Positions 1 through 64,000 of a DNA stretch of 64,000 nucleotides are shown piece after piece (position 1 is the first letter of the stretch; each line of letters begins with the position of its first letter). This DNA is from Aggregatilineales bacterium (lineage in GTDB: Bacteria; Chloroflexota; Anaerolineae; Aggregatilineales; Ch27), in contig JARKNX010000036.1 in assembly GCA_029976025.1 (NCBI GenBank), positions 1-64,000 of the forward strand, given 5' to 3'. Under the pieces are notes generated by a model, which saw nothing but the letters and a program-made list of their open reading frames with translations, had not been told where the DNA came from and made no database searches. The position numbers and the translations under genes were made by a program.

Positions 1-68
1 GGTGGAAAATCTGATCGACCGGTCGGCCAGTCAGGCAGTATGAGCCGGGAGGGTGCCGGGGAGGGGGC

Positions 69-1334
69 ATGTTCGAGGACGAGTATCCGGACATTCTGGG
101 GGTAGTCACCGCCGGCAAGCGGTATGAGATGGCGACCCTCCAGTGTGCAGTGGGGGTGTTTCCGCGCGGGGCGGCGGTGGCGCAGCCGTTTGAGGTGCTG
201 ATTGCGCTGCAAAGCACGGTGAGCCAGCCCCAGGAGGTGACGATTGAGCTTCGGCTGCCGCTCAAGGATGCCGCCGGTCACCGGCTGAGTTTTTACGTGC
301 CGCGCAAACAGATCAAGCTGCAGCTCGGGGCCGGCGAAGTGGGCCTGCTGCACCTGCCGGTCGTCATCCAGCCCCCGACGCCCCCGGCTACGGGATACCC
401 CCTGATTGTGCGCGTCACGGGCCGGCCGGTGGCGGAAGCCAGGCGCGTGCGCTCCCCCGGCGCTGGCCGCCCGCCGAGCGCCCTGAGCATCTCGCCGTTC
501 CGCCTGGATGTCCTGCGCGAGGTCGCTTTTTCGCATGACGGGCAGGCCGGCCAGGTCCGCTGCCGCTTCGACGTGATCCCCGGCCAGGTCAGGGTCGGGC
601 TGTCCAACCCGGAGCCGAAGTATGAAATCCTGTGGACGGCGCGCGAGCATCAGGTGGATCAGTCCCGGGTGGATGAGAGCATCGCCATCGCCGAGTCGCT
701 GGCGCTGGAGATGACGCGCGGCACGATCTTTCACCATCTTGAGGACGCCACGCGCGAGCGATTCGGCAATGCCGGCCTGCCACTGCACCCGGGTGAGGTG
801 CTCTTTATCACCAAATCTCTGACGCATGTCTTCGAGGATGCCTACCAGTACGAGACGGACTACAAGCTGTATGATGCCCGCTGGTTTCAGTGGCTGTGCA
901 GCCTGATCGTGCGCGACCCGGAGATTGCCGAGCGCGATCTGGGCGAGCTGGCCGGGGGCGAGCTGTACCTGGCCGCCCTGTATGATGCCGTGTGGGTGAC
1001 GCTGCCGATGGTGCAGAGCTGGACCGGCAGGCGCTACGGCTCGCCGCAGGAGCATCGTCAGTACGCCGACAAGGTGGTGCAGGCTGTTCAGGGCAACGCG
1101 CCGATGGACCTCGGCTACGCCTATCTGCCGCTGATCATGGCCGGCGTGCTGCTCAATATGCGCGTGGCCATGCGCTACGAAAACCAGTGGACCAGCCTGG
1201 ATATGCTGGAGGAGGCGCGGCGCGGACGCGCTCGCCTGTCCGGCACCCGCGATCAGGAACTCTTCAACGTCCTGGATACGCTGATTGCTGAGGCGCGGGA
1301 GCTTCTCCGCCGGGCGCGTGTTCCTAAAGAGTAG
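69..1334 (+). CDS. conserved hypothetical protein
   Basis: Intact 421-aa ORF with coherent protein-like composition; no family recognised. Confidence 0.75.
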   Translation: MFEDEYPDILGVVTAGKRYEMATLQCAVGVFPRGAAVAQPFEVLIALQSTVSQPQEVTIELRLPLKDAAGHRLSFYVPRKQIKLQLGAGEVGLLHLPVVIQPPTPPATGYPLIVRVTGRPVAEARRVRSPGAGRPPSALSISPFRLDVLREVAFSHDGQAGQVRCRFDVIPGQVRVGLSNPEPKYEILWTAREHQVDQSRVDESIAIAESLALEMTRGTIFHHLEDATRERFGNAGLPLHPGEVLFITKSLTHVFEDAYQYETDYKLYDARWFQWLCSLIVRDPEIAERDLGELAGGELYLAALYDAVWVTLPMVQSWTGRRYGSPQEHRQYADKVVQAVQGNAPMDLGYAYLPLIMAGVLLNMRVAMRYENQWTSLDMLEEARRGRARLSGTRDQELFNVLDTLIAEARELLRRARVPKE

Positions 1335-1372
1335 GATCGCCGCCAGACGGCGATCTTCCAGAGGAAACCAGA

Positions 1373-2380
1373 ATGGAATCAATGCCGCTTCCTCAGGCCG
1401 CCGGGCTGCCAGAAGTTGAGGACCGTTCCCGGTTGACCCGTTACGCCCTGCTCGCCGTGAGCGGGGCGATCATCACGATTTCCATGAAGTACATCGCGTT
1501 CCTGCTGACTGGCTCGGTCGGCCTGTACTCCGACGCGCTGGAGGGGCTGGTCAATCTGGCGGGCGCGGTGGGGGCTTTTATTGCGCTCAAGGTGTCCGCC
1601 CGCCCCCCCGATGATATGCATACCTACGGGCATGACAAGGTGGAATACTTCTCCAGCGGGGCGGAAGGCGCCCTGATTGTCGTGGCGGCGCTTGGCATTA
1701 TCTCCGCCAGCGTGAACCGGCTGCTCCATCCGCAGCCGCTGGAGCAGATCGATATCGGTCTGGCGATCTCGCTGCTGGCGGCGCTGGTGAATTTTGTGGT
1801 ATCGCGGGTGCTGCGCGCCGCCGGGCGCAAGCACGATTCGATCATCCTCGAAGCCGACGCCCGACATCTGATGGCCGATGTCTGGACTTCGGTCGGGGTG
1901 GCGGTGGGCGTCGGGGCGGCGGCCATCACCGGCCTGAACTGGCTGGACCCGATCATCGGCCTGCTGGTTGCCGTCAACATCCTGTGGGAAGGCTTCCACC
2001 TGGTCCGGCGTTCGGTGAACGGCCTGATGGACGCGGCCCTCCCGCCGGAAGAGGCGGCTCTGCTGGAATCTGTCATCCGGCATCATGAGGCGCAGCACGG
2101 CCTCCAGACGCACGAGGTCCGCAGCCGGGTGTCCGGCTCCCGCCGGTTTATCGACATGCACGTGCTGGTGCCCGGCTCCTGGACGGTTCAGCAGGGGCAC
2201 GATGTGCTCGAAGAGATGGAGAGCGATATCGCCCGCGTGCTGGCCCGCACAACCGTGGTGACCCATCTGGAGCCGCTGGAGGACCCGGCTTCCTGGGCGC
2301 ATCTGGGGTTTGTCCCGGAGGATCTCGTGACCGGGGCGGACACGCCGCCGGAGGGTCAGGACGGCCCGCCCGGTGTATAA
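1373..2380 (+). CDS. cation diffusion facilitator (CDF) family transporter
   Basis: N-terminal TM helices with [14 protein letters not shown] and [15 protein letters not shown], followed by [12 protein letters not shown]; typical CDF motifs. Confidence 0.92.
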
Positions 2381-2439
2381 GAGCGGCGCAAGAAATCCCT
2401 CAGAACGCCGTTAGAACCGCCGCAGACCCCCCCGGATCA

Positions 2440-2448
2440 TGCTATACT
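2440..2448 (+). promoter_or_regulatory. putative extended -10 promoter upstream of clpC-like gene
   Basis: TGCTATACT (TG-N-TATACT); no convincing -35. Confidence 0.45.
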
Positions 2449-2514
2449 TATACTGGAAGTGTATCGTTAATGGAGCCGCCCAGGGGGAGGCTCCATGGGA
2501 AGAGAGTCATCTCT

Positions 2515-5055
<2,541 letters not shown>

Positions 5056-5077
5056 CGCGGTTGACTGGCCCGAAAGA

Positions 5078-5109
5078 AGCCCGCCGGAGGTAATCCGGCG
5101 GGCTTTTTT
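5078..5109 (+). terminator. rho-independent terminator after clpC
   Basis: Perfect 11-bp stem AGCCCGCCGGA-ggtaa-TCCGGCGGGCT followed by a T-run. Confidence 0.92.
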
Positions 5110-5207
5110 GTTGGGGGGCGGGCGGAGAGGCCCGGATCGGGCAGGGGCGATTCGCGGCGAAGACTGCCGGTCACGTACCGATCCCGGTTGAGCCAGGTAG
5201 GGGCGCG

Positions 5208-5279
5208 ACCTCCATCCCCGGCTCTTCTTCCGCTGGCGAACCTCCATCCCCGGCCCTTCCTCCGCCGGCGGAGAAAGGG
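5208..5279. repeat. tandem copies of intergenic repeat CCTCCATCCCCGGCYCTTCYTCCGCYGGCG
   Basis: Two adjacent near-identical copies (5208-5238, 5239-5279); a related copy lies at 42045-42083. Confidence 0.75.
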
Positions 5280-5417
5280 TGTTCCCCTGTGTAAGCGGGG
5301 TATGCTTCCTTCTCCACGCAGATGGAGAGGGACCGGGGGTGAGGCCCAACCGGCTTCGATACAGGACCAGATCGCCGCCCATTGCTCACGATGGCCGGCG
5401 GGGATATGATTCATCCC

Positions 5418-6815
5418 ATGAAACGCCGCCTGCTCCTCCTGCTGCTGATTGCGTGTCTGGCGCTGTCCACCCTCGCCGATGCCCGCCCCGCCGCCGCCCA
5501 GGCCGGCGAGATGCTGGGGCTGATCAACCAGCTTCGCGCCTCGATGGGCCTGCCCCCGTTCACGCCCGATCCCGCCCTGATGGCCGCCGCCCAGGCGCAC
5601 GCCGAATGGATGGCCGCCAACCTGAGCTACACTCACACCGGGGCGGGCGGCTCTTCGCCGCAGCAGCGGGCGACGGCGGCGGGATATCAGGGGTATGTGG
5701 CGGAGAATATCGTCGGCGGGACGAACCTCTCGCCACAGCAGGGCCTGGTGTGGTGGGAGAACAGCGCGATTCACTACGCGACGCTGACTTCGCCGCGCTA
5801 CATACACGCCGGGGTGGGCTTTGCCTCCAACAGCGGCCAGAATCTGTATGCGCTGGTCGTGGGGGCGCCCTCAGATTACGCCCCGGCTTCGGGCGCGCCG
5901 GGGGCTTCCGCGCCCGCTGCCGAACAGGCGCCGCCCCCGATTGTGATCCCGGTGGTCACAGCGCAGCCGCGCGAGGACGGCGCGATCATCCACGAAGTGC
6001 AGATGGGCCAGACGGCCTGGGATATCGCCATCGTCTACGGGGTGGACCTGGAGGAGCTGCTGGCGATCAACCACCTGCCCGACAACCCGATCCTCTTCCC
6101 CGGCGATAACGTGATTGTCCGGCCCGGCTCGTACACGCCGGAGCCGGAGGGGCCGCTGACACACACCGTCCGCGAGGGGCAGAGCCTGTGGGCGATTGCC
6201 GCCCGCTACGGCATCTCGCTGGACGATCTGCGGTGGCTGAACAGCCTGCCGCCCGACGCCGTGATCAAGCCGGGCGACGTGCTGACCATCCGGCTGGCGG
6301 AAGGGCAGTCCCCGCCGCCGACGCCCACCCCGGTCACCACGCATATTGTCCGCGCCGGGGAGACGCTGTGGACAATTGCCGCCCGCTACGGCCTGACGCT
6401 GGAGGAGCTGCTGGCGCTCAACGGGCTGGAGCCGGGGGCGGTCCTGCTGGCCGGGGTGGAGCTGGTGATCCACCGCCCCGATCCCACAATGACGCCGACT
6501 GAGCTGCCCACGCCCACCCCGGCTGGCTCGCTCCCGCCGCCCACAGCGACGACCGGCCCGATGCCGACCACCATCGGTGTGACGCAGCTCCCGCCGGCCA
6601 GTCCTTCGCCGCCGGCGGTCGCTCTGCAGCCCTCGCCGCCCCCGGGGACGGCGACCGCCTCCCCGACGCCGATCCCGGCCCCGCCGCCATCGCGCGGCGC
6701 GACGCTGCGCGGGATGCTCGGCGGGATCGTGATCGGGCTGGGCCTGCTGGTGCTGCTCGTGATGGGGATTATCGAAGGGCGGGAGCGGCTGTCCCGCCGG
6801 CGCGATCGGGAATAA
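5418..6815 (+). CDS. CAP/SCP-domain protein with three LysM repeats and C-terminal TM segment
   Basis: Signal peptide; CAP-like region (INQLRASMGLPPFTPDPAL...HAEWMAANLSYTHTG); three LysM units (e.g. HTVREGQSLWAIAARYGISLDDLRWLN). Confidence 0.9.
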   Translation: MKRRLLLLLLIACLALSTLADARPAAAQAGEMLGLINQLRASMGLPPFTPDPALMAAAQAHAEWMAANLSYTHTGAGGSSPQQRATAAGYQGYVAENIVGGTNLSPQQGLVWWENSAIHYATLTSPRYIHAGVGFASNSGQNLYALVVGAPSDYAPASGAPGASAPAAEQAPPPIVIPVVTAQPREDGAIIHEVQMGQTAWDIAIVYGVDLEELLAINHLPDNPILFPGDNVIVRPGSYTPEPEGPLTHTVREGQSLWAIAARYGISLDDLRWLNSLPPDAVIKPGDVLTIRLAEGQSPPPTPTPVTTHIVRAGETLWTIAARYGLTLEELLALNGLEPGAVLLAGVELVIHRPDPTMTPTELPTPTPAGSLPPPTATTGPMPTTIGVTQLPPASPSPPAVALQPSPPPGTATASPTPIPAPPPSRGATLRGMLGGIVIGLGLLVLLVMGIIEGRERLSRRRDRE

Positions 6816-6822
6816 GGCCAGC

Positions 6823-6847
6823 GGGCCTGCACAGCATCGGCAGGCCC
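6823..6847. terminator. hairpin between convergent genes
   Basis: GGGCCTGC ... GCAGGCCC, 8-bp perfect stem; no strong T-tract. Confidence 0.5.
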
Positions 6848-6872
6848 GACATTTGTTGCGCAGAGGCGGCGG

Positions 6873-8624
6873 CTAGAAGGCGAAGTGAGTCGCCTGTGCG
6901 GCCACGATCACCCAGGTGATGAACATCGCGCTCAGGAAAGCGCCCGTGTAGATGCGGCCCGTCTTGTGGAAGAAGTAGGTGACGAACAGGGCCACGAACG
7001 CCAGCAGCGGCACGAACTGGAAGGCGACGATGGTCAGCAGTGGCTCGGCCAGCGGCATCGTGCCGCCGGTCAACAGGGGCACGTACTGGATCAGCAGCAG
7101 GACGATGAACCCGATGATCAGCAGGACGACGTTGATCAGCAGGATCTTCCACAGATCGTGCACATCCCGCCGGCGAAGCTCGCCGTTGAGGATGGTGCTC
7201 AGCACCAGGAAGAAGAAGGCGAACGGGACCAGATAGGCCAGGAAGATGCCGAAGTGGCGGGCGGACATCGGCTTGATCGCCAGCACCCAGAAGCGGAAGT
7301 CCACCTTGAACAGCCAGTCGGCCAGCAGGAGCAGCAGATAGGCCGGGACGAGGATGCAGACGGCCAGCAGCAGCGACTTGCCAATCTTGACCCAGTCCAG
7401 ACCGCCCTCCCAGGTGACGCCGTAATCGAGAGCTGTCGCGCCGGCCTTCTTGTTGATCTGGAAGTGCCAGAGCAGGAACAGGATCAGGGCGATCAGGCCG
7501 TTCCCCACCGCCCAGACCATGATGCCGGTGGTGATGTTCTGCGGCCAGAAGGCGCTTGCCGGGAACCACCCGCCGGCCTGATTTTGCAGCCAGAAGTAAG
7601 TCACGATAGGCACGACGACGGTGATAGCCGCCCCCAGCCACCAGCCCCAGCCGGTGACGCCTTTGTTCTCCGGCAGCGGATCGACCAGGTCCTTGAAGCA
7701 GCCGGTCGTCAGCAGCAGGGCGCCCAGCGGGAACATGAACAGCACCATGCCGATCAGCGCGATCAGCCCGCCGATTTCCCGCCAGTACCAGACCTGATCG
7801 GCAGGATCGAGATTGTTGCCGCCGGTCAGCGTCTTCTGGAACCATTCCACAGCGTTGCCGATAGCCTCAGTGGAGATGTGATCGCCGGGGTGCGTGGTGC
7901 GGGGCATGTACAGCTCGCGGGCCGTCCCATCCTCGATGGAGCCGTACAACTGCCCGATCTGGACGGTTTCATCCGTGCCAAAGACGGTTTGCAGCTTCTC
8001 AGTATCGACGATCTGTGGGGCTGTCTCGGCGCCCCACATGAGCGGGGCGAACTCATCCCACTCGCTGAAGATCAGGCCCAGGTTGCGCGGGAAATCGGCG
8101 GTGCCATCCGGCGCGCCGAATGTGCCGGTGGATGAGCCTTCCAGGATGATAGACCTGTAATCTTCCGGGTAGACGCCGGCGGCAACCGTCACTGCCCAGC
8201 CGCCCATCGAGTGCCCGCTGATGCCGATGTTATCTTTGTCCACGATATCCAGCGTGCGCAGGTAAGCCAGCCCATCGGGGCCGCCGAAGCCATTGGCGAA
8301 GGCGGGCGGCTCGGAGTAGCCGTGACCGGTCTGGTCCAGGGCCAGCGTGACATAGCCCCGCCGTGCGAATTCGATGGCGAAGCCGTCCTGAGTCTCGCGG
8401 GAGTTGATATAGCCGTGAATGGCCAGCACCCCCGGCGCGGGATGCTCATTGGACACGCCGTCGGGGATGTAGAGCAGGCCGCTCATCATAGTGCCGTTTG
8501 TGCCGGCGAAGCGCACATCGCGCACGGTGATGGTGCCGCCCGAGGTCTGGGCGCCATAGGCTATCAGGCAGCCGATCAGGACGATGATCAGGGCCGCCCC
8601 CAACAAGTAAAAGGTCCTCTTCAT
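6873..8624 (-). CDS. alpha/beta hydrolase fused to polytopic membrane domain
   Basis: GISGHSMGGWAV nucleophile elbow in N-terminal half; multiple hydrophobic segments in C-terminal half. Confidence 0.82.
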   Translation of the reverse strand: MKRTFYLLGAALIIVLIGCLIAYGAQTSGGTITVRDVRFAGTNGTMMSGLLYIPDGVSNEHPAPGVLAIHGYINSRETQDGFAIEFARRGYVTLALDQTGHGYSEPPAFANGFGGPDGLAYLRTLDIVDKDNIGISGHSMGGWAVTVAAGVYPEDYRSIILEGSSTGTFGAPDGTADFPRNLGLIFSEWDEFAPLMWGAETAPQIVDTEKLQTVFGTDETVQIGQLYGSIEDGTARELYMPRTTHPGDHISTEAIGNAVEWFQKTLTGGNNLDPADQVWYWREIGGLIALIGMVLFMFPLGALLLTTGCFKDLVDPLPENKGVTGWGWWLGAAITVVVPIVTYFWLQNQAGGWFPASAFWPQNITTGIMVWAVGNGLIALILFLLWHFQINKKAGATALDYGVTWEGGLDWVKIGKSLLLAVCILVPAYLLLLLADWLFKVDFRFWVLAIKPMSARHFGIFLAYLVPFAFFFLVLSTILNGELRRRDVHDLWKILLINVVLLIIGFIVLLLIQYVPLLTGGTMPLAEPLLTIVAFQFVPLLAFVALFVTYFFHKTGRIYTGAFLSAMFITWVIVAAQATHFAF

Positions 8625-8845
8625 CAGTATCCTCCTCACTCATGAATCGAATCATTTTGCTGCGGATGCTGCCTCCGAGCAGGCAGCGCTGCTCCGGCGG
8701 GTGGGGAATTCTGGCAAGGGAGAAGGCATTCTGTGGTAGGATTGGCGTGAAGCTGCAAAGGGACGACGGCACACCCGCTCCCTTGCGTTCCCCGATCTCA
8801 TTATAAGCGCAATTTGGCGCTGTCATTCCAGGGAAATCTATTGCC

Positions 8846-9574
8846 ATGCCCCTCACACTGGACCGCCAGAATGCCTACCGCGATCGTTACCGCGCCCTGC
8901 GCCCCGGCTGGCAGCCGGCGACGGCCGTCTATGAGGCGCGGGTGCGGGCGGCGCTGGCCGGATATGCGTCCCCGACTCTGCTCGATCTGGGCTGTGGACG
9001 GGGCGGCGCCCTGGAGCAGCTCGCCGACGCCAGCCGCGATCTACGCCCCTTCGGCGTCGATCCGGATTTTGCCTCGCTGGCCGAACATCGCCTGCCGGAC
9101 CTGCCCCGCGCTGTCGCGACAGCGGATGCGCTGCCTGTGCGGGCCGCGACGGCCGATGTCGTCATTGCCGCCTGGGTGCTGGAGCATCTGCCTGATCCGG
9201 CGCGGACCTTCGCTGAAGTGGCGCGGGTGCTGCGGCCGGCCGGGGCGTTCGTCTTTGTGACGCCCAACCGCCGCAGCCCGGTAGTCCTGCTCAACCGCCT
9301 GCTGCGCCCGCTGCAAAGCAGGCTGGTGCCCCGGCTGTACGGCCGGGCGGAAGCGGATACCTTCCCGGTCCTGTACCGCGCCAACACCGGCCCCCGGCTG
9401 GAAGCGCTGGCCGCCGCCGCCGGGATGCGGCTGGCGACGCTGACTATCGTCGAAGACCCGACTTACCTGGCTTTCAACGAGGCGCTGTTCTGGCTCAACC
9501 GGCAGATCGCCCGCCGGCTGCCGGAGTCAACCGGTGTGCATCTCGTCGGTGTGTGCCGCAAGGAGGGCGCCTGA
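8846..9574 (+). CDS. class I SAM-dependent methyltransferase
   Basis: LLDLGCGRGGALEQLAD motif I; VLEHLPDPARTFAEVARVLRPAGAFVFVTPN. Confidence 0.92.
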   Translation: MPLTLDRQNAYRDRYRALRPGWQPATAVYEARVRAALAGYASPTLLDLGCGRGGALEQLADASRDLRPFGVDPDFASLAEHRLPDLPRAVATADALPVRAATADVVIAAWVLEHLPDPARTFAEVARVLRPAGAFVFVTPNRRSPVVLLNRLLRPLQSRLVPRLYGRAEADTFPVLYRANTGPRLEALAAAAGMRLATLTIVEDPTYLAFNEALFWLNRQIARRLPESTGVHLVGVCRKEGA

Positions 9575-10428
9575 TGCGCGTCGTCTGGCTGACCGATCTG
9601 CACCTCAATTTCGTGGAGTCCGACGCGATTGAGCAGTTTCTCAGCAGCGTGATAAAGGATCGGCCAGATGTTGTGCTGCTCTCCGGTGACACGGGCGAAG
9701 CCTCCTCCATCATCGGCTATCTGGAGCGGATTCGGGCCCGGCTGCAACGCCCGATCTACTTTGTGCTGGGCAATCACGACTTCTACCGGGGATCGATCCG
9801 GACGGTGCGGACGGCGATACGGGAGTATGTGGAGGAGACGCCCTGGCTGACCTGGCTGAATGACGCGGGTGTTATCGCCCTGACGCCGGAGGTGGCGCTG
9901 ATCGGACACGATGGCTGGGCCGACGGGCGCAGCGGCGACTACGAACGCTCTTCGGTCGTGATGAACGATTACCTCCTGATCGAGGAATTTGCTGGGCTGA
10001 GCCGCCGGGCGCGGCTGCAGCGGCTGCATGCGCTGGGCGACGAGGCGGCGGCGCACCTCCGCGCTGTCCTGACCGCCGCCTTTGCGACATATCGGCGCGC
10101 CATTCTGGTGACGCACGTGCCGCCCTTCCGCGAAGCCTGCTGGCATGAGGGGCAGATCTCGGATGATGACTTCCTGCCGCACTTCGTCTGTCAGGCGGCC
10201 GGCGATGCTATTCTGGGCGTGATGGCGGCGCATCCGGAGTGCGAGCTGCTGGTATTGTGCGGGCATACGCACGGCGAAGGGGTGGCCCGCCCCGCGCCCA
10301 ACGTGGTCGTGCTGACCGGGGGCGCGGAGTACGGCGCGCCGGAAGTGCAGCGCGTTTTTATCCTCGAGGGCGCTCACCTGCCGATCCAGCCGGCGGCCCC
10401 GCCGTCTGCTCTCCCTGATAGTAAGTGA
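9574..10428 (+). CDS. metallophosphoesterase
   Basis: TDLHLN, LSGDTGE, LGNHDFYRG, VTHVPPF and CGHTHGEG motifs; ATGA overlap with the preceding gene. Confidence 0.9.
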   Translation: MRVVWLTDLHLNFVESDAIEQFLSSVIKDRPDVVLLSGDTGEASSIIGYLERIRARLQRPIYFVLGNHDFYRGSIRTVRTAIREYVEETPWLTWLNDAGVIALTPEVALIGHDGWADGRSGDYERSSVVMNDYLLIEEFAGLSRRARLQRLHALGDEAAAHLRAVLTAAFATYRRAILVTHVPPFREACWHEGQISDDDFLPHFVCQAAGDAILGVMAAHPECELLVLCGHTHGEGVARPAPNVVVLTGGAEYGAPEVQRVFILEGAHLPIQPAAPPSALPDSK

Positions 10429-10731
10429 GGGGTCCCCCCGCAGGAGACCCTTACCCGATATTGAACAGTCCGGCGCAGACTCCGCTGCGATGCAGCTTAC
10501 CTGCTGCTCTCGTTCAATTCCGCATTAGATTTGAAAATGAAGAGATAGCCCTGGACCTGGCGGACGAATCCCGCAGACTCATTTTGATGATTGCGGCGTT
10601 TCCCCCCCACAATTCTGGGGGGTGGACGCTGCCGGGACAGGGAGTATGATTGAGATAGCGTTTTGCTACCTGGCGCGTCGAAAATTGCGAAGCGCGTGGA
10701 CGCACTCCGCCCTGATTCCCCGGAGGTCATT

Positions 10732-11640
10732 ATGAATGAAGCGCCGCCTGTGGTTATCCACATTGAAGGGCTGACCAAGCATTACGGCAAGGTCAAAGCC
10801 CTCACTAACCTGAACCTTGATGTTTACAAGGGCGAGATCTTCGGCTACCTCGGCCCCAATGGAGCCGGCAAAACGACGACCATCCGCACCCTGGTGGATC
10901 TGATCCGCCCTACCGCCGGGCGGGCTTCCATCCTCGGCTTCGATGTCAACGCTGATAGCGTCAGGCTGCACGCGCATATCGGCAACCTGCCGGGGGAACT
11001 GGCCCTGTGGGATCACATGACCGGCTGGGGCGTGGTGCGCTACCTGGGCGGGCTGCGCGGCGGCGTGGACGAAAAGTACGTGGGCGAATTGGCCGGGCGG
11101 CTGGATATGGATATGACGCGCAAGGTCAGGGAATGTTCCTCCGGTATGAAGCGCAAGCTCGGCCTGATCCAGGCCCTGATGCACAGGCCGGAGGTGCTGA
11201 TCCTCGATGAGCCGACCAACGGTCTGGACCCGCTGGTGCAGAAGACCTTTCACCAGCTTATGCGCGAAGTCACCGCTGAGGGTCGCACGGTGTTTCTTTC
11301 CTCGCATAATCTGCCGGAGGTGGAGGCTATCTGTGACCGGGTGGGCATCCTGCGCCTGGGCAAGCTGGAGGCTGTCGAGCGTATCAGCGACCTCAAGCAG
11401 GTCCGCTTCCGCTGGATGACGCTGGCGCTGGACCAGCCGATTGACCCGGCGCCGTTCGCGAGCCTGACGGGAGTCTCCGATGTCACGGCCCACAACAACT
11501 CGATTCGCTTCCGCGTGACCGGCGATCTGGACCCGGTGATCAAGCTGGCCGCTCGCTACCATGTGGTGGACCTGAGCTACGAAGAACCCAGCCTGGATGA
11601 CATCTTCCTGGAGTATTACGGCAAGGGAGAGCAGGCGTGA
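10732..11640 (+). CDS. ABC transporter ATP-binding protein
   Basis: GPNGAGKTTT Walker A, CSSGMKRKLGLIQAL signature, LILDEPTNGLDP Walker B; start at ATGAATGAA after CGGAGG. Confidence 0.95.
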   Translation: MNEAPPVVIHIEGLTKHYGKVKALTNLNLDVYKGEIFGYLGPNGAGKTTTIRTLVDLIRPTAGRASILGFDVNADSVRLHAHIGNLPGELALWDHMTGWGVVRYLGGLRGGVDEKYVGELAGRLDMDMTRKVRECSSGMKRKLGLIQALMHRPEVLILDEPTNGLDPLVQKTFHQLMREVTAEGRTVFLSSHNLPEVEAICDRVGILRLGKLEAVERISDLKQVRFRWMTLALDQPIDPAPFASLTGVSDVTAHNNSIRFRVTGDLDPVIKLAARYHVVDLSYEEPSLDDIFLEYYGKGEQA

Positions 11641-12446
11641 ACAACACAGGCGTAATCTTTCGCCAGAGCCTGCATGACAACCGGAAGAGCATCTTCTGGT
11701 GGGGCGTGTGTATGGCCGCGCTGGCGTTTTACATGGTGATCGTATACCCCCTGATCAGCGAGTTTCAGCAGTTCAACCAGTTGATGGAAAGCCCGATCTT
11801 CGTGGCGCTGGTGGGCAGCATGCAGGGGCTGGAATTCACCACGCCGGCGGGCTTCCTGGGGGTGGAGTTCTTCTCCTGGGCGCCGCTGGTGCTGGCTGTC
11901 TACGCCGTCCTGTTTGGCCTCGGCATCGTCGGGGGTGAAGAGGCGCGGGGGACGCTGGACCTGCTGCTGAGCGCGCCGGTGCCGCGCTGGCGCGTCATTG
12001 CCGAGAAGTCGGCGACCTTCGTCATCGGGCTGGCCGTGATTCTGGGCCTGACGCTGATCGCGATGGTGCTTGGCGTGGCCGTCACGCCGGGGCTGGATAT
12101 CGGGCCGGGGATGATAGCGGTGGGTATGCTGAACGTGATGCCGGTCGTTGCGCTGATGGCGGCGATCACGCTGCTGCTGACGACGGTGCTGCGCTCGCGC
12201 ACGCAGGCGGGCGGCATCGCGGCGGGCATTATCGTGGCCTCGTACTTCCTCAACTCGCTCGCCGGCCTGGCCGATTCAGAGGTGCTTCGGGGGATTCAGC
12301 ACCTGTCGTTCTACAAGTATTACAATCCCTTTGGCGTGCTGGTTGACGGCATTGAATGGGGCAACTTCCTGTTTCTTCTGGCGGTCACGGGGGCGCTGTT
12401 CCTGGGATCGATTTACTTCTTCCAGCGGCGCGACCTGTCAGCCTAG
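11637..12446 (+). CDS. ABC-2 type transporter permease
   Basis: Six hydrophobic segments; GTG start overlaps the ATPase stop (GTGA). Confidence 0.88.
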   Translation: MNNTGVIFRQSLHDNRKSIFWWGVCMAALAFYMVIVYPLISEFQQFNQLMESPIFVALVGSMQGLEFTTPAGFLGVEFFSWAPLVLAVYAVLFGLGIVGGEEARGTLDLLLSAPVPRWRVIAEKSATFVIGLAVILGLTLIAMVLGVAVTPGLDIGPGMIAVGMLNVMPVVALMAAITLLLTTVLRSRTQAGGIAAGIIVASYFLNSLAGLADSEVLRGIQHLSFYKYYNPFGVLVDGIEWGNFLFLLAVTGALFLGSIYFFQRRDLSA

Positions 12447-12530
12447 CGCGCGGTTACCCGGCGGCGCGCCGTGTGATGGAATCAACCGGGCGGGCGGCGG
12501 AGGCCGCCCAACAGCGAAAGTGGCGGGGAG

Positions 12531-13331
12531 ATGAGCGGGGCAGGGATTATCTTCTGGCGGGCGCTGCGCGACTCACGGCGGGGGATCATCGGCTGGGGGG
12601 CGCTGCTGGGGGGCACGGCGCTGCTCTATATCAGCATTTTCCCCCAGATAGAAGGGCTGCTGGAAACGCTGGGGCCGTTTCTGGAAAACCCCCTGATCAG
12701 ATCGCTGATTGGAGATGTCGGGCAGTACACAACCCTGGGCGGGTACATGGGGATGAAGTTCCTGACAGTCGCCCCGGTGATGCTGTTCGTGTACGCCGTG
12801 GTCGTGGCGCTGGGGATCGTGGCCGGGGAAGAGGAGCGCGGCACGCTGGATGTCCTGCTCAGCACGCCCGCGCCGCGCTGGCAGATCATCGTCGAGAAGT
12901 TCGCGGCGCTGACCGTGGCCCTGCTCCTGATTCTGGCCCTTCTGCTGGCGGGGATGGTCCTGGGCGCGCTCCTGCTGCCGCCAGGCCTGGTGACGTTCGA
13001 AGCCTTGCTGGAAGCCGCCCTCAACATCCTGCCGGTGACGCTGTTTGTGGCGGCGCTGGCGCTGCTGCTCTCCACCGTGCTGCGGTCGCGTAACACGGCC
13101 GGGGCGGTGACGGGGGCGATTGTGGCCGCGGCTTACTTCATGACCACGCTGGGCGATATGGCCGGCGGCGTGGTCGGGGATATCAAGTACCTGTCGTTCT
13201 ACCAGTATTACGGCGGGACCAGCGTGATGACTTCCGGCATCCAGTGGGGGGGCTTCTTCGGCCTGCTGGCCGGGGCGGCGATCCTGCTCGGACTGTCGAT
13301 TTACGCCTTCCAGCGGCGCGACCTGCGATGA
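12531..13331 (+). CDS. ABC-2 type transporter permease, paralogue of preceding gene
   Basis: Collinear similarity to the 11637 product, including GEE(A/E)RGTLD(L/V)LLS(A/T)P and C-terminal FQRRDL. Confidence 0.88.
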   Translation: MSGAGIIFWRALRDSRRGIIGWGALLGGTALLYISIFPQIEGLLETLGPFLENPLIRSLIGDVGQYTTLGGYMGMKFLTVAPVMLFVYAVVVALGIVAGEEERGTLDVLLSTPAPRWQIIVEKFAALTVALLLILALLLAGMVLGALLLPPGLVTFEALLEAALNILPVTLFVAALALLLSTVLRSRNTAGAVTGAIVAAAYFMTTLGDMAGGVVGDIKYLSFYQYYGGTSVMTSGIQWGGFFGLLAGAAILLGLSIYAFQRRDLR

Positions 13332-13404
13332 TCTGCGGCGGGCGGCACAACCTGATCCAGCGTGACGGCAGGGCCAGTAGCGAAGCTCCTCCACTTGCCG
13401 GGCA

Positions 13405-14580
13405 TCAGGGCTGGCCGGGCAGGTAAAGCTGCATCACGCCGCGTTTGCCATTCCACCGCCAGTCCGGGTCGGCGCGGTCCAGGGCGGCCATCAGGTCGTC
13501 GGAGAGGCCGGCTATGCCGTCGCTCTTGAGGGCGCGCAGGCACAACAGCGGCGCCGGGAAGTCGCGCACGACGGCGGCGAAGGAGAGGCTCCCCGGCCAC
13601 ATGATATCGCCGACCATCCGGCGGTAATTGACATCCCCTTTGGCGATAGCCAGCCGGGCCGGGGCCAGCCTGGCCCGCAGCAGCGGCGGCATCTCCCACA
13701 GGGTGCGCGTGCTGTTCCAGTACGGATCGCAGGCCAGCCACAGCCGCCGCCCCAGCGCGGCCTGAAGGCGCTCGCTCATCCGGCGGACGGCGCCGCCCCG
13801 CGCTTCGGCCAGTTCCAGGAAGCGCAGCACGTCCGGTATCGTGGCATCGCTGACATAGGTAGGGTGGCGCTTGAGGTGCAGGATGACCTCGGCTGGGATG
13901 ACCTCCAGCAGGGCGTCAATCAACACGATGTCCATCGCTATCTCGCGCCCGTAGTTGTCGGCGATGTAGTGAGTCGGGCCGCTGCCGGTGAGGAGCTGGC
14001 GCACGGCGGCGGCGCTGTCATCGATCAGCAGGTCGTCATGGGCGATTTCGGTGCCGCGCTCCAGCGACCAGCGAAAGCTCAGATCGATCCGGTTGCCCCA
14101 CAGCGCGCTGTGCAGCAGGCCGTTGAGCCGCGCCTCGGCGGGCACATCCGGTCCGTTCAGAGCCAGCGCCTCCTCCACCATCTCCCACAGCCCGGCGCCG
14201 CGCTCCTCCTCTTGCTTGATCGGCAGGAAAGGGTCGCGCCCGGTCTCCCACCACCAGATCGCCTCGATCAGCAGCCGGTAGGTGTACACCTCGGCGAAGA
14301 ACCATTCCGTATGGTGCCAGGTCTCGCCGAGGTGAGGGCCGGCCTCGTCCCACCAGGCATCGAGGTCTGGCGCGGGCAGGCGCAGGAGCGGGATGCGCCC
14401 ATCCGCGGCGACGCTGTCGCGCAGGGCCAGGATGCCCGCTTTAATCGCAGCGGGGTAATCCGGATTGGTGTCGCAGGTCTGCTGCAAAATCTCCGGGACG
14501 CGCACGCGCATCGTATTGCTGGCGAAGGCGTTGCTGTGATCGGTGCGGATGGGCGGCGGGCCGCCTTCAGGTCGGGCCAT
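13405..14580 (-). CDS. ARMT1/DUF89-like protein (damage-control phosphatase family)
   Basis: Pattern YIADNYGREIAMDIVLIDALLE...LHLKRHPTYVSDATIPDV resembles DUF89. Confidence 0.75.
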   Translation of the reverse strand: MARPEGGPPPIRTDHSNAFASNTMRVRVPEILQQTCDTNPDYPAAIKAGILALRDSVAADGRIPLLRLPAPDLDAWWDEAGPHLGETWHHTEWFFAEVYTYRLLIEAIWWWETGRDPFLPIKQEEERGAGLWEMVEEALALNGPDVPAEARLNGLLHSALWGNRIDLSFRWSLERGTEIAHDDLLIDDSAAAVRQLLTGSGPTHYIADNYGREIAMDIVLIDALLEVIPAEVILHLKRHPTYVSDATIPDVLRFLELAEARGGAVRRMSERLQAALGRRLWLACDPYWNSTRTLWEMPPLLRARLAPARLAIAKGDVNYRRMVGDIMWPGSLSFAAVVRDFPAPLLCLRALKSDGIAGLSDDLMAALDRADPDWRWNGKRGVMQLYLPGQP

Positions 14581-14722
14581 TATCCCTCACATATTTGTCG
14601 GGTCTGTCTCCGGGGCCATTGTAACCCGTCCCGCGACTCTTTGAACAGGCGGCGGGCTACAACTGGCGCGCCCGGTGTGCGTATAGAAGATCATCGTACG
14701 TTTGAACTGTGAGGATGAAAAA

Positions 14723-15127
14723 ATGCAGCCGCTTGATGAGGAGTACATGGTCCGGCGTGAGAAGCAGATCCGGGAGCTATATTCGCTGCGCGCCAGCGCC
14801 TGGGCCTGCCTTGTTTTCGGGCTGGCGCTGCTCGGCCTTTCGGTTGTGCTCATGGTTGGCGGGAGCGGAGGGCTGGGCGTGGCGCTGTTCCTGATCGCGC
14901 TGGCCTTTGAGGCGGGAGCCGCCTTTATATTCGCCGACTACTACGGAAAGAAGGCCGCCGACCGGGCCATCCAGGAGGAGCGTGAGCGCCTCCTGATGCT
15001 TTACAGCCGGGCGGATAAGCCGAAGCGCAGCGCGGAGGAGGATGCCTTCCGGCTGGCGGATGACGGCGAGATGGAAGAAGAGGCGCCGGTCCCGCTGGAT
15101 ACCCTGACGGGCCGCGAACGTGGATGA
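14723..15127 (+). CDS. small membrane protein, hypothetical
   Basis: Intact ORF with two hydrophobic segments. Confidence 0.65.
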   Translation: MQPLDEEYMVRREKQIRELYSLRASAWACLVFGLALLGLSVVLMVGGSGGLGVALFLIALAFEAGAAFIFADYYGKKAADRAIQEERERLLMLYSRADKPKRSAEEDAFRLADDGEMEEEAPVPLDTLTGRERG

Positions 15128-15141
15128 GCGGGCAGCGGCGC

Positions 15142-15435
15142 TTATCTGGACAGGAGCGAACGGATCGAGGGCGCTGTGGCCGGCGGCGTTGGCTCCGCCA
15201 GTATCGCGGCGTCGCCGCTCAGGAGGCTCCCCAGAATATCGCAGTTCTGCGGCGCGCCGTCTTCGCTGTCGCCCTCAATGACGTCGCAGCTTTCTATCGC
15301 GCTGTCAACGGCGGCGGCAGGGGCGGGCGCGGGCACATTCTGGGCCAGGGTGGCAGAGGCGCGGCTCAGCATAAGCGCTGCCCCGGCCAGGAGCAGGGCC
15401 GCTGCGACAAGGGTGAGCAGGAATCGCGTACGCAT
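15142..15435 (-). CDS. small secreted/hypothetical protein
   Basis: Signal-peptide-like MRTRFLLTLVAAALLLAGAALML; short Cys-containing mature part. Confidence 0.5.
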   Translation of the reverse strand: MRTRFLLTLVAAALLLAGAALMLSRASATLAQNVPAPAPAAAVDSAIESCDVIEGDSEDGAPQNCDILGSLLSGDAAILAEPTPPATAPSIRSLLSR

Positions 15436-15545
15436 GTGCCGGTATTCCTCCAGAACGATAAGCGCCGTCCGGATGTGTGCCTGCACGTAATCATACCTCC
15501 TGGGTCCGATATTGTCTACGCCCGCAGTCTTTGCCAGGGGGGAGG

Positions 15546-18107
15546 TTAGCGGACCTGAACCCGGCTGCCGGAGGGCGTCTTTTCCACCTCCAGCCGGGCG
15601 GGGAAGGCGTCGCGCAGGTCGTCCATGTGCGTGATCACCAGAATCAGGTCGAAGTCAGCGGCAACGGCGTTGATCGCCTCCACCAGCCGTTCGCGCCCGG
15701 CGGCGTCCTGCGTGCCGAAGCCTTCATCCACGAACAGCGTGCGCAGGGCGGCCCCGGCCCGCCGCGCCAGCAGCTTGCTGAGGGCGATGCGCAGGGCGAA
15801 GTTGATGCGGAACGCCTCCCCGCCGCTGAAGAGGGCGTAGTCGCGCAGCCCGGCCTCGTCGGCGATGGCGATATCCAGCGTCTCCACCGTCTCGCCGCTG
15901 ACTGTCTCCCGCTGCGTGCTCAGGCGCACCCGCATCCGGCCGTCGGTCATGCGGCCCAGCAGGGCATTGGCGTCCGCTTCTAGCTCCGGGATGGCGGCTT
16001 CGATGATCAGGGCGGGGATGCCGTTGCGACCAAACGCCTGGCGAAGCTGGTCATAGAGGCCCGCCTGATCCAGCAGGGTCGCCCGCCGCTCCGCCAGCGA
16101 GTCGCGGCGCTGGCCGGCCGCTTCCAGAGCGTGGAGGGCCTGCCCGGCGCGGGCGCGCTTCTCCCCGGCCACCTGCACGGCGGACCGGGCGCGGGCGGCC
16201 TCGTCAAAGCGGCGGTTGGCTTCCGCCACCAGCGCCTTGAGCCGCTCCACATCCTCAGTCAGGGCGGCATGGGCCGCTCCTTCCTCCAGCCGGACGGCGC
16301 GCAGCCGCGCCAGCCGCTTCTGCGCCGCTTCCAGCCCCCGGCGGGCTTCGGGCAGGGCATCCTGGGCCAGCCGCAGCTCCTGCTGCTGGACTTCGTAGGC
16401 GCGGAAGGAGGCCAGATTCTCGCGGGCTTCGGTGTGGGCGGCCCGGTCGTAGCCCAGCGTCTCGATTTCGGCCTGCACCACCGCTAACTGCGCCCGCGCT
16501 TCGGCGGCGTAATCTCCGGCGGCCAGCGCCGCCTCCACGCTGGCCAGGGCGGCCCGCGCTTCTGTCCGGCGCAGATCGGCGTCGCGGGCGGTCTCCTGCC
16601 GGGCGCGGAGTTCGCCGGCCTGCCGCCGCAGCGGGTTGAGCTGGCCCAGCTCCGCCTGTAGCGTCTGGATCAGGGCTTCCTGCTGCGCCGTTTCCTCATG
16701 AAGGGCGGCCAGGCGCTCGCGGTTGGCGCGGAAGGCGTCGCCGCGCGCCGTGCCTTCCACCTGGTAGCGGGCCAGCAGATCCGCCCGCTGAACTGGCGAA
16801 AGCGGCTGCTGACAGGTGGGACAGAGCGCGGACTCGGGGTCAGCGGCGTTCAGCGTATCCATCCGCCCCTTGATCGCGTTCATCTCCTCATGCAGACTTT
16901 TGTTCGCGCTGCGCAGAGTCGCCGCCTCGGCAGCGAGATCGGCGATCGTCCCCCGGGCGGAGTCGCGCTCGGCCTCGCGCGCTTCCAGCGTCTGGATGGC
17001 CGTCTCCACCTGACCCAGCTCGGCCTCGATCTCGTCCGTGCCGGCGGTCAGGCGATCCAGCGCCTCGATTGCGCCGCGGTGATCGGCCGCCTGCGCTTCC
17101 AGGGCGGCGCGCGCCGCCGCGATCTGGCTCTCCAGCGCGTGCCGGCGGGAGTCGGCATCCTGCATCGCCATCAGCTTGTCGCTCAGGGAAAGGTCGGCCT
17201 GGCGGGCTGTCTCCAGCGCGGCGAAGCCGGATTCGATCGCCTCCTGCCGGGCCAGAATCGCCTCGTAGCCGCCGATGCGCTCGCTCAGGCGGTCCAGCTC
17301 GGCCAGGGCGGCGCGCTCATCGTTTTCGTATTCGCCCAGCCGCCGGGCCAGATCGTGCAGCCGGTCAGAGGCAGCGCGGAGCTGCGCCGGGGCATCTTTC
17401 ACCGCGTCGTAAAGCTGCTCCGCCTCTTGCAGGGTGCGTTCGGCTTCGGTGTAATCCGCTTCCGCCGTGGCAAAATCCTGCTCCAGCCGCGGGCGGCGGG
17501 CCAGGTCTTCCTCGATCTGCTCCAGCCGCCCGGCGATGTTATCCAGCGCGGTGTCGATCTCGCTCAGGCGGTCGCGCGCCCGGTTGGCGGCCAGACCCCA
17601 GGAGTCCAGCCCCAGGATATCGCCCAGAATTTGCTTGCGCTGGGCGGGCGGGCGGATGGTGAAGGCGTCCGCCCGGCCTTGCTGCAGGAAGGCGCTGTGG
17701 ACGAAGGTATCGTAGTCCAGGCGGAGGAGGGCGTTCAGCCGGGCCTGAGTATCGCGCAGGGAAGGGGCGCTGATCTCGCTGAAGCTGCCGGACGCCCGAT
17801 CGCGGAGAAAGAGGCTGAGCGCGCCCGCCCGGCGGCGGCGATCGCGCTGGCGGACGACGCGATACAGGTCGCCGTTCTGCTCAAAGTCCAGTTCCACGCT
17901 CATATCGTCCGCGCCGAGCGCGATCAGCTCCAGATCGCTGCGGGCGCGGGAGCGGCCCCACAGCGCCCAGGTGATGGCGTCCAGCAGCGAGGATTTGCCC
18001 GCCCCGTTAGGGCCGCTGAGCACAGCCAGATGCAGGCCCTCGAAGCTGATCGGGTCCGGGGCGCGGTAGGGCAGGAAGTTGTGCAGCGCGAGTCGTACAG
18101 GCAGCAT
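15546..18107 (-). CDS. sbcC: SbcC/Rad50-like exonuclease subunit
   Basis: Walker A GPNGAGKSSLLDAITWALWG, zinc hook CPTCQQPLS, C-terminal LFSGGEAFRINFALRIALSKLL and LFVDEGFGTQD. Confidence 0.93.
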   Translation of the reverse strand: MLPVRLALHNFLPYRAPDPISFEGLHLAVLSGPNGAGKSSLLDAITWALWGRSRARSDLELIALGADDMSVELDFEQNGDLYRVVRQRDRRRRAGALSLFLRDRASGSFSEISAPSLRDTQARLNALLRLDYDTFVHSAFLQQGRADAFTIRPPAQRKQILGDILGLDSWGLAANRARDRLSEIDTALDNIAGRLEQIEEDLARRPRLEQDFATAEADYTEAERTLQEAEQLYDAVKDAPAQLRAASDRLHDLARRLGEYENDERAALAELDRLSERIGGYEAILARQEAIESGFAALETARQADLSLSDKLMAMQDADSRRHALESQIAAARAALEAQAADHRGAIEALDRLTAGTDEIEAELGQVETAIQTLEAREAERDSARGTIADLAAEAATLRSANKSLHEEMNAIKGRMDTLNAADPESALCPTCQQPLSPVQRADLLARYQVEGTARGDAFRANRERLAALHEETAQQEALIQTLQAELGQLNPLRRQAGELRARQETARDADLRRTEARAALASVEAALAAGDYAAEARAQLAVVQAEIETLGYDRAAHTEARENLASFRAYEVQQQELRLAQDALPEARRGLEAAQKRLARLRAVRLEEGAAHAALTEDVERLKALVAEANRRFDEAARARSAVQVAGEKRARAGQALHALEAAGQRRDSLAERRATLLDQAGLYDQLRQAFGRNGIPALIIEAAIPELEADANALLGRMTDGRMRVRLSTQRETVSGETVETLDIAIADEAGLRDYALFSGGEAFRINFALRIALSKLLARRAGAALRTLFVDEGFGTQDAAGRERLVEAINAVAADFDLILVITHMDDLRDAFPARLEVEKTPSGSRVQVR

Positions 18108-18343
18108 AAGCGGTATCCGGTGCGGCGGATCATCCGAAGGGCCGCGTATGCTCCCTAGTGTAATCGGAGTGGGCGGCTTCGGCTATCTCTTGCTCCTGTC
18201 TGTCGCTATTAGCCAGAATGCGTGAATAATTCATGAAATCGCGCCGGTAACTCTGGACTCCGGTTTTGTTTCATGAGACAGTGTAGAGGAGTACCTTAAC
18301 ATGCTCATATCTCGTGACGGGTCGTATTGGAAAGGGCACAGCC

Positions 18344-18664
18344 ATGGAATTCCTTTTAACGTTCACGGATCACGCGAAGCAGCGGTTGATAGAGCGCAAT
18401 ATCTGCCCTGACGAGGTCGAGTATGTAATTCGTTTCGGCCTCAAAGAGCATCGCGCCGGCTGTGTTGCGTACTATCTGGCGAAACGGTGTATCCCTGCAG
18501 CCGATCGGCGTAACCAGCGTATCTGCCAGCTTGAGGGCCTGACGGTGCTTGTCGGGCAGCCCGGTCAGAACGGGTTGCCGGTCATCACGCTTTATCGCAA
18601 CCGGGAGGGGGGCCTTAAGAATCACCGGCGGAAAACAAAGTACGATCGTCGGGAAGTCGCCTGA
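18344..18664 (+). CDS. DUF4258-like small protein
   Basis: LTFTDHAKQRLIERNICPDEVEYVIRFG pattern; C-terminal basic tail. Confidence 0.65.
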   Translation: MEFLLTFTDHAKQRLIERNICPDEVEYVIRFGLKEHRAGCVAYYLAKRCIPAADRRNQRICQLEGLTVLVGQPGQNGLPVITLYRNREGGLKNHRRKTKYDRREVA

Positions 18665-18733
18665 TCCAGAAGTCGGGATACGTCGTCAGTCTAATTCCGT
18701 AAGTGGCTTCGGCAACCAGAGATAGAGCTGTTA

Positions 18734-18769
18734 ACAAAGAGGGCCAGCGCAGGCTGGCTCTTTTTGTTT
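18734..18769. terminator. bidirectional rho-independent terminator
   Basis: AACAAAGAGGGCCAGC-gcag-GCTGGCTCTTTTTGTT: 16-bp stem with two wobbles, between convergent genes. Confidence 0.9.
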
Positions 18770-18778
18770 CCCGCCGCG

Positions 18779-19687
18779 TCACCGCACCAGGGCCAGCAGC
18801 ACGCTCAGCGTCAGGGCGCTGGCGACGGTGCTGGTCAGGATGACGGAGGTGGTGAATTCCTCGTCGCTGCCGAACTGAGTAGCCAGCGCCCCGCTGATGA
18901 TGGCCGTCGGTGTCCCGGCCTGCAGGATCATGACCTGGCGCGTCACGCCGGTGATGCCCATCACGGCTACCAGCCCGAAGGCCAGCAGCGGCGAGACGAC
19001 CAGCCGGAGCGCCGTCGCCAGCGCGATCGGCCCCAGCCGCCCGCGCAGACGGGTATGGATCAACTGCAGGCCGAGCAGGACGGTCATGACCGGCACGGCG
19101 GCCTGGCCGAGCAGCGTCACCGCCCGCTGGATGGGCAGCGGCAGCGCCGTCCCGGTCAGGCTGAGGGTCAGGCCGAGCACCAGCCCGTAGATCATCGGCA
19201 CCCTGACCACGTTGAGCAGCGACTGTCTGACCGGCACCGATCCGCGCGACGCCAGAAAGACGCCGAAGGTGTTGACGATGATTGTCGAGACGACGAAGAA
19301 CACCATCGCCCGCTCGTAGCCCGTATCGCCGAAAGCGAACTCGTTGAGCGGCAGGCCGATATTGGCGGAATTTGTCAGCAGGACGCACAGCAGAAATGCG
19401 CTTTGCAGCCGCTGATCGTAGCGCAGGGCGCGCGTCAGCGCGTAGCCGATGGCGGCCAGCAGGAGGGTGAGGACGATCTCGAAGACGGCGATCTGCCCGA
19501 ACTCGTCTGAAGTCAGGCTGGAGCGCGCGATGCCGTCCAGCACCAGGAACGGCGAAAAGAGGTAGACAATCAGGGTGGAAAGCGTGCGGGTATCGGGTTT
19601 GAAACGCCAGGCGAAGAGCGACGCGACGGCCACGGCCAGCACCAGCGGCCCCATCACATTGAGGGCGAAGTCCAGCAGAATCGACAT
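18779..19687 (-). CDS. AEC family transporter
   Basis: About 10 TM segments; LLTNSANIGLPLNEFAFG and LQAGTPTAIISGALATQFG motifs. Confidence 0.87.
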   Translation of the reverse strand: MSILLDFALNVMGPLVLAVAVASLFAWRFKPDTRTLSTLIVYLFSPFLVLDGIARSSLTSDEFGQIAVFEIVLTLLLAAIGYALTRALRYDQRLQSAFLLCVLLTNSANIGLPLNEFAFGDTGYERAMVFFVVSTIIVNTFGVFLASRGSVPVRQSLLNVVRVPMIYGLVLGLTLSLTGTALPLPIQRAVTLLGQAAVPVMTVLLGLQLIHTRLRGRLGPIALATALRLVVSPLLAFGLVAVMGITGVTRQVMILQAGTPTAIISGALATQFGSDEEFTTSVILTSTVASALTLSVLLALVR

Positions 19688-19694
19688 AGGCGGA

Positions 19695-22097
19695 TTATCC
19701 TTGTTCGGGCGGGATGGCTGCTCTCCGGCGGGGCTGCCACCGCCGGATGACGCGCTCCCCGTGGAGCAGATACAGGCCGCAGGCGCCAGCCGTCAGGAGG
19801 GTCAGGACGCCGCCGGCGTAAAGCAGCGGCGGGCGATAAGCGAACTCGACCAGGTGGAGCGCATCACCCGGCGGCAGGACGACGCCAACCTGCCCGCCCG
19901 CTGACTCCAGTTGCGCCGGTGCTCCGTCAACAGTCACGGCCCAGCCGGGATAGGCGCGCTCCTGAATGGTGACGACGATCGGGTCCACCCGCCAGGCCGG
20001 CACCAGCAGCCGTATCGTATCCGGGGCGCGCTCGAAGTCGGCGATCGGGGTCACGATGGCCGGGTTGAGCTGGTCACCGGGGGCCTGGTTGAGCAGCGTC
20101 ACCGGCAGGGCGTAGGCGTAGGGCAGCGCCGCCTCGCGCCGGTACAGGCAGTGGTAGCGGTCCGCGGGCGCCGGACTCTCCATCACTTCCACGTAACCGT
20201 TCTCCTGCAGCCAGGCGCGCGCGCCGCGCTCCCAGGCGATGCCGTATTCCGGCAGCGAGCGCGTCAGGTCAAGCTGGCCGATGGTGGACTCCAGCGGTTG
20301 GGGGAAGTAGTCGGCGCTGATCTCCCACAACCGGATGTGATGGGTCAGGAAGGGCGTGACGGCGTCGTAGTCCTTGCGGTAGACGGCCAGCTCGCCGGTC
20401 GGGCGTTCCTGACGCAACCAGTCCAGGCAGATTGCGTCCTGGACGTTGATGCCGGCGACGCCAGCGAAAATGTGCCACTGCGCGTTGACCTGCCGGGCTG
20501 CCTGCGCACTCAGCCCGATCACGAGCGCGGCCAGCGCCGCCTGCCCGATGCGGGTGACCCGGCCTGGCAGCGATCTCCGCCGGCTGTGGAGCCAGTCGGG
20601 GCGCCACAGCGCTCGCCACAGGCCGTCGATCCGCATCGCCACCAGCACGGCGATCCAGAAGGAGGCCCCGGCCAGCGCCCGCCCGACGAACCGCCACTGC
20701 CCCAGCAGCGGCACATGATCGTACAGCCAGGCGACAGCCGGATTGCCGCCCGCGCCCCAGACCACAAAAACCGGAATCAGGATCAGGCCGGCCAGCCACA
20801 CCCGCCACGCCTCCGGGAGGCCGGGCCGGTACAGGTAAGGCAGGATGGGCGGAAGCAGGAGGATGAAGATCAGGAGGTACCAGAACGGGATGACGAAGCT
20901 GTGATAGAACTGGATCTGGCCATGCGCGTCCCCGGACATATACTGCGCGGCGTCGTCGTTCACGAACTGCGTCAGCACCCACGCCAGCGGCACGGCCGTC
21001 CCCGCGCCCCGCTCATCGGGGTGGCCGCCGATGCGATCGCGGTGCGCCCAGACCGGCAGCAGCGTGACCGCGCTCAGGCCGAGCGTGAACACGGCGGCGA
21101 GCAGCAGCCGGCGCAGGGCGATCCGATCGACGGAAAAGCGCCCGGCCTTCCGCCGGATCACATGGGTCAGGGCCAGCAGCCCCATGCTCATCAGGGCCGG
21201 GAGGGTGTACCAGATGTTGCCCGCCCAGAATAGCAGCGTGAACATGACGGCGGTCAGGACGACCGGCCAGCGGCGGCCCGGCAGACGGAGCAAGGCGATC
21301 GTGCCCGCCGCGATCCAGGGGAGGTAAGCCTGGCTGGTGCCAAGCTGGAAGTAGCCCGTGCCGATCATGGCGAGCATATTGCCTTTGCCGGTCATCAGCA
21401 GCGCCAGCAGCAGCCGCCCCACCGATCCGAAGCCCAGCACGCGCCCCAGCGCCCAGCCGCCCCAGCCGGCCAGCATTGCCGTCAGGGCCACGCTGATCTT
21501 GATCCCGCGCACACCGCCCAGCAGCAGACTCGGCCCGGCGCTGACGGGGTTGAGGACGAAGGAGAACGGGTTATCGATCAGCGGCTCGCCGGCTTCCAGA
21601 TAGGGCTGCCAGAGCGGGATATAGCCGCGCTCGCGCAGGGTGAGGGCGGCGAAATGCGCCGAGCTGGTCAGCCATTCCGCTTCGCCACCGGGGAGCTGCT
21701 CGGTATCGCCGGGGCGCAGGTAGGGCTGGGTGACGGCGGCGGCGACCAGAGCGATCAGGAGGATCTCAGCGGCGAACTGAAGCGGGGGCAGCGGCCGGCG
21801 CAGGGTCTCGGCCAGCGGCGGGGTGTGACTGGCGGCGCGGTCCTGCCCCCAGACGCGCCACAGGGAACGCCCCCTGGCCAGCGCCAGCCGCGTCAGCGCC
21901 GCCGGCCCCAGCTGCGCCCGGTGCGCCGCATCCAGCCCGGCCAGGAGGATGGCGACGACGATCAGGGTGGTGAACAGAACAGTCGATGTGGGCGGCGGCA
22001 CGGTCACCAGAACGATGGCGATGGTGACCAGCCAGCCGAAGAAGATCAGCCACTGAATGCGCGGGCGTTGCACGATGGGGCGAGCGCCTTCCGTCAA
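19695..22097 (-). CDS. large polytopic membrane protein, YfhO/GT-C-like
   Basis: 800 aa, many TM segments, C-terminal periplasmic-type domain (QERAYPGWAVTVDGAPAQL), YfhO-like layout. Confidence 0.7.
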   Translation of the reverse strand: MTEGARPIVQRPRIQWLIFFGWLVTIAIVLVTVPPPTSTVLFTTLIVVAILLAGLDAAHRAQLGPAALTRLALARGRSLWRVWGQDRAASHTPPLAETLRRPLPPLQFAAEILLIALVAAAVTQPYLRPGDTEQLPGGEAEWLTSSAHFAALTLRERGYIPLWQPYLEAGEPLIDNPFSFVLNPVSAGPSLLLGGVRGIKISVALTAMLAGWGGWALGRVLGFGSVGRLLLALLMTGKGNMLAMIGTGYFQLGTSQAYLPWIAAGTIALLRLPGRRWPVVLTAVMFTLLFWAGNIWYTLPALMSMGLLALTHVIRRKAGRFSVDRIALRRLLLAAVFTLGLSAVTLLPVWAHRDRIGGHPDERGAGTAVPLAWVLTQFVNDDAAQYMSGDAHGQIQFYHSFVIPFWYLLIFILLLPPILPYLYRPGLPEAWRVWLAGLILIPVFVVWGAGGNPAVAWLYDHVPLLGQWRFVGRALAGASFWIAVLVAMRIDGLWRALWRPDWLHSRRRSLPGRVTRIGQAALAALVIGLSAQAARQVNAQWHIFAGVAGINVQDAICLDWLRQERPTGELAVYRKDYDAVTPFLTHHIRLWEISADYFPQPLESTIGQLDLTRSLPEYGIAWERGARAWLQENGYVEVMESPAPADRYHCLYRREAALPYAYALPVTLLNQAPGDQLNPAIVTPIADFERAPDTIRLLVPAWRVDPIVVTIQERAYPGWAVTVDGAPAQLESAGGQVGVVLPPGDALHLVEFAYRPPLLYAGGVLTLLTAGACGLYLLHGERVIRRWQPRRRAAIPPEQG

Positions 22098-22155
22098 GAC
22101 AGGTCAGGAGAACGGCATCATTATCGCAGAAGAGCGGTTTTTGTGCTGCCGAAAC

Positions 22156-23700
22156 CTATATTTCGTCCATCCTCAGGCCGGGCAGACTGTCCATCTTCAA
22201 CTGCGGGCGCGTCCTGATCCGGTACGCCAGCCAGGCGGCCCCGACCCCGGCCAGGACGGCCAGCGGCGCCTGCAGAATGATGTAGTAGCGCTGAATGGGG
22301 AGCTTATTCATGAGCAGGGCCAGGACGATGAATAGCAGCCACAGGGACATCAGGAGCGCCTCCCCGGCGCGCCGCCGCTGGATCAGCGCGGCAACCCCGC
22401 CCAGCAGCAGGCCGATCTCCAGCAGGCCCCACAGGGCGCCGCTCCGTCCCTTCAGCAGCGTGCCATCATAGGCCTGAATCTGGGCCGTGATGGTGTCGAA
22501 TGTGGACCATGCCGGGGCTTCGTAGTACTGCGTCTCGGCGAAGAATGCCTGGTCAGCCAGCGCGATCAGGCGCTCGCCCGGCGTGGACAACTCGCCCAGC
22601 GCCGCCCCCTGCATCGCCATCAGCCGGTTGCGCTGCTGGAAGATGAAGTAGGGGAGGTCAACCAGCTCAGCCCACAGTATCGGCTGCAGGATCGAGACCA
22701 GGAGCAGCGCCAGCCCGGCCCCGCCGCGCGCGATCCAGCGGGCGCGGGAGCGCCACTCCACCGCGAAGGCCATCAGCAGGGCAGCCAGCGCCGCCAGCCC
22801 CAGCACGCGCGGCCACGACCACCACACCGGCATGAGGATGATGGCGACCATGTAGGCGAAAGTCCCGGCGCTGAGCACGGCCAGCACATGCTGACGGTTG
22901 AAGCGGAAGGAGGGCGCAGTCGTGATCCAGCGGGTCAGGAGGGGGGCGAACAGGACAGCGGCGAAGGCGGCGGCGGTGACGATGGCGGCGGTGTGCTTGG
23001 CGGCAATGGCCGCGCCGCCCGCCGCGCCGAGGGCGATATACCACGCATACACCCGGTTGCGGGTGACGCCGGGCCGCGCCTGAGCCTGGACCGCCCGCAG
23101 CGCGATCAGGACGGTCAGCGCCGTGAAGAACAGCATCGCGCCTTCCTGCATCGCCCGCCGCCCGTTGATCAGGATGGCCGGGTCGGTGATGTAGAGCAGG
23201 CTGGCTACCCAGGCCGCCAGACGGCTGCCGCTGAGGCCCCGGGCGATACCGTACAGGGCGATTACGCTGAGAATGGTGAACAGGGTAGAGGGCGTGCGCG
23301 AGACGGCCAGCAGCCGCTCCGAAGGCAGATTGCCCGCCCGCTGGTTGAGCGTCCACTCCCAGGGGCCGGGAGAGCTGACGATGTTCCAGTCCCACGAGGT
23401 GTTGACCTGGCTCGCGTCGATACCGGCCAGGCTGCGGGCCAGGCCGATGGTCAGCGGATTGATCGCGCCGACCATCACCCGCTGCCACTGGGCGTCCAGG
23501 TCGGGGGGGCGCTGCTGGAACGGCACGCTGGACGCTTCCCCCCACAGGAACAGCCGATCGTAGTCCAGACTCAGCCAGGTGAAGGTGGTTTCGTCCCCGT
23601 GCAGAGGGACGGCGTCCCGCCCGGCGAACACAAACAGGCCGATCAGGGCCAGAAAGACGATATCCAGCAAGATGAGCAGGCGCTTTCGGCGTGACATCAT
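22156..23700 (-). CDS. GT39/ArnT-like membrane glycosyltransferase
   Basis: Many TM helices; early acidic motif VPLHGDETTFTW typical of GT-C enzymes. Confidence 0.75.
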   Translation of the reverse strand: MMSRRKRLLILLDIVFLALIGLFVFAGRDAVPLHGDETTFTWLSLDYDRLFLWGEASSVPFQQRPPDLDAQWQRVMVGAINPLTIGLARSLAGIDASQVNTSWDWNIVSSPGPWEWTLNQRAGNLPSERLLAVSRTPSTLFTILSVIALYGIARGLSGSRLAAWVASLLYITDPAILINGRRAMQEGAMLFFTALTVLIALRAVQAQARPGVTRNRVYAWYIALGAAGGAAIAAKHTAAIVTAAAFAAVLFAPLLTRWITTAPSFRFNRQHVLAVLSAGTFAYMVAIILMPVWWSWPRVLGLAALAALLMAFAVEWRSRARWIARGGAGLALLLVSILQPILWAELVDLPYFIFQQRNRLMAMQGAALGELSTPGERLIALADQAFFAETQYYEAPAWSTFDTITAQIQAYDGTLLKGRSGALWGLLEIGLLLGGVAALIQRRRAGEALLMSLWLLFIVLALLMNKLPIQRYYIILQAPLAVLAGVGAAWLAYRIRTRPQLKMDSLPGLRMDEI

Positions 23701-23738
23701 ACTCCCCCCTGTCGTCGCCAGCGGATGCGTGACGCGGA

Positions 23739-24965
23739 TCAGTCTTCGGCGAGCAGCTCCCGCGCAGCGGCCAGCAGCAGCTCCAGCCGGTCGGCGGGCA
23801 CTTCCTGCTGCTCAAAGTAGCGGATCAGCAGTTCCTCCGGCGTGCGTTGTTCCGGGTTCTGGCCGAGTCGCGAGCGGAGCGGGTGGGCTACCTCCTGCTG
23901 CAGCGCGGCGACATGGTCGGCCCCGGCGGCGATCAGCGCGCGCCGGATCTCGCCATCCCGCAGCAGCGCGGCGTTGTGCTCCTCCAGGCGGATCATGACG
24001 CGCACCACTGCTCCGGCCACGTCCACTCCGCTCACAATGCGGAGGACCTCGGCGGTGGGGTCACGGCTGGCGCGGACATCCGCCTGGATGGTGAGGAATG
24101 GCCGCGCCGCGACTTCCACGAAGCGCCAGGCGGCGTTCCCCCGCGCCACCTCCACCCGGCAGAAGCCTTTCGGCTCGCCTTCCTCGCTGAAGTCCAGCCG
24201 CTCGATACTCCCGCTGTAGACGATAGGCGGCTGCCCGGCGGCGACGGCCTGATGGCGGTGCAGGTGGCCGAGGGCCACATAGTCCCAGCGCGGATCAGCC
24301 AGTGCCTCCGGACGGATGGCCGCGTCCCGCCCCAGCATGATCGCCTTTTCGCTCCCTGCCAGCGCCCCGGCGACGCTGAAGTGCCCCATCAGCATGCGCG
24401 GCGCCGGGTCGGCATCGACCTCCTCGGCCAGCCGGCGCAGCTTTTCCTCGACCGCCTGGCGAAGCAGATCATCGGCCTCGTGGGGAGTCAGCCGGCGCGC
24501 CCGGCGTTCGGGCAGGAAGGCGGCCCGATCCGGGTAGGGGGCCGTCGCCACCTGCACGGGGCCGCGCCGCGTCTCCACCCGGTGGACGGCGTAGCTCCCG
24601 CCCACGATCACATTGGGGACCTGAAGCGTGTCGTAAATCTCGATGCTGGCGGCCTTGCCGGGGCCGGCGGGCAGATCGTGGCTGCCCACCAGGAGGACGA
24701 CCGGGCACAGCGCAGCTATGTCGCGGACAAACCGGGCAAATTCCCGCTGGTAGGTGGGGTTGGGGGTGCGCGTCCTGAATGCGTCACCGGCGAAAAGGAC
24801 CAGATCGGCCTCCTCCGCGGCGGCGTAATCGCGCACTTCCTCCAGCCGGGCGATGAAGTCCAGGGCGCGGGAACTCAGGCCGGTCGCCGGATCGGCGCGC
24901 CCGTACGTCTCCAGCCCCAGGTGCACATCGGCGAAATGCAGCAGACGGATCGGTTCAGCGGCCAT
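23739..24965 (-). CDS. sbcD: SbcD-like exonuclease subunit
   Basis: LLHFADVHLG, LFAGDAFR, GSHD, GHFSVAG, ALGHLHRHQ metallophosphoesterase motifs; start MAAEPIRLLHFADVH. Confidence 0.9.
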   Translation of the reverse strand: MAAEPIRLLHFADVHLGLETYGRADPATGLSSRALDFIARLEEVRDYAAAEEADLVLFAGDAFRTRTPNPTYQREFARFVRDIAALCPVVLLVGSHDLPAGPGKAASIEIYDTLQVPNVIVGGSYAVHRVETRRGPVQVATAPYPDRAAFLPERRARRLTPHEADDLLRQAVEEKLRRLAEEVDADPAPRMLMGHFSVAGALAGSEKAIMLGRDAAIRPEALADPRWDYVALGHLHRHQAVAAGQPPIVYSGSIERLDFSEEGEPKGFCRVEVARGNAAWRFVEVAARPFLTIQADVRASRDPTAEVLRIVSGVDVAGAVVRVMIRLEEHNAALLRDGEIRRALIAAGADHVAALQQEVAHPLRSRLGQNPEQRTPEELLIRYFEQQEVPADRLELLLAAARELLAED

Positions 24966-24967
24966 GC

Positions 24968-25384
24968 TCACCCCATATCCGGGCCGGTTTTCGCTTCGAA
25001 GCAGGCGCCGTGGCGCAGGAACCAGGCGAACAGGGCCGCCCCCACGACGACGTTGAGGATGTTGCCGTTCTGAAGCAGCCCGCCCCCGTCCAGAATCTGG
25101 AACAGGCTGAGGATCACCTGTAAGCCGTGCACAGCCATCGCCAGCAGCCGCGCCCACATCTGCCGCCGTTCGACGCCCCGGGCCATGATGAACAGGAGCG
25201 CCGGCAGGCCGAGCAGCACCAGGATCAGCAGCCCGGCGCTGATGACCTCCTCCGGCTGGCGGGCGATGATCACGCCGAATGAGGCGAGCAGCGCGACGAA
25301 GGCGATGAGGCTGACCAGCTTGACCGCGCCGGCATAGAGCCGGATGAATCGGGGCGGGCTGATGATCGCGGCCAGATTGCTCAT
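24968..25384 (-). CDS. small membrane protein, hypothetical
   Basis: 138-aa ORF with about four TM helices, tightly linked to neighbours. Confidence 0.7.
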   Translation of the reverse strand: MSNLAAIISPPRFIRLYAGAVKLVSLIAFVALLASFGVIIARQPEEVISAGLLILVLLGLPALLFIMARGVERRQMWARLLAMAVHGLQVILSLFQILDGGGLLQNGNILNVVVGAALFAWFLRHGACFEAKTGPDMG

Positions 25385-26778
25385 GTCAGTTTGCCCACCC
25401 GCCGGAACAGATACCGCCCGTAAACCATCTCGATTCGTTCGGCTGCGCCCTCGCCGCTCACGCGGAAATCTGTCGGATATTGCAGGCCGTTTGCCAGCGT
25501 GTAGAACGCGGTGGGTTGGACGGCTTCCAGCTCATAGGGGACGAGGGGGACGGTTGTGGTGTTATGCCTGTCGCTTATCTCAAGCATCATGAAGCCGCCG
25601 GCCGGACTGACGCGGGCCTGCATGGTCCCCCGGTAGGTCTCGTAAACGCCGCTCAGTTTCTTCTGCCACTTTTCGAGCTGCACGAAGGGGAGGGCGTCCG
25701 GGTCGTGGCCCAGCAGCTCCGCCAGCCCGTACAGCGCGAACTGGCTCATCGGGTAGCCGGTCCCGTTGCCGAGCACGACGATGCCGACGTTCAGGTCGGG
25801 GATGAAGGCCATATTCGAGGTGGCGATGCCGACCGAGCCGCCGTGCCCGATTACGCGGTGACCGTAGAAGTCGGGCGTCACCATCAGCCCGTAACCATAG
25901 CCCGAATTGCCGAAGGGGCTGCCGCGCTCCGGCGTGGTCGTGCGCGGCGTCATCATCTCGCGCAGGGAGTCCGGGCTGATCAGGCGCTCTCCGCTGTCGC
26001 TCACCCCGTTGTTGAGGAACATCATCAGGTAACGGGCCATGTCCGGCGCGTTGCTGATCAGCCCGCCGTCGGCGGTGACGCGGCCAAAGGTATAGGTCTT
26101 CGGCAGGCGGTTATGTTCCCGGTCGATCGTATAGGGGACGGCGGCGTCGGGGTCAGCATCATACCGCGCCCGGTCGAAGAAGCTGCGCGCCATCCCCAGC
26201 GGCCTGAGGATATGCTGGGTGATGTAGTCGCGAAAGGGCATCCCGCTGCGCTGCTCGATTACAGCGCCCAGCAGGGCATAACCTTCATTGAGATAGTACC
26301 ACCGCTCGCCCGGCTTATTGAGCGCCCAGTCGCCGGCGTCGCGCATGAAGGCCAGTACATCATCAGCGGATGCGATGGGCAGCGGGACCCCGCCGCCGCC
26401 GGAAGCCGCCGTCAGCATTTGCTCGGCGTAAGCCAGCGCGGGCAGCCCGGAGGTATGCGACATCAGGTGCCACAGCCGGACTGGCTCGCCGCCGGGGCGA
26501 ATCTGAAAGGCGGGGATATGATCTTCCAGCGGATCATCCGGGCGGAGCTTGCCCGCCTCGGCCAGTTGCAGGATCGCCAGACAGGTGAATGACTTGGTCA
26601 TGGAGGCGATGGCGTAGGCCGTTTCCGGCGTGGCCGGCAGACCCTGCTCCAGATCGCGGAAGCCGAATCCCCGCGCCCAGATCACTTCGCCGTCGCGCAC
26701 GATGGCGGCGCTCAGGCCGGGCAGATATGTTTCGGCGAGCTGGTCAAAAATGAAGGCTTCAAATTTACTGAAGGACAT
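25381..26778 (-). CDS. beta-lactamase-family serine hydrolase
   Basis: AIASMTKSFTCLAILQLAE (SxxK), YLNEGYALLG (YxN-like), HRVIGHGGSVG (HxG). Confidence 0.92.
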   Translation of the reverse strand: MSFSKFEAFIFDQLAETYLPGLSAAIVRDGEVIWARGFGFRDLEQGLPATPETAYAIASMTKSFTCLAILQLAEAGKLRPDDPLEDHIPAFQIRPGGEPVRLWHLMSHTSGLPALAYAEQMLTAASGGGGVPLPIASADDVLAFMRDAGDWALNKPGERWYYLNEGYALLGAVIEQRSGMPFRDYITQHILRPLGMARSFFDRARYDADPDAAVPYTIDREHNRLPKTYTFGRVTADGGLISNAPDMARYLMMFLNNGVSDSGERLISPDSLREMMTPRTTTPERGSPFGNSGYGYGLMVTPDFYGHRVIGHGGSVGIATSNMAFIPDLNVGIVVLGNGTGYPMSQFALYGLAELLGHDPDALPFVQLEKWQKKLSGVYETYRGTMQARVSPAGGFMMLEISDRHNTTTVPLVPYELEAVQPTAFYTLANGLQYPTDFRVSGEGAAERIEMVYGRYLFRRVGKLT

Positions 26779-26982
26779 GCCGTCACCCCCCTTGAAAAGC
26801 TCGGATAAGACGGGAGCGAGTGTAAACCGCCCCCGGTTGGGTGTCAAACGGCGGCCCTGTAGGCGGCGGCTCGAAGCCCGTTGATTTGAGCCTCACCCGC
26901 GGCCTTTCCCCGGGCGAGGTAAGACAAGGGGCCTGAAGCCCCTCGCCCGTGGAATTGCGCGATCTCTTTGCAAACGGCGGAT

Positions 26983-27993
26983 TTATGCCATGGCCTGTTC
27001 AGCCGGCTGTGACAGGTGGCCGTGTTCGGTGAACCAGGTGATGGTGTCCTGAATCGTCTCGATCAGCGGGCGCGGGCTGTAGCCCAGCTCGCGGGCGGCG
27101 CGGTTATGGCTGATCTGGCAGTTGCCGCTCAGCTCCTCCAGCGCGACGGGAGTCAGGCGGGCGGGCTGCCCCATCAGGCGGTTGACGGCGGTGTGCACCG
27201 GGGCGTAAAGCTGGGCGGCCCACAGCGGCACAACGGCGCGCGGCTCCGGCGCCCGGGCGACGGCGGCGACCATCCCGGCAATATCGCGCAGCGTGGCGTA
27301 GTGGCCGGAGAGCAGGTACTGTCGCCCGGCGGGCGCGCTCTGCTCGGCGCGCAGCGCGCCCGCGACCACATCGCGCACATCGACCCAGTCGCAGCCGCCC
27401 TCAATCAGGACGGGCATCCGCCCCTGGGCCATCTCGATCAGCACGCTGCCGAAGAGCGAAGGGATGAAGTCGTTGGGGCCGATGATCCCGGTCGGGCGGA
27501 TAATCACGGCATCCAGGCCGCGCTCCACGCCGCGCAGGACGGCTATCTCGCCCGCTGCCTTGGTCCAGTTGTAAGGGGCGCCCTGGCCGGGGGCGATCAG
27601 CGGGTTGAATTCGTCCACCGGCTCATCCAGCGGTTCCTGCACAACGGCGTGAAAAGAGCTGAAGTGCACCAGCCGCCGCACGCCGCACGCCAGACTGGCC
27701 TCGACAACGTTCTGCGCTCCGCCGATATTAATAGCCTCCACCAGCGGCCGTTCGGCAGGCAGGAGAGAGATGAAGCTGGCCAGGTGGTAGACTACATCCG
27801 CGCCGGCGAAGGCGCTGCGCAGCGAGGCCAGATCGCGGACATCCCCCGTCACGATCTCCACATCGAGATCGGCCAGGCGTTCCCGCTCAGCTTCCTGATA
27901 GATCACAGCCCGGACGGGGCGCCCCGCTGCCAGCAGCGCGCGGGTCAGGTTGCCGCCCACAAATCCAGAAGCTCCGGTTACAACAGTGGTCAT
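26983..27993 (-). CDS. NAD-dependent epimerase/dehydratase (extended SDR)
   Basis: MTTVVTGASGFVGGNLTRALL; YNWTKAAGE (YxxxK). Confidence 0.93.
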   Translation of the reverse strand: MTTVVTGASGFVGGNLTRALLAAGRPVRAVIYQEAERERLADLDVEIVTGDVRDLASLRSAFAGADVVYHLASFISLLPAERPLVEAINIGGAQNVVEASLACGVRRLVHFSSFHAVVQEPLDEPVDEFNPLIAPGQGAPYNWTKAAGEIAVLRGVERGLDAVIIRPTGIIGPNDFIPSLFGSVLIEMAQGRMPVLIEGGCDWVDVRDVVAGALRAEQSAPAGRQYLLSGHYATLRDIAGMVAAVARAPEPRAVVPLWAAQLYAPVHTAVNRLMGQPARLTPVALEELSGNCQISHNRAARELGYSPRPLIETIQDTITWFTEHGHLSQPAEQAMA

Positions 27994-28031
27994 ACATCCT
28001 CCCTGTAAAGGTAGCAGGCCAATGCTGATTA

Positions 28032-30686
28032 TCAGCGGTCAGCAGGGGAGATTGGCGCATGCTCTTGCTGCGGCGCAATTTTGTCCGGGCTGTCGGATGC
28101 GGCGACGGCCCGGGGCGTTTTGCCCGGCCACCAGTTCCAGTGGTCCAGCAGCACAGCAATAGCCGGGACCAGCGCCGTGCGGATGACAAAGGTATCCAGC
28201 AGGACGCCGACGGCTACGGCCAGCCCGAGTTGCTTGAGGCCGGTGACTGTCCCGGCCATCATGGCGGCGAAGGTGCCAGCCATGATGATGCCCGCTGAGG
28301 TGATGATCGGGCCGGTGGCGGCAACGGCGCGGTGAACGCCTTCGCGCATCCCGTGCCGGGCTACTTCTTCCTTGACGCGGCCCATGAGGAAAATGTTGTA
28401 GTCCATGCCGAGCGCGATGAGCATGACGAAGATGAAGAACGGCGCCCACCACGTCAGCGCGGTTGTGCCGAAGAGCAATACCGAGGCCAGCCGCGTGATG
28501 CCCATGGTGGCAGCATAGCTGAGCAGGATGGTCAGGATGAGATATACCGGCGAAATCAGCGCCCGCAGCAGCAGGACCAGCACGACGAAGATGCCCAGCA
28601 GCACCAGCGAGAAGGAGCGGAACATATCGCGGTCCATTGTGTCGCGCAGGTCGGTCATCACGGTGGGCAGGCCGCTGACGGCGCGCACGCCGTTGGGGAC
28701 GATGCTGCGCAGGGACCGGATGACATTGGTGGCTTCGTCGCCGTACGGGTTCACGGCCAGGATCACTTCTAGCCGGGCGGCGGTGCGGTCGTCAGTCAGA
28801 TAGCGCCCCGCGAGCATCTGCAGGGGGTCCTGCCCCTGCAGGGCGGGCATCGCGCTGGAGAGAGCTGTATTCAGGGCCTCCGGGAGTTGCCCGGGGAAGT
28901 AGTATGCATTCTCCACGCTGGCGAAGGTCCCGGCCAGGGCGGACAGATGCGTCTGGAGCGCGGCCAGTGACCCGGACAGGCCGCCGGTGAGCGCCGCCGC
29001 CGGCAGCGTAGCCAGTGTGCTGCGGATGGCCTGCAGATCGGCATTGTCCGCCAGCGCCGGGTCCATGCCTTCCAGCGTGTTCAGATAGTCAGTGACGGCG
29101 GGCATGGCGCTCAGGGCGAGCTGGAGGGTCTGCGGCGTCAGGGCGCCGGCGGGCAGACCGCCATCACCGGTCGCCTCCGCCAGCAGATCGGCGGCCAGGG
29201 TGAGCTGCCGGTGGACGCTGGTGATATCGGTCAGGGTCTGGCCGTTTTGCGCCCCCAGCGGGTTGGAGATGCTGCGCACATCGGCGACGCCTGCCACGCC
29301 GCGCAACGTGTCGGTCCAGCGGGCGACTTCGGCCAGCGCCCGCTGCGGATCGAGATCGCTCAGCACGACATTGACTGTCTGAATCTGCCCGGCTCCCATG
29401 TGATCTTCGATGGCCGCGAAGCCCTGCCAGGCCTCGTTGGAAGCCGGCAGGTCGGCCAGCATGTTGTATGTCGTCTGCACCCCGGCGCCGTAGATAGCCA
29501 GCGGGACGAGCACGGCGGCGATCAGGACGATCGTCAGCACGGGGGAGCGCGAGACATGCTGAGAAATCCAGGCGTACAGGCGGCTGCTGGCTTCCTGATG
29601 GGTGGCCCGGCCCGGCCAGAAAGTGCGGCTGCCCATGACGGACAGGATGGCCGGGGTGAGCGTCAGGCCGGCGGCCAGCATGATGATCACGCCCAGGGCC
29701 AGGGCCGGCCCGCTCGTGTTGAAGAGGCCCATCTCAGCGAAGGCCATCGCAACAAAGCCGACGATCACCGTCCCGGCGCTGCTGGCGATTGTCTCGCCGA
29801 CGCGAGTCACCGTGCGCGCGGTCGCCGACCGGGTGGCTGCCCCGTTCTCGCCGACGGGGACATCGGCCATCTCTTCGCGGAAGCGGCTGATCAGAAAGAG
29901 GCAGTAATCTGTCCCGGCGCCGTACAGGATGACGACAAGGAGGACGTTGGTATAGGTGATCACCGTGATCAGCCAGGTGCCCAGCCAGGCGATGATGCCG
30001 CGCGAAATCAGGTACACCAGCGTGACCGTGATCAGCGGCACCAGCGGGCTGACGGGCGAGCGGTAAACCGCCAGCAGAAGCAGGATGACCAGCACAATGG
30101 TCACGATCAGGGTGCGATCGACGCTCTCCAACGCGGAGCGGGAATAGCCAGAGTAGATGGGGGAGTTGCCGGTCAGGTAGGTTTTGACGCCGGCAGGCGT
30201 GTTGGCGCCCAGATAGTCTTCAATCGTGCGGATGGTGTTGGCCGTGGAATCGTCCAGAATGTCGGAGGAGAGGCTCATCGTGATCAGGGCCAGCCTGCCA
30301 TCCGGGGCGATCAGGCTGTCGGCGACCAGCGGCATGCCGCTCGCGGGCGACATCAGGTCGGTGATGACGGCGGAGACTTCGCCCGTTTCCAGCCAGTTGG
30401 TCAGCGTCGCCATAAAAGCCCAGGCTTCGCCATCGCGAACCGTGCCTTCTGGCACTTCGATGGCGATAACCGCGCTGCCGGTCGTATTTTCACCGGGGAA
30501 GTAGGTCTGCATCTGCTCAAAGCCCTGCGCGTAAGGGGCATTAGCCGGCAGGAAATCCGCCGTGTCGCTGCTGGCGATATCTTCCATGCGCGGCGCGACA
30601 AGGGTGATCAGGACAGCCAGCGTCACCCAGCCGACAATGATTGCCCAGCGATTACGAGCAGAAAAACGGCCAATTCGTGCGAACAT
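28032..30686 (-). CDS. MMPL/RND family transporter
   Basis: 884 aa with duplicated RND layout; GAGTDYCLFLISRFREE and ALGMDYNIFLMGRVKEE. Confidence 0.92.
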   Translation of the reverse strand: MFARIGRFSARNRWAIIVGWVTLAVLITLVAPRMEDIASSDTADFLPANAPYAQGFEQMQTYFPGENTTGSAVIAIEVPEGTVRDGEAWAFMATLTNWLETGEVSAVITDLMSPASGMPLVADSLIAPDGRLALITMSLSSDILDDSTANTIRTIEDYLGANTPAGVKTYLTGNSPIYSGYSRSALESVDRTLIVTIVLVILLLLAVYRSPVSPLVPLITVTLVYLISRGIIAWLGTWLITVITYTNVLLVVILYGAGTDYCLFLISRFREEMADVPVGENGAATRSATARTVTRVGETIASSAGTVIVGFVAMAFAEMGLFNTSGPALALGVIIMLAAGLTLTPAILSVMGSRTFWPGRATHQEASSRLYAWISQHVSRSPVLTIVLIAAVLVPLAIYGAGVQTTYNMLADLPASNEAWQGFAAIEDHMGAGQIQTVNVVLSDLDPQRALAEVARWTDTLRGVAGVADVRSISNPLGAQNGQTLTDITSVHRQLTLAADLLAEATGDGGLPAGALTPQTLQLALSAMPAVTDYLNTLEGMDPALADNADLQAIRSTLATLPAAALTGGLSGSLAALQTHLSALAGTFASVENAYYFPGQLPEALNTALSSAMPALQGQDPLQMLAGRYLTDDRTAARLEVILAVNPYGDEATNVIRSLRSIVPNGVRAVSGLPTVMTDLRDTMDRDMFRSFSLVLLGIFVVLVLLLRALISPVYLILTILLSYAATMGITRLASVLLFGTTALTWWAPFFIFVMLIALGMDYNIFLMGRVKEEVARHGMREGVHRAVAATGPIITSAGIIMAGTFAAMMAGTVTGLKQLGLAVAVGVLLDTFVIRTALVPAIAVLLDHWNWWPGKTPRAVAASDSPDKIAPQQEHAPISPADR

Positions 30687-30744
30687 CGGTCAGCGTCCCT
30701 TTTCTGGTTGTTATGCCCGTTCAGGTTTTCGATAAAGAAATACG

Positions 30745-31362
30745 CTACAAAGTTCCGGTATCCAGCCCGGCAACAGATATCACGTTGCTCATGCCTTCGG
30801 TCAGGAACTGAAAGAGGAAGTCGGCCATCTCATCTGGAGACAGGCCGTGATCATCCTCGATCCACCACAGGCCGAGCCGCACACCCGCCCCGGCCACAAA
30901 CTGCGCCACCAGCTCGCTCTGGAGGGCGGAGGTCCGCCCCGCCGTGCCTTCCTGGCGGAGCAGGTGCTCCACAAATTCGGCGTAGTAGTTGATCGCCATC
31001 AGGTTCAGCTCCGCCGAAGCCTGGTGACCGAGCATCAGCCGGAACAGGTCACGGTTCTCCGCCGAATAGTGAAAGACAGCGCGGATAGCTTCCTTGATCT
31101 GCCCCAGGGTGCGGTTGGCGGTGAGGTAGGGATCGACGCGCTGGCGAAGCTCCTCAAAGCCTTCGTGGATGAGGACGCGGGTGAGGTCCTCCTTGTCCTT
31201 GAAGTGCAGATAAAAGGTGCCCTTGCTGACATCCGCCGCTTCGGTGATATCCAGCACGCCGGTAGCCTCATAGCCGCGCGCGGCGATCACCTGCCGGGCG
31301 GCTTCCAGCAGTCTGCGGCGCGTGTCCAGCTTGCGACGTTCGTGCCTGGTGAGATCGGTCAT
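30745..31362 (-). CDS. TetR family transcriptional regulator
   Basis: N-terminal HTH: LLEAARQVIAARGYEATGVLDITEAADVSKGTFYLHFKDKEDL. Confidence 0.93.
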   Translation of the reverse strand: MTDLTRHERRKLDTRRRLLEAARQVIAARGYEATGVLDITEAADVSKGTFYLHFKDKEDLTRVLIHEGFEELRQRVDPYLTANRTLGQIKEAIRAVFHYSAENRDLFRLMLGHQASAELNLMAINYYAEFVEHLLRQEGTAGRTSALQSELVAQFVAGAGVRLGLWWIEDDHGLSPDEMADFLFQFLTEGMSNVISVAGLDTGTL

Positions 31363-31611
31363 AGCCTGCTGCCCTAAAGAATATCTGAAATGCTGGTCAC
31401 TATGGATGGTATTATACGTGGCGTTCAATTATAGATGTATAGGATAATTGTCATGAAGATCGCTGTGTGAGTTGCCTGAGCAGCGGGGGGCAGGCAGCGC
31501 GGAACGGGGAGGCCAGAAGCGGGTGGATGCGACGTTAATCACTGGCAGCTTTGCCTGAGCGGCACTATCATGGAGGCAGTGTGCCCATCTGAAACCGGAG
31601 GAAGCGTCCTG

Positions 31612-32625
31612 ATGAATTCGACCGAACGCCTGATGGCGCGGCTGCGCGGCGAACCGGTGGACCGCGTGCCCAACTTCAGCATCTATATGCAGTTCGCCGC
31701 GCACTATATCGGCCAGCCGCTCTCCCGCTACTATCTGGATTACCGCGTCCTGGCCGACGCCAACTTTGCGGTGCAGCGCGACTTTTCGCTGGATATCCTG
31801 CAGGCCATCTCCGACCCCTACCGCGAAGCATACGACATCGGCGCGCCAATTGAGTTCCCGGAGGACAATCTGCCGGTGCGGACCGGCTCCCTGCTCAATG
31901 GCACAGAGGACATCAGCAAGCTGAAGGCGCCCGATCCCGGCTCCGGACGGCGGATGAGCGACCGGCTGGCGGCGGTGCAGTTGATGAAGGAGCGCGCCGC
32001 TGGCGAGGTCCCGGTCATGGGGTGGGTGGAGGGCGCCCTGGCCGAGGCCGCTGACCTGCACGGCTTCAGCGAGATACTGCTGGCCCCCTACGACCGGCCG
32101 GAATGGCTGCGCGAGCTGCTGGAGTTCTGTACAGAGGTGGCGATCGCCTTCGCCCGCGCCCAGGTGGCCGCCGGGGCCGATATCATCGGCCTGGGCGATG
32201 CCATCGCTTCGCAGGTCTCACCGGCGATGTACGTGGAGTACGCGCTGCCGTATGAGCAGCGCATCTTCGCCGCTGTGCATGAGATGGGGGCGCTGGCCCG
32301 GCTGCATATCTGCGGCAACACAACCGGCATCCTGGACCTGATGCCGCAGTCCGGCGCGGACATCATCGACATCGACTGGATGGTGGATATGGGCGCGGCG
32401 GCGGAGGCTTTCGGGACGGTGGCCGCCGTATCCGGCAACCAGGACCCGGTGCGCGTCATGCTCAACGGCACGCCGGAGGAGGTCCGCGAGAAGGTGCTGG
32501 ACTGCCTGCATCGGGGCGGGCCGCGGTCGATCAGCAACGCCGGCTGTGAGATCCCCGACAGCACGCCAATCGCCAACCTGCACGCGCAAACGGCGGCCAT
32601 CGCCGAGTTCGGGCCGCAGGGGTAG
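31612..32625 (+). CDS. uroporphyrinogen decarboxylase-family protein (corrinoid methyltransferase-like)
   Basis: URO-D-type sequence with zinc-site-like motif LHICGNTTGIL; SD GGAGGAAG before ATG. Confidence 0.87.
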   Translation: MNSTERLMARLRGEPVDRVPNFSIYMQFAAHYIGQPLSRYYLDYRVLADANFAVQRDFSLDILQAISDPYREAYDIGAPIEFPEDNLPVRTGSLLNGTEDISKLKAPDPGSGRRMSDRLAAVQLMKERAAGEVPVMGWVEGALAEAADLHGFSEILLAPYDRPEWLRELLEFCTEVAIAFARAQVAAGADIIGLGDAIASQVSPAMYVEYALPYEQRIFAAVHEMGALARLHICGNTTGILDLMPQSGADIIDIDWMVDMGAAAEAFGTVAAVSGNQDPVRVMLNGTPEEVREKVLDCLHRGGPRSISNAGCEIPDSTPIANLHAQTAAIAEFGPQG

Positions 32626-32819
32626 GGCAGTCAATAAAATGAGAGGGGGGCGCTCCCCCCTGAGGCAGCGCCCCCTGACAAGATAGAACACTTGCGTGTT
32701 TTCGGTACGGCCTCACCCTGTCCGACCTCGCAGATCGTTTCGATCTTCGGTCGGCGCCCTCTTCGCTTGCAGAGAGGGGTGTTCTGCTCCCCTTGCCCCG
32801 CTTGTCGGGGGAAAGGGGC

Positions 32820-34586
<1,767 letters not shown>

Positions 34587-34806
34587 AGCTCTCTCCTCCA
34601 GGAGTCAACACACGGGTGGGCGGCCCTCCTGTCACTGCCGGCCGCTGACCATTCAGGATAGACGATCTGTAACATATTGCACAAGTGCGAAGCGTCAGGA
34701 AAAGAGGGTGACTTTTCCCTGCCGCCCGGCTTCTCCCGCGCAATCCGGGGGAGGAACTGGTATAACAGAGCGTGGTAAAGCGCGGGCTGCAACAGGACAG
34801 GGGATT

Positions 34807-35637
34807 ATGTCGCGACAGGGGCGTGGTGTCTGGTCAATCGTGGTGGTGGGGCTGCTGCTGGTCGGGATCGTCGGGCTGCTGTTCGCGCTGCAGAGCGGCG
34901 GGGCGGCGGCGCCGCTGGCGGTGAGCCTGGCTTCGCTCCTCATTTTGCTGGCGGCGGCGCAGATTCTGTGGCGCTCCCTGCAGCCTTCGCGCCAGGCCCG
35001 ATCCGGGACCGATCTGGCCGTCCCGCTTCAGGGATTGACCGCGGCGGCGCTGGACCTGCGCTTCGGTGGGGGGCGGCTGCTGGTCGAGGCAGGGGAGCCG
35101 CCGACGCCGGACGCTGGCCCGCCGCTGTTATTGGCCGGGCGCTGCCAGGGCGCGGTCCGGCAGTCGTTCGAGGCGGCGCGGATCGCGCTCCGCCAGCCGG
35201 CGAGTCTTTTTCGCACACAGGCGGACTGGCGGCTGGCGCTTGCACCGACAGTCCGCTGGACGGAGCTTCATCTGATGCTGGGGAGCGCGAGCGCCGATCT
35301 GCGCCTGGCCGATCTGGATGTGGAGCGGCTGTGGCTGGAAACGGGCCGGACCGCGCTGGAAGCGACTCTGCCGGCGCGGGGAGCGGTGACGCTCCACCTG
35401 GGCGGAGGGCGGGTGACTTTGCGCGTCCCGCCGGAGGCCGCCGTTGTCATTGACAGCGCGATCCGGCTGGGCGAGGTGCGCGTGGACGAAGCTCACTTCA
35501 GGCCGGAGGCCGGGGATGCGAACGTCGCAGCCCGCTGGACGGCGGGCGAAGCCGCGCCCGGAGGCTGGCTGTCGATCACGCTGCAGGGCGGCCTGGGCAC
35601 CGTGCTGGTGGAGCCGGCCGCGCCGCCGGTCAGGTGA
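34807..35637 (+). CDS. membrane protein, hypothetical (adhesin-like C-terminal region)
   Basis: Two N-terminal TM segments, then Gly/beta-rich domain; extended -10 TGGTATAAC upstream. Confidence 0.65.
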   Translation: MSRQGRGVWSIVVVGLLLVGIVGLLFALQSGGAAAPLAVSLASLLILLAAAQILWRSLQPSRQARSGTDLAVPLQGLTAAALDLRFGGGRLLVEAGEPPTPDAGPPLLLAGRCQGAVRQSFEAARIALRQPASLFRTQADWRLALAPTVRWTELHLMLGSASADLRLADLDVERLWLETGRTALEATLPARGAVTLHLGGGRVTLRVPPEAAVVIDSAIRLGEVRVDEAHFRPEAGDANVAARWTAGEAAPGGWLSITLQGGLGTVLVEPAAPPVR

Positions 35638-36052
35638 GCAGGTTGTCCACGCGGCGGACGCCGGGAATGCCGGCGATTTTCTTAAGCAGCGCGTCCGGCT
35701 TGCGGCGGGGCGGCAGGCTGCCCATCACGGCCACACGTCCGAAGTCCACCCGCGCCCACACCCCTGGCGGCAGCACCTTGCCGACCGCCAGCCGGATGCT
35801 TTCGTCATAGTGGATGTCGTCGGTGTGAATGGCGACCACGCCGGGCATATTCAGCAGATTATCGTGCAGGACGCGGTAGGCAATGGATGACTTGATATTG
35901 CCGCTCAGGGTGACCTCACCCTCCCGGACCGTGACCGTGAACCAGTGCCGGGACTGGGTCAGCGGAGGGTAGTCGCGCACCAGGGCGGCGATATCTTCGG
36001 CAATATCCATATCCGAGCGCTGCGTTACGGTGGTTTGAAGGGCGTCTGCCAT
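35630..36052 (-). CDS. BON-domain protein
   Basis: VTVREGEVTLSGNIKSSIAYRVLHDNLLNMPGVVAIHTDDIHYD resembles a BON domain; second degenerate copy. Confidence 0.7.
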   Translation of the reverse strand: MADALQTTVTQRSDMDIAEDIAALVRDYPPLTQSRHWFTVTVREGEVTLSGNIKSSIAYRVLHDNLLNMPGVVAIHTDDIHYDESIRLAVGKVLPPGVWARVDFGRVAVMGSLPPRRKPDALLKKIAGIPGVRRVDNLLT

Positions 36053-36141
36053 CCTGTCGCCATCCTTTCAGTGAGCCTGTGCGTTCTCAGTTTATGCTGC
36101 CTGTATTGTGCCCCCAAACGCGGCGTATTGCCAGCCGGCGC

Positions 36142-37524
36142 TCACGTGCGGGCGGCGATTTCTTCCAGCCGGCTGACCGCTTCCTGCAAGTGTTCGCGCA
36201 CGTCTTTCCAGTCCTCGGGGCAATATTCCAGCAGCTTTTGCCAGCCGCGCAGGGAGGTCTTGAGCGAATCCTGTGAAGGGTAGATCGCCAGGGCTTTTTC
36301 CAGCGCGCTGCGCGCTTCGGCGAACTGGGTGGCGGTGCGCCGCCCGAGGATAGTCCGCGACTGGGCGATATCCATCCACAGATAGTAGTCGTTGGGGTTC
36401 AGAATCTGTTCGCGCTGGGCGTCCTGCACCGTAATTTCGAAAGCGTCCAGGGCGCGCTGCTGATCCGCTTTGCTGCCGGTCTGGCGCGCCCTGTTCAGCC
36501 GCAGCGTCGCCAGATTGCCGGCGGGATAAGAGGAATTGGGCGTGACGAGCAGGGCCTTCTCGTACGCTTCCATGGCGCCGTCCAGCCGCCCTGTCTCCAG
36601 GCGGATGCCGCCGACAGACCCCCAGAAGGACTCGTTGTTGAAGTCTCTGAGGCGAGGGGCGTCGGCCAGAGCGCCCAGCAGGGCGCTTTCTGCCTCCAGG
36701 AACAGGCGGTCGCGCTCCTCACCGGTGACGTGGCGGGCTTTGCGGCGCACTCCCACGCCGTAGGCGGCGCGGACAGCAGGCCAGTCGCGCTTGATCTCCA
36801 TGACGTGGCGCAGGTGCCCGATACCGGCATCCAACTGGTCCATTTCGTGCACTTCCAGCCAGCCGGCAATATAAAGGGCCAGCCAGTTGTTGCTGTCACC
36901 CTCCAGCACCTGGCTGGCGAATTTGTACGCTGTGTCGTAGTTGCGCAGGCGGAACTCCTGGTCGGCCTGCAGGACGCGGGCCACATTGTCGATGGTTTTC
37001 TCCAGTTCGCGGCGGGATTGTTCCAGGTCCTTCCGCAGGTTGTGCAGGTCCTCCAGATAGGGGCGGTAGGTGCGCAGTTCGCCGAGCTGGGTCTCGACCT
37101 GCTTCTGCATCTCTTCCATCCGCTTGAGCTGAGCCTCAACCTCCTGACGGATCTCGGCCGTGTTCTCCTTGAACTCCTGGCGGGCCTCCTGTGTGCTGCG
37201 CAGGCCGTACAGGGTAGCCGCTGCGAAGCCCAGGCCGATGATGACGGAGAGGCCCTGGATGAAGCTCAGCATCAGGTCTACCGAGCCGACGGCGTCTTCA
37301 GCGCGCTCGAGGATCAGGGCAGCCCCTTCGGCGGTCGAAGCGTCAACAGGCGTGATGGTGTCGTGGGCCATATACAGGATGTACACGACATTCGTGATCA
37401 ACAGGCCGCTGAGCGCGACAATCGCCGCGGCGATGGCGATCCCGATCAGGATGCGGTTGATGAGACTGCTCCGCTGTTCTGTGCTGGCCATGAGCACCCC
37501 CCGTTTCAGCCCCCAGTTGTGCAC
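36142..37524 (-). CDS. membrane-anchored TPR/coiled-coil protein
   Basis: Two N-terminal TM helices, coiled-coil (KENTAEIRQEVEAQLKRMEEMQKQVETQL), TPR-like repeats. Confidence 0.75.
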   Translation of the reverse strand: MHNWGLKRGVLMASTEQRSSLINRILIGIAIAAAIVALSGLLITNVVYILYMAHDTITPVDASTAEGAALILERAEDAVGSVDLMLSFIQGLSVIIGLGFAAATLYGLRSTQEARQEFKENTAEIRQEVEAQLKRMEEMQKQVETQLGELRTYRPYLEDLHNLRKDLEQSRRELEKTIDNVARVLQADQEFRLRNYDTAYKFASQVLEGDSNNWLALYIAGWLEVHEMDQLDAGIGHLRHVMEIKRDWPAVRAAYGVGVRRKARHVTGEERDRLFLEAESALLGALADAPRLRDFNNESFWGSVGGIRLETGRLDGAMEAYEKALLVTPNSSYPAGNLATLRLNRARQTGSKADQQRALDAFEITVQDAQREQILNPNDYYLWMDIAQSRTILGRRTATQFAEARSALEKALAIYPSQDSLKTSLRGWQKLLEYCPEDWKDVREHLQEAVSRLEEIAART

Positions 37525-37739
37525 TGTCCATTATAGCCCGGATTTCATCTGCGCGGCGGAGCGCGGCGCGGGCAGCGCCTAACACCAAGGAACTATTGGG
37601 TTCGCGAAGCAATTCGGTGACAATAAGCGTGTAAAATAGGTTCTTCGTAATGCTACCAGTATCATGGTAATCGAGCGGCGCAGCCCTCGATGCGCCCGGG
37701 AAAGCGGGTGCCAGGCAGGATTCAGGAAGGAAAAAGATC

Positions 37740-39224
37740 ATGAGCAGTGCGATCAAGTTCGGTGTTATTGTGCTGTTCGCAGCCGCGGTGATTCTCGGCG
37801 CAGCCCTGATCGGCGGCCAGCCGGCGGCGCTGGCGCAGGGCGATCAGGCTCTGGTCTGGCAGGTAGGCGGCGCCTACGGCCGGCCAGAAGGGCTGGGGGC
37901 GCTGCTCTGGCAGACGGGCGGCGAAGAACCGGTCGAGCTGGCCGATGTGCCGGACGAAGGGGCCGGGACCCAGGTCTTCCCCTGCGGGGCGGAAGCGGTG
38001 GCCCCGGACGGCTCCTACATGATGGCCTTCATTGGTGCGGAGCGGGGCGGGCTTTATAAGCTCACGCTGCACGGCGAAGGCGAGCTTTTGCGAATCGCCA
38101 GCGCCCACACCCTGGCCTGCTTCGGCCACGGCCGGGCGACCTACAGCCCGGATGGGCGGCGCTGGGCCTATATCGACTACCCGGCAGATATCACCCGCAC
38201 CAGCCTCTACGCTGAAGGGACGCTCCGCCTCCTGAACATGCCAGCGGGGACCGAAACCGATTCAGTTGAGGGAGTTGTGGCCTTCGACCTGCGCAACGAC
38301 GGGGTCTTTTATGTCCAGTTCTTCACCAATTCTGCGGGGCAGGCGGATGAAGCGGCCGTGACGTGGGAGGACCGCTCCGGCAGCCGCGAATGGGCGGCCT
38401 TCACGCCCGACGAGAACTGCGAGTGGACCAGCGCAGCCCTCGACTCCAACGCCCGGGGCGATAAGGTTGTGCTGTCGCTGGGCGAGAGCTGCCGCAACCG
38501 GGGTTCGCAGTGGCGTCTGTATTCCGTGACTGCTGACGCGGACCCGGTCGAGCATGTTTATATACCGAGCGGCGGGCGTTACCAGCCCCAGGCGAATGAC
38601 AACCAGGTTTACTTCCTGCGCGATGAAGACCTGGCGCTGGCGACCTATCCCAACGGCCGGGGGGCGTCCATCGCTAACCTCGTGCTGGTGGACCTGGCGC
38701 GCAATACGGTCACTCTGGTGACCGAAGGCATAACGATCGACGCTTACAGCCGCGGCGCGCGCGCGGCATCCTCCGCCCTTCAGTTTTCGCCGGACGGCCG
38801 CCGCGTGACGTATGTCAGCTCCACGGCGAACGATGAGCACGCTCTGCACCGGCTGGATCTGGATGGGGGATACCAGCCGCTGACGATCACCGCCGGCTCG
38901 CGCGGGGACGCCATCTCCGGATTTGCGACCCGGCCTGATGGCGGGATTGTCTACGTAGCCGGGAGCGTCGATGGGGGGAATAACGCCCTGTATCTGCTCT
39001 CCGCCGGGGCCGGCGCGCCGGAGCGCCTGACGCGCGGCAACTTCCTGCGCGATAACCTGGTGGCGACTGACGCTGGCGCGCTGGTGCTGAATTATGTCGC
39101 GCCGGATGATGATAACCGGACGGCGGCGGCTAACTTGCTCGGGGTGACTTCCGACGGCGGCAAGTCGCTGCTGGTGGACGGCCGCCAGGCGCAGGCTGTC
39201 GCCTACCCCCTGTGGCTGCGGTAG
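37740..39224 (+). CDS. secreted WD40/PD40-like beta-propeller protein
   Basis: Signal peptide; repeated propeller-like motifs such as YSPDGRRWAYIDY and FSPDGRRVTYVSS; SD AGGAAGG. Confidence 0.75.
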   Translation: MSSAIKFGVIVLFAAAVILGAALIGGQPAALAQGDQALVWQVGGAYGRPEGLGALLWQTGGEEPVELADVPDEGAGTQVFPCGAEAVAPDGSYMMAFIGAERGGLYKLTLHGEGELLRIASAHTLACFGHGRATYSPDGRRWAYIDYPADITRTSLYAEGTLRLLNMPAGTETDSVEGVVAFDLRNDGVFYVQFFTNSAGQADEAAVTWEDRSGSREWAAFTPDENCEWTSAALDSNARGDKVVLSLGESCRNRGSQWRLYSVTADADPVEHVYIPSGGRYQPQANDNQVYFLRDEDLALATYPNGRGASIANLVLVDLARNTVTLVTEGITIDAYSRGARAASSALQFSPDGRRVTYVSSTANDEHALHRLDLDGGYQPLTITAGSRGDAISGFATRPDGGIVYVAGSVDGGNNALYLLSAGAGAPERLTRGNFLRDNLVATDAGALVLNYVAPDDDNRTAAANLLGVTSDGGKSLLVDGRQAQAVAYPLWLR

Positions 39225-39300
39225 AGGCCTTCACCGGTGCGGCTTTTCATACGCCCCTGACCAGGGAGGGGCGCGTTTCAGACTGGGGGCAAAAAACTGG

Positions 39301-39368
39301 AACCGCGGAGGCGCAGAGAACACAAAGAAAGACATCTCCTTCTTTTCCTCTGCGTTTCTCTGCGGTTC
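39301..39368. repeat. palindromic dispersed intergenic repeat, copy A
   Basis: AACCGCGGAGGCGCAGAGAACACAAAGAAAGAC...CCTCTGCGTTTCTCTGCGGTT; self-complementary; copy B at 55138. Confidence 0.85.
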
Positions 39369-39710
39369 AAAGTCTTTTCTTCTCGAGATACCCCCGATCT
39401 GAATTGCATCCGCTCACCGGGTGCATACCGGATTGGGGGCGATTTTTCGGCGTGACCGAACAACATCGCGGCACCGTGTCAGGGAATCGCCCGGAACAGA
39501 CACGAAGCCTCCCGATCACTACGAATCCTGCCCCAAATCTGGAATGCACCTCCCCAGAGAGCCGGGGGTTTTAATCCGCGCGGTTTCCGTGCTACCATAG
39601 AAATTGCGCCGGGGGATATCGGAGTCATCCGGCAGGGAAGGCCGCCGCAGGAATCAGCCGCGCCGACGAAGGACGCGGGAGGGCGGAGCCAGGCGCGAGG
39701 ATGGAGGCGT

Positions 39711-41417
39711 ATGAGCGACAATCCGAAGTTGAGCGAACCGGGCAGCGAGCTGATCGGGCGCCAGATCGGGCAGTATGAGATTGTGCGGGAGCTGGGCCGG
39801 GGCGGCATGGCGACTGTCTACCTGGCGAACCAGATCAATATGGCGCGCCAGGTGGCGATCAAGATTCTGCCGCGCGAATTTTTGCATGACCCGCAGTTCA
39901 TCCAGCGCTTCAAGCGCGAGGTCCAGCTCATCGCCGAGCTGGAACACCCGCACATTCTGCCGGTCTACGATTTCGGCGAGCACGATCGCATCCCCTATAT
40001 CGTGATGCGCTACCTGGGCGGGGGCAGCCTGCTCGACATGCTGAGCCAGGGGCTGCCGCCGCTGGCTGATTTGCAGCATCCGATTGAGCAGGTGTGTAAC
40101 GCGCTTGATTTCGCCCATGCTGAAGGGATCATCCACCGCGACCTTAAGCCGTCCAACATTATGCTGGACGAACGCGGCAACGCCTACCTGTCCGATTTTG
40201 GCATCGCCCAGATCATGCAGGACGCCGGGCGGCTGACCGGCTCCGCCGTGATCGGCACGCCAGCGTATATGTCGCCGGAGCAGGCGGAAGGCCGGCCGCT
40301 GGATGCCCGGTCGGATGTCTACGCCCTGGGCGTGGTGTTGTTCGAGATGGTGACCGGGCGCGAGCCTTTCCAGGCCGATACGCCGATGGCGATGCTGCTC
40401 AAGCAGATCACCGAGCCGATGCCTTCGCCGCGCATGTACCGGCCCGACCTGCCGACTTCGGTGGAACAGGTGATTCTGCGGGCGACGCTCAAAGACCCGG
40501 CTGGCCGGTATCCCGCTGCGTCCGCCTTTGCCGCGGCTTTCACCGAGGCGCTGCGCAACCTGACGCCGGAGCAGGGGGGCGCCCGCCTCCCGCGCCCGCC
40601 CGCGACGCAGTTGACGCGCCCGGCTCAATCCGCCCCTCCCAGGCCAGCGGCGGTGCAGGCGGACGAGAATCAACAGACATTTGTCGGGGAGCAAGCCCCG
40701 GCTTACGCCCCGCCGCCGGAGCCGGTGATTCCGCCGGTAGTCGCGACCTACACGCCGACCCGGCCCATGGTTGAAAGCGAAACCCGGGTGGCATCTTCGC
40801 AGCCGGCAGGCCGGCGCTGGCTGTGGATCGGGCTGGCCGCCGTCGTGGTTGTCGTGCTGGGCCTGGTCGCGCTCGCCCTCAGCGGGGGCGGCCAGCCGGC
40901 AGCGCCGACGCTGACGCCGCTGCCGGCTGCTCTGGCCGGCGGCAACACCTATCGCGGGCCGGATAACGTGTACCAGGTCACCCTCCCTGCCGACTGGCAG
41001 CGTCAGGATCTTTCCACGACTGGCGCGCCGGCCGCCCTGTGGATGGACCCGGCGGGCGACGCCTACGTGGCGCTGCATGTGCTGCCCGCCGGAGAAAATG
41101 CGTCAACAGCAGATCAGGCCGGGGCGTATGGCCGGGCGGTATTCGGCGACGCGACGCGCTTCGTCCCGATTGATCAGGCCGCCCAGCCGGACAACAGCCT
41201 GCGCATCAGCTATCGCGTCCCCCAGCCGGAGACGCTGTACGATCGCTTTGGACAGGGGCAGCTCGATCTGTTCTATGAGCGGGCAGGCTCCTACTTCACC
41301 GTCATTGAGGTGTTCACGGCTGACGGCGCTAATCTGGGGGCGCTGATGCCGATCCTGCAGGGGGTGCTCGATTCGGTTGTGGTTGATGCCCGAAACGGGG
41401 CGGGGACATCGTCGTAA
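39711..41417 (+). CDS. Ser/Thr protein kinase (PknB-like) with TM and extracytoplasmic domain
   Basis: LGRGGMATVYLA, VAIKIL, IIHRDLKPSNIML, SDFGIA and GTPAYMSPEQ motifs; TM near residue 370. Confidence 0.95.
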   Translation: MSDNPKLSEPGSELIGRQIGQYEIVRELGRGGMATVYLANQINMARQVAIKILPREFLHDPQFIQRFKREVQLIAELEHPHILPVYDFGEHDRIPYIVMRYLGGGSLLDMLSQGLPPLADLQHPIEQVCNALDFAHAEGIIHRDLKPSNIMLDERGNAYLSDFGIAQIMQDAGRLTGSAVIGTPAYMSPEQAEGRPLDARSDVYALGVVLFEMVTGREPFQADTPMAMLLKQITEPMPSPRMYRPDLPTSVEQVILRATLKDPAGRYPAASAFAAAFTEALRNLTPEQGGARLPRPPATQLTRPAQSAPPRPAAVQADENQQTFVGEQAPAYAPPPEPVIPPVVATYTPTRPMVESETRVASSQPAGRRWLWIGLAAVVVVVLGLVALALSGGGQPAAPTLTPLPAALAGGNTYRGPDNVYQVTLPADWQRQDLSTTGAPAALWMDPAGDAYVALHVLPAGENASTADQAGAYGRAVFGDATRFVPIDQAAQPDNSLRISYRVPQPETLYDRFGQGQLDLFYERAGSYFTVIEVFTADGANLGALMPILQGVLDSVVVDARNGAGTSS

Positions 41418-41447
41418 GTGGGGGGAATTGAGAGAGAGGCACAGAGG

Positions 41448-42041
41448 ATGCGAGGGCATTACAGAATTGGGATCGGTTTGCTGCTGGTTATCTTCCTGCT
41501 GGCGGGCTGCGGCCTTGTGCCGGGGCTGGACGCCCTGGCTACCCCCTCCGGCGGCGGCAATACCAGCGGCGCGCCGGCGGCTTCCAGCCTGCTGCCGAAT
41601 CCGCCGGGCTACCTGCGCTTTGAGGCGCAGCGGCTCCAGGATTACATCGTGGGCCTGGGTCAGGCTGGCTCGGCCCTGCTCGGGCAGTTCCAGGCGCTGG
41701 GCGTCATCACCGTGATCGATCGCGTGGCCGATTGTTATCAGAATCAGGGCGTAGTCGCCGCCAGCGGGTACGCCCGGGCCGACCTGCCGATCGTGGCCGG
41801 CTTCGTCGCCGTTGCCAACCGCAACCGCCTGCTCGACCCCCAGACATTCCTGGGCTGTATCGGGCTGGCCCAGCAGCAGAGCGCGATGGCCGATGGGCAG
41901 GGCGGCGGCGGGCTGACCCCGTGCGCCTACAGCTACTCCATACAGCTCAGCGGCGACACCTTTGATATCCTCTACGCCGGGACTGATCTGGAGATATGCC
42001 AGGTCTTTTGCCGGTCGCTGACAGGGTGCACCGGGCATTGA
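41448..42041 (+). CDS. lipoprotein, hypothetical
   Basis: Lipobox LLAGC after an N-terminal hydrophobic segment. Confidence 0.75.
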   Translation: MRGHYRIGIGLLLVIFLLAGCGLVPGLDALATPSGGGNTSGAPAASSLLPNPPGYLRFEAQRLQDYIVGLGQAGSALLGQFQALGVITVIDRVADCYQNQGVVAASGYARADLPIVAGFVAVANRNRLLDPQTFLGCIGLAQQQSAMADGQGGGGLTPCAYSYSIQLSGDTFDILYAGTDLEICQVFCRSLTGCTGH

Positions 42042-42044
42042 GCG

Positions 42045-42083
42045 GCCTCCATCTCCGGCTCTTCATCCGCTGCGGAGAAAGGG
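42045..42083. repeat. dispersed repeat related to 5208-5279
   Basis: GCCTCCATCTCCGGCTCTTCATCCGCTGCGGAGAAAGGG matches the 5208/5239 copies with few changes. Confidence 0.7.
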
Positions 42084-42116
42084 AAACTGTATTTGCAGGA
42101 CGGGTAATACTTTCAA

Positions 42117-42144
42117 TTGACGCTGCTGTTGAAGAGGCTATAAT
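42117..42144 (+). promoter_or_regulatory. sigma70-type promoter
   Basis: TTGACG-16 nt-TATAAT upstream of the SH3-domain gene. Confidence 0.8.
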
Positions 42145-42198
42145 CCGTCCAACGAGAAAACCAATAGCCATCGGGCGGTAACGAGGAGATGTTGAGTG

Positions 42199-43374
42199 AT
42201 GAAAAGACGCTTGTTTGTAGTGCTGATCGTGGCGCTGACCCTGACAGCGCTGACCGGTGCGGCTTCCGCCCAGCAGGCGGGGTCATGCTTCGGCGACCCT
42301 TCCCGGGTCTGGATATGCTACCTGAGCGGGCTGGCTCTTGATGTGACGCGCGTCGATTCCAATGGCGTGGGTGTGCATATCGGGACCTTCCCTGGCGAGG
42401 TGTTCCCCTATGCCGCCGCCAATCTGGACTCGCCGACCTATATGACCCGCATCACGGGCGGGGACGGCTCGGCTGCTGACCTGTATTTCACCGGCAAGAT
42501 TCCGCTGGGGGACGGCGGATACAATACGACATGGTCGATCGTCGTCTTCGCGCCGGGCGGCGGGCACTGGGCGTCGCAGGACTTCTCGCGGCGGGCTTCC
42601 CCCGCGGCGGTGACCCTGCCGTTCACGCCGTCGGCGGCGCCGGCGAGCGGCCGGACGGGCGGTGCGGCGGCAGCGCCGGCCCCTTATACCGGCACGACAG
42701 TCACCTACAGCGGCGAATACGAGCCGGCGATCGTCCAGCAGGGATCAGTGGCCGAATGTCTGGTGCGCAATACTTTCACCGTCCGCATGCGCGAGGCGCC
42801 TTCTACGACGGCGCCCATAGTGGGCCTGGTGCCTTATAACACGTCTATGCCGGCTGACATGAAGACGGCGGACGGCGGCTGGGTGCGGTCATTCTTCGTG
42901 GGCGAGGGGGGCGTGGGCCATCTGGGCTGGGTTTCCGCCAGCTACCTCAACCTGAGCGACGCCTGTGCCGGGCTGACGCTTGTCGCTCCGATCGCGGGGC
43001 AGGTCGCCAGTGCCGCGCCGGCGCCGGCCGCTCCCGCGCCGGCCAGGCCGGCCGGTCAGGCGCCAGAAGCCACGCCGACCGCTTTTGACCCGACCTTTGG
43101 CGGCCAGATCGATCTGTCTATTGTCGTGCCCGGGACGGTCAACAACTGCCTGGTGCGCACGACATTCACCGTCCGGATGCGCGCCGCGCCTTCCACTTCC
43201 GCGCCGGTGGTGGAGAATGTGCCGTATCGCACGTCCATGCCCGCCGATCTGCGCACCACCGATGACGGCTGGATCCGGGCCAACTACCTGGGCACGCTCG
43301 GCTGGGTGGACAGCAGCTTCCTGGCGCTCAGCGACGCCTGCGCCGGGCTGGCGGCAATTTCGCCCATGCCGTAA
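42199..43374 (+). CDS. secreted protein with two SH3b-like repeats
   Basis: Signal peptide; two related repeats (CLVRNTFTVRMREAPSTTAPIVGLVPYNTSMPAD... and CLVRTTFTVRMRAAPSTSAPVVENVPYRTSMPAD...). Confidence 0.87.
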   Translation: MKRRLFVVLIVALTLTALTGAASAQQAGSCFGDPSRVWICYLSGLALDVTRVDSNGVGVHIGTFPGEVFPYAAANLDSPTYMTRITGGDGSAADLYFTGKIPLGDGGYNTTWSIVVFAPGGGHWASQDFSRRASPAAVTLPFTPSAAPASGRTGGAAAAPAPYTGTTVTYSGEYEPAIVQQGSVAECLVRNTFTVRMREAPSTTAPIVGLVPYNTSMPADMKTADGGWVRSFFVGEGGVGHLGWVSASYLNLSDACAGLTLVAPIAGQVASAAPAPAAPAPARPAGQAPEATPTAFDPTFGGQIDLSIVVPGTVNNCLVRTTFTVRMRAAPSTSAPVVENVPYRTSMPADLRTTDDGWIRANYLGTLGWVDSSFLALSDACAGLAAISPMP

Positions 43375-43406
43375 TCGCGTAACAGCCGCGAGATATCTAC
43401 AGAGAC

Positions 43407-43435
43407 GGCCCGGGCTGCGCAATGCGGTCCGGGCC
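43407..43435. terminator. hairpin between convergent genes
   Basis: GGCCCGG ... CCGGGCC. Confidence 0.5.
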
Positions 43436-43442
43436 ATTTGAT

Positions 43443-44165
43443 TCACAGAATCTCGCCATCGCGCACCGGCCGCCAGAAGGTCCAGTAGAGGGATGCCCCC
43501 AGCAGGCCCAGCGCCATGATGATCCACAGGACGGCCCACAGCGCCGCCGGAAGCAGGGGGATTTCCGCGGCCATGGCGTAGGCGTCGTTGGGGACATTGC
43601 CCAGTGTCGTGATGACGCTCGCGTTCAGGCTGTGCAGCAGGCCCCACAGGTCGAGCACGGCGTTGAGGGCGGTCAGGAAAGCCAGGATGTTGAGGCTGAG
43701 CGTGGTCAGCCAGAGCGGGGCCTTCCGCCCCAGCAGGATCAGCGCGCCGCCGGTCACCAGCCCGGCCAGGATAGCCGGTATGTTGCGGGCGAAGAGCACC
43801 GTCAGGATCAGGAAGGCGATCCCCAGGCCGGTGGCGATGGCCCGCGCGAAGCGCGTCCGGTTGGTGAAGTAAAGCAGGGCCGCGCCGAACAGCGCCGTGC
43901 TGAGGTAGCCCGCCGGGATGACCAGCCAGCGCCAGCCGCCCGCCGAGGTGGCGACCCCGGCCCCGCTGGTGTAAACTTCATAGTGGATGAACTGCCCGCC
44001 TGTGAACAGCGCGGCCAGGCCGTGCCCCAGTTCGTGGATGGTGGTGACGAAGTAGCGGAACGGGGCGAGCAGGATGTTGAGATCGGGCATCTGCCATACG
44101 ATCAGGACGATGGCGAAGGCCAGTGCGGCCAGCAGCAGGGAACGGCGACGGTCATCACGGGTCAT
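43443..44165 (-). CDS. M50B-like membrane metalloprotease
   Basis: TTIHELGHGLAALFTGG (HExxH) and multiple TM helices. Confidence 0.83.
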   Translation of the reverse strand: MTRDDRRRSLLLAALAFAIVLIVWQMPDLNILLAPFRYFVTTIHELGHGLAALFTGGQFIHYEVYTSGAGVATSAGGWRWLVIPAGYLSTALFGAALLYFTNRTRFARAIATGLGIAFLILTVLFARNIPAILAGLVTGGALILLGRKAPLWLTTLSLNILAFLTALNAVLDLWGLLHSLNASVITTLGNVPNDAYAMAAEIPLLPAALWAVLWIIMALGLLGASLYWTFWRPVRDGEIL

Positions 44166-44314
44166 CGGGGGACTCCTGGGCGTTTGATGCGCTATCTGTT
44201 TATACGCGCGGACGGGGGCAGGCGTTGCGGACGCCCGCTCACCCTCAAGTATGCCTGAGTGTATGACAATGTTGATTCTTGCGCCGGGAGGTTCGGGCGA
44301 AAGGGTCTTGCGAG

Positions 44315-44776
44315 ATGCGCCCAACAGAGTGGTGGATAGCTAGGCAGGCCGAGGAATTGTTCGCACTGACGCTGTTCGCCGCTCCAGCAGCGGTGATACT
44401 GGCGGAGTTCATCCACGACGATTGGGTGATAATCCTGGTGGGCTCGCTCGCTCTGTACGCGATTCCCGCTACCCTGGTGAACCTCGCTTTCTGGAGGCTG
44501 GTGCGGAAGCTCTTTCCTCCCCGACAGAAAGCGCCGCCTGTGCCGCCGGCCCGACGGGAGCCGATTCGCCCGGTGACCGCTTCGCCCCCGCCTGAGAAGG
44601 ACCCGCGCCTGACCCTGCTGCTGGAGCTATTGAGCGATGAAGAGCGGCAGGAGATGGCGCGGCGTTTATTCGATGAGCTGCGGATGGATGGCGAAGTGAT
44701 TGCGCTGGAAGAGCTGCTGGCCGAGATGGGCACGGATCGGCTCGATTATCCCCCGCCCAAGAAGAAGCGCTCCTGA
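44315..44776 (+). CDS. membrane protein, hypothetical
   Basis: Two TM segments and charged C-terminal region; start uncertain (44279 or 44315). Confidence 0.65.
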   Translation: MRPTEWWIARQAEELFALTLFAAPAAVILAEFIHDDWVIILVGSLALYAIPATLVNLAFWRLVRKLFPPRQKAPPVPPARREPIRPVTASPPPEKDPRLTLLLELLSDEERQEMARRLFDELRMDGEVIALEELLAEMGTDRLDYPPPKKKRS

Positions 44777-44826
44777 TGTCCCCGGGTTTTTGCCTCCTGC
44801 TCCCTGTTTTTATGCGATTCTGATCC

Positions 44827-44855
44827 TTGACAGGTTATAGAGAACCCGTTAGACT
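44827..44855 (+). promoter_or_regulatory. sigma70-type promoter for small ORF
   Basis: TTGACA (44827-44832), 17-nt spacer, TAGACT (44850-44855). Confidence 0.75.
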
Positions 44856-44889
44856 GCTGAATAATACTGAAGAAAGGAGCAGGCGCATT

Positions 44890-44979
44890 ATGCACAGCAA
44901 TAGTGCTACCACCCGTGTTCGTGTCGTTCTGGGCGATGTTGAAGTTGCCCCGGGGACGATTGCGCCTGCCAGCCATTAG
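44890..44979 (+). CDS. small ORF, 29 aa, uncharacterised (MHSNSATTRVRVVLGDVEVAPGTIAPASH)
   Basis: AAGGAG SD 10 nt upstream of ATG; promoter upstream and strong terminator downstream; not in the supplied ORF track. Confidence 0.6.
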   Translation: MHSNSATTRVRVVLGDVEVAPGTIAPASH

Positions 44980-45005
44980 TGTGCCGCTAAGAATCAGGTA
45001 ACACG

Positions 45006-45034
45006 AGGCCGTGGGCGCACCCCACGGCCTTTTT
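45006..45034 (+). terminator. rho-independent terminator
   Basis: AGGCCGTGGG-cgcac-CCCACGGCCT perfect 10-bp stem followed by TTTT. Confidence 0.92.
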
Positions 45035-45085
45035 CTTGCCGCGCTCGCTTATGCGGCGAGATCCACCGATCAGGTGACAGGCATT

Positions 45086-45120
45086 CAGGCCGTGGGGATC
45101 ACTCCCGCGGCCTGTTTTGT
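45086..45120 (+). terminator. second terminator-like hairpin
   Basis: CAGGCCGTGGG...CCCGCGGCCTG followed by TTTTGTTT. Confidence 0.75.
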
Positions 45121-45156
45121 TTATGAGTGTGTTTGTGGAATGCAGAGGGGGCTTTG

Positions 45157-46074
45157 ATGAAAGCTGCGATAGATCGAAATCAGGACGCGCTGAATGTGCG
45201 GAATGTCACCAAGCGCTTCAAAGTGAGCAAGCCGCCTTTCTGGACGCGCTGGCGCGCGCAAAAGGGCGCCACGGGCAACGGCTCGACGGCCAGTGGGGGC
45301 CGGGGTGGCGACGCCGGGATGCAGGGCGTCGTCGCCATCGGCGGTGTATCGCTGGATGTACACCGCGGCGAGATTTACGGCATTCTGGGGCCGAACGGCT
45401 CCGGCAAAAGCACGCTGGTGCGTATGCTGTCCACGCTGCTCATCCCGGACGAGGGACAGGTGCTGGTCTTCGGGCTGGACGTAGTCCGGCATGAAATGGA
45501 AGTCAAGCGCGTGATCAACCGCGTGTCGGTGGACGCGGCGTTCTTCAAGAAGCTCAGCCCGCTGGAGAATCTGCTTTACGGCGCGCGCCTCTACGGCATG
45601 ACCGGCGGCGAGGCGCGCCGGAAGTCGATCGACATCCTGGGGCGCCTGGGGCTTGAAGCCCGGTCCTACACCCAGCCGATGGATGAGATGAGCCGGGGGA
45701 TGCAGCAGAAGGTCGCCATCGCTCGCGCTTTCCTGACACAGCCGATCCTGCTCCTGCTGGACGAGCCGACCACCGGCCTCGATCCGCGCTCCAAGTACGA
45801 GGTGCAGGAGTTTGTCAACGAGCTGCGCGACTGCCACGACGCCACGATTCTGATCACGACCCATGACATGGGCGAGGCCGACCGGCTGTGCGACCGGATC
45901 GCCATCCTGGATGAGGGCCGGATTGTGGCCGAGGATACGCCCGCCGGGTTGAAGCGCCTGATCCGCCGTAACGGGCACGAGCCGACGCTGGAAGATGTCT
46001 TCATGCAACTGACCGGCAAGAAGCTGAGCGGCGCGGAGGAGTTCGACCCCGAGCCGGTCGAGGTCGCCAATTAA
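45157..46074 (+). CDS. ABC transporter ATP-binding protein (DrrA-like)
   Basis: GPNGSGKSTLVRML, MSRGMQQKVAIARAFL, LLLDEPTTGLDP. Confidence 0.94.
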   Translation: MKAAIDRNQDALNVRNVTKRFKVSKPPFWTRWRAQKGATGNGSTASGGRGGDAGMQGVVAIGGVSLDVHRGEIYGILGPNGSGKSTLVRMLSTLLIPDEGQVLVFGLDVVRHEMEVKRVINRVSVDAAFFKKLSPLENLLYGARLYGMTGGEARRKSIDILGRLGLEARSYTQPMDEMSRGMQQKVAIARAFLTQPILLLLDEPTTGLDPRSKYEVQEFVNELRDCHDATILITTHDMGEADRLCDRIAILDEGRIVAEDTPAGLKRLIRRNGHEPTLEDVFMQLTGKKLSGAEEFDPEPVEVAN

Positions 46075-46134
46075 TCTTGAATCATGGGCGGGGGAGGGAT
46101 ACGGGTTCTCTCCCCCGGGTAGGGGAACTTCAAT

Positions 46135-46971
46135 ATGTTCGCAAGGCTGAATCTCAGGACAGAAGTGCTGCAAAGCTACGCCTTTGTCGCCCGCAACTTC
46201 AACCTGATCAAACGGTACTGGGGCTGGGAGCTGGTGTGGCTGGCTTATTCCACGGCGACCTCGCTGGCCGTCGTGTTCATCGGCGAAGGCTCCGCCCTGA
46301 TCACGGGCGCCGAGGACATCGATACATCGTACTTCGTGCTCTATCTGCTGCTCGGGACGCTGGTCTGGGGCTTTTTGTCCGGGCTGTTCAACGACATCAG
46401 CGAGATGATCCAGTGGGAACGGTGGGAGGGCACGATCGAGTACACCCTGATGGCGCCGGTGCACCGCTTCACCCAGATCATCGGGCAGGCCGGCTTTGCC
46501 GTGCTGCACAGCCTGCTGTTCACCATGACTATCGGTGTAGCGATGATCATCTTTTTCTCGCTGGACCTGAGCGACGCCAATCTGTTCGGGGCGCTGCTGG
46601 TCCTGCTGGCGGGGAGCCTTTCGCTGGTGTCGCTGGGGGTGATGGCCAGCATCCTGCCGCTGCTGTACACGGAGCGCGGCACGCAAATGACACATATCGT
46701 ACAGGCATTCCTGCTGCTGATCTCCGGCGTGTACTATCCGATTGAGGTGCTGCCGTCGGTGCTGCAAACGCTGGCCCGGGTATCGCCGGTGTACTACGTG
46801 CTGAACGGCATCCGCTCCGCTGTGCTGGAGGGCACGCCCACTTCCGAGCTATGGGGCTACATCGTGCCGCTGCTGATCATCGGCGTGGTCGGCATGCCCC
46901 TCGGCGTCTGGGTCTTCCGCCAGGCGGAGCTGTATGCCAAGCGCCATGGCAAGCTCAAGCGCGTCGGGTAG
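46135..46971 (+). CDS. ABC-2 type transporter permease
   Basis: Six TM segments, VSPVYYVLNGIRSAVLEG motif; downstream of ATPase. Confidence 0.9.
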   Translation: MFARLNLRTEVLQSYAFVARNFNLIKRYWGWELVWLAYSTATSLAVVFIGEGSALITGAEDIDTSYFVLYLLLGTLVWGFLSGLFNDISEMIQWERWEGTIEYTLMAPVHRFTQIIGQAGFAVLHSLLFTMTIGVAMIIFFSLDLSDANLFGALLVLLAGSLSLVSLGVMASILPLLYTERGTQMTHIVQAFLLLISGVYYPIEVLPSVLQTLARVSPVYYVLNGIRSAVLEGTPTSELWGYIVPLLIIGVVGMPLGVWVFRQAELYAKRHGKLKRVG

Positions 46972-47016
46972 CGCGCCGGGCGGGGCGGGTACACCTGAAC
47001 AACTGAGGAAGGGGGG

Positions 47017-47982
47017 CTACGGCTGCGGCGGGGAATGGCGCGTGTCGATCCAGATGTTGATGGCGGCGCACAACTCCGCCGCCAGCAGCAGGATCGCCGC
47101 GCTGATATAGACGTAAAGCAGCAGGACGATGGCGGTCGCCAGTGAGCCGTAAATCTGGTTGAGGGCGCTGAAGTTCCGCAGATACCAGACGAAGACGTTC
47201 TGGGCGATCAGCCAGCCGCCGCCGCCGGCCAGCGCCGCCGGCCAGATCGCCTCCCAGTGGACGTGGACGCGCGGCGCGTAGCGGAACAGCAGGGCGAAGA
47301 TCGTCATGTTCAGGCCCAGCGGCAGGAACTGCAGGATCAGGTTCAGCGTGACGCCGGACTGGCTGAGCGTGAAGATGCTCATCAGGCGGATCGTGATCGA
47401 CGTGACCAGGGAGCCGAGCAGGATGATGCCCAGGACCGCGTACATGAGCAGCGCCAGCAGCCGCTTGTGCCACAGCGGGCGCCAGTAGGCCGGGTGAAAG
47501 ATGGTATCCAGGGCGATCGTCAGGTTGGAGAATAGCGAAAGCGCCGACCACCCCAGGCCAACCAGCACCAGCAGGCCGAATGAGTGTGACTGCTGGAGCG
47601 CGAACCGGACGGTGTCTTCGACCGGGCTGATGACTTCAGCGGGGATGAGGAGGTTCAGGATGCGCAGGATATGTTCCTGAGCCAGCGCCGGGCCGATCAG
47701 GCGGCTGATGAAGGTGACGATCAGGAGGACCGCCGGAAAGAGGGAGAAAATGGCAAAGTACGAGAGAGAGGCCGCGAACTGCGTATCGCGCTGGACAAAG
47801 TGCGTCCAGCCGGTGAGCAGATGTGGCAGCAGGCCGTTCGTGCGAATATTGGCCGCTTCATAAGTGCGCACGGTCAGATCGTTGGCCCGCTTGATCTGCT
47901 GCTCAAGGCGCAGCGAAAAACGGACGAAGTACGAGGTGGACTCATCGGGCGAAGGATCACGGCGTTTGGGCAGCAACAGCAT
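47017..47982 (-). CDS. YihY/BrkB family membrane protein
   Basis: SLSYFAIFSLFPAVLLIVTFI and GSLATAIVLLLYVYISAAILLLAAEL motifs. Confidence 0.92.
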   Translation of the reverse strand: MLLLPKRRDPSPDESTSYFVRFSLRLEQQIKRANDLTVRTYEAANIRTNGLLPHLLTGWTHFVQRDTQFAASLSYFAIFSLFPAVLLIVTFISRLIGPALAQEHILRILNLLIPAEVISPVEDTVRFALQQSHSFGLLVLVGLGWSALSLFSNLTIALDTIFHPAYWRPLWHKRLLALLMYAVLGIILLGSLVTSITIRLMSIFTLSQSGVTLNLILQFLPLGLNMTIFALLFRYAPRVHVHWEAIWPAALAGGGGWLIAQNVFVWYLRNFSALNQIYGSLATAIVLLLYVYISAAILLLAAELCAAINIWIDTRHSPPQP

Positions 47983-48174
47983 TTTTCCTCGCTTACCGGG
48001 TGGAAAAGTACCCGTATCTTACCATATTCCCGCCGGGGCTGTGGAAACGGACCTCTGGCGGGACGGCGGCAGGCGGTTTTTTTGCCTGCCGCCGCGAAGT
48101 GTGCGAGGGGGGAATTGCGTGTGGACGCTCCCCATGCGGCGCTGACTTTGATAGATAAAGGAAAGGGGGATTCT

Positions 48175-49191
48175 ATGACGACAATGACGACAATAATGAA
48201 GACCGGGGTGTTCAGCCGCCCTGGCACGATGGATGATGCTCCGGCGGTGGCGGAGCTGGCTAATGCGGCGCGCCTGGCGGAGACAGGCCGCGCCGGCATA
48301 ACGACTGCCGAGGTCGCTGAACAGTGGTCGTACGAATACTTTCAGCCAGGGCGCGATTTGCACCTGATCTTCAGCCCTGCCGGGACTCTGGCCGCCGCCT
48401 GCGAGTGCTGGTCGCGCGCGCCGTACACCGAGCCGTACTTCTGGGGGGCGGTGCACCCTGACTGCCGGCGGCAGGGCTATGGCTCCCTGCTGCTGGACTG
48501 GGCCGAGGATCGGGCGGCGGACAATCTGCATCTGGCCCCGCCTGAGCTACGGGTAGCTATGCGCCTCCAGGCGGATGCGCGCAACGAGGGCGCGGCGGCG
48601 CTGTTCACGCGGCGCGGTTACGACATTATCCGGCACTTCTGGGTGATGCAGATCGCGCTTGATCCCGACCAGCGCCCGGATGTGCCGCCGCTCCCGGAAG
48701 GGGTACGTCTGCGGACGCATACGCCCGGCCCGGAACAGGACTATGCCGTGTGGGAGGTGTTGGAGACGGCCTTCGCCGATCACTGGGGGTTCATCCCCAC
48801 GCCGTACGCGCTTTATCGCCAGGCGATGATTGACGCGGCGCACTTTGACCCGTCGCTGTGGTTCCTGGCCGTGGCCGATGGCCCGGAAGGCGAGCGCATT
48901 GTGGGCGTCTCGCTGGGCCGGATGGGGTGGAGCGGCGACTCCGACTGCGGTTTCGTGATGGAGCTGGCTGTCCGGCGCGAATACCGCCGGCAGGGCATCG
49001 CCCTCTCGCTGCTGCGCCACACATTCGACGCTTTTCACCGGCGCGGCATGTACCGCGTCGCCCTGGGCGTCGATTCGCAGAATACGACCGGGGCCACCCG
49101 CCTGTATGAGCGGGCAGGCATGTCCATCCTGGAGCGGACCGATCTGTATGAGAAGGTCCTGCGCGATGGCCTGCCTCCCGCGGCGAAATGA
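48175..49191 (+). CDS. tandem GNAT N-acetyltransferase
   Basis: Two GNAT motif-A regions: HPDCRRQGYGSLLLDWAED and RREYRRQGIALSLLRHTFD. Confidence 0.9.
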   Translation: MTTMTTIMKTGVFSRPGTMDDAPAVAELANAARLAETGRAGITTAEVAEQWSYEYFQPGRDLHLIFSPAGTLAAACECWSRAPYTEPYFWGAVHPDCRRQGYGSLLLDWAEDRAADNLHLAPPELRVAMRLQADARNEGAAALFTRRGYDIIRHFWVMQIALDPDQRPDVPPLPEGVRLRTHTPGPEQDYAVWEVLETAFADHWGFIPTPYALYRQAMIDAAHFDPSLWFLAVADGPEGERIVGVSLGRMGWSGDSDCGFVMELAVRREYRRQGIALSLLRHTFDAFHRRGMYRVALGVDSQNTTGATRLYERAGMSILERTDLYEKVLRDGLPPAAK

Positions 49192-49301
49192 GATAGCAGG
49201 AAACAGGAAGCAGGTGGCGCGGAGGGGAACATCCCGCCAGCCGCCGCCTGCTCCCTTCTTCATCCGGTATTGGTCAGGGTCACACCCCGACCGACAGGCT
49301 A

Positions 49302-50336
49302 ATGGATAGCTCTATGACAGCCATACGATACGACGACGATGATCTATATCTGCCGGCTCAGGCCGAGCGGGGGGCGCGCCGCCATCGCAAGCCCCGGCCT
49401 AACCCGCACGATCGCCAGGCGTCCCGCGCGGTATTGACGGAGGCAGTGGACCCGATCGAGCTGGAGGGCGGCTTTGTCACGACCTACCGACCTTCCAGAC
49501 ATGAGTGGGGCTGGCTGCTGCAATCGCTGGAGGACTTCTACAACCGCGGCCTGCTCAGCGATGTGCTGGCTATCATCAAGGGTGGCAAGGAGGCCAACGT
49601 CTACCGCTGCCGGGCGCATCCCGATACCGGGCTGGGCCTGGTGGCGGCCAAAGTCTACCGCCCGCACAGCCTGCGCCAGATGCGCAATGACCAGGTTTAC
49701 CGGCAGGGTCGCGAGATTCTGACGCCGAATGGCCGCCCGGTCGGCAAGGAGGCTGAGCGGATGGCCCATGCCATCCAGAAGAAGACCGCGTACGGCCGGG
49801 AGGCGGCGCATACATCCTGGCTGATGCATGAATTCACCACCTTGCAGACGCTGTACGGATCGGGCGGCGCGGTGCCGTATCCGGTCGCCGCCGGGCCGAA
49901 CGCCCTGCTGATGAGCTACCTCGGCGATGAGAAATTGCCCGCGCCGTCCCTGCACGAGGTGGCTATCGAGTCGGACGAAGCCGGGCCGCTGTTTGACGAG
50001 GTTCTGCGCAATATCGAGCTGATGCTTTCCCATGGCATCGTCCACGCCGATCTTTCTGCCTACAACATCCTGTACTGGGAGGGCGAGATCACGCTTATTG
50101 ATTTTCCGCAGGTAGTTGACGCGGCGGCCAACCGCCAGGCTTATGACATCCTGGAGCGCGATATCGCCCGCGTGTGCGGGTACTTCGCGCGACACGCGCC
50201 GCGTGATGCGGCCCGGCGCGGAGACTGGCGTGACCCGCGCGGGCTGACCGGGCGGCTGTGGCGACGCTATATAGGCCAGACGCCGCTGGAGCGCGATGTC
50301 AGCGAGGCCCGCTTGTACCGGGAGGACGAGATCTGA
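49302..50336 (+). CDS. RIO-family protein kinase
   Basis: IIKGGKEANVYRCRA, AAKVYR, GIVHADLSAYNILYWEGEITLIDFPQ. Confidence 0.9.
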   Translation: MDSSMTAIRYDDDDLYLPAQAERGARRHRKPRPNPHDRQASRAVLTEAVDPIELEGGFVTTYRPSRHEWGWLLQSLEDFYNRGLLSDVLAIIKGGKEANVYRCRAHPDTGLGLVAAKVYRPHSLRQMRNDQVYRQGREILTPNGRPVGKEAERMAHAIQKKTAYGREAAHTSWLMHEFTTLQTLYGSGGAVPYPVAAGPNALLMSYLGDEKLPAPSLHEVAIESDEAGPLFDEVLRNIELMLSHGIVHADLSAYNILYWEGEITLIDFPQVVDAAANRQAYDILERDIARVCGYFARHAPRDAARRGDWRDPRGLTGRLWRRYIGQTPLERDVSEARLYREDEI

Positions 50337-50377
50337 AGTGGCGACCGGAGCGCGTATGACGGAGACAACCTCCGCGC

Positions 50378-51932
50378 TCAGTCGGGCAGTGGGGTGTCCG
50401 GCGCCGCTATATCGCCGTAGATGCGCTCCTGCTGATCGGCGCGGCGCTGGTACAGCCAGGTGATATGGCCCAGCCCCCGGTTGGCGTGTTCCATCTGTTC
50501 TGGTGTGAAGCGCCAGGTCCAGTTGCCCGCTGGCTTGCCGGGGGTGTTCATGCGGGCTTCCGGGCCGAGGCCGAGCACATCCTGCATGGTGACGATAAAG
50601 GTATGGGCGCAGGAGCGCATGCCGAGCACCATCATCGTCCAGGCCGGATCGTAGACCTGAGCGCCCAGATACTCGGAGATGAACTGGCGGACGCTGTCGT
50701 TTGTTTCTTCCCGCCACCAGCCGAGGGTGGTGTTGTTGTCGTGGGTGCCGCTGTAGACGACGCAGTTGGGGACATGGTTATGCGGCAGAAACAGGTTGGT
50801 GGGGTCGTTGCCCCAGGCGAACTGGAGCACCTTCATGCCGGGCAGGGCGAAGTCGTCCCGCAGCTTCTCCACACCCTCCGTGATCAGGCCGAGGTCCTCG
50901 GCGATGATCGGCAGCTCGCCCAGGCTGGCTTTGACCACCTCGAAGAAGTCGTGGCGCGGACCGGGGACCCAGCGGCCATGTTCGGCGGTCTCTTCCTCGG
51001 CGGGGATCTCCCAGTAAGCCTCGAAGCCGCGGAAGTGGTCGATCCGCATATAGTCTACGACGGTCAGGAGGGCTTTGAAGCGCCGGATCCACCAGGCATA
51101 GCCATCGGCCTTCATAGCCTCCCAGCGGTACAACGGGTTGCCCCAGCGCTGGCCGGTCGGGCTGAAGTAGTCGGGCGGGACGCCGGCAATCACAGTCGGG
51201 CGGCCGGCGGCATCGAGATAGAACTGGTCGCGGTTGGCCCAGACATCGGCGCTGTCGTGGGCGACGAAGATGGGCAGATCGCCGAACAGCCGGATATCCC
51301 GCGCGTTGGCGTATTCCTTGAGGGCGTGCCACTGCGTGTGGAAGACCCACTGGCGGAAGCGGTGTTCGTCAATTCGCCCGGCCAGATCGTGGCGGACCCG
51401 ATCCAGCGCGGCAGGCTCCCGGAGGGCTTCGTCCTTCGGCCAGTCCACCCAGGGCTGCCCGTTGTGATGGTCCTTCAGCGCGGCGAACAGGACGAAGTCA
51501 TCCAGCCAGTGGGCGTTCTCGCCGCACCAGGCGCCGAAGGCGGCTTTGTCAGCGGCGCTGCCCGCCCGGGCGAAGCGCCGGTAGGCCGTCGTGAGCTTCT
51601 GATCGTGGTAGCCGATGATCGCGCCGAAATCGACGCGGTCCGCCGGGAAGGCGGGCACATCAGCCAGATCGTCCGCCGTCAGCCAGCCCAGCTCCGCCAG
51701 CCGGTCCAGGCTGATCAGGTTGGCGTTGCCGGCAAAAGCGGAAAGCGTCTGGTAGGGCGAGTCGCCGTAGCTGGTCGGGCCGAGCGGGAGCACCTGCCAG
51801 ACGCGCTGGCCGTTGCTTTCCAGCCAGTCAACAAAGCGGTACGCCCATTCGCCCAGATCGCCGATGCCGTAGCGGCCGGGCAGGGAGGTGGGGTGAAGCA
51901 GGACGCCGCTGGAACGGGGGAAGAGCGCCATA
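50378..51932 (-). CDS. malQ: 4-alpha-glucanotransferase
   Basis: RSSGVLLHPTSLPGRYGIGDLG, VDYMRIDHFRGFEAYWEIP, PIIAEDLGLIT, YSGTHDNNTTLGW; start at MALFPRSS. Confidence 0.95.
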
Positions 51933-52126
51933 GAGTCCCCTTTGCCTGGTTCTGATGGATAAGGTCGCACAAATTCGACACGCAGTGCTGTACTTCGTGC
52001 GCTGCTATTGTAGCCGGGGGGGAAACCTTTGAGCAAGGAGAAAAGCGGGTGGCAGGAGCCGTGGAGACGTGGAAAAAGCGGCCCCTGTATCGCGACAATA
52101 TTGTTTTGCATCGAGGATAAAGCGCG

Positions 52127-53251
52127 ATGAAGAAGCTGGATGCATACCGCGTTTATCTGATCACTCAGGGCAGCCAGTCCCTGATCTTCCGTATGATCTT
52201 CACCGTGGATCTGGTTTACCAGATCATCGTGGTCGGTCTTGATCCGCTCCAGCTTGTCCTGGTCGGCACGACGCTGGAGATCACAATCCTTCTGTTCGAG
52301 CTCCCGACCGGCATCGTGGCCGACATCTACAGCCGGCGGCTGTCCGTGATTATCGGCACGGCGCTGATGGGGGTCAGCTTCATGATCGAGGGGTCGTTCC
52401 CCGTATTTGCGGTAATCCTGCTCTCTCAGGTCATCTGGGGCATCGGCATCACCTTCATCAGTGGTGCGCTGGACGCCTGGATTTCCGACGAGATCGGGGT
52501 CGACCGCGCCGGGCGGGCCTACCTGCGCGGCGCTCAGGTGGGGCAGTTCGCCGCCCTGTTCGGGATCGCGCTGAGCGTCGCGCTGGGCAGCATCGTCCTT
52601 CAGGCTCCGGTTGTGATTGGCGGCGCGCTGTTCGTGGCGCTGGCGGTCTTCCTGCTGCTGGTTATGCCGGAGGAAGGCTTCGCGCCGATCCCGGTGGAAG
52701 AGCGTCGCTCGTGGCAGCAGATACGGGGCCAGATGGGCGGCACGGCGCGCGACGCGCTGCGCCTGCTGCGGCTGCGCCCGGCCCTGCTGGGCATTATGGC
52801 GATCAGCCTGATCTACGGCGCGTACAGCGAGGGCTTTGACCGGTTGTGGCAGGCGCAGCTTATAGAGGCGTTTACCCTGCCGGCCCTCGGCCAGATGGCC
52901 TTTGTCGTCTGGTTCGGGATCATCGGGGCGGTCTCGATGCTGCTCTCCATAGGCGTAACCGAGGTCGCTTTGCGCCGGCTGGTCCTGACCAATGCGCGCG
53001 TGGTGACGCGCGCTCTGTCCGTCCTTTTCGGCGCAATCATACTGGGTTCGATTGGCTTCGCCCTGGCCAGGAGCTTCCCGCTGGCGCTGGGCTTCTACTG
53101 GCTGGCTGCGACCTGTCGCGACGCTGTCGAGCCGATCTACACAGCCTGGCTCAACCAGCACCTGGAGTCTTCCGTGCGGGCCACAATGCTTTCCGCCGCC
53201 GGACAGGCCGACGCCATCGGGCAGATCGCCGGCGGCCCGCTCATCGGATAG
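52127..53251 (+). CDS. MFS transporter, interrupted by in-frame TAG (frame continues to 53389)
   Basis: MFS-like TM pattern with ELPTGIVADIYSRRLSVIIG; ORF ends at TAG 53249-53251 and the same frame reads VAVARSIRTALVLSGLALVPALLVLRRNRVV... to TAG 53387-53389. Confidence 0.85.
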   Translation: MKKLDAYRVYLITQGSQSLIFRMIFTVDLVYQIIVVGLDPLQLVLVGTTLEITILLFELPTGIVADIYSRRLSVIIGTALMGVSFMIEGSFPVFAVILLSQVIWGIGITFISGALDAWISDEIGVDRAGRAYLRGAQVGQFAALFGIALSVALGSIVLQAPVVIGGALFVALAVFLLLVMPEEGFAPIPVEERRSWQQIRGQMGGTARDALRLLRLRPALLGIMAISLIYGAYSEGFDRLWQAQLIEAFTLPALGQMAFVVWFGIIGAVSMLLSIGVTEVALRRLVLTNARVVTRALSVLFGAIILGSIGFALARSFPLALGFYWLAATCRDAVEPIYTAWLNQHLESSVRATMLSAAGQADAIGQIAGGPLIG

Positions 53252-53527
53252 GTGGCGGTGGCCCGATCGATCCGGACGGCGCTGGTGCTCAGCGGGCTGG
53301 CTCTGGTGCCGGCGCTGCTGGTGCTGCGACGGAATCGGGTGGTGGAAGCGGCTGCGCCCGCCGGGCCGGCTGACGCTCTATTGCCATAGCCCGAACCCGG
53401 GCCGGGCACGGAGGGAAGCGTTTAGCATGGCTTGAGCGCGATCAGCGGGTCATGCTATAATCTCGGCAATTCAACGGGCCGTGTTATTTGTTCCGGATTC
53501 ATTCTACCAGCGAAAGGGTCGGCGCCT

Positions 53528-53980
53528 ATGACCGGTTTTGAGGGACTTACTCCGCAGCAGATTATCAACCTGCTGCTCCCATCCAGCATCTGGGACTTCC
53601 TGCTGTATATCATCCTGATCTTTGTTCTGATCACGTTATTTATGCAGCCGGAAGGCTCCATCACTGTCACGATACTGCTGGCAATCGTAGTGGTAGCCAT
53701 CTTTATGGATAAGGTGCAGGCGCTCAATGCGCTGGGCCAGCGGCACAAGTGCAGCTTCGGGACGATGGGGATGCGCATCTCGTTCTTCGTCATTCCGCTC
53801 CTGATAGCCGGCATCACCAAAAATCCCAAGTCGCGCCTGCCGGCGATTGTCGCCGCCGTGCTGGGGCTGGGCTATACGCTGTTCCTGTGGGCCATTGAGA
53901 TGCGCAATCCGGCCATCTGCCGCCCTCTGGATCGCGATATTTCAATGATTATCGACTACCTGCGCCTGACTCTGCTCTGA
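53528..53980 (+). CDS. small membrane protein, hypothetical
   Basis: Three or four TM segments; start MTGFEGLTPQQI. Confidence 0.7.
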   Translation: MTGFEGLTPQQIINLLLPSSIWDFLLYIILIFVLITLFMQPEGSITVTILLAIVVVAIFMDKVQALNALGQRHKCSFGTMGMRISFFVIPLLIAGITKNPKSRLPAIVAAVLGLGYTLFLWAIEMRNPAICRPLDRDISMIIDYLRLTLL

Positions 53981-54006
53981 TCGAACGCGGTGTTGCGAGG
54001 TAAACA

Positions 54007-54036
54007 ACACGCCCCCATCACAGGATGGGGGCGTGT
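54007..54036. terminator. bidirectional terminator hairpin
   Basis: ACACGCCCCCATC-acag-GATGGGGGCGTGT, 13-bp perfect stem, between convergent genes. Confidence 0.8.
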
Positions 54037-54069
54037 GCGTTCCGGGGGCAGGCCAGACGTGTGCGGCGT

Positions 54070-55017
54070 TTAATCGGCGGGCTGGGCAACCGAGCGATGA
54101 ATCGGGGTCAGCCAGTTGGCGTATTTGCTGATTCTGCCACGCACGACATCGAAGTACAGGTTGCGAAGCTGTCCCGTGATCGGCCCCATCTTGCCGGTGC
54201 CAATTGCGCGGTAATCGACGCGGGTGATCGCGCTGACCTGGTAAGCCGTGCCGCAGGAGAATGCCTCGTCAGCGATATACAGCTCGGTCCGGTCGATGTT
54301 GCGCTCCACCACCTTCACGCCCATCTCTTCCTGCAGGAGCTGAATCGCCGAGCGGCGGGTGATGCCTTCCAGGATGTTAGCGGTGACCGGCGGGGTGATC
54401 GCCACGCCGTCGCGGACGATGAAGAGGTTGGCGGCGGAAGCCTCGGCGATGTGTCCGTCCTGGTTCAGCACCAGGCCGTCGTCGAAGCCGGCAGCTTTGG
54501 CATCGCTGATGATCAGGGCGGAATTGACATACGCGCCGGCGATCTTGCCGCGCGCCGGGATGGTATTGTCGTCCACGCGTCGCCACGATGAGATCGTGAC
54601 GTGCATCCCTTCTTCCTTATCTACATACTGGCCGAAGGGGAGGGCGAAAATAGCCAGCTCGTCGTCCAGATCGTGCAGCCGGACGCCGATGGTGGGTGTT
54701 GCTTTGTAGACATAGGGCCGGATATAGCAGTCCTGCCGCATGTTCTCCGTGCGAAGCAGCTCGGTCAGGATGCCGACTAACTGCTGGGGCTGGTAGGGCA
54801 GATCCATTTTCAGCATCCGGGCGGAGCGCAGCAGCCGGGTGAAGTGATCTACCGGGCGGAAGACGTACAGCTCCTCCTGGTCTTCATTCCAGTATCCCCG
54901 TATCCCGCCGAACGCCCCGGTTCCGTAATGCAGGGCATGGGTGGCGATGCTGACCTTAGCCTCGCTGAATGGGACAATTTTGCCTTCGAAAAAGGCGTAG
55001 TTGGGCGAATTAGCCAC
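54070..55017 (-). CDS. ilvE: branched-chain amino acid aminotransferase
   Basis: HALHYGTGAFGGIRGYW, SAANLFIVRDG, EEAFSCGTAYQVSAITRVD-like region; GTG start preceded by GAGGAGGAGG (ATG 55044 is an alternative). Confidence 0.92.
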   Translation of the reverse strand: MANSPNYAFFEGKIVPFSEAKVSIATHALHYGTGAFGGIRGYWNEDQEELYVFRPVDHFTRLLRSARMLKMDLPYQPQQLVGILTELLRTENMRQDCYIRPYVYKATPTIGVRLHDLDDELAIFALPFGQYVDKEEGMHVTISSWRRVDDNTIPARGKIAGAYVNSALIISDAKAAGFDDGLVLNQDGHIAEASAANLFIVRDGVAITPPVTANILEGITRRSAIQLLQEEMGVKVVERNIDRTELYIADEAFSCGTAYQVSAITRVDYRAIGTGKMGPITGQLRNLYFDVVRGRISKYANWLTPIHRSVAQPAD

Positions 55018-55137
55018 GTAACAAACCTCCTCCTCATGAGCCAACCGGGTCTCTGCCTTTATTATACATCACATATACCGGGGCGGGCCGGATCGCGCGA
55101 TCGCGCCGTCAGGGCAGTGAGGAGCCGAAAGAGCAGG

Positions 55138-55212
55138 AAACCGCAGAGAGGCAGAGAACGCAAAGAAAGACAATCAGGCTTTTTCTCCGCGCTCTCTGTG
55201 CTTCTGCGGTTT
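55138..55212. repeat. palindromic dispersed intergenic repeat, copy B
   Basis: AAACCGCAGAGAGGCAGAGAACGCAAAGAAAGAC...CTCTCTGTGCTTCTGCGGTTT; homologous to 39301-39368. Confidence 0.85.
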
Positions 55213-55253
55213 CGCTGTTGTTGAACTCCCGGCTGCCTGCTCTCTACTCCCGC

Positions 55254-57038
55254 TTACAGGTCCGTTTGCAGGGCGGCCTGGGCTATTCGCAGGGCCGGGC
55301 TGGGCGTGTCGCTGTAGAAGGCCAGGAAGCGGGCCGTATCCGGCGTGTCCACCCGCGCCAGGTTGTGCGCCCAGCGGTAGCCGATGGACTGGTAGAGCAG
55401 CTCCACCGTGATCGTGTACGGTCCGCCGGCCTGGCCCACTTCGACGATGTAGCGCAGCCGGTCGGAACCGCCTGTAAAGTCTTCGTCTTCCGCCGCCGCC
55501 CCCTGCACGCGAATCTCTTCCGGGGCGCCCGGCTTATCGAACCCCTCCGGCAGCAGGCGGTTATCCTTGAGATAGCCGTTGCCGTAGAGCAGGCTGGTGG
55601 TGACATCGCCCTCTACCGTGCGCATGATGGCCTCGTAGATCTGCACCTGGCCGGGGTCGTTGATGCTGGTGTAGTGCGGCTCAAAGCGGGTCTGGTCGGC
55701 GTCGTTGTCATTGCCAGTGATGGAGCCGTCCGCGTTGAACGCGCCGGACTCGAACACGACGTCCCCGGCGGCATCGGTCACGGTGACGTGCAGCCAGGCG
55801 CGGCGGGATGGGTAGCTGGTGGGCAGCTTGTGGCCGGCCTGGTTGGTCACGGTAACCTCCACGACCAGGGCCGTGCCGTCGCGGCTGACGCTGTCGATGG
55901 TCACCCCGCCGGTGCTGGTCGCGAGCTGGGTCAGCACGCGGTCGATGTTCGCCTCCACCAGCGCGTCGCTGGCCGTGAATTCCAGCTCATCGCGGTGGCG
56001 GCGCAGCAGGTCGGGCATGTAGGCGTTGCCGCCGACGAAGATGTGCTGCATGAACGGACTGCGAGCTTCACCGCCAGTGACGGACAGCACCACGCCGTCT
56101 TCAGCCGCCGGCATGTGGCAGGTCTGGCAGGTATCCGTCTCGCTGAAGCGGCTGTGCAGCCATTCCGGATAAGCCATCTGCTCCGGGAATTCGCCGACGA
56201 TCTCGCCCCGGGCATTGAGGCTGGGCGTGAAGAGGGTGTGGCAGGAGCCGCAAACGGCCGCGTCGCTGATGTAGTCTACCTGGGTGGGGATGAAGCCGGA
56301 TGACGCCTGCATGACGATAGCCTGCGTCTCCGGGACGGGGAAGGGGCCAAAGGCGAGGCGCTCGCCCATAGGCACGGTCGTGTCGATCTCGTAGTGGCCG
56401 CTGAAGCTGTCCGGCGTGCCCAGCGTATCGCCCAGGAACTGGTGGCACAGCGAGCAGGAAATGCTGTCCATGGCGATCACATGCAGATCGTTGGCCGGGT
56501 CCAGGAAGCCGTCGTCCAGCGCCAGGCCGGGCTGATCGTGGACGTGATAGGTGAAGCGGGCCATCGGCATGTGGCAGGTCGCACATTTGTCCTGGATGAA
56601 GTCGGCGTAGTCAGGGCTGGTCACGATCTCGGCCCGGACGCTGGCCTGCCAGTACGGATCGCGGGCGGAATTAGCCATCATGCTGGCCCACCACTGGGTA
56701 TCCAGCGAAACGTCATTCCCGGCGGCGTCGGTCATGCGCGTGTGGCAGATAGCGCACTGGCCGGACGTGGCAAAGTAGTCGTTCCGCTCGATGGGCAGCG
56801 TTTGTGCGACGCTGATCGGCTGAGCGGTGGGAGGGAGGACCTCGGCAACCGGCGTCGGCGCGGTTTCAGTCGGCGCAGTGGTCGGAGCCGCCTCTGTGGG
56901 TGCAACTGTTGGCGGCAATGTCGCTTCTATCGGGATATCCGTGGGCGTCACTGTGGCGGCGGTATAGTTGGGCTGGCAGGCGGCCAGCAGCAGGACCGCC
57001 AGAACAGCCAGCAGGCCCAGAGTCGGGAAGCGAAGCAT
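55254..57038 (-). CDS. multiheme (5 x CXXCH) cytochrome c lipoprotein
   Basis: Lipobox LLAAC; CAICH, CATCH, CSLCH, CGSCH, CQTCH; beta-sandwich-like C-terminal region. Confidence 0.9.
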   Translation of the reverse strand: MLRFPTLGLLAVLAVLLLAACQPNYTAATVTPTDIPIEATLPPTVAPTEAAPTTAPTETAPTPVAEVLPPTAQPISVAQTLPIERNDYFATSGQCAICHTRMTDAAGNDVSLDTQWWASMMANSARDPYWQASVRAEIVTSPDYADFIQDKCATCHMPMARFTYHVHDQPGLALDDGFLDPANDLHVIAMDSISCSLCHQFLGDTLGTPDSFSGHYEIDTTVPMGERLAFGPFPVPETQAIVMQASSGFIPTQVDYISDAAVCGSCHTLFTPSLNARGEIVGEFPEQMAYPEWLHSRFSETDTCQTCHMPAAEDGVVLSVTGGEARSPFMQHIFVGGNAYMPDLLRRHRDELEFTASDALVEANIDRVLTQLATSTGGVTIDSVSRDGTALVVEVTVTNQAGHKLPTSYPSRRAWLHVTVTDAAGDVVFESGAFNADGSITGNDNDADQTRFEPHYTSINDPGQVQIYEAIMRTVEGDVTTSLLYGNGYLKDNRLLPEGFDKPGAPEEIRVQGAAAEDEDFTGGSDRLRYIVEVGQAGGPYTITVELLYQSIGYRWAHNLARVDTPDTARFLAFYSDTPSPALRIAQAALQTDL

Positions 57039-57214
57039 GGCACTATCCTCCGGAGGACTTGGCGAGCCGGGCTGGCGCGGCGGGGGAGGGCTGGCTCGCG
57101 CAATACAGGCGAGATGGCAGCGCAAATCTGCGATTAACTGTACTTGCTTGCGCTGAATTTCACAAGGAGGAAGGAGGAGAAGGGAACAGCCGATCGGGTA
57201 TGTCCTACCCGCTG

Positions 57215-57757
57215 CTATCGGCCTCCCGCTGCCTGCTCTCGCATCTCGCCGCCTGCCTCGTAGCGCTGGCGCAGCGCCTCCACGACGGCATCGAGGCTGT
57301 CAGCGACAATGATGTGTTCGCACTCCGCCGCCAACTGCCGGGCGTGTTCGCTGACCAGGAAGCGCGCCCGGTTGGCGTTCTCCTCGATCACCTTCACCAG
57401 CATACGGACAATCGGGACGTGGCGGAACCATCCCGGCACATCCAGGACGAATCCCCCGGGCACGTACAGGATGAAGGTCTGGCCGCGCTGGACGGCGCGG
57501 GCCGCGGCCCAGCCGGCTTCGGCCAGCCCGCCGAAGGCCGGGGTATAATGCAGAAAGACCATGACGACGGTCTCCGCACGGGCCATGACCTGCGCCTCGT
57601 GGCGGCCCATCTCCTCCGTCCAGGGCGATCCCTGCTGGCCGGGGTGAAAGTAAGTCACGCCCAGCTCGTCCAGCAGCGGGATGATGTGCTCCTCGCGCCA
57701 TTCGCCGACGATAGAGCCAAACAATGCCACCTGAGGGGGAGCAGAATCGGCCATCAT
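57215..57757 (-). CDS. nucleoside 2-deoxyribosyltransferase-like protein
   Basis: VALFGSIVGEWREEHIIPLLDELGVTYFHPGQQG ... ETVVMVFLHYTPAFGGLAEAGWAAA. Confidence 0.65.
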   Translation of the reverse strand: MMADSAPPQVALFGSIVGEWREEHIIPLLDELGVTYFHPGQQGSPWTEEMGRHEAQVMARAETVVMVFLHYTPAFGGLAEAGWAAARAVQRGQTFILYVPGGFVLDVPGWFRHVPIVRMLVKVIEENANRARFLVSEHARQLAAECEHIIVADSLDAVVEALRQRYEAGGEMREQAAGGR

Positions 57758-57935
57758 TATCTCTTTCTGTCACAGGGTGGGGCGCTGCGTAATAACGACT
57801 ATAGAAACATGGGCGTCCCCGGCTTCCGGCCCGTTCGTAGATGATGACTTCGTACACCGCTATTTCCGCCCGGGGCATTCGCCAGCACGATCGCGCCACC
57901 CGCTTCGCGGCCACCCGAATTATACTGCACAGCAA

Positions 57936-57963
57936 CAAAAACCGGGGCGGTGTGCGCCCCGGT
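57936..57963 (-). terminator. rho-independent terminator downstream of sigma factor gene
   Basis: On minus strand ACCGGGGCG-cacac-CGCCCCGGT followed by TTTTTG. Confidence 0.9.
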
Positions 57964-57984
57964 GAACGGCCATACTGAAATGGG

Positions 57985-59154
<1,170 letters not shown>

Positions 59155-59633
59155 GGACGTTATGTTGCCTCCCTGTCTGGCGTTGCTGGCAGACCTGGCT
59201 GTGCTGTTTGATCGCGCCGGGCCTTCCGGCTGGTTAGCGGCAAATACCCAGGAGCCATTACTTCAGTATATGCTCATTTTACGGGTAGTTATGTGAAGGA
59301 ATGATGAGTGTTCTGTACGAACTTATTTGGTGATGTTACTACCCGTTTCTGGCATCCTGTATCATGTCGCTTCTATCATTATAAGGGTCCTGTCAAGCCC
59401 CATATCTGGCGTCTATACGATTAGAAAGGCGCTATACTCCCATATAAGCGCTTCTGCGATTCCGGCGAATCCGCCGCATGCAGCCCGGGCCGGGCGATTC
59501 TATGATAACGTTTACACCCGGCAGGCAGATTACGTCAGCGCTCCGGGGCATTGGCCTGGTTTCGCCCCCTGCTTTTCGATAGATTCGGGCGGTTTTGTGG
59601 TATGATCCCCCGACACGAAAGCTGATAGCAGAG

Positions 59634-59656
59634 TGGCTCCCCTGCCGGGGGAGCCA
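59634..59656 (+). promoter_or_regulatory. 5'UTR stem-loop upstream of acnA
   Basis: TGGCTCCCC-tgccg-GGGGAGCCA perfect 9-bp stem immediately before the SD. Confidence 0.65.
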
Positions 59657-59670
59657 GGAAATTGAGGAGT

Positions 59671-62358
59671 ATGATGGCAGCAAACAGCTTTGGCGCTCGC
59701 GCTAACCTGACTTTGCCCGGCGGATCGGTGGCAGCCCTGTACCGTCTGCACAGCCTGCAGGAAGCCGGTGTGGCCCCGATTGACCGGCTGCCGTTTTCCA
59801 TAAAAGTGCTGCTGGAATCGCTGCTGCGCCAGGAGGATGGCTACCTGATCAGCCGGGATGATGTGGAAGCGCTGGCCCGGTGGGATGGCACGCCCGGCAG
59901 CACGCGGGAGATCCCCTTCCTCCCGGCGCGCGTCATCCTGCAGGACTTCACCGGCGTCCCGGTCCTGGTGGACCTGGCGGCGCTGCGCTCCGCTGTCGTC
60001 CGCATGGGCGGCGATCCCCGCCGGATCAACCCGCAGGTTCCGGTGGACCTGGTTGTGGATCACTCCGTGCAGGTGGATGCCTTCGGCGCGGCGGATGCTC
60101 TGCAGGTGAATACCGGCCTTGAATTCGAGCGCAACCGCGAACGGTATGAATTCCTGCACTGGGGGAAGAGCGCATTCGACAATTTCCGCGTGGTCCCCCC
60201 GGCGAGCGGCATTGTGCACCAGGTGAACCTGGAATATCTGGCGACGGTGGTGGCGCAGCGCGACGGCGTGGCCTTCCCCGATACGCTGGTCGGCACAGAT
60301 TCGCACACGACGATGATCAACGGGCTGGGCGTGCTGGGATGGGGCGTCGGCGGCATCGAGGCTGAGGCGGCCATGCTTGGCCAGCCGATCACGATGCTCA
60401 TCCCCGATGTGGTGGGCTTCAAGTTGTACGGCCAGCTTCGCGAGGGCGTCACCGCCACTGACCTGACGCTGACGGTAGTGCAGATGCTCCGCAAGAAGGG
60501 CGTAGTGGATAAGTTCGTAGAATTTTACGGGAGCGGCCTCAGCTCAATGAGCCTGCCCGACCGGGCAACTATTGCCAACATGGCCCCCGAGTACGGGGCG
60601 ACGATGGGCTTCTTCCCGGTGGATGCGGAGACGCTGCGTTACCTGGCCCGCACCGGCCGTGACACAGCGCTGGTGGAAGCCTATACAAAGGAACAGGGCC
60701 TCTTCCGCACCGATGACACGCCGGACCCGATCTTCACCGATACGCTGGAGCTGGATCTCGGCACGGTGGAGCCGAGCCTGGCCGGCCCCAAGCGCCCGCA
60801 GGACCGTATCCCGCTGGCCCGCATGAAGACGGAGTTCGAGAACGCGCTGACCGCCCCGGTGGAAGCGCGCGGCTTCGGGCTGAGCGAGGAAGCCCGCCAG
60901 AAGACGGCGGCGGTGCAGAACGGGCGGACTTACGATCTGGGGCATGGCGCCGTCGTCATTGCCGCCATCACGAGCTGCACCAACACCAGCAACCCCTCGG
61001 TCATGCTCGGCGCGGGCCTGCTGGCCCGCAAGGCAGTGGAGGCCGGATTGAAGGTGCCGCCGTATGTCAAGACCAGCCTGGCCCCCGGCTCGCGGGTAGT
61101 GACGGCGTATCTGAAAGAAGCGGGCGTCCTGCCCTATCTGGAGCAGCTCGGCTTCTATGTGGTCGGCTACGGCTGCACGACCTGCATCGGCAACAGCGGG
61201 CCGCTGTCCACGGAGGTCGCCCGGGCTATCGAAGAATACGATCTGGTCGCGGCCAGCGTCTCCAGCGGCAACCGTAACTTTGAAGGCCGCATCAACCCGT
61301 ACTGCCGGGCGAACTATCTGGCCTCCCCGCCCCTGGTGGTGGCCTACGCTCTGGCCGGCACGGTGGATATCAATCTGGAGAAGGACCCGATCGGCACGGG
61401 CACTGGCGGCCAGCCGGTCTACCTGCGCGATATCTGGCCGTCGCACCACGAGATCGTGGAGGCCATGAATGCCGCTATCAAGCCGGAGATGTTCCGGGCC
61501 GAATACGGCAACATTTTCAACAGCAACGAAATCTGGAATGCCATCGACAGCGGGAGCGGCGACGTGTATGCCTGGGACGCCAGCTCCACATACATCCAGG
61601 AGCCGCCGTTCTTCGTGGATATGGCTCCCGAGCCGGGACCGATCCAGCCGATACGCGGGGCGCGGGCGCTGGCGCTGCTCGGCGACTCGGTCACGACCGA
61701 TCATATCTCGCCCGCCGGCAGTATCCCGGTCAAGAGTCCCGCCGGCCAGTACCTGATCGAGCACGGCGTCGCGCCGGAGTGGTTTAACTCTTACGGCTCG
61801 CGGCGCGGCAACGATCGCGTGATGACGCGCGGGACGCTGGCTAACATCCGGCTGCGCAACCGGCTGGCGCCGGGGACGGAGGGCGGATACACAACTTACC
61901 TGCCGACCGGCGAAGTGACGACGATCTACGATGCCTCGGTCCGCTACCAGGCGGCGGGGACGCCGCTAATCGTGCTGGCCGGCAAGGAATACGGGACCGG
62001 TTCTTCCCGCGACTGGGCGGCCAAGGGGGTGATGCTGCTCGGCGTGCGGGCGGTGATTGCCCAGAGCTTTGAGCGGATTCACCGCAGCAATCTGGTCGGG
62101 ATGGGCGTGCTGCCGCTCCAGTTCAGGCCGGGCGAAGATGCCGACTCGCTGGGCCTGACCGGGCGCGAGATCTTTTCGTTTGAGGGTCTCGGGGACGATC
62201 TCCAGCCGAAGAGCGAGATCACCGTCCGGGCGGAGAAGGAAGACGGCCTGGTTAGCACCTTCCGGGCGATTGTGCGCATCGACACGCCGGTCGAGATCGA
62301 TTACTACCGCAACGGGGGCATCCTGCAAACGGTGCTGCGCAAGCTCCTGCAGGCGTGA
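59671..62358 (+). CDS. acnA: aconitate hydratase
   Basis: [77 protein letters not shown]. Confidence 0.96.
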
Positions 62359-62379
62359 TCGCGGTTGAACCCGGGTACA

Positions 62380-62411
62380 GGGGCCGCCGGGACAGGGCGG
62401 TCCCTTTTATT
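62380..62411 (+). terminator. rho-independent terminator after acnA
   Basis: GGGGCCGCC...GGCGGTCCC followed by TTTTATTTT. Confidence 0.88.
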
Positions 62412-62457
62412 TTGCTCGTTGGTGGCGGGGAGTATGCGCCCGCCACCTCCCCGCTGC

Positions 62458-62877
62458 TTATTCCTCGCTGCCTGCCGCCTGTCCTCCTGTAGCTGCCTCG
62501 TTCGGCACGCCGATTGAGGCATGCCACTGGATAATCTGCCACGCCCCATCTTCCTTGATGAAGACAAAGCTGAAGCGCATGGGGACTTCCCGCCCATCAG
62601 GCAGCGCCAGACGAACCCGATCGTCCGCCCAGCCCACGTCGCCCTGGCAGAAGGCGCGCGGATTGCCGATTCTGACGGCGCCTGACGCTGGCCTGCGCCG
62701 TGTCCTGAACGCCCTGGCGATGGCCTCGTGCCCTGACCACCACTCGTCGGGATCGGTGCCGATAACCAGGGTATCTTCCCGGCTGGCGATCAGGCGCTCG
62801 ATGGCGGGTACGTCATTCGCATCCAGGGCGCTGTACAGGCTGAGCAGAAGTTCTCTGAGTTCGGGTGAGGGCTTCAC
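62458..62877 (-). CDS. SnoaL/NTF2-like (DUF4440-type) protein
   Basis: ALDANDVPAIERLIASREDTLVIGTDPDEWWSGHEAIARAF...FSFVFIKEDGAWQIIQWHASIG. Confidence 0.83.
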   Translation of the reverse strand: MKPSPELRELLLSLYSALDANDVPAIERLIASREDTLVIGTDPDEWWSGHEAIARAFRTRRRPASGAVRIGNPRAFCQGDVGWADDRVRLALPDGREVPMRFSFVFIKEDGAWQIIQWHASIGVPNEAATGGQAAGSEE

Positions 62878-63069
62878 AGGCGCGTCTCCTTGCGAAGTGT
62901 TGCAGGCGGCAAAAGCGGCTGTAGTGTACCACAGGCCGCCGTTGAAACAGCGGCGGGGATGCTTGCGTCGCCGATCGGGTCGTGTTAGAGTTGGTTAGAA
63001 ATCTGGTAAGGTCTGGTAAGAGTTTCTGCTGGCGCTACCACCTCCTTTTTGCGGAAAAGGGAAGTCGCT

Positions 63070-63756
63070 ATGGCCGAGAAGATCCTGGTCATTGATGATG
63101 AAGAGACGACCGTCCAGCTCATCTCGATCCTGTTGGAGCGGCGGGGATACGAGGTGATCAAAGCCTACCGGGCTGAGGACGGCCTGCGCAAAGCCTACCG
63201 GACGCACCCCGACCTGGTTCTGCTGGATATCATGATGCCGGAGATGGATGGCTGGGAAGTCTGCCGGCGGCTGCGGGAACTCTCCGATGTGCCGATCATC
63301 TTCCTGACCGCTCGCAGCGAGATTCGCGATGTGGTCAAAGGGCTGGAGATGGGCGCGGATGATTACATCGTCAAGCCCTACGACAACGATGAGCTGGTCG
63401 CCCGGGTGCGCGCCCATCTGCGCCGCGCGCCAGCGCCTTCGATCTCAGAAGAGCTGGTCTTCGATGGCGGGGACTTCCGGGTGAATTTTCTCAACCGCGA
63501 GGTGCGCGTGCGGGGCCGGCCTGTCCACCTGACGCCCAAAGAATTCAATCTGCTCGGCGTGCTCGTGCGCGACGCGGGCCGTGTGATCACCCGCAACGAG
63601 CTGGTGACGGAAGCCTGGGGGCCGGAATACGCCGACGCTATCGACAGCCTGAAGCTCTATATCCATTATCTGCGCCAGAAGATCGAAGAAGACCCCCAGC
63701 GCCCGCAGTACATCCTGACCTCGCGCGGGGTCGGGTATCGCTTCGCCAACCGCTGA
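63070..63756 (+). CDS. OmpR/PhoB-family response regulator
   Basis: Receiver KILVIDDEETTVQLI, LVLLDIMMPEMDGWEVC; winged-helix C-terminal HLTPKEFNLLGVLVRDAGRVITRNEL. Confidence 0.95.
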   Translation: MAEKILVIDDEETTVQLISILLERRGYEVIKAYRAEDGLRKAYRTHPDLVLLDIMMPEMDGWEVCRRLRELSDVPIIFLTARSEIRDVVKGLEMGADDYIVKPYDNDELVARVRAHLRRAPAPSISEELVFDGGDFRVNFLNREVRVRGRPVHLTPKEFNLLGVLVRDAGRVITRNELVTEAWGPEYADAIDSLKLYIHYLRQKIEEDPQRPQYILTSRGVGYRFANR

Positions 63757-63782
63757 GCAGGGGGCCGGTGGGAGAGTCAGCC

Positions 63783-64000
63783 ATGCGCATCACCATTTCG
63801 TTTGAAGTCAGCGAGGAGGAATCGGCTGCCCTGATCGTCAGCCTGAGGGAGCTGCTGGGCGACCGGGTCCAGATTGAAGCGGACGCTCCGGCGGTTGTGC
63901 CCGCGGAAGGCACGCCGTTAGGGTCGGGGCCTGTGGCCGACGACGCACTGCCAGCGGCAGACGGCCCGGCGGTGGAAGTCCCGGCGCCGGCGCCACAGCC
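63783..64000 (+). CDS. hypothetical protein, partial (runs off window)
   Basis: ATG at 63783 opens a frame MRITISFEVSEEESAALIVSLRELLGDRVQIEADAP... to the window end. Confidence 0.6.
   Translation, partial: MRITISFEVSEEESAALIVSLRELLGDRVQIEADAPAVVPAEGTPLGSGPVADDALPAADGPAVEVPAPAPQ

Follow-up and report, generated by a model that had tools for sequence, protein, structure and literature searches.

A conserved leader of a DrrA-like ABC exporter operon in Anaerolineae: a probable ribosome-mediated transcription attenuator sensing inhibited translation

The window analyzed here, a stretch of 64,000 nucleotides from the Aggregatilineales bacterium contig JARKNX010000036.1, carries on its forward strand a short leader and, directly behind it, the two genes of an ABC exporter, arranged as follows:

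44827-44855, forward strand: sigma70-type promoter TTGACA-17-TAGACT (TTGACA 44827-44832, TAGACT 44850-44855), recognized by direct reading and pattern scan; conserved in the family
44874-44887, forward strand: segment A, the SD AAGGAG (44874-44879) plus CAGGCGCA; complementary to segment B
44890-44979, forward strand: leader ORF (uORF) of 29 codons, MHSNSATTRVRVVLGDVEVAPGTIAPASH, with ATG at 44890 and TAG at 44977-44979
44914-44922, forward strand: Arg-Val-Arg (R9-V10-R11) within the leader ORF
44957-44970, forward strand: segment B (CGATTGCGCCTGCC), the end of the ORF; partner of A (anti-antiterminator) or of C (antiterminator)
45005-45036, forward strand: terminator T1, with segment C as 5' arm and loop (GGGCGCA, 45013-45019) and segment D as 3' arm (45020-45030)
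45086-45119, forward strand: second terminator T2, a hairpin (45086-45114) plus T-run, with segment E as 5' arm (45087-45097)
45157-46074, forward strand: predicted controlled gene 1, ABC-2 type (DrrA-like) transporter ATPase
46135-46971, forward strand: predicted controlled gene 2, ABC-2 type permease

Throughout, C and D denote the 5' and 3' sides of T1, and E and F the two sides of T2. Transcription is expected to start near 44862. The T1 hairpin is perfect over 10 bp (45006-45015/45021-45030), with a 5-nt loop, and is followed by T5; segment E is a perfect 11-bp complement of segment D. The ATPase matches ABC_tran, and its closest NCBIfam model is drrA, below the cut-off of that model. Upstream of the leader lies a gene for a Peptidase M50B-like membrane protease (43446-44168, reverse strand), for which no link to the attenuator was seen.

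An earlier note, made from the sequence alone, had listed the promoter, the SD, the 29-codon ORF and the 10-bp terminator, and direct reading found each of them in its place; it had overlooked T2 as well as the fact that the SD region, the end of the ORF and the arms of the terminators can pair with one another. A pattern scan of 3 kb returned two promoter-like sites, the window promoter being the best, where shuffled sequences gave 0.6, and four terminator-like sites, where shuffled sequences gave 2.0. By these counts, each signal alone is only modestly above chance and constitutes weak evidence, and it is conservation that is decisive.

Conservation in relatives, proposed in the earlier note as a check, was found. 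A DNA search of 41 relatives recovered positions 44919-45034 at 71-81% identity from the four other genomes of the family and, as a weak match, from one additional genome of the order, and the same layout was seen upstream of ATPase relatives in further Anaerolineae and related Chloroflexi (named metagenome-assembled genomes). A covariance model built from eight copies of the element (R1) detected it in 117 of 397 genomes of the class, some of which have two copies. In a phylum-wide draw, R1 matched 25 of 399 genomes, nearly all of the same class, with few matches outside it, and a covariance model search of 20 genomes of other phyla returned no match. A second covariance model (R2), built from four divergent copies, had no match in 399 genomes, a set without any genome known to match R2. 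Of 106 non-redundant copies, 93 have a sigma70-like promoter with a score of at least 9/12 immediately before them, compared with 2 of 81 background stretches; T1 was found in all parsed copies but one, and a T2 candidate in 102 of 118.

The leader ORF is conserved in its boundaries. Among 95 parsed non-redundant copies, a start codon (ATG in 87, GTG in 8) stands at normal SD spacing, and the ORFs are mostly 17-35 codons long; for roughly one copy in ten, automatic parsing yielded no ORF preceded by a recognizable SD. The stop codon falls exactly 10 nt after the core of segment B in 52 of the 95, and also in the window by direct reading, the automatic call having misplaced B there. Segment B is read in the frame encoding P-C/S-R-S/I-A-P in 72 copies and in another frame in 23. 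No codon-level selection on the ORF body was detected in 19 close pairs, where substitutions at codon positions 1, 2 and 3 stand at 92:101:102; the codon-level check suggested for an uncharacterised small protein thus revealed no purifying selection and spoke against such a protein. What is conserved is the position of start and stop, the RNA pairings and the site directly upstream of resistance-type genes.

Although the ORF bodies vary freely, they are enriched for Arg-X-Arg, which occurs in 30 of 93 bodies (8.2 expected in shuffles; 0 of 2000 shuffles reach the observed count), often some 20 residues ahead of the C-terminus. According to one study, Arg/Lys-X-Arg/Lys is the predominant ketolide stall site, and the specificity of macrolides is broader (PMC8298421); RLR is a hallmark of macrolide-sensing leader peptides such as rli80 (PMC6310831) and Mef(E)L (PMC4335068). 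The earlier note had correctly seen that the ORF lacks a run of Trp, His or Leu codons such as would suggest amino-acid attenuation, but had passed over R9-V10-R11, which fits the Arg-X-Arg stall motif of such macrolide-sensing peptides, so that macrolides may be the drugs to which the window copy responds. Since only a third of the members have the motif, the inducer probably differs between copies. The elements that precede GNAT genes in genomes of family f34 (L058, L067, L084, L090, L100, L114, L155) have leader ORFs without Arg-X-Arg, which suggests a different inducing drug class for that lineage.

A constitutive arrest peptide of the SecM or RAPP kind was considered and rejected. Such peptides carry a RAGP or RAPP arrest motif near the C-terminus and an export signal at the N-terminus; the common C-terminal R-S/I-A-P differs from it, and the leader peptides, mostly 17-35 residues long, have no obvious N-terminal signal sequence by eye.

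The RNA of the element consists of the overlapping helices A:B, B:C, T1, D:E and T2. In the window, A:B comprises 9 bp (44879-44887 with 44961-44969), B:C 7 bp only (44961-44967 with 45013-45019) and D:E 11 bp without mismatch (45020-45030 with 45087-45097). The pairings were evaluated with an alignment-free test, in which the duplex of each segment with its own partner is compared with its duplexes with the partners of other copies, on 107 non-redundant copies, 83 of which have a usable T2. Own partners were strongly favored for A:B (z -9.8), B:C (z -9.2), T1 (z -20.8) and D:E (z -12.3); none of 2000 permutations did as well. The control pairings A:C (z -0.3) and B:E (z +1.0) gave no own-partner signal in this test, which argues against shared ancestry as the cause of the covariation. 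In an alignment fitted to the structure, the A:B and T1 columns show double-sided changes in 16 of 17 pairs (0 of 500 shuffles reach the score) and 89% of their cells are paired, as opposed to 33-50% for slid structures. B:C was judged by the own-versus-foreign test because the T1 loop falls in insert columns of the model alignment; a tally of CGNAG/CTNCG gave the expected C-to-G and T-to-A/G pairing in 18 copies and none for N = G. Since segment B takes part in both A:B and B:C, these two helices, the anti-antiterminator and the antiterminator, exclude each other, and covariation is seen for each of them. Regulatory RNA, which the earlier note had named as one of several options, is thus the one that these pairings and the fixed start and stop positions uphold.

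The genes behind the element were surveyed in 98 copies by taking the longest same-strand ORF starting within 1 kb, which is not strictly the first gene. ABC_tran was found in 48 of these proteins (DrrA-like ATPases, MsbA-type exporters and dual-domain proteins), Acetyltransf_1 (GNAT) in 33, ABC2_membrane in six, MFS_1 in three and ABC_tran_Xtn, the linker domain typical of ABC-F proteins, in seven. Exporters, ABC-F-like proteins, GNATs and MFS pumps are the set expected of a resistance regulon, and the gene families, as judged by their domains, would fit resistance to translation inhibitors. In the window, the element is the leader of the DrrA-like exporter operon at 45157-46971; it most likely acts as sensor and switch of that operon and is not a separate, self-contained small gene, as had been supposed. 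T1, which the earlier note took to set the ORF apart from the ATPase gene, would instead be the means of controlling that gene.

Taken together, these features make ribosome-mediated transcription attenuation a very probable explanation: the element would respond to inhibited translation and thereby govern the ABC exporter operon behind it. The leader ORF would most likely be a short decoy reading frame, and the stalling of ribosomes on it would switch on genes for drug export and other resistance-type genes. The order of switching that we infer is the following. During normal translation, or with no ribosome loaded, B would be held by A or hidden under the ribosome that completes the ORF; with C left free, T1 would form, T2 would follow behind it, and transcription would stop. 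If a ribosome came to a halt in the first part or the middle of the ORF, as it might at R9-V10-R11 with a macrolide bound, that ribosome and those queued behind it would keep A off B. Given the usual size of a ribosome footprint, stalling with V10 in the P site would shield about 44902-44935 and leave B free. B could then capture the 5' arm and loop of T1 (B:C), so that T1 would fail; the freed 3' arm (D) could capture the 5' arm of T2 (E), so that T2 would fail as well, and RNA polymerase would continue past T1 and T2 and transcribe the exporter genes.

When the nascent RNA of 91 copies was folded as far as the T1 loop in a partition-function calculation, the outcome agreed in direction with this model across the family. 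Blocking A in silico increased pairing between C and the ORF (B:C) by at least 3 bp in 38 of the 91 copies and decreased it in none, and when the stop region was blocked instead, B:C was weaker by at least 3 bp in 79 of the 91. In the window copy, C is predicted to pair with the ORF even without a ribosome (12.3 versus 12.4 expected pairs), so that thermodynamic folding alone does not show switching there.

The same architecture would serve if the signal were amino-acid shortage rather than a drug, as in trp or ilv leaders, which are built of the same parts: leader ORF, anti-antiterminator, antiterminator and terminator. However, no run of any one codon type is present in the freely varying ORF bodies, and the genes downstream are exporters, ABC-F-like proteins, GNATs and MFS pumps, with no biosynthetic operon; we therefore regard this signal as improbable. 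A riboswitch binding a metabolite or a drug, with no role for the ribosome, would likewise use alternative helices and terminators, its usual expression platform. Yet the element matches no Rfam family at gathering score and nothing convincing at relaxed thresholds, it has no conserved unpaired core fit for an aptamer, and the positions of SD, start and stop are conserved, all of which makes such a riboswitch highly improbable.

The remaining explanations detach the leader from the operon. The good promoter, SD and terminator, and an ORF in most copies, could suggest a stand-alone gene for a small protein or RiPP-like precursor with its own terminator, and the earlier note had considered both products. 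Such a gene has very little probability given the even substitution ratio of 92:101:102 in the 19 close pairs, the differing frame over segment B in 23 of 95 copies and the lack of any peptide-modifying gene among the direct neighbors. It is also hardly probable at all that the product is a trans-acting small RNA ending at T1, with the ABC operon transcribed from another promoter: termination at T1 would indeed give a separate transcript of about 170 nt, started at the promoter of the leader itself, but the element stands before a small set of gene classes, and the SD/start/stop geometry together with the C:D:E pairings makes sense only in cis.

A ribosome-mediated attenuator would be a mechanism of a known kind, represented by ermK, mefE, hflXr and vmlR, and the element has the structural features of that kind: an SD-bearing short ORF close to the expected transcript start and an intrinsic terminator between the ORF and the resistance-type gene are both present. 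The drug-dependent stall within the ORF that defines this kind may occur here too, the Arg-X-Arg enrichment being the one observation in its favor. The ermK leader of Bacillus licheniformis likewise attenuates transcription in a drug-inducible way and also has a leader peptide and a pair of neighboring intrinsic terminators (PMC5418344; PMC4335068), but it belongs to the Firmicutes and controls an rRNA methylase, whereas the Chloroflexota element has another ORF and precedes exporters, GNATs and ABC-F-like targets. The mef(E)/mel leader of Streptococcus resembles the element in its peptide Mef(E)L (MTASMRLR, with Arg-X-Arg), its anti-attenuator helix and its terminator before efflux and ABC-F genes, and differs in having eight codons, one terminator and, in the description consulted, no SD-anchored A:B of this sort (PMC4335068). 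In the Listeria rli80-hflXr leader, a 14-residue ORF with RLR lies inside the anti-antiterminator and stalling leads to antitermination (PMC6310831), although with a single terminator and in a different gene and phylum. The vmlR leader of Bacillus subtilis shares the anti-antiterminator, antiterminator and terminator, and a stall at uORF initiation induces its ABC-F gene (PMC9226507), but its uORF has three codons and an SD-sequestering hairpin is found at vmlR. In the toiL uORF of Escherichia coli topAI, stalls at several positions allow several drug classes to induce (PMC12121999); there, however, stalled ribosomes expose the SD of the downstream gene, and no intrinsic-terminator relay is involved.

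The drug-responsive leader attenuators that a search of open-access papers brought up belong to Firmicutes, Actinobacteria and a few Proteobacteria, and the search found none in Chloroflexota. New in the present element are the sequence family, the phylum, the unusually varied targets and, probably, the relay between two terminators. D:E is stronger than C:F (46 copies versus 26, p 6e-4), favoring selection for D:E pairing over mere terminator duplication. Nevertheless, because the arms of T1 and T2 resemble each other, part of the D:E signal could stem from such duplication, and as C:F also co-varies (z -10.5), the T1-to-T2 relay is probable, not proven. We advance more tentatively the broader proposal that one stall defeats two serial terminators through a six-segment chain (A:B, B:C, C:D, D:E, E:F), and that this relay is reused across Anaerolineae as a shared sensor before exporters, ABC-F-like proteins, GNATs and MFS pumps.

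Present in about 30% of the searched Anaerolineae, the family provides, in a phylum that is mostly uncultured, a sequence handle on ABC, GNAT and MFS genes that are likely to be induced by ribosome-targeting antibiotics. If the relay is indeed reused across the class, the leader alone would flag uncharacterised resistance genes, and, if the relay holds, placing two terminators on one sensor would be a way to tighter attenuation.

Several variations within the family were also observed. Many leader ORFs, such as those of L062, L099, L118 and L138, contain in their middle part a short GCC-NNN-GGC hairpin with Gly-Gly codons, Gly-Gly occurring in 23 of 93 ORF bodies compared with 8.5 in shuffles; this hairpin could be an RNA polymerase pause signal. 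In L010, L011, L012, L013, L103 and L145, the ORF stop is a TAG inside segment B (CGTAGTGCGCC), and in L012 and L013 B:C extends by eye to 13-14 bp. Shortened copies, in which about 93-130 nt are matched (L112 and L121 in genomes G004 and G001, L094, L128, L137 and L151), mostly lack a clear SD and still precede ABC-F-like or MFS genes; they may form a subtype of their own, in which the leader ORF is very short or missing. Finally, a further GC-rich hairpin is often seen by eye between T1 and T2, at 45037-45061 in the window and in the spacers of L009, L012 and L004, where it would close the D:E loop.
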